From a virus: 31,088 bases of DNA. The number at the start of each line of letters is the position of its first letter. The stretch's first letter is position 1. The stretch spans positions 1-31,088 of IMG/VR virus record IMGVR_UViG_3300035183_001037; one strand, written 5' to 3'. Of this stretch, positions 1 to 31,088 are shown in pieces. Below the pieces are notes generated by a model. That model saw only the letters and a list, made by a program, of their open reading frames with translations. It made no database searches and was not told the DNA's origin. The position numbers and the translations under genes are program-made.

Positions 1-447
1 GCCCGCACCGGGGCGATGGAGCGGCTGGCCCGGGGCAAGAGCGTCGGCCTGTCCATCGGGTTCCGCTCGCTGGAGGACCGCTGGGACACGGTCGACGGGA
101 AGGCCCGCCGCGTGATCGCCAAGGCCGAGGTGTACGAGGTCAGCCTCGTGCCGATCCCGGCCAACCCGCTCGCCAACGCCACCAGCGTCAAATCGATGTC
201 CCTGTCGGACGAGGCGGAGGAGGTCGTGATCCTCGCCCGCCGCCTCGCCGAGCGCGCACGGGCCGTGGCCCGACTGCGACGGGAGCAGGGCAAAAGCCTC
301 TCTGCGGAGAGGGTGGAGCAGATCCGCGAGGCGGCGCGGCTCCTGAGCGAGACCGCGGAGGAGGCCTCGCCACGACCCGCGCCGGGCCCTGAGACGATCC
401 AGCGGATCGGCGAGCGGCTGGCGCGACTGAAACGGAGGATCAAATGA
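1..447 (+). CDS. Prohead maturation protease, C-terminal part (continues from 30796-31088)
   Basis: This is the C-terminal 149 residues of an HK97-type prohead protease (peptidase family S78), which cleaves the capsid scaffold region during head maturation. The frame is open from base 1. When the 8-base terminal repeat is merged, it joins the start at 30796 to give 243 aa. Using the joined numbering, the nucleophile Ser113 lies in the SVGLSIGF motif, and Glu141 in YEVSLVPIPANP fits the catalytic acid. His61 is in the other part. The C-terminal tail is charged and probably helical. The stop overlaps the capsid start by ATGA, so the two genes are translationally coupled. The family call is firm; the catalytic residue roles come from family knowledge. 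Confidence 0.93.
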   Translation, partial: ARTGAMERLARGKSVGLSIGFRSLEDRWDTVDGKARRVIAKAEVYEVSLVPIPANPLANATSVKSMSLSDEAEEVVILARRLAERARAVARLRREQGKSLSAERVEQIREAARLLSETAEEASPRPAPGPETIQRIGERLARLKRRIK

Positions 448-1637
448 GGACGATCGACGAGATCAAGAGCGACATCGCGCGGCTCGAGCGGGAGTACATC
501 GAGCTGCACAAGGAGACCAAGGGCGACCTGATCGGCAACAACCAGGAGGAGCGCGCCCGGCGGATCGACGAGGACCTGGAGCGGCTGGAGCGCGAGCTCA
601 AGGCCGCCGAGCTCCAGACCCGCGTCCAGCGGCTGGAGATGCTGGCCCCCGCGCCCGTGCCCGTCGCGGCCGAGCCCGAGCAGGCAAAGGCGCACGACGA
701 CAGGGCCGAACTGAAGGCGTTCCTCCTCGGTGAGGGGCCCATGGAGCGCAAGACGATGGGGCTGGGCACCGACGCCAGCGGCGGAGCGGCCAGCGCGACC
801 GCCCAGTTCGTCGCCGAGCTGTTCAGCGTGGCGGCGAAGGACTCGTTCGCGCTCAGGCAGTGCCGGGTCTACACCGTGGACGCGGCCAAGGCGGCCGAGA
901 TCCCGGTGCTGACGGCCGAGAGGGCAACGGCGGCCTTCGTCTCGGAATCGACCGCAGACACGCCCGCGGACCCCGCCTTCGCCCGCCGGACGCTGACGCT
1001 GTACAGCGCGAGGGCGACCACGGGCATGAGCCGCCAGCTGCTGGAGCAGTCGGCCGTGCCGATCGAGCAGGAGATCGCGGCCCAGCTGGGTCGGAGCATC
1101 GCGTACCTGACCGACACGTTCGTCCTGACGGGCACGGGTTCCTCGCAGCCTCTGGGCGTCGTGCCCGAGAACGCGAACGGCGTGCCCTCCACCCAGACGG
1201 TGACGCTTCCGACGGGCAACACCACGACCATCACCTACGACGGGCTGGTGGACACCATGTTCAAGCTGCGGCCGCCGTACTGGGCCAATGCGACGTGGGT
1301 TCTGTCGCCCGGCGCGCTCGCCGCGATCCGGAAGCTGAAGGACTCGCAGAACAGGCCGCTCATCGACATGGCGGTGACGGTGGGCGCGGTCCCGAGCCTT
1401 CTCGGACGCCCGTACATCGTGAGCGAGTTCATGGCGGCCCCGGCGGCCTCGGCCGTCTCGGTCGTGATCGGCGACTGGAGCAAGTACGCCGTGGCGCGCG
1501 GCGGCGACGTGACGCTGATCGTGGACCCGTACTCCAACGCCCTCAAGGCCGAGGTCTGGTACCACGCGTTCCAGATGCTGGGCGGGTGGCCGGGCGTCGG
1601 CGAGGCGTTCGCGCGCCTGAAGCACTCGGCGACCTAA
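444..1637 (+). CDS. Major capsid protein, HK97 fold, with N-terminal scaffold (delta) domain
   Basis: This 397-aa protein is the HK97-fold coat protein. Residues 1-70 are strongly charged and predicted coiled coil (EIKSDIARLEREYIELHKE and on), as in the delta domain that acts as internal scaffold. A linker rich in Ala/Pro and then GEGPMERK near residue 100 is a plausible protease cut. The rest (ATAQFVAELFSVAAKDSFALRQCRVYTV through LGGWPGVGEAFARLKHSAT) has the mixed alpha/beta make-up of the family. The start ATG overlaps the protease stop, and AACGGAGG upstream is the ribosome site. The position after portal, Mu F-like protein and protease is the standard order. The exact cleavage site is inferred. 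Confidence 0.93.
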   Translation: MRTIDEIKSDIARLEREYIELHKETKGDLIGNNQEERARRIDEDLERLERELKAAELQTRVQRLEMLAPAPVPVAAEPEQAKAHDDRAELKAFLLGEGPMERKTMGLGTDASGGAASATAQFVAELFSVAAKDSFALRQCRVYTVDAAKAAEIPVLTAERATAAFVSESTADTPADPAFARRTLTLYSARATTGMSRQLLEQSAVPIEQEIAAQLGRSIAYLTDTFVLTGTGSSQPLGVVPENANGVPSTQTVTLPTGNTTTITYDGLVDTMFKLRPPYWANATWVLSPGALAAIRKLKDSQNRPLIDMAVTVGAVPSLLGRPYIVSEFMAAPAASAVSVVIGDWSKYAVARGGDVTLIVDPYSNALKAEVWYHAFQMLGGWPGVGEAFARLKHSAT

Positions 1638-1652
1638 GGACGACGCTGGCTT

Positions 1653-1686
1653 GGGCCGGGGCTGGGTGCGATCCCCTCCCCGGCCC
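1653..1686 (+). terminator. Hairpin downstream of the capsid gene
   Basis: A perfect 9-bp inverted repeat (GGGCCGGGG at 1653-1661 with CCCCGGCCC at 1678-1686) encloses a 16-base loop that can form an extra GGG/CCC pairing. It starts 15 bases after the capsid stop. No T-run follows, so it is more likely an mRNA-stabilising or attenuating stem between the highly expressed coat gene and the connector genes than a full intrinsic terminator. Confidence 0.5.
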
Positions 1687-1707
1687 GGCCGGATGCGGAG
1701 GATGGAG

Positions 1708-1797
1708 ATGGACGAGGAGACGATCATTCCGGGCGGGTTCGAGCGGCGCGAAACCCCCGTGGAGAAAGAGACGCCGAAGGACGAGGAAGAGGCTTAG
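1708..1797 (+). CDS. Small acidic peptide between capsid and connector (29 aa)
   Basis: A 29-residue, very charged peptide (begins MDEETIIPGGFERRE and ends KDEEEA) fills the gap between the capsid gene and the first connector gene. GGAGG sits 6 bases before the ATG at 1708. In-frame ATGs at 1693 and 1702 are possible but have no good ribosome site. The stop is 6 bases before the next ATG. Position and spacing argue for real translation. Similar tiny ORFs often sit between coat and neck genes in siphoviruses, but I do not recognise a family and cannot name a function. Confidence 0.55.
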   Translation: MDEETIIPGGFERRETPVEKETPKDEEEA

Positions 1798-1803
1798 CGG
1801 ACG

Positions 1804-2316
1804 ATGTATCCCACGACCGAGGACGTGGCGCGGCTGGCGGCGGGGCGTGAGACCATCCCCGTCGCGGAGGCTCTGGCGGCGGCGGTCGCGGAGTTCGAAG
1901 CCCGGACCGGGTGGCGTCCGTTCTGGGCACCGCTGGACGAGGTCCGGACGCTCCCGATCCCCAGGGCCGAAGGGGACGTGCTGCAGCTCCCGGAGCCGTG
2001 CCAGACCGTCGTGCGGGTGCTGGCGGGCACGGACGAGCTGGAGTTCGAGCCGCTCTCGGACGGCCTCCGGATCATGGGCGTGAGCCTGAGCCAGTGGGCG
2101 AGCGGCGACCTGACCGCGGAGGTCAAGGGCGGCGCCTACGCGGCCTGCCCGGCGGACGCGAGGATGGCGATCCTGATCCGGGCCGCCGAGATCGCGGGGC
2201 TGGACCTCGGGACCGTGGACGCCGCCAAGCTCAGCGTGGGCGGGCTCGCCGTGGAGCGGGACGCCCTGACCCTCTTCGACCGGGCCTGCATGCGGCACCG
2301 GAGGATGGAGCTGTGA
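1804..2316 (+). CDS. Head-tail connector protein (gp6-like adaptor)
   Basis: This 170-aa protein sits directly after the capsid module, where HK97-like phages place the adaptor that docks under the portal and closes the DNA exit channel. The N-terminal half has a short helical segment and then EFEARTGWRPFWAPLDEVRT, a pattern common in gp6/gp15-type adaptors. A second helix-rich part (DARMAILIRAAEIAGLDLG) follows. There are no catalytic motifs. It overlaps the next gene by GTGA. The assignment rests on synteny plus weak sequence resemblance, so the exact connector class is uncertain. Confidence 0.65.
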   Translation: MYPTTEDVARLAAGRETIPVAEALAAAVAEFEARTGWRPFWAPLDEVRTLPIPRAEGDVLQLPEPCQTVVRVLAGTDELEFEPLSDGLRIMGVSLSQWASGDLTAEVKGGAYAACPADARMAILIRAAEIAGLDLGTVDAAKLSVGGLAVERDALTLFDRACMRHRRMEL

Positions 2317-2636
2317 TCGGACGGCTGAGCGCGATGGCGCGGATCACGCCCCCGAGGCTGGACGGGCTGAGGGCGGACCAGACCACGGGCGCGCTGGCGA
2401 TGCCCGAGACCCGCGAGACGCGCGTGGTGGTCGCTCCGGCGACGGCGTGGGAGCGCGGCGAGACGCCCTACGGCTGGGTCTCCGCTCCGAGCGTGATCGT
2501 GCTGTGCGGCGAGCGGCTGATGCCGGGCACGACCGTGGAGACCAGGGACGGCATGGCGTACAGGATCGTGGGGAGCGGGGCGCTGATCCGCCAGCTCGGC
2601 CTGATCCGGCACGGCGCGGTGGAGGTGCAGCAGTGA
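2313..2636 (+). CDS. Head closure / stopper protein
   Basis: A 107-aa protein starting with GTG at 2313, which overlaps the previous stop (GTGA). The middle part (ETPYGWVSAPSVIVLCGERLMPGTTVETRDGMAYRIVG) reads as a small beta-barrel, as expected for the SPP1 gp16/HK97 gp7-type head-closure proteins that plug the connector. Located second in the connector gene run, with the next gene again overlapping by GTGA. The family was inferred from size, predicted fold and order, not from a diagnostic motif. Confidence 0.6.
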   Translation: MIGRLSAMARITPPRLDGLRADQTTGALAMPETRETRVVVAPATAWERGETPYGWVSAPSVIVLCGERLMPGTTVETRDGMAYRIVGSGALIRQLGLIRHGAVEVQQ

Positions 2637-3040
2637 CGTTCGCGCAGGCCGTGTCGGGCGCGGTCAACGGCATCCTCAAGGCGGCCAAGGCGGCGTGGCC
2701 CGACTGCGACTGGGTGACGCTGGGGCCGCTCCAGCCGGAGGCCGACGAGCGCACGGTGCACGTCGTGCTGGACCGGGCCGAGCGGGAGCCGCTGAGCGTG
2801 GGCCGGAAGCAGGCGAGGCTGAGCCTGATGGTCGGCAGGATCGTGCCGAAGACGGACACCGACGACGACCGCTTCAGCCTCAGCGTGGGCTTGGCGTCCA
2901 GCCTGATCGCGGCGGTGGAGTCCGCCACCGACTGCGGGCGCGCCCCGGTCTGCGGCACCGTGGAGTGGGACGTCGCCGAGGATGGGCGGCCGTACGTGGC
3001 GGTGCGGATCGAGACGACCGTGGAGGAGGGCAACCCGTGA
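2633..3040 (+). CDS. Neck / tail-completion protein (135 aa)
   Basis: A 135-aa protein with a GTG start overlapping the preceding stop. It begins with an amphipathic helix (AQAVSGAVNGILKAAKAAWPD) followed by alternating strands (RTVHVVLDRAEREPLSVGRKQARLSLMVGRIV). This matches tail-terminator or tail-to-head-joining proteins (lambda gpU/Z-like) in size and layout. In most siphoviruses the tail terminator directly precedes or follows the HK97 gp10-like protein, as here. The function is inferred from synteny. Confidence 0.5.
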   Translation: MTFAQAVSGAVNGILKAAKAAWPDCDWVTLGPLQPEADERTVHVVLDRAEREPLSVGRKQARLSLMVGRIVPKTDTDDDRFSLSVGLASSLIAAVESATDCGRAPVCGTVEWDVAEDGRPYVAVRIETTVEEGNP

Positions 3041-3573
3041 GCCGCTTCAGCGAGATGTCGGCTCTGGCCGCGGCTTGGGAGAGCAGGGTCGCCGGGCGGA
3101 TCTCCGTCGGCGACTCCGCGCTACGAGCCTGGGCCGACGAGAACGCGTCGTTCTGGCGGCGGATGATGTCCGGGACGATCACGACGAAACAGCTGAGGAG
3201 GCTGGGCCATCCGTTCGGGCGCGGGTCCAGCCCGGCCCAGAGAGAGGCGGGTTACAGGTCCATGCGCGGCGCGCCTCCCGCGAGGATCAGGAGCGTGCTG
3301 GGGCGGACCGCCGTGCCTCCGCTGCCGATCAACGCCCAGACGGGCAGGCTGAGGGCGAGCGTGCGGGTCCGGAAGGCGGGCGAGCAGGACTACCGGGTCG
3401 GAGCGGCGACGCCGTACGCACGGTACATCCTCAGCCCGACGGGCACGAGGCTGATGGTCGGGCGCGGCTTCCTAACGGGGCGGAACCTGCCCAACCCCGG
3501 CCCTGTGGGCGAAGCGGAGAGGTACGCGCGGCTGACGGCCCGCACCGTGCGGCGGATACTGACGGGCACCTAG
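3037..3573 (+). CDS. HK97 gp10-like neck/tail-completion protein
   Basis: A 178-aa basic protein starting with GTG overlapping the previous stop. Residues from about 110 read PINAQTGRLRASVRVRKAGEQ followed by ATPYARYILSPTGT. The arrangement of an 'xTGrLrxSv' strand followed by 'xxYAxyhexGT' is the signature of the HK97 gp10/minor tail completion family. The first 90 residues form an atypical N-terminal extension with many Arg residues. It is the last gene of the neck cluster before the major tail protein. Confidence 0.68.
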   Translation: MSRFSEMSALAAAWESRVAGRISVGDSALRAWADENASFWRRMMSGTITTKQLRRLGHPFGRGSSPAQREAGYRSMRGAPPARIRSVLGRTAVPPLPINAQTGRLRASVRVRKAGEQDYRVGAATPYARYILSPTGTRLMVGRGFLTGRNLPNPGPVGEAERYARLTARTVRRILTGT

Positions 3574-3588
3574 AGAGAGGACGACGAA

Positions 3589-4386
3589 ATGCCAGCGAGC
3601 GAGACAGCACTGACGATCAGCGCGTATCAGGTCGGCACCAACAACCTGCTGGGCCAGCTGAGGGGATACAGCTACGACCCTGCCCCGGTGTACGCCGACG
3701 ACGACCCGGTCAACATCGCGACCCCGAGGCGGGTGCTTGCCAAACGCCAGCCCGTCGTGCGTGCGACCCACATCCTGCAGAGCGGCGGTTCCGCCGCGAC
3801 CAACCTCAGCGTGACGCTCTTCGACGTCGGCGGGACCTCGTACCTGGGCTCGCTCAGGTCGCTGAGCGTGGACGTGCGCAACGAGGCCGCGGAGGCGAGC
3901 GGTCTGGCCGATCTGGTCTGGTTCGGCCAGCTGGTCAAATCGGACTGCACGATCACGGGCCAGCTGCTCGTTCCGAACACCACGACGCTGCACACGCTGC
4001 TCCAGAAGGCGTACAGCAGCGTCGCGAGCGACCACCTCGTGGCGGGGGCGGTCACGATCGCGGGCGAGGCGATCACGGGCACGTTCGCTCTGTCGGCCAA
4101 GGCGGCCGGCAACGCGGGACAGCTGCAGACTCTGGACGTGGAGCTCAAGGCCAGCGGCAACCTGACGGGACCGACGGGCACCAGCCTGCTGGCTGTGGCG
4201 ATGACGGGCACGGCCGCGGTGGACCTGCACTTGGACACCGGGTTCGGCAAGCTGGGCACCCCGGCGGCGCGAATCCCGGCGATCATCACCAGCGTGCGGA
4301 TCGACGCGCAGGACGCCCAGGTCATCTCGGCCGAGTACGAGTTCCGTCTGCAGGCCAACGAGACGCTGGCCGCGAGCGCGAGCTGA
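3589..4386 (+). CDS. Major tail (tube) protein
   Basis: A 265-aa Ala/Thr/Ser-rich protein without cysteine, predicted almost entirely beta, as expected for a subunit that stacks into the tail tube. It follows the neck proteins and precedes the G/T chaperone pair, the invariant position of the major tail gene in siphoviruses. It has its own strong ribosome site (GAGAGAGGACGACGAA before ATG at 3589), fitting high expression. I see no Ig-like C-terminal add-on. The call rests on synteny and composition. Confidence 0.72.
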   Translation: MPASETALTISAYQVGTNNLLGQLRGYSYDPAPVYADDDPVNIATPRRVLAKRQPVVRATHILQSGGSAATNLSVTLFDVGGTSYLGSLRSLSVDVRNEAAEASGLADLVWFGQLVKSDCTITGQLLVPNTTTLHTLLQKAYSSVASDHLVAGAVTIAGEAITGTFALSAKAAGNAGQLQTLDVELKASGNLTGPTGTSLLAVAMTGTAAVDLHLDTGFGKLGTPAARIPAIITSVRIDAQDAQVISAEYEFRLQANETLAASAS

Positions 4387-4394
4387 GGAGGCTT

Positions 4395-4802
4395 ATGGGC
4401 ATCGGAGACTGGATCGCTCAGGGGGAGTCGCTGCCGACGGAGGCGGAGACGGAGGTCTGCGGCAAGCCAGTGCGCCACCGGGTCGTGCGGGACTACGGCT
4501 CGTGGATCGCGACGGTCAGGCGGGCGGAGCGCGCGGCGGAGGCGACGCCGATCAGCGTGCCCGAGGAGGCGCGGGGCGATCTGCCCGACGATCTGGAGAC
4601 CGCGCGGGACATCGTGCGGTCGGCGACCATCCTGAGCTGGCTGCTGCTTCCGCCGAGCGACGCAAGCGTGGCCCAGCTGATCAGGCTGGCGCGGGTCAAC
4701 GGGCCGGTATTCGCCGAATTGGCGGTGAAGGTCCTCCAACGCGCCTCGCAGGACGGTGCCGCGGCCGAGGCTCAGGCTGTGGAGGAGGCTAAAAAAAACT
4801 GA
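4395..4802 (+). CDS. Tail assembly chaperone, short form (lambda gpG-like)
   Basis: A 135-aa mostly helical, acidic protein lying between the major tail protein and the tape measure. It ends in a run of eight A followed by C and then TGA, the classic place for the programmed -1 frameshift that makes the gpG and gpGT pair. The C-terminal residues are EEAKKN. The short form binds the tape measure during tail assembly. AGGAGG lies 6-8 bases before the ATG. Sequence identity among such chaperones is very low, so position and the slippery site carry the call. Confidence 0.8.
   Translation: MGIGDWIAQGESLPTEAETEVCGKPVRHRVVRDYGSWIATVRRAERAAEATPISVPEEARGDLPDDLETARDIVRSATILSWLLLPPSDASVAQLIRLARVNGPVFAELAVKVLQRASQDGAAAEAQAVEEAKKN
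4781..4799 (+). promoter_or_regulatory. Programmed -1 frameshift site with internal Shine-Dalgarno
   Basis: The gene G frame ends gct aaa aaa aac tga. The run A8-C at 4791-4799 contains the slippery heptamer A AAA AAC in the zero frame. GGAGGAGG at 4781-4788 lies just upstream, like the internal Shine-Dalgarno that stimulates -1 slipping in E. coli dnaX. A shift at this point enters the open -1 frame that runs to 4948. An A8 run is also long enough for RNA polymerase slippage, so transcriptional slippage is an alternative route to the same fusion. Confidence 0.8.
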
Positions 4803-4948
4803 GGCGAAACGCTCTGGAGCGCAACAGGCTGGCGGTCGCTAGGGACGTGTACGGCAGGCACTGGCTCGAGCTGGACGATCTGCAGCTCGCGCTGCTGCCG
4901 GAGCTGACCGCGCTCGCCCTGCTGGAGTCGGAGGAGGCCAGAGGCTGA
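4799..4948 (+). CDS. Tail assembly chaperone T domain, made only as a G-T fusion
   Basis: The -1 frame downstream of the slippery run is open from 4799 to TGA at 4946-4948 and has no start codon of its own with a ribosome site. It encodes about 49 residues starting LRRNALERNRLAVARDVYG and ending ESEEARG. Joined to the 135 residues of G it gives a protein of about 184 aa. In lambda the T part bridges the tape-measure-bound chaperones to tail-tube subunits, and the G:GT ratio sets correct assembly. The tape measure ATG follows 1 base after the stop. Confidence 0.75.
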   Translation: MRRNALERNRLAVARDVYGRHWLELDDLQLALLPELTALALLESEEARG

Positions 4949-4949
4949 C

Positions 4950-6524
4950 ATGGCGGCGACCATCACCGACATCTATGAGGTCCAGTTCCGCGGCGACACG
5001 AAGCAGCTCAAAAGCGCGCTGGCGGACGTCAAGACCCAGCTGGCGGCCGCGAAGAAGGACCTGCAGGGTGCCGGGAACATCTTCGCCCCGCTGGGCATGG
5101 CGGCCGGCAAGCTCGGCATGGTCGCCACGGCTCTCGGCGGACTCGTGGGCGTCGGAGGGCTGGGCGCGCTGGCGGCGGAGGCCCTGAAGGCCTCGTGGCA
5201 GTTCGAGACCCTCAACCTGCAGCTGGCGGTGACGCTGGGCTCGCTGGAGCGCGCGAGGCAGGTCGGCAGGTTCGTTCAGGAGCTGGCCGGCCCTTCGGCG
5301 TTCTTCGACACGCAGCAACTGGGCGAGGCGGCGGTCCTGCTCTCCACCTACAACCTGGAGATAGAGCGGTTTTTGCCGCTGGCGAGCACGATGGCCTCTC
5401 TGATCGGGCAGGATCAGGAGGCCCTGATGCAGTTCGCCGGGGCTCTCGGGCGGCTGAAGTCGGGCCAGTTCGGCGAGAGCATGGAGATCTTCCGGAGGTT
5501 CGGGCTCGGGCGTCAGGTGCTGGAGCAGTACGGCGCGCGCTTCGGCGCCAACGGCTCGCCCCTGGGAGACCCGGAGGAGCTGCTGGCCGTTGTGGAGCGC
5601 GCGGTCAAGGGGCGGTTCGGCTCGCTCGACCGGATCATGGGCGGGTCCTCCATGGCGCGGTACACCAGCATGCTGGACGCGTTCCAGCGGCTGTTGGTCA
5701 AGGTCGGCGACGCTTTGAACAAGGCGGTGCTGCCCGCGATGGAGGCCATGGGCGAGGCTCTGGACGCGCTCGCCTCGTCGCCCGCGCTCGGTGGCCTCGC
5801 GTCGTTCTTCGGCTCGTTCGCCGACCCGGAGCGGATCCGCGGCACGGTCTTCCTCATGGTCGCGTGGGCGGACTACATGATCGCGCGAATCCCGGAGATC
5901 GCCAAGACCGTCTCGGGCGTGCTCAGCGAGGCGTTCTCCCGGGTGCGCGAGGTCGCGGCGGCGACGCTGGCGATCATCGCGGGCATGGCGTCGGCGCGGG
6001 TCGTGGGCGCGGTGTTCGAGCTGGTTCGGGCGTTCGTCGCGCTAAGACGGGCGATGCAGGGGGTCGGCGCGGTCGCGGCCCTGATCCAGACCATCGGCGG
6101 CGTCAAAGGCATCGCGATGGCTCTTGCGGGCATCGGGGCGGGGGCGGCGGCGTACTATGGGCTGGAGGCCGTCTTCGGCGGCGGCCGGGAGGCGACCAAG
6201 CCGGGTCAGGCGACGACGGCACTGGGCGGCGTGGAGGACGAGATCCAGGCGCGGGTGCGGCGTCTGATGGCGGTCGCGGACGAGCACAAGGCCGCGGCTA
6301 CGCCCGAGAGCCCGCAGCCGCCAGCCCAGCCTTGGACCCAGCCTATCCTGAGCGAGCAGACCCAGGTGCTGAGGGCCGTGGAGCGCAACACCCGCAGGCA
6401 GGTGGAGCTCCAGCAGGCCCTGCTCGGCGGCGGCGAGTTGGCGCGCGCGCTCGCGGGACCGTCGGGCCTGTGGAGAGTCAGGCGCGGCGCGTACGGGGCG
6501 TCGTGGCTCCCCGTCGGAGGCTGA
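4950..6524 (+). CDS. Tape measure protein (short, 524 aa)
   Basis: This tail-length ruler starts ITDIYEVQFRGDTKQLKSALADVKTQLAAAKKDLQ, a typical phage tail tape measure N-terminus, followed by a long helical body. Hydrophobic Gly/Ala-rich stretches lie near residues 50-75 and 370-410, probably membrane-interacting. A C-terminal coiled segment (QTQVLRAVERNTRRQVELQQALLG) follows. No peptidoglycan hydrolase domain is visible. At 524 aa it is short for the family, which predicts a short flexible tail, since tail length scales with this protein. It follows the G/T pair and precedes the distal tail genes. Confidence 0.88.
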   Translation: MAATITDIYEVQFRGDTKQLKSALADVKTQLAAAKKDLQGAGNIFAPLGMAAGKLGMVATALGGLVGVGGLGALAAEALKASWQFETLNLQLAVTLGSLERARQVGRFVQELAGPSAFFDTQQLGEAAVLLSTYNLEIERFLPLASTMASLIGQDQEALMQFAGALGRLKSGQFGESMEIFRRFGLGRQVLEQYGARFGANGSPLGDPEELLAVVERAVKGRFGSLDRIMGGSSMARYTSMLDAFQRLLVKVGDALNKAVLPAMEAMGEALDALASSPALGGLASFFGSFADPERIRGTVFLMVAWADYMIARIPEIAKTVSGVLSEAFSRVREVAAATLAIIAGMASARVVGAVFELVRAFVALRRAMQGVGAVAALIQTIGGVKGIAMALAGIGAGAAAYYGLEAVFGGGREATKPGQATTALGGVEDEIQARVRRLMAVADEHKAAATPESPQPPAQPWTQPILSEQTQVLRAVERNTRRQVELQQALLGGGELARALAGPSGLWRVRRGAYGASWLPVGG

Positions 6525-6527
6525 TGC

Positions 6528-8792
6528 ATGCCGATCCCATCCGACGCTTGGACGCTCGTCGCCAACAACGGCCAGCCGAGGGTGGCGCGGGAGCGTCTGG
6601 TCGCCCGCATGGACTCGTCGTTCCGCGACCCGGGCTCGCGCGACCTCAAACCCGGCGTGCAGGCTGGGCTGGGCTCGGGCTGGTGGTGGGACTCCGTCAG
6701 CGGCCTGCTGATGCTCGCGCCCGCGCGGCTGGAGCCGCAGTGGTGGACGACCAACACGGGGCGATGGGCCAAGTACGGCCTGTCGCAGCTGACCGTGAGC
6801 GGCGGGACGTGGACGGAGCTGGCCACCGGAGGAGCCGGGGACATCAGGCTGTACGGCTACGGGTGCGCCGGAGCCACGCTGACCCTGCCCAGCCAGCCCG
6901 CCAACCAGGCCCTGGTCGTGGGCGCCTACGCGCACGAGGCTGGCGCGGCGGCGTACCAGCTGCTCCGCGTGCAGTGGCCCGGCAGCCTGAGCGTCACGCT
7001 GGATTTGGACAGCGACGGCACGGCGGCTCTGAGCGTGGGCTCGTCCGTGATCGCGGAAGGGAGTCTGGGAGGGTCCAGCTCCAGCGGCGGCGACGGGCAG
7101 GGCAGATGGTTCGACCTCATCCTGATCCCGATCCGGCACAGGCAGCTGCTGGTCCTGTGCGTGAGCACGGGCGAGGGCTTCGTCGCGACGCGGACGGACC
7201 TGCCGAGCGGGTCGGGGCCTCAGACCGTCCTGCCGGCGTGCCAGCCCGTCGTGACGTCGCTGAGCCCTTCGGCTGTGCTCCAGATCGCGCGGCTGGGATT
7301 CCCCGCTTCGGCGACGGCCTACAGCCTCGAGACCGCGCTCGCCGAGCCCCCGTACGCCAGCGGAGAGAGCGCGTTCCAACGGGCCTACTGGTTCGCCTCC
7401 GGCGCGTCGGGGGAGTCGGTGACGGTTTCGCTCGCGAAGCCCGACGGCTCGGCGTTCGTCGCGGACGGCGCGGCGCAATCCTGCCGGGTGAGGGTGGACC
7501 TCGCGGGCGGAGGCTGGAGCACGCCCCAGGTGCAGGGCGCGGTGGCGGGGTACTCGCGGCTGATCCAGCAGACGGACGACGACGCGACGGACCTGCTCTC
7601 GGGCGTGTCGGCCGTGAGCGTGCGGGTCGGCGAGGACGGGCGGTCGGAGCTGGCGGCCGAACTGACGGACACGGCGATCGTGGACCCCCTTTGGACCTCG
7701 GTCGCGTCGTGCGCCATCGGCGGCCGCGTCATCGTGGAGGGCGACCTCGCGGTGGAGCGGCTGGAGGACGGGCTGGTCCCGCGGGCGGCCATCCGCGTGC
7801 GCGATCCCTGGGCGTTCGCCGAGGAGGCCCTGTTCCGCGACCCCGCGGTGTTCGACGGCCAGCCGCTCTCGGACGCCTTGACGTTTCTGGGCCAGAGCAC
7901 CGGGTATCAGACGGAGATCGGAAGCGGCGTGCCGACGATGACTCTGCCCGAGCCGACCTCGGAGGACTGGGGGCTGGCGGCGAGGGTGGGCGACAGTCCC
8001 GCGGACTGGCTGGAGCGGATCCGCGACGGATTCGTCCCGGAGCTCGTGGCGGGCTTCCGTCCGACCTCGGCGGGCTACCGCTGGCGGGCCGACGTGGTGA
8101 CCGCGCCAGTCTCCGTGCCGGACATCCAGCTCTGGCGGACCGTGGAGGATGCGAGGGACTGGCTGATCAGCGTGGGCTACACCCCCGCGGAGGCGGAGGA
8201 GCGCGCGCCGATGTACACCGTCAGGAGGCTGACGCGGACGCGGGTGCCCCCGCAGGCCAACGACGTCAGGGCGATCGGCTGGGACTGGCAACAGTCGCGC
8301 CCCATCGTGGTCTATCGGCGGGACTCGGCATCGGCTACCCCCGGCACCAGCAGGGACCTCAGGCCGAGCAACTGGGTGGGCCGGACCAAGCCGATGGGGG
8401 TCTTCGAGCCGAGCCTGACGTCGCAGAGCCAGGTGGACGTGCTGTGCAAACGGCTGTACGCCATTTTGAGCAGGCCGCGGGTGCTGGTGGAGATCGAGTG
8501 CGGGTGCGTCCTGCACCAGACGACGGGCGTGCCTCTCTGGCGGGGCGACGCCGTGTGGGTGGACGGCATCGGCACGTGCGTGGTGGCGTCGCTGGAGCTG
8601 AGGCTGGAGAGGCAGGACGGCTCGCGGGGTTGGAAGCGGGCGAGCGGCGTGTACAGGCTGGAGGCTCTCGGGGCTGGCACGGCGTACGCCCCGCTGAGCG
8701 ACGGATGGACACTGGAGGAGCAGATGATCGGCAGACTCCCTACCATGAGGATCAAAACGGTCGGGCCGAGCACGGTGGCGGTGATGAGCTGA
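6528..8792 (+). CDS. Large tail-tip / distal tail protein (754 aa)
   Basis: A 754-aa protein immediately after the tape measure. The N-terminal third is rich in Trp and Gly and resembles a beta-sandwich (jelly-roll) region. The C-terminal part (from about residue 370, LIQQTDDDATDLLSGVSAVSVRVG onward) looks like the strand-rich hub domains of tail-associated proteins. It may combine the roles of distal tail protein and baseplate hub, which would explain why no separate Dit gene follows. There is no obvious enzymatic motif. It overlaps the next gene by TGATG. The role is inferred from position and size. Confidence 0.6.
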   Translation: MPIPSDAWTLVANNGQPRVARERLVARMDSSFRDPGSRDLKPGVQAGLGSGWWWDSVSGLLMLAPARLEPQWWTTNTGRWAKYGLSQLTVSGGTWTELATGGAGDIRLYGYGCAGATLTLPSQPANQALVVGAYAHEAGAAAYQLLRVQWPGSLSVTLDLDSDGTAALSVGSSVIAEGSLGGSSSSGGDGQGRWFDLILIPIRHRQLLVLCVSTGEGFVATRTDLPSGSGPQTVLPACQPVVTSLSPSAVLQIARLGFPASATAYSLETALAEPPYASGESAFQRAYWFASGASGESVTVSLAKPDGSAFVADGAAQSCRVRVDLAGGGWSTPQVQGAVAGYSRLIQQTDDDATDLLSGVSAVSVRVGEDGRSELAAELTDTAIVDPLWTSVASCAIGGRVIVEGDLAVERLEDGLVPRAAIRVRDPWAFAEEALFRDPAVFDGQPLSDALTFLGQSTGYQTEIGSGVPTMTLPEPTSEDWGLAARVGDSPADWLERIRDGFVPELVAGFRPTSAGYRWRADVVTAPVSVPDIQLWRTVEDARDWLISVGYTPAEAEERAPMYTVRRLTRTRVPPQANDVRAIGWDWQQSRPIVVYRRDSASATPGTSRDLRPSNWVGRTKPMGVFEPSLTSQSQVDVLCKRLYAILSRPRVLVEIECGCVLHQTTGVPLWRGDAVWVDGIGTCVVASLELRLERQDGSRGWKRASGVYRLEALGAGTAYAPLSDGWTLEEQMIGRLPTMRIKTVGPSTVAVMS

Positions 8793-9016
8793 TGGATAAT
8801 CGCGGAAGGACTCCGGCGTTTGTGTGGATTCTGAGCTTGGCGATTTTGCTCGGGTACGAGGCGTGGGCTCTGCTCACCCAGCCCTACGAGTACACGCTGA
8901 CCTACCCCGTGCGCGAGCTGATCGACCAGCAACCGTGGGTGGGCGGCGTGCTGGCGGCTCTGTTGGCGTGGCTGGGGGTACACTTCATCGTCGAAAGGAG
9001 GCGCAAAGGCAGGTGA
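8792..9016 (+). CDS. Two-TM small membrane protein, holin candidate
   Basis: A 74-aa protein with two predicted membrane helices (residues 10-28 and 50-66), a short polar connection containing ELIDQQPW, and a basic C-terminal tail ERRRKGR. This is the layout of class II holins. Its start overlaps the distal tail gene and its end overlaps the next gene (GTGA). It lies far from the endolysin, so it could be a tail-located membrane protein rather than the lysis holin. A second holin candidate lies at 27040. Which of them makes the lysis lesion cannot be told from sequence. Confidence 0.5.
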   Translation: MDNRGRTPAFVWILSLAILLGYEAWALLTQPYEYTLTYPVRELIDQQPWVGGVLAALLAWLGVHFIVERRRKGR

Positions 9017-9315
9017 CGCTGAAGGACGTGAGCCGCGGTTTGGGGTCGCTGGGCACCGCGCGCGTCAGCGATGACGACGCCATCTGGTGGTCGGGCAAAC
9101 GCTCCGTGCAGGTGCGGCGCCTCCCGAGAGGATGGGCGGTGGAGCAGACGGTCTTCGACGACCGCGAGGTGCTGGAGATCGAATGCAAGACCGAACAGGA
9201 GGCAGTGGCGACGTTCTGCGCGCTTTTGCCGCCGACGGTGAAGGCCCGGCTGATTAGGCCCGGGAACGAGGGTTCGACTCCCTCCGGCGGCTCCAGATTG
9301 GAGGACGGAGAATGA
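9013..9315 (+). CDS. Hypothetical protein whose C-terminus is coded by tRNA-derived sequence
   Basis: A 100-aa protein starting at GTG 9013, supported by AAAGGAGG about 10 bases upstream and by GTGA overlap with the previous gene. It begins VTLKDVSRGLGSLGTARVSDDDAIWW. I do not recognise the family. The last 30 residues (LLPPTVKARLIRPGNEGSTP and on) are the typical reading of a tRNA 3' end (see 9228-9295), so the C-terminus was probably acquired or rewritten when tRNA sequence entered the gene. The stop overlaps the next ATG (ATGA). Confidence 0.6.
   Translation: MTLKDVSRGLGSLGTARVSDDDAIWWSGKRSVQVRRLPRGWAVEQTVFDDREVLEIECKTEQEAVATFCALLPPTVKARLIRPGNEGSTPSGGSRLEDGE
9228..9295 (+). other. tRNA-like segment: exact T-arm, acceptor stem and CCA inside a gene
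   Basis: Bases 9268-9284 form a canonical T-arm (GAGGG, loop TTCGACT, CCCTC). Then come the 7-base 3' acceptor strand CGGCGGC (9285-9291), a discriminator T and an encoded CCA (9293-9295). A perfectly complementary GCCGCCG lies at 9228-9234, a tRNA-like distance away. The 33 bases between cannot form a normal D-arm or a 7-base anticodon loop, so this is not a working tRNA. It may be a tRNA relic, the remains of an attachment site in a tRNA gene, or a tRNA mimic in the mRNA. Confidence 0.55.
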
Positions 9316-9770
9316 GCGATGCAGCCATCCAAGCGGCCGCCGTCAGGGCAGCCGAAGCATTCCGGGCCCGCCTAGGCCTCTGTGGGTGGGGGCGGGTGGA
9401 CGACTTCGGAAGGGGCAACTTCCACCCCGCACCCGGCCACAGACACCTGTTCCAGGCGAGGCCGGACTGCGACGAACTCAGGCGGCTCGGCATCCGCTCG
9501 CTGACGCTCGTCGTCACGCTCCCGACGTCCGTGTTTGTGGACATCATCCTCGAAGGCGGCGTCGCCGCGTTGATCGTGGGCCCGGATCGCGCGTCTCTGG
9601 AGGTGGACATGGAGCCATTCGCCGGACTGGTCTGCAAGAGTCTGACGGAGAGCGAGATCGACGAGATGCGGCGCGAGTGGGAGCCGTTCCGGTTGGTGAT
9701 GGAGGCGGTCGCGGACGCCTCGGGGCAACTGAAGGCCGAGGCCGAGGCACAGAAGGAGGATACAAAATGA
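9312..9770 (+). CDS. Hypothetical tail-region protein (152 aa)
   Basis: A 152-aa acidic protein in the run between tail-tip and fibre genes, starting at ATG overlapping the previous stop (ATGA). The middle has alternating hydrophobic strands (RSLTLVVTLPTSVFVDIILEGG). The C-terminal 45 residues are charged and helical, ending KEDTK. I recognise no family. Tight coupling to its neighbours suggests a small tail-tip accessory or fibre chaperone, but nothing in the sequence proves it. Confidence 0.55.
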   Translation: MSDAAIQAAAVRAAEAFRARLGLCGWGRVDDFGRGNFHPAPGHRHLFQARPDCDELRRLGIRSLTLVVTLPTSVFVDIILEGGVAALIVGPDRASLEVDMEPFAGLVCKSLTESEIDEMRREWEPFRLVMEAVADASGQLKAEAEAQKEDTK

Positions 9771-10363
9771 TCAACACGGACTACCCGAAGCCGGACATCG
9801 TCCTCAAACAAGTGCGGATCACGCCGGAGATCGCCCAGCGGATCGCTCAGGAGATCGCGGACGACCCTGCAGGCAGAGGCTACGCGGGCAAAACCACGTC
9901 CGAGAAGTATCTGCTGTTCGTCACGCCCTACGAGGTGCCCAACCCGGAGCCCCAAGGTCACGTCCCGAGAACCGAATGGCTCCCGGATGAGCTGAAGAAC
10001 CATCTCCTTCAAGTCAGAGGCCAAGACGGGCTGAGCGTCTGGGCCAAGCTCGAGTTGATGAAGGAGTCTCCGGACTTACCCACGAAGGCTTTCGCCACGG
10101 AGGTTTTGGCGACTTTTTCCCTCAAGTCGATCAATATGCAGAACCCCTACGTGCAGGCGGGTCTGCAGCAGCTGGTCTCGGCGGGCATCCTGACGCCCGC
10201 GATGATGACTGAGCTGACCACTCTGCCCGACCCCAACTGGACCCCGACTGTCCAGAGGCCTCCGCGTGCGTGGGAGGTCGTTGGTCCCATCGAAGCGTTC
10301 GGAGCGGTCTCCAGCACGTGGATTCCTACGTTGGACGAGTTCGCCCACATCGTGGAGGGGTAG
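9767..10363 (+). CDS. Hypothetical protein (198 aa), fibre-module associated
   Basis: A 198-aa protein starting at ATG 9767 (ATGA overlap; AAGGAGGATACAAA upstream is a strong ribosome site). It begins MINTDYPKPDIVLKQVRITPEIAQR. It has a helical central part (LSVWAKLELMKESPDLPTKA) and a Pro/Trp-rich C-terminus. I recognise no domain. It is the last GC-rich gene before the compositionally foreign fibre gene. A structural or chaperone role in the fibre module is a guess from context. Confidence 0.55.
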   Translation: MINTDYPKPDIVLKQVRITPEIAQRIAQEIADDPAGRGYAGKTTSEKYLLFVTPYEVPNPEPQGHVPRTEWLPDELKNHLLQVRGQDGLSVWAKLELMKESPDLPTKAFATEVLATFSLKSINMQNPYVQAGLQQLVSAGILTPAMMTELTTLPDPNWTPTVQRPPRAWEVVGPIEAFGAVSSTWIPTLDEFAHIVEG

Positions 10364-10366
10364 CGG

Positions 10367-11377
10367 ATGGCATTTGAGCGATGGATAGAACGAGGTGTCC
10401 CTTATGTAGGTGGGCACCACTCGTATAACAATGCGACATATCGGGGATTATCATGGGTGCAACAGGTCAATGGAACAATTGATCGGGTCTATGGTGAGGT
10501 TAGCATTCGATACGGTAACGGAGGCACGGCATCCATTGAGCTGTGGACAATGACGGAGTCCCTACAGTGGGGCACGCTCCTCGCAAGCACGTCGCAGGCA
10601 ATCACAAGCACAGGCTACCAATCCATCAGTTTGGGAACAACGGTCAATGTGACTGCAGGACAACGGTACGGCATAAAATCGTGGAACAGCGACGCCACGC
10701 CCAGCACGAATTATTTTGCGATAACAAATGGGAATTTTACTTACCAGTTGACTCTGTACAGCACGAACGGAGGCGTTAACTGGAGTGGTGGTTCATACGC
10801 ATGGGGATGGTTCCCCGGCTACAGCGATGGTCAATGGTTCCCAGATTTGTACGCCTATGCACCTTACGGAGCTGACATGTGGTCTGATTCCGGCACGCGG
10901 ACTGCACGGCACGGGACCGTCATTACACCGACTGAGAACATTGTGCTGCTGGGTGTTTACAAAGGGGCTTTTGGAAACAACGTAGGCTCTCCGACCCACA
11001 ACCTAACGATGGAGGTATGGAGCGGGACGACGCTTCTCGCCAGCTCCGCTCCAGCCCCCGGATCGTACAGAGGCTACTGGTGGCTGACTACACCGTTGAC
11101 GCTCACAGCTGGCAACAGCTACATCGTAGCATTCAAAAGCGAGGTGGGAGGCAATGCATCTAACTGCTACAGGACTGGAGAAGGCTACATCAAATACACT
11201 ATGTCCGCGCAGTCCGGCTACGTGGAGTGGGTGACGGGTGGCCAGATGTCCACCGCGTACGGCACACCCTCGTGGACGACTTCCAACCCGACCCAACTTA
11301 CACTCTGCTATATGCCCGCGGGCAGCTCAACCAAGACAATCCGCACGCTCAACCTCTCTGGAGGATTCACGCTATGA
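10367..11377 (+). CDS. Receptor-binding/fibre protein with two jelly-roll-like repeats, imported
   Basis: A 336-aa protein rich in Thr, Ser, Gly, Tyr and Trp. Two related beta-sandwich-like units are visible at residues about 15-145 and 165-295. Both carry a 'hxVWS/WTxxxxxGTLLASS' type core followed by 'LTAGQRY/NSYxIxxxS', as in carbohydrate-binding jelly-roll domains of fibre and cell-surface proteins. Base composition differs sharply from the flanking genes: AT-rich third positions and codons such as ATA, TTA and AAT that are rare elsewhere. This points to recent transfer and fits a host-range gene. It overlaps the next gene by ATGA. Receptor binding is inferred. Confidence 0.6.
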   Translation: MAFERWIERGVPYVGGHHSYNNATYRGLSWVQQVNGTIDRVYGEVSIRYGNGGTASIELWTMTESLQWGTLLASTSQAITSTGYQSISLGTTVNVTAGQRYGIKSWNSDATPSTNYFAITNGNFTYQLTLYSTNGGVNWSGGSYAWGWFPGYSDGQWFPDLYAYAPYGADMWSDSGTRTARHGTVITPTENIVLLGVYKGAFGNNVGSPTHNLTMEVWSGTTLLASSAPAPGSYRGYWWLTTPLTLTAGNSYIVAFKSEVGGNASNCYRTGEGYIKYTMSAQSGYVEWVTGGQMSTAYGTPSWTTSNPTQLTLCYMPAGSSTKTIRTLNLSGGFTL

Positions 11378-12645
11378 TCCCGCCCGCCAGATACGATGTC
11401 CCCCTGATCCGCGTCCTGCTCACGGATTCCTCTGGCAACCCGGTGACCGGGCTGACAGCCGGGGACGCCAACATGAGGATCGGAGTCGCGAGGGACAACG
11501 GGGGCTCCGTAGCGGTGTACAGCGGGAGCAACATCCTGAGCATCGCGACGATCGGCACGTACGTCGACCCCGGGTCATCGGCGCAGTGCAGGTTCGGCGC
11601 GGTGGATGCGTCCAATTTCCCGGGCTTGTACGAGTTGCAGTTCAACCAATCCTTCGTCGCGGGCGGGCGCAGCAGCTACGTCGTGCGGGTTTGGGACGTC
11701 TCAGGCACGCCTCGCTGGCAACAGACGTGGTGCGCCATCCCGATCTACATGCCGACTAGGGTGGACCACGTGCGGGATACTCTGCAGACCGACCGCGATC
11801 TGGGCGCACAGCTGGACGTAGCCGTTTCGACGCGGAGCACGCTGACGGCCGCCGATGTCTGGAGCCACGCGACCCGCACGCTGACGTCGTTCGGCACGCT
11901 TGTCTCGGACGTCGCTTCCGCGGTCTGGTCGGCTGGCACCCGCACGCTGACAAGCTTTGGCACGCTCGTCTCGGACGTCTGGAGCGCGGCGACCCGGACG
12001 CTCACGAGCTACGCGGACTCGGCGGGAGTCACGACGCTGCTCTCGCGTCTGACCAGCCAGCGGGCGACCAATCTGGACAATCTGGATGCGACGGTGTCCA
12101 GCAGATTGGCCGCTTCGGCGTACACGGCGCCTCCGAGCGCGGCGACGGTGGCGGGCGCGGTGTGGGACGAGCCTCTGGCGTCGCACCAGACCTCGGGCTC
12201 CGCAGGCGCGGCCCTGCAGGCGGCGGGCTCCGGCGGGTTGGATCCATCCCTGGTGCAGACCATCCAAGACACCGGGGCCATCGTGCAGTCCCTCTCGGCC
12301 GAGCAGGTCGTCCGTCCGCCGCTGGTCGTCGGGTCGGAGATCAGGGTCGCCAGGGGCTACGACTACACGCCGTCGGCGGGCCGCACGCTGGCTCTGAGCA
12401 GCGAGGAGTGGCCGGACCTGACCGGAGCGACGGTCAGGCTGGTGGAGCGCGACGCGGCGAGGACGCTGGTCTACCCGATGACCGTGGTGCTGGCCTCGCC
12501 CACGGGTGCCCAGACGGTGAGGCTGGACCTGACCGCGGCCCAGACATCGGCGATGCCCGTCGGACGGAGGCTCCTCCGTGTGGCGGCGACGCTCGGCGGA
12601 GGCCAGCAGGTGGATCTCGCGGACGTCGTGCTGAGCGCGCGCTGA
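11374..12645 (+). CDS. Baseplate/fibre protein with BppU-like N-terminus and VW..RTLTS repeats
   Basis: A 423-aa protein starting at ATG 11374 (ATGA overlap). The first 130 residues (VPLIRVLLTDSSGNPVTGLT, then ANMRIGVARDNGG) resemble the beta-rich N-terminal domain of baseplate upper proteins (BppU-like). Residues about 160-215 hold repeats of the form 'VWSxATRTLTSFGTLVSDV', followed by a helical coiled stretch (LLSRLTSQRATNLDNLDATV) and a C-terminal beta domain. Such repeats are typical of extended trimeric fibre stalks. The function in host attachment is inferred from position and architecture. Confidence 0.6.
   Translation: MIPPARYDVPLIRVLLTDSSGNPVTGLTAGDANMRIGVARDNGGSVAVYSGSNILSIATIGTYVDPGSSAQCRFGAVDASNFPGLYELQFNQSFVAGGRSSYVVRVWDVSGTPRWQQTWCAIPIYMPTRVDHVRDTLQTDRDLGAQLDVAVSTRSTLTAADVWSHATRTLTSFGTLVSDVASAVWSAGTRTLTSFGTLVSDVWSAATRTLTSYADSAGVTTLLSRLTSQRATNLDNLDATVSSRLAASAYTAPPSAATVAGAVWDEPLASHQTSGSAGAALQAAGSGGLDPSLVQTIQDTGAIVQSLSAEQVVRPPLVVGSEIRVARGYDYTPSAGRTLALSSEEWPDLTGATVRLVERDAARTLVYPMTVVLASPTGAQTVRLDLTAAQTSAMPVGRRLLRVAATLGGGQQVDLADVVLSAR
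11851..12018 (+). repeat. In-frame direct repeats in the fibre stalk gene
   Basis: About 2.5 copies of a unit near 66 bases long encode 'DVWSxATRTLTSFGTLVS'. The segment accCGCACGCTGACg at 11872 is repeated at 11938 and again, in degenerate form, at 11992, each followed by ggcacgct(t/c)gtctcggacgtc in the first two copies. The units are close enough for recombinational gain and loss of copies, which would change stalk length. Confidence 0.75.
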
Positions 12646-12646
12646 C

Positions 12647-15600
12647 ATGGACTACGGCCTCATCTGGTCCTGCGACCGCTGGCAGCTCCGGGTGCAGGCC
12701 GACGTGAGCCTCGGAGGGGTGATCACCCCGGCCGATGGCGGGGTCGCGACGATCTCCACCTCTTGGGCCCCTGATCTGGCGAGCGTCCAGACCGGGTTTC
12801 TGCTCTCCGCGGGGCGGAAGGGCGTTCAGAACCGTTTCGTGCGCCTGCAGATACCCGCGCTTTCGGTGGACACGGGCGCGCTGTACGGGGCGTCCGGCAA
12901 CGGCTCCATAGAGGCACTGCTGGAGATCGATGGGCTGACGGTGCACCTCGGCGGAGGCCAGCCCCCGCTCTGGCGGGTCTCATGGTCCGCGATGCGGCTG
13001 TACCGCGACGGCACCCAGGTGTGGTCGGCAGGGGCGGGCGTGTACAGCGATCCGCTCACGTGCCAGAGGGTGGCCCCATCCGGCGTGCCATTGATCGGCA
13101 TACCGGCGACGCTGGAGGCGTCGTGCCAAGCCCTGATGCCGCAGGCCGCCGACTGCAGCATCCCCACGGGCTCCACGGACCTCTACGCGGACGTCGGCCC
13201 CCACACGCTGACCGCGAGCGGAGGCTGGCGGTTCCGAGAGACTCCTAGCTCGTCGTGGGTCCAGCTCCCGGTCTCGCTGACGATGGTCAGTCCCCCCGCC
13301 CCGGCCTCCTGCCAGTGCGCGGTCCCGAACATGGTCTGGCCCAGCGCGACCGACACGTGGACGGCGTCGTGCCAAGCCGCGATCGGCGGCACGGGCGGGA
13401 CGTCGTTCAGCGGCTACAGGCGATCCTCCAGGGTGACGCTCGCGCCGAACCTGCCCCGCAGCATCCAGAGGATGACCGGAGGCGACTACGCCGCCCTCTG
13501 GGTGCGGGGCGGGTTTCCGCAGACGGTCCACCTGGGCGAGGTGAGTGCCCACAGATGCCTCGGGCTGAACCAGTCGGACCCCGACTGCTCGGCGTCGGAG
13601 ACGACGGTCGTGCACGCGGCCCAGAGCCAGATGCTCTCGACCGTAGCCGGGACGGACGCCCACGCGATCGAAGACCCGCTCGCCGCGACCGCGTACGCGC
13701 CGTACCAAGCCGAGTCGTACGTCTACACGCTCGGGCCGTGGCCGGGAGAGTGCTCCGTGCTGAGGCGCATCACTTACCCGGTGTGCTCGCAGCCGTCTTC
13801 CGTGCTCCCGGCCCTGAGGCACACGGTCAGCGACGCCGCGCTGTACACCGACACCTGGCTCGCGCCGCACTGGAGCTATCTGTACTGGTTCCCTTCGCCC
13901 ATGCAGGATCCCAACGAGCCTCTGCACGACTGGGAGTGGCCCGTGGATGGCGCGAGGGTGGACACGGACGCGTACTGGGTCACGCTGCGAACCCAATGGC
14001 TGCACCACCCGGCACTGCCCGAGGCCGAGAAGCGGAGGACGCGGACGACCCTGCTCTCGGCCCCGCTGCTGGAGGGCACTCTCGGACAGTACATCCGCGA
14101 CCACTACGTGGCCGGGGCGACCACCAGCTGGGTCGGCGTCTCCAGGTTCGCCGCTCACAGGCCGACGCCGCCAGCGAGCGTGACCATGGACTCTTCCTCT
14201 GCTCCGGCTTGGACATGGAGCGGCGGAGGGGCGACCGTGACCTTCGGGGCGAACGTCGCGGTCGGCGGCAGCGGAGGCACGCGCACGCTGGAGCTGGATC
14301 TCGGCCGCTGGGACTGCAAACCGTGGCTGTACCCCCAGTGGGCGAGCCTGCTCGGGCTGTACTGGCCGGCCGCGCAGGTCTCCAACGTGGAGGTGCGGCT
14401 GGTCGGTGCGGACGGGCGACACACCGTCCTCTACAGCGGGCAAGCCCCTCCTTCGAGCGCGCTGGCGATCCCCGGCTGGGAGCAGGACAAGTACGCCGGG
14501 TCGTGGGCTCAGGACTACGGCGCTGGGCAGGTCACAGACGCGGGGACGGACGCGCGGCCCGAGGGCGAGTCGGCGGCGCGGATGGCCGACCCGGAGCAGA
14601 GCGGCGGCTGGCGGTACGGCGCGTCCCGGTCGGCCGCGAAGCTGGTTTTTCTAGTGGACCCGGCGACGCCGACGGGCACCGTGAACCTGAGCTACCCGGT
14701 CTGGTACAGAAGCGGGCAGGCCCCGTACACGATCGCGGAGAACGGGTCGCAGCAGGCCGTGCTGTGGGCGGGCGACGCGATGGTCAGGCTGGGCCAGCGG
14801 ATCTGGCGCGACCCCGCGACGGGCAATGTGCGCCAGATTCCGGTCGCGAGCGACGGGCCGGGCTCGGCGTACGGCGGCGGAGGGTACAAGCCCTCGGCGT
14901 TGGACGCCCTCTGCGACTCGCGGGAATTGTGGCAGGCCAAGGACAGGCTGGACGGATTGGAGGCGGAGATCGTCTCGCTGTGGGACTCCGTGGAGCGCGG
15001 CGGGGCATCCACGGGCAACGCGCTGTGGCTGCAGGCCGACGAGCGGACCTGGGCGTGGCAGCATTCCGCGACGGGGCTGCCGATCCCCACGGCGTGCCTC
15101 GGCACCGGGTGGAGGGAGGTTCCGCCGCTCGCGACCCTCCCGCGGCGGCTGAGGGATTCGGCCCTGCTCGAGACCGGGGACTGGGCGCAGGCCAGCTACG
15201 ACTGGTGCACAGAGCCGAGGATCGTCGCGACCCCGGCCGGGCTTCCTCTGGCGTTGAAGGCGTCGGACGCGGCGGGCGACCTGCTCACGGACGTCTCCGG
15301 GGCACCAGCGGGCTGGGCCGTGCGCTCGCACCGGACGCCCGTGGACAACACCGAGAGCGGCTACGGGCTGTACTCGGGCGGGGTGAGGATCGCGACCGTC
15401 AGGCCGTGGTGGGGCTGGACCGCGTCGCCGAGGACGTTCGCCGCGAGCGGGCGCAGCGTGTACGCCGTCTCGCGGCCTCTGGAGCATCTCTGGCTGGCGG
15501 ACGACGGGACGGCACGGAAGCGGAGCGTGACGCCGAACGCGGGCCTGCCGCTGATCCCGCCGGCCCAGACCGTGACGCTCGCGGCCCCGACCGGAGGCTG

Positions 15601-15988
15601 GAGCCTCGCGTGGCACCGCAGGAGCGCGCTGCTGGCGGTCTCGGACGGCACGAGCGTCAGCCTCTATAGGAGCGACGATCAGGGAGGGAGCTGGGCCACA
15701 GTGACGACGATCGGGACAGGCAAACATCCGGCCGTGGTGGCGGCTCGGACAGGGCGGGTCTTCGTGTACTACGTGCGCTCGGGAGCGGCGTACGTGAGGA
15801 TCGGGGACCCTGCCTTGGGGACTTGGACGTCCGAGCAAGCGACGGGCATCACGGGGCTGGACGACGCGCCCATCGACGCCGCCGAGAGCGTGGGGCCGGG
15901 AGGGCAATGGCGGATCGTGCTCGTGGGCACGCTGACCGGGGGCTCGCTCGGGCAGTGGACGAGCACGGACGGGGTGTCGTTCAGCTAG
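12647..15988 (+). CDS. Large receptor-binding/tail spike protein with C-terminal Asp-box repeats (1113 aa)
   Basis: At 1113 aa this is the longest gene and the last of the rightward late operon. The protein is Trp-, Ser- and Gly-rich and beta-dominated. The C-terminal 200 residues contain sialidase-type Asp-boxes (SLYRSDDQGGSWATV near residue 1010, and SLGQWTSTDGVSFS at the end), which mark beta-propeller or glycan-binding folds. Paired cysteines occur in the first third (ASCQALMPQAADCSI; ASCQCAVP), unusual for a cytoplasmically assembled tail protein. It starts 1 base after the previous stop. It probably contacts a surface glycan; enzymatic activity is not shown. Confidence 0.6.
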   Translation: MDYGLIWSCDRWQLRVQADVSLGGVITPADGGVATISTSWAPDLASVQTGFLLSAGRKGVQNRFVRLQIPALSVDTGALYGASGNGSIEALLEIDGLTVHLGGGQPPLWRVSWSAMRLYRDGTQVWSAGAGVYSDPLTCQRVAPSGVPLIGIPATLEASCQALMPQAADCSIPTGSTDLYADVGPHTLTASGGWRFRETPSSSWVQLPVSLTMVSPPAPASCQCAVPNMVWPSATDTWTASCQAAIGGTGGTSFSGYRRSSRVTLAPNLPRSIQRMTGGDYAALWVRGGFPQTVHLGEVSAHRCLGLNQSDPDCSASETTVVHAAQSQMLSTVAGTDAHAIEDPLAATAYAPYQAESYVYTLGPWPGECSVLRRITYPVCSQPSSVLPALRHTVSDAALYTDTWLAPHWSYLYWFPSPMQDPNEPLHDWEWPVDGARVDTDAYWVTLRTQWLHHPALPEAEKRRTRTTLLSAPLLEGTLGQYIRDHYVAGATTSWVGVSRFAAHRPTPPASVTMDSSSAPAWTWSGGGATVTFGANVAVGGSGGTRTLELDLGRWDCKPWLYPQWASLLGLYWPAAQVSNVEVRLVGADGRHTVLYSGQAPPSSALAIPGWEQDKYAGSWAQDYGAGQVTDAGTDARPEGESAARMADPEQSGGWRYGASRSAAKLVFLVDPATPTGTVNLSYPVWYRSGQAPYTIAENGSQQAVLWAGDAMVRLGQRIWRDPATGNVRQIPVASDGPGSAYGGGGYKPSALDALCDSRELWQAKDRLDGLEAEIVSLWDSVERGGASTGNALWLQADERTWAWQHSATGLPIPTACLGTGWREVPPLATLPRRLRDSALLETGDWAQASYDWCTEPRIVATPAGLPLALKASDAAGDLLTDVSGAPAGWAVRSHRTPVDNTESGYGLYSGGVRIATVRPWWGWTASPRTFAASGRSVYAVSRPLEHLWLADDGTARKRSVTPNAGLPLIPPAQTVTLAAPTGGWSLAWHRRSALLAVSDGTSVSLYRSDDQGGSWATVTTIGTGKHPAVVAARTGRVFVYYVRSGAAYVRIGDPALGTWTSEQATGITGLDDAPIDAAESVGPGGQWRIVLVGTLTGGSLGQWTSTDGVSFS

Positions 15989-16009
15989 CGCGGAAGGCCC
16001 ATTGGCGGC

Positions 16010-16411
16010 TTAGTCCAGCCAACCTTCTTCGCGCGCCATCCTGCGCTCCTCGCGGATCGCTCGGGCCTTGTCTCCGCGCGCGTGCTTCTCCGCGAGCACC
16101 CTGGTTCGCTCGCTCTCGTCGGCCCACTGCTTGCGCCAGAGGCCGTTCCTGTAGAGGTTCCGGCCCATGATGCGGAGCGTCGTGCCGTCGGACAGGGCGA
16201 GCGTGAAGGTGTGCTGCTGCTTGGCCTTGCCGTAGCTGTCGGCCACGATCTTGCCCGTGACCAGCTCGTAGCCGAGGAATGTCGGCTTCCGGAACGAGCC
16301 GCCAAACACCGCGCGCTCGAACCGGACCTCGTCGCCCACACAGGCGTCTCCGGTCGCGTTGATGGTGTACGTCTCGTCTCCGTTGTAGGTGGGCATCTCT
16401 CTCTGTTCCAT
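16010..16411 (-). CDS. Early hypothetical protein A (133 aa), predicted leaderless
   Basis: A 133-aa protein (or 128 aa from the second ATG at 16396). The N-terminal 90 residues are beta-rich with the stretch DSYGKAKQQHTFTLALSDGT. The last 40 are basic and helical (SERTRVLAEKHARGDKARAI). It has its own strong promoter: the -10 TATAAT ends exactly 6 bases before the first ATG, so the mRNA should start at or next to the A of this ATG. If the second ATG is used, a short leader with weak GGA would serve. It converges on the big tail gene with 21 bases between the stops. No family recognised. Confidence 0.65.
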   Translation of the reverse strand: MEQREMPTYNGDETYTINATGDACVGDEVRFERAVFGGSFRKPTFLGYELVTGKIVADSYGKAKQQHTFTLALSDGTTLRIMGRNLYRNGLWRKQWADESERTRVLAEKHARGDKARAIREERRMAREEGWLD

Positions 16412-16417
16412 ACTCTA

Positions 16418-16445
16418 ATTATACCACGATTCCGGGGTTTGTCAA
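16418..16445 (-). promoter_or_regulatory. Sigma-70 type promoter, module A
   Basis: On the minus strand TTGACA (16440-16445) and TATAAT (16418-16423) are separated by 16 bases. TGG precedes the -10 as an extended -10 element. It is one of three near-identical promoters (others at 22172 and 22779). Each has AACCC next to the -35 and, further upstream, a conserved CGCGATT..CGAAAAAAGTC box. The match to consensus is perfect in both hexamers. Confidence 0.9.
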
Positions 16446-16478
16446 GGGTTTCTGGAGACTTTTTTCGAGAATCGCGCG

Positions 16479-16511
16479 AAAAAACCCCCGGGACGAACGA
16501 GCGACCCGGGG
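16479..16511 (-). terminator. Intrinsic terminator for the 16549-18490 minus-strand genes
   Basis: Read on the minus strand, CCCCGGG (16511-16505) and CCCGGGG (16492-16486) form a perfect 7-bp stem with a 12-base loop, followed after one G by six T (16484-16479). This is a textbook rho-independent terminator. It lies just downstream of the 106-aa gene and directly upstream of promoter A, so it insulates module A from read-through. Confidence 0.88.
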
Positions 16512-16548
16512 TGGTGCAACCCATGAAGAACCCTAGTCGGTCGCTAGT

Positions 16549-16869
16549 CTACCCGATGCCCACCACCTCCTTGGCGATCATGTCGGCGATCTCGTCGTGC
16601 CCGGACGACCGGAGGTCGCCGTAGGCCACGATGTCGGGGTCGGCACCCTCGCGCGTCATCACGACCACGCACTCGGCATCCGGGTCGGCCGGGACGAGCA
16701 GCACCACGTCGGCACAGCCGTACGGCTGGCCGTCCCATCGCGCGGCCCAGACGGGCTTGGTCTCGGCGGTCGCGCGCGCCTCGATGGGTCCCCACCAGGT
16801 CAGGGCGTCGTGCGACGAATGGTGCGGCACGGTCAGTTCGGTCGGATCGATGTCGATGCGGTCTCTCAT
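16549..16869 (-). CDS. Hypothetical protein (106 aa), last gene of the Csx16-like operon
   Basis: A 106-aa acidic protein starting MRDRIDIDPTELTVPHHSSHD. Its centre, RWDGQPYGCADVVLLVPADPDAE, is a strand-turn-strand pattern, and it has a short C-terminal helix. The start overlaps the preceding stop by ATGA, so it is translationally coupled to the Csx16-like fusion gene. A strong terminator follows 38 bases after its stop. I recognise no family. Because it is the direct partner of the ring-nuclease-like gene, a related counter-defence or accessory role is possible but unproven. Confidence 0.6.
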   Translation of the reverse strand: MRDRIDIDPTELTVPHHSSHDALTWWGPIEARATAETKPVWAARWDGQPYGCADVVLLVPADPDAECVVVMTREGADPDIVAYGDLRSSGHDEIADMIAKEVVGIG

Positions 16870-17852
16870 CTGTTTCGTCTCCTAGTTGCTGTTTGGCGGC
16901 GCACGCCCTCTTCCCATGGGAGCCGGACGTCCCTGGGCATGGCCCACTCGGCGCGCCAGCCGACTTCCGCGCGCACCTCGGCCTCCACGGTCGGGTGGAC
17001 CTTGGCCACGCGGTCGCCGACGCGGAACTCGATGCCCTCTGCGGTCAGCACGGCCCAGACGCTGTGGGCGACGCCGGGCTCCACGCCGTGCCGCCGGAGC
17101 AAGGCCCCAGTGCCGATCAGCACGCCGGGCGTCCACGAGGGTCCGTACGGCTCGTAGTCGCGCGGCGACACCCAGACCGCCGTGCCGGGGTGCAGGGCGC
17201 GCCTCATCGCCGCGGCGTCGCGGAGCCTGTCGCTGGGAGGCCGGGTGGGCCGCTGCCGGATGCGGCATGCCCGCAGCAGGGCGTCTTTGATGCGGCCCCA
17301 TCTGTGGTGGCACTCGAGCGAGCAGCACACCTTGCCCCAGACCCGGCGGCCGCAGTACTTGCACCGCCCACGGGCTACCTCGCGATCGGAGATCTCGAGG
17401 AAGGCGTCGAGCGCGCGGCGCGCGAGGTCTTCGCCCAGCTCGTCCGCGAGCCTGCGGTTGTCCCCTGGGCGTCGGTCGCAGAGGGCGCGGAACGCGGGCA
17501 GGACGTCCTCGGGGATGAGAGCGATGTAGCGTTGCGTCCACCAACGTGCGATCTCACCCATGGCTCGCTCCCTGGTGACGCGGTAGACGGAGACGCCGAC
17601 CACGTGGGGCAGCATCTCGTCCGCCGAAAGGTCCGTGCCCCGAAGGTGCTGCGGCAGGTCGAGGTCGATGGAGACAACCGCGTCCGCCTCCGCGGCGAGG
17701 TGCAGCGGCAGAACGCCCAGCACAACCCGGCCTCGCACGTCGTCTGCGGAAGCGTGCGCGAGGACGGGGCAGCCGTCCGTGGCCAGCCCCACCCTCCGAG
17801 CGAGATCCACCAGTCCCTGGTGGCGGGTGATGATGACATCAGCCTTGGTCAT
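16866..17852 (-). CDS. Csx16 (VVA1548)-like domain fused to a zinc ribbon and C-terminal barrel; candidate anti-type III CRISPR ring nuclease
   Basis: A 328-aa protein. Residues 5-92 match the Csx16/Cas_VVA1548 family from memory: VIITRHQG (7-13), H33, GVLPLHLAA (46-54), LDLPQHLRGTDLSADE (64-79) and terminal VYRV. Csx16 accompanies type III CRISPR loci and has been grouped with ring nucleases that degrade cyclic oligoadenylate. Stand-alone family members are about 90-100 aa. Here a helical linker follows, then a TRASH/FCS-like zinc ribbon (C164, C167, C176 or C177, C181), an Arg-rich segment, and a barrel-like end containing GVLIGTG and EFRVGDRV. GGTGA precedes the ATG at 17852. It is coupled to the next gene by ATGA. 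A role against type III signalling is inference; a zinc-dependent nucleic-acid role for the C-terminal part is also possible. Confidence 0.65.
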   Translation of the reverse strand: MTKADVIITRHQGLVDLARRVGLATDGCPVLAHASADDVRGRVVLGVLPLHLAAEADAVVSIDLDLPQHLRGTDLSADEMLPHVVGVSVYRVTRERAMGEIARWWTQRYIALIPEDVLPAFRALCDRRPGDNRRLADELGEDLARRALDAFLEISDREVARGRCKYCGRRVWGKVCCSLECHHRWGRIKDALLRACRIRQRPTRPPSDRLRDAAAMRRALHPGTAVWVSPRDYEPYGPSWTPGVLIGTGALLRRHGVEPGVAHSVWAVLTAEGIEFRVGDRVAKVHPTVEAEVRAEVGWRAEWAMPRDVRLPWEEGVRRQTATRRRNR

Positions 17853-17857
17853 GGCGG

Positions 17858-18490
17858 TCACCTCGAAGCTCCGGCCACCCAGCCCGCGCCCTGCCCGTCG
17901 CCCCCGAGCATGATGTCCAGCGCGAGCTGGGCCCCTGCGAGGCTCGGCAGCCAGGTCGTCTGGGCTCGCAACGGCCCAGGTCCGTGGGCGTCGTAGTCCC
18001 ATGCCGCGTGGAACGCGTGGGCGTCCCTGTCGTAGGCGGACCACGACGTGCATCCGTTCGACGACGCGTAGCGCAGCACGTACACGCCACCGTCGCTGAT
18101 CGCCGGGGCCATCCCGATCGGGAGCGGGTTGATCCCGAAGAACAAGGCGCAGGCCTGCCCGAGGATCAACTCGTGATAGAACCTCTGGGCCGACAGCGGC
18201 GCGTCACCTCCGGGCCACGCCGCGCCCCAGTGGCGGAGCGCGTCCAGAGCCCGCTGATAGCCGAACCCGTTCGGGTTCTGCGACGCCCACCCGAGGGCAT
18301 CGGACGACGGGTCGTCGGCTCCGGCCCACACGGCGGGCGGAAGCTGCGAGCAGTAGAGGGCCAGCGCGTGCCCGGAGGGCTTCGCCATCGCCTGCAGCCA
18401 GATGGTCAGCGCGTAGCTGTTGAGCCCGAGCGCGTCGGCGATGTCGAAGAGGTCGTTGAGGCTGTTGAGGTTGCTGTGGTTGTCGTTCAT
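17858..18490 (-). CDS. Hypothetical protein (210 aa) heading the Csx16-like operon
   Basis: A 210-aa acidic, Ala- and Trp-rich protein starting MNDNHSNLNSLNDLFDIADA. The frame is open further upstream, but that part is antisense to the lipoprotein gene. The GGGAAC-N18-GTTGAA promoter ends exactly 6 bases before this ATG, which fixes the start and predicts a leaderless mRNA. The centre has LILGQACALFFGINPLP, a hydrophobic helix too polar for a clear membrane span. The gene ends 5 bases before the Csx16-like ATG, so the two are co-transcribed. No family recognised. Confidence 0.6.
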   Translation of the reverse strand: MNDNHSNLNSLNDLFDIADALGLNSYALTIWLQAMAKPSGHALALYCSQLPPAVWAGADDPSSDALGWASQNPNGFGYQRALDALRHWGAAWPGGDAPLSAQRFYHELILGQACALFFGINPLPIGMAPAISDGGVYVLRYASSNGCTSWSAYDRDAHAFHAAWDYDAHGPGPLRAQTTWLPSLAGAQLALDIMLGGDGQGAGWVAGASR

Positions 18491-18496
18491 GCCCCG

Positions 18497-18526
18497 TTCA
18501 ACGCCCGCTTCGGAAAAATGGTTCCC
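18497..18526 (-). promoter_or_regulatory. ECF-type promoter (site 1) for the Csx16-like operon
   Basis: Minus strand: GGGAAC (18526-18521), 18 bases, GTTGAA (18502-18497), 6 bases, ATG. The -35-like GGGAAC and -10-like GTT with 18-base spacing resemble the GGGAAY-N18-GTT promoters of SigR/SigH-type ECF sigma factors. Identical geometry occurs at 19433, 21785 and 23255. Confidence 0.7.
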
Positions 18527-18531
18527 GTCCC

Positions 18532-18561
18532 TGGCACATTTTCGCGGAATCGTGCTAGAAT
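18532..18561 (+). promoter_or_regulatory. Extended -10 promoter for the lipoprotein gene
   Basis: TAGAAT (18556-18561) preceded by TGC ends exactly 6 bases before the ATG at 18568. The stretch GGAATCGTG directly upstream is identical to the one preceding the -10 of promoter A, and TTTTCGC further up resembles its conserved box. The -35 is poor (TGGCAC at 18532 with 18-base spacing). It lies back to back with ECF-type site 1. Confidence 0.6.
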
Positions 18562-18567
18562 ATCGGC

Positions 18568-18723
18568 ATGCGGAAGCGTTGGACGCTCGGTCGGCTGTTC
18601 GGATGCATCGCCAGCATCCTTTGGACGTGCTCCGTGGTCGCGTCCTGCGGGCACAACGACGGAACGGTCCACGCCCGCGACGTGGAGGCGTGGACCAGAG
18701 CGGTGGACGGGCAGGGTCGTTAG
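18568..18723 (+). CDS. Small phage lipoprotein (51 aa)
   Basis: A 51-aa protein with basic N-terminus MRKRWTLGR, a hydrophobic core and the lipobox VASC with Cys27, leaving a mature peptide of about 25 residues (CGHNDGTVHARDVEAWTRAV and on). It is the only plus-strand gene inside the minus-strand early block and has its own extended -10 promoter placed for a leaderless mRNA. Its stop overlaps the stop of the convergent 57-aa membrane protein gene. It could be a superinfection-exclusion lipoprotein or an outer-membrane spanin-like subunit. It is not proline-rich like classic Rz1. The lipobox is seen; the role is inferred. Confidence 0.55.
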   Translation: MRKRWTLGRLFGCIASILWTCSVVASCGHNDGTVHARDVEAWTRAVDGQGR

Positions 18724-18893
18724 CGGCTCTCAAGCTGGCTAGCCAGCGAACGGTTGGCCTCCGACAGGGCCTCCAGCTCGCCCTCCAGCCGGCGGTTGCG
18801 CTCCAGCAGGGCCGCCACCGTGAGCGACCAACCCACGATGACGGTAAGCAGAAGGCCGAGGAGGAAGCGTTCGGGCTCTGTGAGCCTGCTCAC
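18720..18893 (-). CDS. Small membrane protein with coiled coil (57 aa)
   Basis: A 57-aa protein starting at GTG 18893, overlapping the stop of the upstream gene (GTGA). One membrane helix (residues 10-30, LLGLLLTVIVGWSLTVAALL) is followed by a heptad-like coiled coil (ERNRRLEGELEALSEANRSL). The N-in, coil-out layout is that of inner-membrane spanins (Rz-like) but shorter than usual. The lipoprotein gene converges on it with overlapping stops, which invites a two-part spanin reading. A membrane anchor for another early protein is an equal alternative. Confidence 0.6.
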   Translation of the reverse strand: MSRLTEPERFLLGLLLTVIVGWSLTVAALLERNRRLEGELEALSEANRSLASQLESR

Positions 18894-19669
18894 AGCTCCA
18901 CCCCCGCTGGAGGGAGTCCGTCCACAGCCCAGTCGCGGGCTTGGACGTCGGGCACATCGGGCTTCTCCGGGTTCTCCGGGTGGTTGCCCGGGTATAGCTT
19001 CCACCCTTCGGCCTCGATAATGCGGTCCGCAAGGTAGCTGCTGGCGACGTCGAGAAGGTCGTCCTTCGGAAGCCAGAACGCATCGCCATCCTCCAGCGAG
19101 ATCGCCCACCCGTCCGGAAGCTCCACCCAAAGGCTAGCCTCCTCCTTGAGCACCTGCTTGAGGCCGGGCCACGCCGGGTCGCAGACGCGCCGCCTGAGTT
19201 TGGCCAGCTCCCTGCGGCTGCCCTCCGACAGGTCGTTGAGGGCCACCGTCGCGAACGCCGCCATCTCCGCGGCGGCGTCCATGGCCTTGGCGATGTCCTT
19301 GTAACCCGCGGGGTCGGACGGGTCGTACGGGTCGTACTCCGTCGCGAGCTTGGAGTGCGCCCTGGCGGCGTGCCGGAAGAGGTTGTCGAGCTCGTTGATC
19401 GCGAGAGAGGTTTGGCTGTGTTCCATGTCAGTTTCAACGCCAATGGCGTCTTCGGAGTTCCCAGACCGCGCCTCCTCCTCAAGCCGTGCGCGCACCGCCT
19501 CCACCACGTCGTCGTCGTCGGGCTCGCGGTCGCCCTCCCATACGGCGATCAGCGGCCTGTCCCCGTCCATGAGGCAGGCCACGGCGAAGCGGGTGCCGTC
19601 CGGCTTGCGTCCAGACATCCACGAGACGCGGCGCGTTCTGCCGCCGATCACCCTGACGATCCTGTTCAC
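18890..19669 (-). CDS. Hypothetical early protein (259 aa) with a likely second internal start
   Basis: The long form starts at GTG 19669 overlapping the HTH gene stop (GTGA) and is 259 aa. Residues 1-80 form a small beta-rich, basic-then-acidic domain (TRRVSWMSGRKPDGTRFAVA, then EPDDDDVVEAVRARLEEEA). An ECF-type promoter lies inside the frame and ends 6 bases before ATG 19426, predicting a 178-aa short form (MEHSQTSLAINELDNLFRHA). The C-terminal part has a helical middle and GWAISLEDGDAFWLPKDDLL. No family recognised for either half. The internal promoter suggests two separately regulated products from one frame. Confidence 0.65.
   Translation of the reverse strand: MNRIVRVIGGRTRRVSWMSGRKPDGTRFAVACLMDGDRPLIAVWEGDREPDDDDVVEAVRARLEEEARSGNSEDAIGVETDMEHSQTSLAINELDNLFRHAARAHSKLATEYDPYDPSDPAGYKDIAKAMDAAAEMAAFATVALNDLSEGSRRELAKLRRRVCDPAWPGLKQVLKEEASLWVELPDGWAISLEDGDAFWLPKDDLLDVASSYLADRIIEAEGWKLYPGNHPENPEKPDVPDVQARDWAVDGLPPAGVEL
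19433..19462 (-). promoter_or_regulatory. ECF-type promoter (site 2), internal to a gene
   Basis: Minus strand: GGGAAC (19462-19457), 18 bases, GTTGAA (19438-19433), 6 bases, ATG at 19426. It lies wholly within the open frame of the 259-aa protein, where it encodes part of SGNSEDAIGVETD. The exact spacing shared with three other sites argues that it is functional despite being inside coding sequence. Confidence 0.65.
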
Positions 19670-19995
19670 AGGCTGTACCTCGTCGGGCTTCCATCGGTGC
19701 GCGGACGCCCGTAGACCCTGCCCAGGTCGTGCAGCGCGCGCGAGATCCGGCTCTGCGTCAGACCGAGCTCGGCGACCAGCTCCGCCTGCGTCATCGGCCT
19801 TTGCGAGATCAGGGCCGCGACCCGCTCGACGGTGGGCATCCGCCTCGGGCTGGACGGCCTCTTGAGCGACGGGTCCACCGGGACGATCAGCCCTCCTTCG
19901 CGCCGCAGACGCCCGTCCCGGAGCATCCTGTTGACCGTGGTGACCGAGACGCCCAGATCCTCGGCCGCGCTCCACGCCGTGCGCCAGCCCGTCAC
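19666..19995 (-). CDS. DNA-binding regulator with two helix-turn-helix motifs (109 aa)
   Basis: A 109-aa basic protein, GTG start at 19995 overlapping the RecT stop. An N-terminal HTH (residues about 7-30, AWSAAEDLGVSVTTVNRMLR) resembles excisionase/MerR-like motifs. A second winged-helix-like motif (about 65-95, MTQAELVAELGLTQSRISRA) ends with a basic wing GRPRTDGSPTRYSL. It is embedded in the recombination operon with GTGA couplings on both sides. It probably regulates early transcription, possibly through the repeated promoter boxes nearby, but its target is unknown. Confidence 0.72.
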   Translation of the reverse strand: MTGWRTAWSAAEDLGVSVTTVNRMLRDGRLRREGGLIVPVDPSLKRPSSPRRMPTVERVAALISQRPMTQAELVAELGLTQSRISRALHDLGRVYGRPRTDGSPTRYSL

Positions 19996-20870
19996 CGCTG
20001 CGCCTCCCTCTCGAGGCCCCACTCGGCCAGTCCCTCGTCAGGCAGAGACGCCAGCCGTCTGAGCTCCGTCTCTCCGAGCTCGTGCAGCGACCTCCCCTGC
20101 AGGATGCGGTGCGTCGCCGATTTGGCGCGCCATCTGTCTGGGTCGACGACCCTGAGGCCCATCCGCGGCTCGTCGGGGTCCACGGCGCGCACGTGCTCCT
20201 CCTCCATGGCGGCGCGCTGCTCGTCGCCCTCCGGATCGTCGCGATCGGGACTTGTCGGCTCCGGCTGTCGGGCTTGAACAGGCTGACGCTGGGTGGCGGC
20301 CTCCATCTCCTCCGCGATGTAGAGGCCCGCCAGCGCGTCGGGGAACGCCCGGCGCAGTGCGAGCATCTCCGCGCATTTGGCGAGCATCAGGTCGGGCTTG
20401 GATGCCCACCCCTGCGACACGCCCCCGTCGCGGCCCTTGGGCGCGTACGTGGGCCAGGTTGCCACCGTGTACAGCGGCGCGGTGAACGTGGAGCGGATCA
20501 CACCGACCTTGGCCGCGTACGGGAACCCCGGGCCGCGCCAGACGTCGACCCACGGCGAACCCTGCTCAGGGGCTGTCCACACATGCTCCGTCTCGCCCGC
20601 GAACTGCCCAGTGCGAACCGCCGCGTACCGCGCCCCGTCGATGGTCACGTACGGGTGCAGGACGTTCCGCTTGGCCTCCGCGCTCCACCTCAGCATCGGG
20701 TAGATGTGGTTGGCGAGCGGGTCCAATTGGCGGATGAGGCAGACGGCCTTGAAATGCTCGAACTGGTCGTCGTCGAGGCTCCTGCACACGGTCTCGCGCA
20801 CGATGCGCCAGTACTCGTGGTCGTCGCGCTCGATCTTCCTATGCTCGAAGGTGAATGTGGTTTCTTCCAT
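19992..20870 (-). CDS. RecT/Bet-family single-strand annealing protein
   Basis: A 292-aa ssDNA-annealing recombinase. The N-terminal 180 residues match the RecT/lambda Bet family: KAVCLIRQLDPLANHIYPML, then YVTIDGARYAAVRTG, and the signature GWASKPDLMLAKCAEMLALR with AFPDALAGLYIAEEM. The C-terminal 110 residues are an acidic, variable tail that probably binds partners. GGGAGATAGCT before the ATG at 20870 is the ribosome site. It pairs with the YqaJ exonuclease 2 bases upstream, the usual two-gene recombination module used for replication-linked repair and concatemer formation. Confidence 0.88.
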   Translation of the reverse strand: MEETTFTFEHRKIERDDHEYWRIVRETVCRSLDDDQFEHFKAVCLIRQLDPLANHIYPMLRWSAEAKRNVLHPYVTIDGARYAAVRTGQFAGETEHVWTAPEQGSPWVDVWRGPGFPYAAKVGVIRSTFTAPLYTVATWPTYAPKGRDGGVSQGWASKPDLMLAKCAEMLALRRAFPDALAGLYIAEEMEAATQRQPVQARQPEPTSPDRDDPEGDEQRAAMEEEHVRAVDPDEPRMGLRVVDPDRWRAKSATHRILQGRSLHELGETELRRLASLPDEGLAEWGLEREAQR

Positions 20871-20872
20871 AG

Positions 20873-21778
20873 CTATCTCCCTATCTTGATTCTGAAAACC
20901 CGCGCGCCCGGCCTCTCGGTCGTGTGCCGGGCGATCTGCTCGTCGGTCGCGCCGAGCTCCGCCGCGATCGCCTGCCAGTCGACCACCGCGGTGGGCCTGT
21001 TTCGCCGCCACGAGACCTCACCCCCGCCGGGCAACCTCAGCACGCTGCTGTCACCCATGCGACTCTTGAGCGCGGCCTCCAGCTCCTCGACGCGGGTCTC
21101 GGCCTCGCGGAGCGCGGCCTTGGCGTCGAGGAGCTCCAGCACCGTCTGCTCGTCCTCGGGCGTGGCGTCCAGCGGCGGAGCGAGCGCGGGCTCCGCGTGC
21201 GCGTAGGCCTGCGCCCTGTGCCAGTCCGAGTCGTTCGGCGGGACGTCGGCGACCACGTGGTCGCGCCAGAAACGGTCGGCGGTCTCGACGAGCTCCGAGA
21301 ACTCCTCCTCGTCCCACCGTACCCGGTAGGCGCGGAAGTCGGAGCCTGCGATCAGTGCGGCGAGGTGCCCCCTGTGGCGTCCGGTCAGGCCCATATACCA
21401 GAGCGTCTGGATCCGATAGGCCTCCGGGACGTCGTCGGTGTGCGGCGAGCCCCAGCCGTCGGTCGAGCCGGACGTCTTGCACTCGAGGATGCCCTCGTCC
21501 GTGGTGAGGAAATCCGGCGATCCTCCAAGGTGCCTGAGCTCCTGGTGGCGGACGGGGCGCGCTGGAAGGATGCCGACGCCCGTCTCCTCGGCGAAGGCGT
21601 CGGCGACGACGCGCTCCAGCCGAAGGCCCCATCGCATCTTGGGAGTGACGTTCGGCGACGGAGCGCGGCCCGTCTTGGCGAGCCAGACGCTCGTGGGGGT
21701 GGCCCAGCGCGAGACGCCGACGATCGCGGCGACGTCAGGACCGCCGAGGTAGCTGGATCGTTCGGGTCGTTTGCCCAT
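20873..21778 (-). CDS. YqaJ-family 5'-3' exonuclease (lambda Exo-like)
   Basis: A 301-aa phage recombination nuclease. It has the YqaJ-type start YLGGPDVAAIVGVSRWATPTSVW, a helix with E55 (GLRLERVVADAF), and the PD-(D/E)xK core with D89 (GGSPDFL) and E99-x-K101 (ILECKTS). Residues about 215-245 form a coiled coil (LLDAKAALREAETRVEELEA). It resects dsDNA ends so that the RecT-like partner downstream can anneal ssDNA. The start ATG at 21778 lies 6 bases after an ECF-type GTTGAA element, so the gene may be translated from a leaderless mRNA. Confidence 0.88.
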   Translation of the reverse strand: MGKRPERSSYLGGPDVAAIVGVSRWATPTSVWLAKTGRAPSPNVTPKMRWGLRLERVVADAFAEETGVGILPARPVRHQELRHLGGSPDFLTTDEGILECKTSGSTDGWGSPHTDDVPEAYRIQTLWYMGLTGRHRGHLAALIAGSDFRAYRVRWDEEEFSELVETADRFWRDHVVADVPPNDSDWHRAQAYAHAEPALAPPLDATPEDEQTVLELLDAKAALREAETRVEELEAALKSRMGDSSVLRLPGGGEVSWRRNRPTAVVDWQAIAAELGATDEQIARHTTERPGARVFRIKIGR

Positions 21779-21784
21779 GACCTG

Positions 21785-21814
21785 TTCAACAGCATGAGGG
21801 GCCGGGTGGTTCCC
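21785..21814 (-). promoter_or_regulatory. ECF-type promoter (site 3) for the YqaJ-RecT operon
   Basis: Minus strand: GGGAAC (21814-21809), 18 bases, GTTGAA (21790-21785), 6 bases, ATG of the exonuclease. The -35-like box is part of the loop side of the hairpin at 21796-21823, so hairpin formation in read-through RNA and promoter use at this spot may be connected. Confidence 0.7.
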
Positions 21815-21823
21815 GACCCCCTC
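21796..21823 (-). terminator. Hairpin between gene B and the recombination operon
   Basis: An imperfect inverted repeat around loop TGGTT (arms GAGGGGCCGGG and CCCGACCCCCTC) follows the stop of the 101-aa gene B. It is closely related to the hairpin at 22278-22298 (both contain GGGGCCGGGTGGTTCCCG). There is no T-run, so it is more likely an attenuator or RNA-processing stem than a strong terminator. Confidence 0.45.
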
Positions 21824-21843
21824 GGTCTCGGTCCGTGGTCCCG

Positions 21844-22149
21844 CTAGAACCGGAGGCTCTTCGCGATCTCCCGGCTCGGGTCGAACGAGCGGCCGCTCAG
21901 GACCGTCTCGCGGATCATGTCGGCCTCGCGCCGAACCAGCTCCACGACCCCCTCCTCGGTCTCGGGCAGGACGCCGGAGAAGCTATACACGGCGCGCCCG
22001 CGGCGGAAGGCGGTGGTCGCGAACGTGAAGGGCTTCGAGGGCTTCAGGTCGGTGAACCGGAGCTCGATGGTCTCGCCGTCGAGCACGATCTCGTAGCTGT
22101 ACCCTCCGGTCTTCACGATGGCGACGTTGTTGTTGGACTGATTCTTCAT
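21844..22149 (-). CDS. Early hypothetical protein B (101 aa)
   Basis: A 101-aa protein starting MKNQSNNNVAIVKTGGYSYE, with a small beta domain (EIVLDGETIELRFTDLKPS, then TTAFRRGRAVYSFSG) and a C-terminal helix. The frame opens at an ATG that overlaps the -10 hexamer. The ATG at 22149 is preferred because GGAGGA lies 8 bases upstream and transcription should begin only about 16 bases before it. It has its own consensus promoter. No family recognised. Confidence 0.65.
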   Translation of the reverse strand: MKNQSNNNVAIVKTGGYSYEIVLDGETIELRFTDLKPSKPFTFATTAFRRGRAVYSFSGVLPETEEGVVELVRREADMIRETVLSGRSFDPSREIAKSLRF

Positions 22150-22171
22150 GTCGTTTTCCTCCGACGCTTTC

Positions 22172-22199
22172 ATTATACCACACTTCCCGTGTTTGTCAA
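22172..22199 (-). promoter_or_regulatory. Sigma-70 type promoter, module B
   Basis: Minus strand TTGACA (22199-22194), 16 bases, TATAAT (22177-22172), with TGG before the -10. The spacer contains the inverted repeat ACAC-N5-GTGT, a possible operator. The upstream flank to about 22238 matches the flanks of promoters A and C. Confidence 0.9.
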
Positions 22200-22277
22200 G
22201 GGTTCGGAGGGACTTTTTTCGAAAATCGCGGAAAATCGCCCGAAGGGCCCAGGCGAGGGAACGGCGGCGAAAGGAAG

Positions 22278-22298
22278 GGGCCGGGTGGTTCCCGGCCC
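22278..22298 (-). terminator. Hairpin downstream of gene C
   Basis: A perfect 8-bp stem GGGCCGGG / CCCGGCCC with 5-base loop TGGTT lies 23 bases after the stop of gene C (22321). On the minus strand it is followed by CTTCCTTTCG, a pyrimidine-rich but imperfect U-tract, so it may be a partial terminator separating module C from promoter B. Confidence 0.6.
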
Positions 22299-22320
22299 TC
22301 CTTGGTCTGGTGGTGAGGCG

Positions 22321-22755
22321 TCAGTTCTGCCCGGTCTCCTCCTTGACGATGGCCTCGTACGCGTCCCGGTGGGCGCGGAGGATGTCCTTGGGGTTGCTCC
22401 TCGAGTCGATCCACTCCCGGGCCGTGCCGACGAGAGCCGCCAGCCGGACGGCGATGCGGCGAGCCTTGTCCGTGTCCCCACCCGTGCCCTGGGCGAAGGT
22501 CGCGGTCATCTGCTCGATCCAGCGGGAGCGGAGGTCCTTGGCCCAGGAGACCTGCTTCTCGGAGCCCTCCAGCTTGGGAAGCTCGATGCCCGCGCTCTGC
22601 GCGGCCTTGGCGGTCTCGGCGGCCTTGGCGGCCTTGTAGCACTCGGAGCACAGGGTCGTCCTGAGCCAGGCCAGCTTCCGCTCGCGCTCGTTGCCGGCTC
22701 CGAAGAGCTCGTGGGTCTCGGTGTGGTTGCAGCTGTGGGTGACTTCGTACTTCAT
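22321..22755 (-). CDS. Early protein C with N-terminal zinc-ribbon-like cysteines (144 aa)
   Basis: A 144-aa protein starting MKYEVTHSCNHTETHELFGA. C9/H11 with C36-x2-C39 (LCSECYKA) form a likely zinc site. An Ala/Lys helix and KLEGSEKQVSWAKDLRSRWI follow. Similar 'MKYxVxxSCGHTxxxxLFG...CxxCY' proteins are common in phages and plasmids of Gram-positive bacteria, but their function is unknown to me. AGGAGG lies 8 bases before the ATG at 22755; the ATG at 22761 would be too close to it. It is the first leftward gene after the divergent control region. Confidence 0.7.
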   Translation of the reverse strand: MKYEVTHSCNHTETHELFGAGNERERKLAWLRTTLCSECYKAAKAAETAKAAQSAGIELPKLEGSEKQVSWAKDLRSRWIEQMTATFAQGTGGDTDKARRIAVRLAALVGTAREWIDSRSNPKDILRAHRDAYEAIVKEETGQN

Positions 22756-22778
22756 CGTCATTTCCTCCTGACACTCTC

Positions 22779-22806
22779 ATTATACCACACTTCCGGGGCT
22801 TGTCAA
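22779..22806 (-). promoter_or_regulatory. Sigma-70 type promoter, module C
   Basis: Minus strand TTGACA (22806-22801), 16 bases, TATAAT (22784-22779), TGG before the -10. The predicted leader of about 17 bases holds AGGAGG. The flank to about 22845 carries the shared AAAAAAGTC box. This is the outermost leftward promoter and lies in the divergent region facing the plus-strand replication genes. Confidence 0.9.
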
Positions 22807-22871
22807 GGGTTCTGGGCGACTTTTTTCGCAAATCGCGGAAAATCCCCGGAAATTGGGACCACAATGGGACC

Positions 22872-23243
22872 GTGAGACCGGAGGCGAGGCTCCAACACGA
22901 CATCGTCGCGTGCCTGCGGCTCTGCGGGCTGACCGTGCTGCAGACCAGCGCGCACCGCGCCCGGGGGCCGCTCGGCACCACGCCGGGAGTGCCGGATTTG
23001 CTCGTGCGCGCGCCCGACGCACCGCTGCTCATGTGGGGCATCGAGGTCAAGACGCCGCGCGGAAGGCTCAGTCCGGCTCAGCGGGAGCTCGCGGAAGCGG
23101 GAGCGTACGCGGTCGCGCGGTCTCCGGCCGAGGCTCTGAGGGCGTGTCGCGACGCGCTCGCCAGGTACGCGCCGGATTCGCGGTTTCTTCCGCGGGTCCG
23201 ATCGGTTCTGGCCCAGCTGGCACCCGGCGAAGCGGAGCGTTGA
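22872..23243 (+). CDS. VRR-NUC family nuclease
   Basis: A 123-aa protein, GTG start at 22872. The PD-(D/E)xK core is visible: GVPDLL with D42, IEVK with E58 and K60, and the downstream Gln in SPAQRELAEAGA (Q70). This is the VRR-NUC fold of Holliday-junction-like or structure-specific nucleases that phages carry near replication genes. The open frame extends further upstream over promoter C, but that part is unlikely to be translated. CACAAT lies 6 bases before the GTG and may be a weak leaderless -10. It is the first gene of the rightward operon. Confidence 0.85.
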   Translation: MRPEARLQHDIVACLRLCGLTVLQTSAHRARGPLGTTPGVPDLLVRAPDAPLLMWGIEVKTPRGRLSPAQRELAEAGAYAVARSPAEALRACRDALARYAPDSRFLPRVRSVLAQLAPGEAER

Positions 23244-23254
23244 ACACAGCGGCC

Positions 23255-23284
23255 GGGAACCAGCATGCGGCGCGGAGCGTTGAA
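23255..23284 (+). promoter_or_regulatory. ECF-type promoter (site 4) for the replication gene
   Basis: Plus strand: GGGAAC (23255-23260), 18 bases, GTTGAA (23279-23284), 6 bases, ATG 23291. It is the only plus-strand copy of the four-site family and lies in the 47-base gap after the VRR-NUC gene. The sequence GCGGAGCGTTGAA also occurs 40 bases upstream, but that copy has no GGGAAC at the right distance. Confidence 0.7.
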
Positions 23285-23290
23285 GATGGC

Positions 23291-24112
23291 ATGGAGGAAC
23301 ACGAGTCCCTCGTCGAATGCCACGGGCTCACAGGCCCGTTCTACCCCGTGCCGGAGTGGCTCGCGCGGACGGATCTGCCGTTCGGCGCGAAGATGTTCTT
23401 CGCCTACCTGCTGTTCTGCGTGCTGACGAAGCGGGACGTCCCGCCCATCTCCGAGATCGCGGAGCAGATCGGGATGACCAAGGCCGCCGCGGTGCGGAAT
23501 CTGCAGCTTCTGCGCGAGGCCGGATTCGTACAGACGGAGCGCACGCGCACCGCGCCAGTTAGGCTGATCTACCGCCTCTACCAGCCAGCTTCGAGCCTCA
23601 GGCCGCTCCAGGCGTCGGAGTCGGCAGCGGATCGGTGCATCCAGTACACCGCCGACGGTCTAGAAAGCATGCCGTCCAACGGTTCAGAAAATACACCTTC
23701 CTTCCTTATCTATAGAGAAGAGAGAGAGAAAGATAGAAATACACCCCCCCCTGTTCCCCCCCAAGGGGGGAGCGGGTGCGATTCGGTGTGGCGGGAGTTG
23801 CTCTCGGTCTATCCCAAGCGGGGCGGAGGCCTCGGGCATACCGAAGGGCGGAAGGTGCTGGAGCGGCTCCTGAAGGCGAAGACCGACCCTGAGGCCATCC
23901 TCGAAGGCGCGCGTCGCTACGCAGCGTACATCCGGGCCACCAAGCGCGAGGGCACCGAGTACGTCGCGATGATCCCCACCTGGCTGCGCCAACGCCGCTG
24001 GGAGGAGGATTGGACGCCGCCGAGGGACCCCAAGGCCGAGGAGGAGGAGGCGAAGCGGCGGCACGCGGAGGAGCTCCGGGAGTTCCTCGGCCTTCGGAAG
24101 CTGGAGGATTGA
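23291..24112 (+). CDS. Replisome organiser / replication initiation protein with winged helix
   Basis: A 273-aa protein. Residues about 15-100 form a winged-helix domain (ARTDLPFGAKMFFAYLLFCV, then ISEIAEQIGMTKAAAVRNLQ and LREAGFVQTERTRT), as in phage replisome organisers and DnaD-like initiators. A low-complexity linker (about 120-160) is coded by the AT-rich/polypurine tract described separately. The C-terminal domain (VWRELLSVYPKRGGGLGHTE, then YVAMIPTWLRQRRWEEDW) is the DnaT/DnaD-like 'YP.R' plus 'PxTWL' motif found in such proteins. Site 4 promoter fixes the start. It likely binds the origin and loads the host helicase with the next gene. Confidence 0.82.
   Translation: MEEHESLVECHGLTGPFYPVPEWLARTDLPFGAKMFFAYLLFCVLTKRDVPPISEIAEQIGMTKAAAVRNLQLLREAGFVQTERTRTAPVRLIYRLYQPASSLRPLQASESAADRCIQYTADGLESMPSNGSENTPSFLIYREEREKDRNTPPPVPPQGGSGCDSVWRELLSVYPKRGGGLGHTEGRKVLERLLKAKTDPEAILEGARRYAAYIRATKREGTEYVAMIPTWLRQRRWEEDWTPPRDPKAEEEEAKRRHAEELREFLGLRKLED
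23685..23772 (+). other. Candidate replication origin inside the initiator gene
   Basis: Within an otherwise GC-rich gene this stretch is AT-rich and strand-asymmetric: pyrimidine-rich CCTTCCTT, a CTATAG palindrome, a purine run of GA repeats (23714-23735), then long C-tracts ending in C7-AA-G6. It falls in the linker between the DNA-binding and C-terminal domains, as the lambda origin does in gene O. No clear iterons are seen. The position and composition are seen; origin function is inferred. Confidence 0.45.
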
Positions 24113-24113
24113 C

Positions 24114-24563
24114 ATGGCCTATTCGCGAGCGACCCTGGACCGGATGATCGAGATGCTCTCGACGCTGCCGGGAGCCCCGCGCAACGCCCAGGGGGCGGCG
24201 ATGGCGTGGCAGGCCACCGCCGACGCGTGCAACGCCAGCGACGAGGACCTGCGCACGTTCGCCGCGCGCGCGGTGAGCCGCTGCGAGCGGTACCCGGCGT
24301 ACTCGGAGCTCGCCCAGCACGCCAAGGACCGGAGGCAGGACATGGTGCACACGGACCTCGTGTCCGTGATGGACGAGCAGGGCCGCCACTGGCTCGTGCC
24401 AGCCTGCATCGCCGACCACTACACGCCGTACGACAAGTGGCTGCACGCGGAGGCCGAGCGGATCCGCCGGGAGCGCGGAGGCCCGTCGTTCCTCGCGCGC
24501 CGCCTGCTACGGGTGGCCACGCACCAGACCGACGAGTACGACCCCTTCGCGGACGAGGATTGA
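24114..24563 (+). CDS. Helicase-loader-like protein (149 aa)
   Basis: A 149-aa protein directly after the replisome organiser (1 base between stop and ATG). The N-terminal part (TLDRMIEMLSTLPGAPRNAQ, then AMAWQATADACNASDEDLRT and RYPAYSELAQHAKD) follows the pattern of the SPP1 G39P-like loaders: helix, 'W..hh.d....dl..a', and a 'xP.hxEl' helix start. The C-terminal half is basic with LARRLLRVA. It has no ATPase motifs. The role, bringing host replicative helicase to the origin complex, is inferred from the pattern and gene order. Confidence 0.55.
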   Translation: MAYSRATLDRMIEMLSTLPGAPRNAQGAAMAWQATADACNASDEDLRTFAARAVSRCERYPAYSELAQHAKDRRQDMVHTDLVSVMDEQGRHWLVPACIADHYTPYDKWLHAEAERIRRERGGPSFLARRLLRVATHQTDEYDPFADED

Positions 24564-24566
24564 GGC

Positions 24567-24572
24567 TATAAT
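24567..24572 (+). promoter_or_regulatory. Possible -10 element (TATAAT) before the sigma-like gene
   Basis: A perfect TATAAT sits 8 bases before the GTG at 24581, in the 17-base gap between genes. The -35 region (CCTTCG/TTCGCG) is poor and there is no extended -10. The expected start site is 2 bases before the GTG, again near-leaderless. An activator would probably be needed. Confidence 0.45.
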
Positions 24573-24580
24573 GGGTCTGG

Positions 24581-25006
24581 GTGGACGAGCCGAGAACGCC
24601 GAGCGAGGAGGAGTGGGAGCGCGCGCTCAGGGCCGCGAGGTCGGCATGCCGCGCGCTAGGCCTGCGCGGCGACGAGCTGGAGGACGCCGCCAGAGACGCC
24701 GCGCTGGAGATGGTCGCCAGCGGCGACTCTCGCCGATGGGCCGCCGCCAGGGCCGCACGCAGGGCCTCGAAGCCGCTGCCCTTGACCGACCGCGAGCCGA
24801 GTCATGAGCTTCCGCAAGATCTGCTCTGCGCCGCGCTGTCCATCCGCTGCCGCCGCCTGTCTGCGTACGCCGTGCGCCGCGTGCTCGGCGACTCGCCGCA
24901 GGAGGCCGCCGAAAGAGTCGGGTATCGCGGGGTGCGGAACGTCGAATGGAGATTCAGGCGCGAGATGAGGAGGTTGCTGGACGATGCCGAAGACGCCGAA
25001 CGTTAG
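24581..25006 (+). CDS. Sigma-factor-like / late transcription regulator (141 aa)
   Basis: A 141-aa charged protein, GTG start at 24581. The N-terminal segment (residues 14-46, ALRAARSACRALGLRGDELE) resembles a shortened sigma region 2 with the acidic 'DExEDAARDAALEMV' helix. The C-terminal segment (about 95-132, YAVRRVLGDSPQEAAERVGY, then RNVEWRFRREMRRLL) has the HTH layout of sigma region 4 and of ArpU-like late activators. It stands between replication genes and the lysis/packaging genes, the usual place for a late switch. No confident family match; it is the only phage gene here that could recognise the unusual GGGAAC-N18-GTTGAA sites. Confidence 0.5.
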   Translation: MDEPRTPSEEEWERALRAARSACRALGLRGDELEDAARDAALEMVASGDSRRWAAARAARRASKPLPLTDREPSHELPQDLLCAALSIRCRRLSAYAVRRVLGDSPQEAAERVGYRGVRNVEWRFRREMRRLLDDAEDAER

Positions 25007-25466
25007 ACCGCGCAACACGCCGCCCACCACCGTCGTGCTGCACGCCACGGGACCGGGCGACCTGCAGGGAGCCGTCGCGTGGCTGACCAACCCCAAGAGC
25101 GGTGTGTCGGCCCACTACGTGGTGGGCAAGGGCGGCGAGGTGGTCCGGCTCGCCGATCCGGCCCGGGAGATCGCATGGCACGCCGGGGTTTCGCGGGGTC
25201 CCGGCGGCGGCCCCGCCAACGCGACGAGCGTGGGCATCGAGATCGTCAACCGGAACGACGGCAAGGACCCGTACCCGCCCGCTCAGCTGATGGCTCTGGC
25301 GGATCTGCTCAGGCGGCTGAAGCGAATGATCCCACAGCTCCGGTGGCTGACGACGCACAGGGACGTGTGCATCCCGCCGGGGCGCAAAACCGACCCGCTC
25401 GGGCTGGACCTCGCGCCGCTGGCCGAGTCGTCGGGCCTGACCGTCTGGACCAGGGGGATGTCGTGA
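24984..25466 (+). CDS. Endolysin, N-acetylmuramoyl-L-alanine amidase (Amidase_2)
   Basis: A 160-aa single-domain amidase that cuts the bond between muramic acid and the stem peptide. The Zn ligands fit H20 (VVLHAT), H125 (TTHRDV) and D137 (GRKTDP). SAHYVVGKGGEVVRL, then IAWHAG and SVGIEIVN are the family's conserved blocks. There is no signal peptide and no separate cell-wall-binding domain, so a holin is needed for export. The start ATG overlaps the sigma-like gene by 23 bases; the stop overlaps the next GTG. Confidence 0.92.
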   Translation: MPKTPNVRPRNTPPTTVVLHATGPGDLQGAVAWLTNPKSGVSAHYVVGKGGEVVRLADPAREIAWHAGVSRGPGGGPANATSVGIEIVNRNDGKDPYPPAQLMALADLLRRLKRMIPQLRWLTTHRDVCIPPGRKTDPLGLDLAPLAESSGLTVWTRGMS

Positions 25467-26302
25467 GGACCACCGGAGTGCCCGCCTGCGACGTGGACAT
25501 CGAGGATGGCCGCTGGCTGTACCTGAGCTCGGACCAGCACATCGGCTCGGCGTCGACGGACTACAGGCTGCTCCAGCGGGAGATAGAGATCGCGGCGAGG
25601 CTGGACGCCCTGTGCCTGATCAACGGCGACCTCTTCGATCTCATTTTGCCGTCGGACCGCAAGCGCTACGAGCCGTCGGGATTGCACGAGCGCGTGCGGA
25701 ACCGCGACGACGCCGTGGGCGAGGCCATCCGCTGGGCGTTGGAGCTGTACGAGCCGATCGCGCGGAACATCATCGTCGTCGGCGAGGGCAACCACGAGCA
25801 CGCGGTCCTCAAGCACCACAGCGTCGACCCAGTGCGGCTGTTCTGCGACGGAATCCGCGCCATGGGCGGGGAGCCGCGGATCGCCGGGCCGATGGGCTAC
25901 GTGGGATTCATGGTCCGCGGGGACAGAAAAACGGCCGAGTTCCAACTCTTCCACTTCCACGGGTCCGGGGGCCAGAGCCGGGTAACCAAAGGGCAGATCG
26001 ACATCGAGCGGCAGATGGCTAGCGTGCGCGCCGACGCGATCGTGCTGGGTCACAAGCACTGGCGCAGCAAGTCGGACCTGAGCGTGCTCCGCAAGGTCGG
26101 GCGCAACGTGCTGCAGACGCGGGTGCTGGCCCTGCAGTGCGGGTCGTACCAGATGTACGACGGCTACGCCAAGCGCTTCGGGATGGCGCCTCAATGGCCC
26201 GGCGGTTGGTTCGCTCGGCTGCAGTTCGTCCGGCTCGCGACCCGGGGCGTGGATGCGACGGTGCCCCAGCTGGTTGGCGAATGCGGGGCGGAGGCGTTCT
26301 GA
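25463..26302 (+). CDS. Calcineurin-like metallophosphoesterase
   Basis: A 279-aa protein starting at GTG 25463 (GTGA overlap). All metal-binding blocks are present: D24-x-H26 (SSDQHIGS), G55-D56 (INGDLFD), G109-N110-H111-E112, H164/H166 (LFHFHGSGG) and G196-H197-K198-H199. This is a complete two-metal phosphoesterase core, as in phage-borne DNA-repair or RNA-end nucleases (Mre11/SbcD-like and PrpE-like families). No cap domain is visible. Its place between endolysin and PLD gene is unusual. The substrate is unknown; a nucleic-acid or cyclic-nucleotide phosphodiester is possible. Confidence 0.85.
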   Translation: MRTTGVPACDVDIEDGRWLYLSSDQHIGSASTDYRLLQREIEIAARLDALCLINGDLFDLILPSDRKRYEPSGLHERVRNRDDAVGEAIRWALELYEPIARNIIVVGEGNHEHAVLKHHSVDPVRLFCDGIRAMGGEPRIAGPMGYVGFMVRGDRKTAEFQLFHFHGSGGQSRVTKGQIDIERQMASVRADAIVLGHKHWRSKSDLSVLRKVGRNVLQTRVLALQCGSYQMYDGYAKRFGMAPQWPGGWFARLQFVRLATRGVDATVPQLVGECGAEAF

Positions 26303-26979
26303 GGCGCAAGGGGCCGCGGACCGCGAAGGCGTGCCCGGTGCAGACGGCGCGCGAGGCCATCGGCACGATCGTGCACGGGATGCGGCTGACCGTGCTGACC
26401 AAGGGCCAATGGAGCATGGTCGACCTCCTTGAGGCCCTGCTGGAGCAGACCGGGCCCGCGGACGTGCTGGTCTCCACCTGGACCACGGGCATCAGGGACG
26501 CGCGCCAAGCACGCCGTCTGCTGGACAAGAGCCGGATCAGGTCGCTCAGGATCGCCACGGACAGATCGTTCCCGACCCGGCAGCCGGAGTACGCCCGCGA
26601 GCTTCTGGAGCTGTTCGGGCCCGACGCCATCCGTTGCGTCAAGAACCACGCCAAGTTTCTGATCGTCGAGAACGAGGAATGGGCCTTCGTCGCGCGCGGC
26701 TCGCTGAATCTGAACCGCAACCCGCGATGGGAGCAGGTCGATCTGGACGAGGACCGCGAGCTCGCGGCCTTCTTCCGGGACGCGGCCGAGGAGCTATGGG
26801 GGACGATGCCCCAGGCTTGGTCGTTCACGGACGCCGAGGTGCGCGCCGCCTTCGAGGCGTCGCTGGGCGGAGGAGTCGCCACGGACCTGTACGGCGCGGG
26901 CGATCCGCCGAAGGAGGACGGCCTGCCCGACTGGCGCGAGATAGCCTCCGACCTGCCCCGTTGGAGCGATTTGGGCTGA
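26281..26979 (+). CDS. Phospholipase D-superfamily protein with a single HKD half-motif
   Basis: A 232-aa protein, ATG 26281, overlapping the phosphoesterase by 22 bases. The C-terminal half holds one PLD signature: H123-x-K125 (KNHAKFLIVEN) followed by G140-S141 and N143/N145 (ARGSLNLNRNPRWE), ending with acidic EDRELAAFF. A single motif means the enzyme would act as a dimer, as in Nuc-type nucleases. The usual Asp of HxK(x)4D is replaced (K125-FLIV-E130), which may alter activity. Similar proteins occur in phages as putative nucleases. The pairing with the phosphoesterase suggests joint nucleic-acid end processing, but this is inference. Confidence 0.75.
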   Translation: MRGGGVLRRKGPRTAKACPVQTAREAIGTIVHGMRLTVLTKGQWSMVDLLEALLEQTGPADVLVSTWTTGIRDARQARRLLDKSRIRSLRIATDRSFPTRQPEYARELLELFGPDAIRCVKNHAKFLIVENEEWAFVARGSLNLNRNPRWEQVDLDEDRELAAFFRDAAEELWGTMPQAWSFTDAEVRAAFEASLGGGVATDLYGAGDPPKEDGLPDWREIASDLPRWSDLG

Positions 26980-26995
26980 TTCTGGTCCCGGCGCG

Positions 26996-27029
26996 GTGAC
27001 AAAAAGCCCCCTCCAGATGCCTATATAGG
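26996..27029 (+). promoter_or_regulatory. Possible late promoter / palindrome before the holin-terminase genes
   Basis: The 60-base gap holds GTGACA (26996-27001) and TATATA (27022-27027) with a 20-base spacer, too long for a standard promoter, and a perfect 10-base palindrome CCTATATAGG (27020-27029). An activator bound at the palindrome could be involved. GGGGAG immediately before the ATG at 27040 is the only ribosome-site candidate. Confidence 0.35.
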
Positions 27030-27039
27030 GCAGGGGAGA

Positions 27040-27285
27040 ATGTTTCCGAAACTGTACGCCGCCGCTTTCGGGCTGTGGGCGGTCGCCGGGGACTCGGTCG
27101 GCGACCTCGGACCGACGATCGACAGAATCGGGTTTGGCGCGCTGACGGTCCTGCTGATCTACTGGATCACCAACAGGCTCTCGGCCCAGATGGACGAGCA
27201 GAGCCGCTCCATCGCGAGGCTGTCGGAGTCGGTGCACTCGCTGTGCCAGATGCTAGGGGCCAAGGAGGGAGTCGAAGGGAAATGA
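27040..27285 (+). CDS. Holin-like small membrane protein (81 aa)
   Basis: An 81-aa protein with a hydrophobic N-terminus (residues 4-17), a clear membrane helix (about 29-45, RIGFGALTVLLIYWITNRL) and a charged amphipathic helix (LSAQMDEQSRSIARLSESVH). The layout resembles BhlA/holin-like proteins that sit near amidase genes. It lies three genes after the endolysin and just before terminase, overlapping the next gene by ATGA. It is the better positional candidate for lysis holin than the protein at 8792. Confidence 0.6.
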   Translation: MFPKLYAAAFGLWAVAGDSVGDLGPTIDRIGFGALTVLLIYWITNRLSAQMDEQSRSIARLSESVHSLCQMLGAKEGVEGK

Positions 27286-27482
27286 CGTTCGCCAAGATCG
27301 GGATCAGGGTCCGCGTCAAATTCCGGGTGCTCGGCGTGACGCTGGGCGAGCTGGACCGTTGCGTCACGATCGGCCTGACGGAGCGCGGGCCCATCGTGCT
27401 GGGGTATCCGCGGGAGGCTCCGGAGACCGCGCGCACGGCCGTGGACGAGCGCGGCGTTCTGGTGCAGTACTGGCTCGCCTGA
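27282..27482 (+). CDS. Hypothetical protein (66 aa)
   Basis: A 66-aa basic, strand-rich protein starting at ATG 27282 (ATGA overlap with the holin-like gene; GAAGGGAA upstream). The sequence KIGIRVRVKFRVLGVTLGEL suggests a small beta sheet. It ends 3 bases before the terminase small subunit start. No family recognised. Tight packing on both sides supports real translation. Confidence 0.6.
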   Translation: MTFAKIGIRVRVKFRVLGVTLGELDRCVTIGLTERGPIVLGYPREAPETARTAVDERGVLVQYWLA

Positions 27483-27485
27483 GGG

Positions 27486-27923
27486 ATGGCCAGACACCTG
27501 TCGCGCACGCCGGAGACCGAGCGTCTCGCGCTGGAGATGCTCCGGGCTGGCAACACCCGGTCGTGCGTGCGGTCGGCCCTGAAAATCCCCAAAACGACGT
27601 GGCAGCGTTGGCTGCAGGACGAGGACTGGCTGGACGCCGTGGAGGCCGCGGAGGCGGAGGCCGTGGCGCGGAACGTCGCGGTGATCCAGAAGGCGGCCCA
27701 GTCGCAGTGGCAGGCGGCGGCGTGGTGGCTGGAGCGGAGGTATCCGGATGAGTGGCGGCTCCGCGACGCGCTCGCGACCGCGCACGCCATCACCGTCCGG
27801 TTCGAGTCAGGCGATCCTCCTGCCGGGCCTGCACGCGGGTCAGAGGGAGGCTCTGGCGGCGGCGAGGAGATTCAGCGTGCTCGCGTGCGGCCGGAGATGG
27901 GGGAAGACCCTGTTGATGGTTAG
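27486..27923 (+). CDS. Terminase small subunit
   Basis: A 145-aa protein. The N-terminal part (residues 1-45, RTPETERLALEMLRAGNTRS, then SALKIPKTTWQRWLQDEDW) is a helix-turn-helix of the type used to recognise packaging sites. A helical oligomerisation segment (VEAAEAEAVARNVAVIQKAA) and WWLERRYPDEWR, common in terminase small subunits, follow. The last 58 residues are Gly/Glu-rich and are coded by sequence shared with the start of the large subunit, so this tail probably contributes little structure. ATG 27486 starts 3 bases after the previous stop. Confidence 0.8.
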   Translation: MARHLSRTPETERLALEMLRAGNTRSCVRSALKIPKTTWQRWLQDEDWLDAVEAAEAEAVARNVAVIQKAAQSQWQAAAWWLERRYPDEWRLRDALATAHAITVRFESGDPPAGPARGSEGGSGGGEEIQRARVRPEMGEDPVDG

Positions 27924-28986
27924 ACAGGCCGCGCTGGCCGCTCTGGACGGTCGCGCCGTGGGCTGGTTCGCGCCGACCTACAAATTGAGCCAAGAGGCGA
28001 TGGAGGAGTGCGCCCGGCGGCTGAGGCCCGTCGCGTCGGTCAGGCAGAGCGAGCGTCGCATCCTGCTTCCGACCGGAGGCCGCATCGAGTACTGGACGTT
28101 GGAGGACCCGGACGCGGGACGCTCGCGCGCCTATGACCTAGCGATCGTGGACGAGGCCGGGCTCAAGCCCGACGTGGACGACGTGTGGCACCATGCCATC
28201 CGGCCCACGCTCGCCGACAGGCGCGGCTCGGCGTGGTTCTGCGGCACCCCGAAGGGCCGCAACGGCTTCTGGCGGCTCCACCGGAGGGCCGCGGACGACG
28301 CCGACTGGGCGGCCGTGTCCATGCCGACGTCGAGCAACCCGTGGATTCCGGCGGACGAGATCGAAGCCGCGAGAAGCGGGATGCCGGAGCGGGCGTTCAG
28401 GCAGGAGTTCCTCGCCGAGTTCCTTGAGGACGGCGGCGGCGTGTTCGCGAACGTTCGGGAGCGCGTTCGCCGCGCGCCCGCGCCGGAGCCCCAGCCTCCG
28501 GTCTGGATCGGCGTGGACCTCGCGCGGCTGGAGGACCACACGGTCTGCTCGGCGGTTGACTCGCTCGGACGCCAGATCGCGATGGCGCGCTGGAACAAGG
28601 CGGACTGGAGCGTTCAGGCCGAGCGGATCGCGCAGTTCGCCGCGAGGTTCCCCGGCTCTACGTTGCTGGTGGACTCCACGGGCGTGGGCGACCCCGTGCT
28701 GGAGATGCTCCGAGGCCGGGGCCTGAGGTGCGAGGGCTTCCGTTTCACGAGCGAGAGCAAGCGCAGGCTCGTGGACAATCTGGCGACGCTGATGGACCGC
28801 GGAGAGCTGGAGCTGCTGGACGACCCGGTGCAGACCGCCGAGCTTGAGGCGTACGAGTACCAGCCTCTTCCGGGCGGCGGCTACAGGACCTCGGCCCCGG
28901 CTGGCATGCACGACGACACGGTCATGGCTCTGGCTCTGGCGTGCTGGAGGCTCGGGACCAAGCCCAGGGAGTGGAGCATCGTCTAG
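27748..28986 (+). CDS. Terminase large subunit (packaging ATPase and nuclease)
   Basis: A 412-aa motor protein. The ATPase has Walker A CGRRWGKT (47-54) and Walker B LAIVDE (131-136), with coupling motif CGTPKGRNGFW. The RNase H-like nuclease has D257 (IGVDLARLED), D309 (LLVDSTGVGD) and the D389/D390 pair (MHDDTVMAL). All key residues are present. GGAGG lies 7 bases before ATG 27748, and no other start exists upstream of Walker A, so the 176-base overlap with the small subunit gene is real. It ends at the base before the portal ATG. Confidence 0.95.
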   Translation: MSGGSATRSRPRTPSPSGSSQAILLPGLHAGQREALAAARRFSVLACGRRWGKTLLMVRQAALAALDGRAVGWFAPTYKLSQEAMEECARRLRPVASVRQSERRILLPTGGRIEYWTLEDPDAGRSRAYDLAIVDEAGLKPDVDDVWHHAIRPTLADRRGSAWFCGTPKGRNGFWRLHRRAADDADWAAVSMPTSSNPWIPADEIEAARSGMPERAFRQEFLAEFLEDGGGVFANVRERVRRAPAPEPQPPVWIGVDLARLEDHTVCSAVDSLGRQIAMARWNKADWSVQAERIAQFAARFPGSTLLVDSTGVGDPVLEMLRGRGLRCEGFRFTSESKRRLVDNLATLMDRGELELLDDPVQTAELEAYEYQPLPGGGYRTSAPAGMHDDTVMALALACWRLGTKPREWSIV

Positions 28987-30177
28987 ATGGACTGGAGACG
29001 GCTGATCGGACTGCGGAGCAAGACGACGGGCACCCAGCCTCCGGCATGGCTGAGGCAGGGCGGGGCGATCGCCTCATGGCCCTACCCGGAGCGCGAGGCC
29101 GTGCCCCCTGGCGCGTCGCTGGTGCTGACGGCCGCGGCGCGGAGGATCGCAGACCTATACCGCGAGGCCGACCTGACGGCGGTGCGCGGCGATCGGCCCC
29201 TGCCCGACCATCCGGCCCTGGAGCTATTGGCGACCCCCAACCCCTACTACGACGGCAGCCAGCTGGACGAGCTGATCGTCTGGGGTCTGATCACCGACGG
29301 CAACGCGTACCTGCTCTGGGACGAAGCGGCCCGGCGGCTCTGGTGGCTGGACCCGAGGAAGGTCGAGCCGAAGAGCGACGATCCGAACGTGCCGCTGACC
29401 CGCTACGAGTACAGGCCGGGCGGAGACGCCGTGTCCATCGCGCCGGAGCGGATGATCCACCTGCGGCGCGGGTGCGACCCGTCAAACCCTGCGAAAGGGT
29501 GGTCGCCGGTGCGCAATTTGGGCAGCGACCTGCAGCTCGAGAAGGCCTGCGCGGAGTTCGGCGCGGCGGTGGTGGGCAACATGGGCGTGCCGTCGGTCGC
29601 GATCAGCCCCAAGCAGGGCGAGGCCGTGATGCCGACGCCCGAGCAGAACCGCGAGCTGAAGCTGAGGTGGCAGAGCGAGACGGCCGGGCGGAACCGCGGC
29701 AACGTGGTCGTGCTGCCCTTCCCGGTCGAGATCGAGCGGCTAATGCTCTCGCCCGACGACCTGAGCGTGGGCGGCCTGATGGGCCAGACGGTCTCGCGGA
29801 TCTGCGCCGCCATCGGCGTGGACCCCATGTGCCTCGGCCTGCCCTCGGAGTCGAAGACGTACAGCAACTATGAGCAGGCTCTGGAGGCTCTCGTCAGGCA
29901 GGTCGTGATCCCGCTGCAGGAGACGGTCGCCAGACAGCTGACCGACCAGCTGGTGGGGCGGGTCCTTCGCGACGACCGCACGGAGCTGGTCTGGGACCGC
30001 TCGGGCGTGTACGTGCTGCAGGACGACGAGGCGGCCAAGCGCGACTCGGCGGCGAGGCTGTACCAGAGCGGGGTGGCGACCCTCAACGAGGCGCGCGCGC
30101 TGATCGGGCTGCCTCCTGTGCGCGGCGGCGACGTGCCCGCGGGCGGAAGGCTGGCGGGTCTCGGAGGCGGGCTGTGA
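28987..30177 (+). CDS. Portal protein, HK97 family
   Basis: A 396-aa portal subunit. It has typical HK97 gp3-family blocks: HPALELLATPNPYYDGSQLD, then WGLITDGNAYLLWD, IHLRRGCDPSNPAKGWSPVR, LPFPVEIERLMLSPDDLSVG and AAIGVDPMCLGLPSESKTYS, NYEQALEAL. Twelve copies would form the DNA channel at the capsid vertex. The start follows terminase without a gap, and the stop overlaps the Mu F-like GTG (GTGA). Confidence 0.94.
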   Translation: MDWRRLIGLRSKTTGTQPPAWLRQGGAIASWPYPEREAVPPGASLVLTAAARRIADLYREADLTAVRGDRPLPDHPALELLATPNPYYDGSQLDELIVWGLITDGNAYLLWDEAARRLWWLDPRKVEPKSDDPNVPLTRYEYRPGGDAVSIAPERMIHLRRGCDPSNPAKGWSPVRNLGSDLQLEKACAEFGAAVVGNMGVPSVAISPKQGEAVMPTPEQNRELKLRWQSETAGRNRGNVVVLPFPVEIERLMLSPDDLSVGGLMGQTVSRICAAIGVDPMCLGLPSESKTYSNYEQALEALVRQVVIPLQETVARQLTDQLVGRVLRDDRTELVWDRSGVYVLQDDEAAKRDSAARLYQSGVATLNEARALIGLPPVRGGDVPAGGRLAGLGGGL

Positions 30178-30806
30178 GGGCTCCGGCATCGACGCTGCAC
30201 GACCGGAGGCTCTGGGCGGCCCAGCGTAGGCTGAGGCAGGCGCTGAGGGGCCTGATCGAGGACGGCTGGAAGCTGGCCCGGGAGCGTAAGAGCCTCGGCG
30301 CGGACCCGTACCGGGACTTCGTCGAGCGGTACACGGACGCGCTGGAGGAGGCGTACCGCGAGGCGTGGCTAGCGGGCTCGGGCAAGGCGGGAGTGCAGGC
30401 GTCGGCGGAGGCGGCGGCCGAGGCGGGTCGGATCGCGGCGACGCAGGACCAGCCGTACGTGCTGAGGTTCGCCAGCGACCTGATTCTGGGAGACCGCTAC
30501 ACGGAGGGCGAGCTGAACTGGCCGTTCGCGCGGGCCGAACTCTATGTCAAGCGGGTGCGCGGCGTCGGCAACGAGGCGTTCCACGCGCACAGCCCGAGCA
30601 GCATGTCGTTCGAATGGGTTCTGGGCGAGGCGGAGCACTGCGAGGATTGCCCGCGGCTCGCGGCCCAGTCGCCGTACGCGTGGCACGAACTGGGCTTTTT
30701 CCCGGGCGACGGAAGCACGGCCTGCTTGGGGCAATGCAAGTGCCACATCGTGCGCGAGGATGGGGTGGCCGGGCTGCTGCCGGAGGATGCAGAGGATGGA
30801 GGATAG
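30174..30806 (+). CDS. Minor head / head morphogenesis protein (Mu F-, SPP1 gp7-like)
   Basis: A 210-aa protein, GTG start at 30174 overlapping the portal stop. The N-terminal 130 residues are helical. The C-terminal part has the family's Cys cluster: AEHCEDCPRLAAQSPYAWHE, then PGDGSTACLGQCKCHI, matching the 'C..C..L....Y....L...P..G...C...CRC' pattern of Mu F-like minor head proteins. The cysteines probably bind zinc. These proteins are ejected with or help organise DNA delivery. The stop overlaps the protease start by 11 bases. Confidence 0.88.
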   Translation: MRAPASTLHDRRLWAAQRRLRQALRGLIEDGWKLARERKSLGADPYRDFVERYTDALEEAYREAWLAGSGKAGVQASAEAAAEAGRIAATQDQPYVLRFASDLILGDRYTEGELNWPFARAELYVKRVRGVGNEAFHAHSPSSMSFEWVLGEAEHCEDCPRLAAQSPYAWHELGFFPGDGSTACLGQCKCHIVREDGVAGLLPEDAEDGG

Positions 30807-31088
30807 AGGGTTGGAGAGGCTGAGCCTCGAGTTCAAGGGGGCGTTCAGCGACTCGGGAGAGTTGGAGGGATACGCGAGCGTCACCGGGATCGTGGACCGC
30901 GACGGAGAGATCGTGGCCAAGGGCGCGTTCGGCGACGTCTCGGCTTTCGTGCAGGCCGGGTTTTTCGCCGTGGGGCACGACTGGACGGGGTTGCCGATCG
31001 GCACGGTCGAGGACGCGCGCGAGGACGACAACGGCCTGTACGTGCGCCTCGCGTTCCATTCGACGCCCGAAGCGCAGGCGGCCCGCAC
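30796..31088 (+). CDS. Prohead maturation protease, N-terminal part (continues at base 9)
   Basis: The first 97 residues of the S78-type protease. ATG 30796 is chosen because GGAGG lies 9 bases upstream; the in-frame ATG at 30787 would abut it. The text ELEGYASVTGIVDRDGEIVA followed by KGAF and VGHDWTGLPIGTV is diagnostic, with H61 as the catalytic His. The frame ends in the middle of a codon at 31088. Merging the 8-base repeat continues it as AARTGAMERLARG at the left end for a total of 243 aa. Confidence 0.93.
   Translation, partial: MEDRGLERLSLEFKGAFSDSGELEGYASVTGIVDRDGEIVAKGAFGDVSAFVQAGFFAVGHDWTGLPIGTVEDAREDDNGLYVRLAFHSTPEAQAAR
31081..31088 (+). repeat. 8-base terminal overlap with bases 1-8
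   Basis: The last 8 bases (gcccgcac) equal the first 8. Counting them once restores the protease frame; counting them twice breaks it. This indicates a circular (or circularly permuted) molecule cut inside the protease gene, with unit length 31,080 bp. Confidence 0.8.

Follow-up and report, generated by a model that had tools for sequence, protein, structure and literature searches.

Background

Phages SPO1 and T4 encode sigma factors of their own and use middle promoters. Among bacterial promoters, those of SigE and SigH in Corynebacterium glutamicum share the consensus GGAAC-N18-19-GTT, SigE requires a C at -31, and the distance between transcription start and start codon is 1 at P1clgR and 0 at cg3344; one of the SigE/SigH targets, cg0378, is annotated as a putative phage-associated protein (PMC10012870). 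In leaderless bacterial genes of Actinobacteria and Deinococcus-Thermus, the start codon follows a -10 box of the form TANNNT at a distance of about 12 bp (PMC3160421). Here we analyse four sites of related form and register in a window from an uncultured phage, the whole 31,088-nt stretch of IMG/VR record IMGVR_UViG_3300035183_001037.

Results

Four exact copies of a bipartite motif

The initial annotation had listed four copies of GGGAAC-N18-GTTGAA-N6-ATG with differing spacers, and both observations were confirmed by four exact matches in the window (Table 1), in which all 12 box positions are identical (4/4 copies). No further site lies within 3 mismatches of the motif in the window; shuffled sequences gave an expectation of 0.32 matches at ≤3 mismatches and reached four in 0 of 100 cases. 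Since the spacers differ, and the only invariant positions near the sites beyond the boxes are a G at -40, a G at -3 and a C at -1, the four sites are not one duplicated block.

Four was also the largest number of copies attained in the window by any template when all hexamer pairs with spacers of 14-21 and gaps of 4-9 to an ATG were counted, and the same search on 2,000 shuffles (1000 dinucleotide and 1000 local trinucleotide-block) gave a maximum of 2. No other independent template of such shape exceeded 2 copies, the remaining entries with at least 3 copies being shifted versions of the four sites. GTTGAA occurs seven times on the two strands of the window, four times within the motif. At site 3 the first box (GGGAAC at 21814) is part of a terminator-like hairpin, of which a second example at 22298-22278 has no GTTGAA; that box may therefore be there for another reason as well, which slightly weakens this copy.

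Table 1. Coordinates of motif sites, sigma70-type elements and associated genes in the window
Feature	Position	Strand	Remarks
Site 1	18488..18526	-	exact match; precedes 210-aa gene, Csx16-domain gene downstream
Site 2	19424..19462	-	exact match; precedes 178-aa gene
Site 3	21776..21814	-	exact match; precedes recE and recT
Site 4	23255..23293	+	exact match; precedes replication initiator
Perfect sigma70 promoter TTGACA-N16-TATAAT	22779..22806	-	in 95-nt repeated module (22757-22851)
Perfect sigma70 promoter TTGACA-N16-TATAAT	22172..22199	-	in same module (22150-22244)
Perfect sigma70 promoter	16418..16445	-	in same module (16396-16490); TATAAT at 16423, exactly 6 bases before ATG of 16010-16411
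TAGAAT-N6-ATG	18556..18570	+	precedes small lipoprotein-like ORF 18568-18723
Csx16 (Cas_VVA1548) domain protein	16866..17852	-	Pfam PF09652, E=1.2e-17; downstream of site 1
210-aa protein	17858..18490	-	no family match
178-aa protein	18890..19426	-	no family match
HTH protein in recT operon	19666-20022		family searches
RecT-like recombinase	19992..20867	-	adjoins recE; 40 viral relatives, 37-49% identity; frame used in search, start not refined
RecE-like (YqaJ) exonuclease	20873..21778	-	PHROG 434, E=1.3e-65; Pfam YqaJ, E=3.3e-20
Replication initiator / DnaD-like	23291..24112	+	PHROG 270, E=2e-20; PHROG 1701

Plausible gene starts and promoter-like geometry

The GC content of third codon positions rises from the 60 bases upstream to the region downstream at every site (0.55 to 0.93 at site 1, 0.65 to 0.93 at site 2, 0.70 to 0.84 at site 3 and 0.70 to 0.88 at site 4), and because of this jump the ATGs of all four sites are plausible as true gene starts. 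No Shine-Dalgarno match of more than 3 bases stands at a usable distance from any of them, save a GGAG at -17 of site 4; GGAGG-like Shine-Dalgarno sequences are present at other genes, among them those at 444, 6528, 9312, 10367, 22152, 22755, 24114 and 24984. Earlier claims that the sites precede the recombination operon (recE-recT), the replication initiator and a Csx16-like operon held up, but the "internal start" assigned to 19433-19462 did not, as that site precedes an ordinary gene start. Csx16 is a component of type III CRISPR loci, and a counter-defence role of the phage Csx16-domain protein is conceivable. The gene next to recE is called recT here as a probable family assignment.

When +1 is set on the A of the ATG, all four phage copies have a C at -31 and GTT at -12 to -10. 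On that proviso the -35 element GGAAC with C at -31 is found at 4/4 sites, the consensus being actinobacterial; GTT follows at N18 from GGAAC at 4/4 sites and is preceded by C at 3/4. The sites also show the leaderless layout, with the -10 box at about -12 from the start codon and no Shine-Dalgarno sequence. In form and register they thus match what is known, independently, of ECF promoters and of leaderless genes.

Other promoters and probable leaderless starts in the phage

The three perfect sigma70 promoters lie in the three copies of a 95-nt module that holds the promoter, a common spacer and an A-rich block upstream; they share about 95 bases, whereas the four GGGAAC/GTTGAA sites differ in their spacers. 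A consensus scan found no sigma70-type promoter upstream of the four-site genes. Two genes have a sigma70-type -10 box exactly 6 bases 5' of the ATG (TATAAT at 16423, TAGAAT at 18556), on account of which the host seems to accept leaderless mRNAs. The lipoprotein-like ORF with the latter box (18556-18723, +) is divergent from site 1 and its product is possibly an exclusion protein. A separate observation is a sequence resembling a tRNA T arm and 3' end (GAGGGTTCGACTCCCTCCGGCGGCTCCA) within a coding region at about 9255-9291 (+), where ARAGORN reported no tRNA.

The proposed sigma factor

The product of 24581-25006 (+) had been put forward as a possible factor for these promoters, and this part of the earlier proposal found no support. 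It has no convincing match in Pfam, NCBIfam or PHROGs, and no relatives were found in phages or viral contigs. Its ECF profile score, obtained with a small profile of six sequences, was reached by 60 of 1914 shuffles, and the single-sequence structural model (pLDDT 62) gave no fold match, a fold search being meaningless at such confidence. The protein is predicted to be all-helical, and sigma region 4 can be aligned in register with its C-terminal half. A divergent protein of the sigma-4 kind is possible, although the evidence does not say so.

Relatives of the phage

Two or more copies of the motif were found in none of the other phages listed from the IMG/VR viral collection, and no repeated copies among 230 relatives and loci; of the viral-contig matches tested, 1 of 96 was at a gene start. 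The capsid, RecE, replication initiator and 24581-25006 proteins, used as queries against viral contigs, had no relatives there. No motif was found upstream of orthologous phage genes, in collections that hold no close relative or close orthologues of this phage. The best terminase matches in bacterial genomes, at 40-46%, belong to Armatimonadota, Chloroflexota and others, and at four loci of an Armatimonadota/unnamed-bacterium group (L071, L073, L074 and L078) the protease, portal and tail protein match too.

Sites of like geometry in one order of Armatimonadota

The full motif gave 3 matches in 291 Armatimonadota genomes and none in 301 Chloroflexota genomes, which is chance level overall. 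One of the three, an exact match before a photolyase-related gene (locus L231), belongs to the order of genome G033, represented by 19 genomes. As this order was picked after seeing that one match, a post hoc choice, the weight rests on relaxed patterns and a spacer control rather than on the first match. In the 19 genomes GGGAAC-N18-GTTG-N8-ATG occurs 9 times versus 0 for the reversed pattern, and GGGAAC-N18-GTT-N9-ATG 24 times versus 2, whereas the N16 spacer control shows no excess (6 versus 12 reversed). The latter N18 pattern gave 10 versus 8 reversed in 51 Chloroflexota genomes, again no excess. In the class to which the best terminase relative (G001) belongs, the count was 24 versus 14, which is weak. 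In 15 of the 24 matches in the order, versus 0 of 10 in Chloroflexota, the ATG begins a reading frame that runs for at least 100 aa and stays open for no more than 130 nt upstream of it; a stricter gene-start test was passed by 5 of 9 matches in the order versus the one in 96 of the viral contigs.

The genes behind these sites include two photolyase families, a lycopene cyclase, a phytoene-desaturase-like oxidase, riboflavin kinase/FAD synthetase (RibF), thioredoxin, DAP epimerase (DapF), a TetR regulator and a small HTH_36 protein. Taken together they resemble a regulon for light and oxidative stress driven by leaderless ECF-type promoters, and such regulons thus appear to exist; the geometry occurs before stress genes in this one bacterial group, which is not known to be that of the host. 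Most sites of the order lack the GAA that completes GTTGAA in the phage. The loci of the likely regulon are L231, L264-L271 and L273-L287; the surroundings of the small HTH_36 gene with the promoter (L266) have nothing in common with the phage. Four related Armatimonadota genomes (G125, G127, G129 and G168) all carry a near-identical GGGAACTTTTTCCGGGTAAATTCTGTTCTGGTGAGTATG, perhaps another conserved leaderless ECF-type promoter.

Discussion

The four sites are very likely genuine promoters, and it is likely that they are of the ECF class; granted that class, the factor that reads them probably belongs to the host and not to the phage. We cautiously favour the combined reading: leaderless promoters of the ECF class drive a second set of phage genes, and the factor that recognises them is most likely an ECF sigma factor of the host. 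The -35 box GGGAAC would occupy -36 to -31 and the -10 box GTTGAA -12 to -7. Transcription would begin at the A of the ATG, by an RNA polymerase whose host ECF sigma factor would be of the type seemingly running a light/oxidative-stress regulon in some Armatimonadota, and translation would initiate on a leaderless mRNA. The sites would thereby turn on recE-recT, the replication initiator, the operon with the Csx16-domain gene and one more operon, the last two of unknown function; control of this gene class would be independent of the three perfect sigma70 promoters. The motif, its rarity, the gene starts and the parallel bacterial regulon are seen in sequence, from which we infer transcription, its start point, the sigma factor, the host and the timing. 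Of the ECF-like leaderless proposal in the initial annotation, the geometry, the leaderless layout and the ECF form (SigE/SigR/SigH) are supported, independently so by the Armatimonadota parallel, whereas 24581-25006 as the factor has found no support. Points against the favoured reading are the lack of another phage with two or more copies in the viral collection, the scatter of terminase relatives over Armatimonadota, Chloroflexota and others with only 34-38% in the order that has the regulon, and the choice of that order after the fact, most of its sites missing the GAA.

Several other explanations were considered. The sites may be ECF-like promoters read by a divergent phage-encoded sigma factor, 24581-25006 or another orphan gene, in a classical middle-gene cascade. 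Twelve identical box positions in all copies are what one dedicated factor would lead one to expect, and the helical prediction with its region 4 register points the same way, but the missing family matches and relatives, the profile score within reach of shuffles and the low-confidence model without a fold match make this unlikely. A phage activator, for example the HTH protein encoded in the recT operon, might instead bind GGGAAC and drive leaderless middle promoters with GTTGAA as a degenerate sigma70 -10 box. Activator-driven middle promoters of this sort are common among phages. We nevertheless regard this explanation as distinctly improbable, because GTTGAA lacks the TANNNT pattern of leaderless sigma70 genes (PMC3160421) and the two boxes and the distance between them are those of a known sigma class (PMC10012870).

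More doubtful still is a role of the two boxes outside promoters, as half-sites bound by a repressor or some other protein: AAC on one side of the spacer is weakly paired with an inverted GTT on the other, and fixed spacing would suit a dimer as well, but a constant 6-base gap to the start codon, the missing Shine-Dalgarno sites and the absence of sigma70-type promoters upstream of these genes in the consensus scan argue against it. Chance or coding constraint has next to no probability and is refuted in practice; the pattern does arise by chance within genes of other viruses, but 2,000 shuffles never gave three copies, and here all four copies are at gene starts with differing spacers.

If the ECF-class reading of the four sites is true, phage replication would be tied to a host stress signal, and leaderless ECF promoters would be a regular class rather than an oddity. 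A further and rather speculative step, which we hold only tentatively, is that the replication and recombination genes of the phage are wired into a light/oxidative-stress ECF regulon of the host, so that host stress gates replication and repair. The putative Armatimonadota photolyase/carotenoid regulon with leaderless ECF-type promoters is, on the sequence evidence, a testable lead by itself.

Comparison with known systems

A literature search found no case of a phage with core DNA genes under ECF-type promoters. In SPO1 and T4, as here, a second promoter class serves replication and recombination genes, whereas this phage has ECF-type boxes and yielded no recognisable sigma gene. The leaderless TANNNT genes resemble the phage genes in the -10 box about 12 bp from the start codon and the lack of a Shine-Dalgarno sequence, but theirs is a sigma70-type box and that of the phage is ECF-like (PMC3160421). 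The Streptomyces SigR promoters (GGGAAY-N18-GTT), compared by consensus only, have the same box form, whereas the phage has no link to thiol stress. The SigE/SigH promoters of C. glutamicum are alike in both boxes, spacing, C at -31 and a distance of 0-1 base to the start codon at cg3344 and P1clgR, but they belong to bacterial stress genes, mostly with leaders, and the GAA after GTT is an addition in the phage (PMC10012870). The promoter class is already known; what is unusual is its four-fold leaderless use for phage replication and recombination genes.
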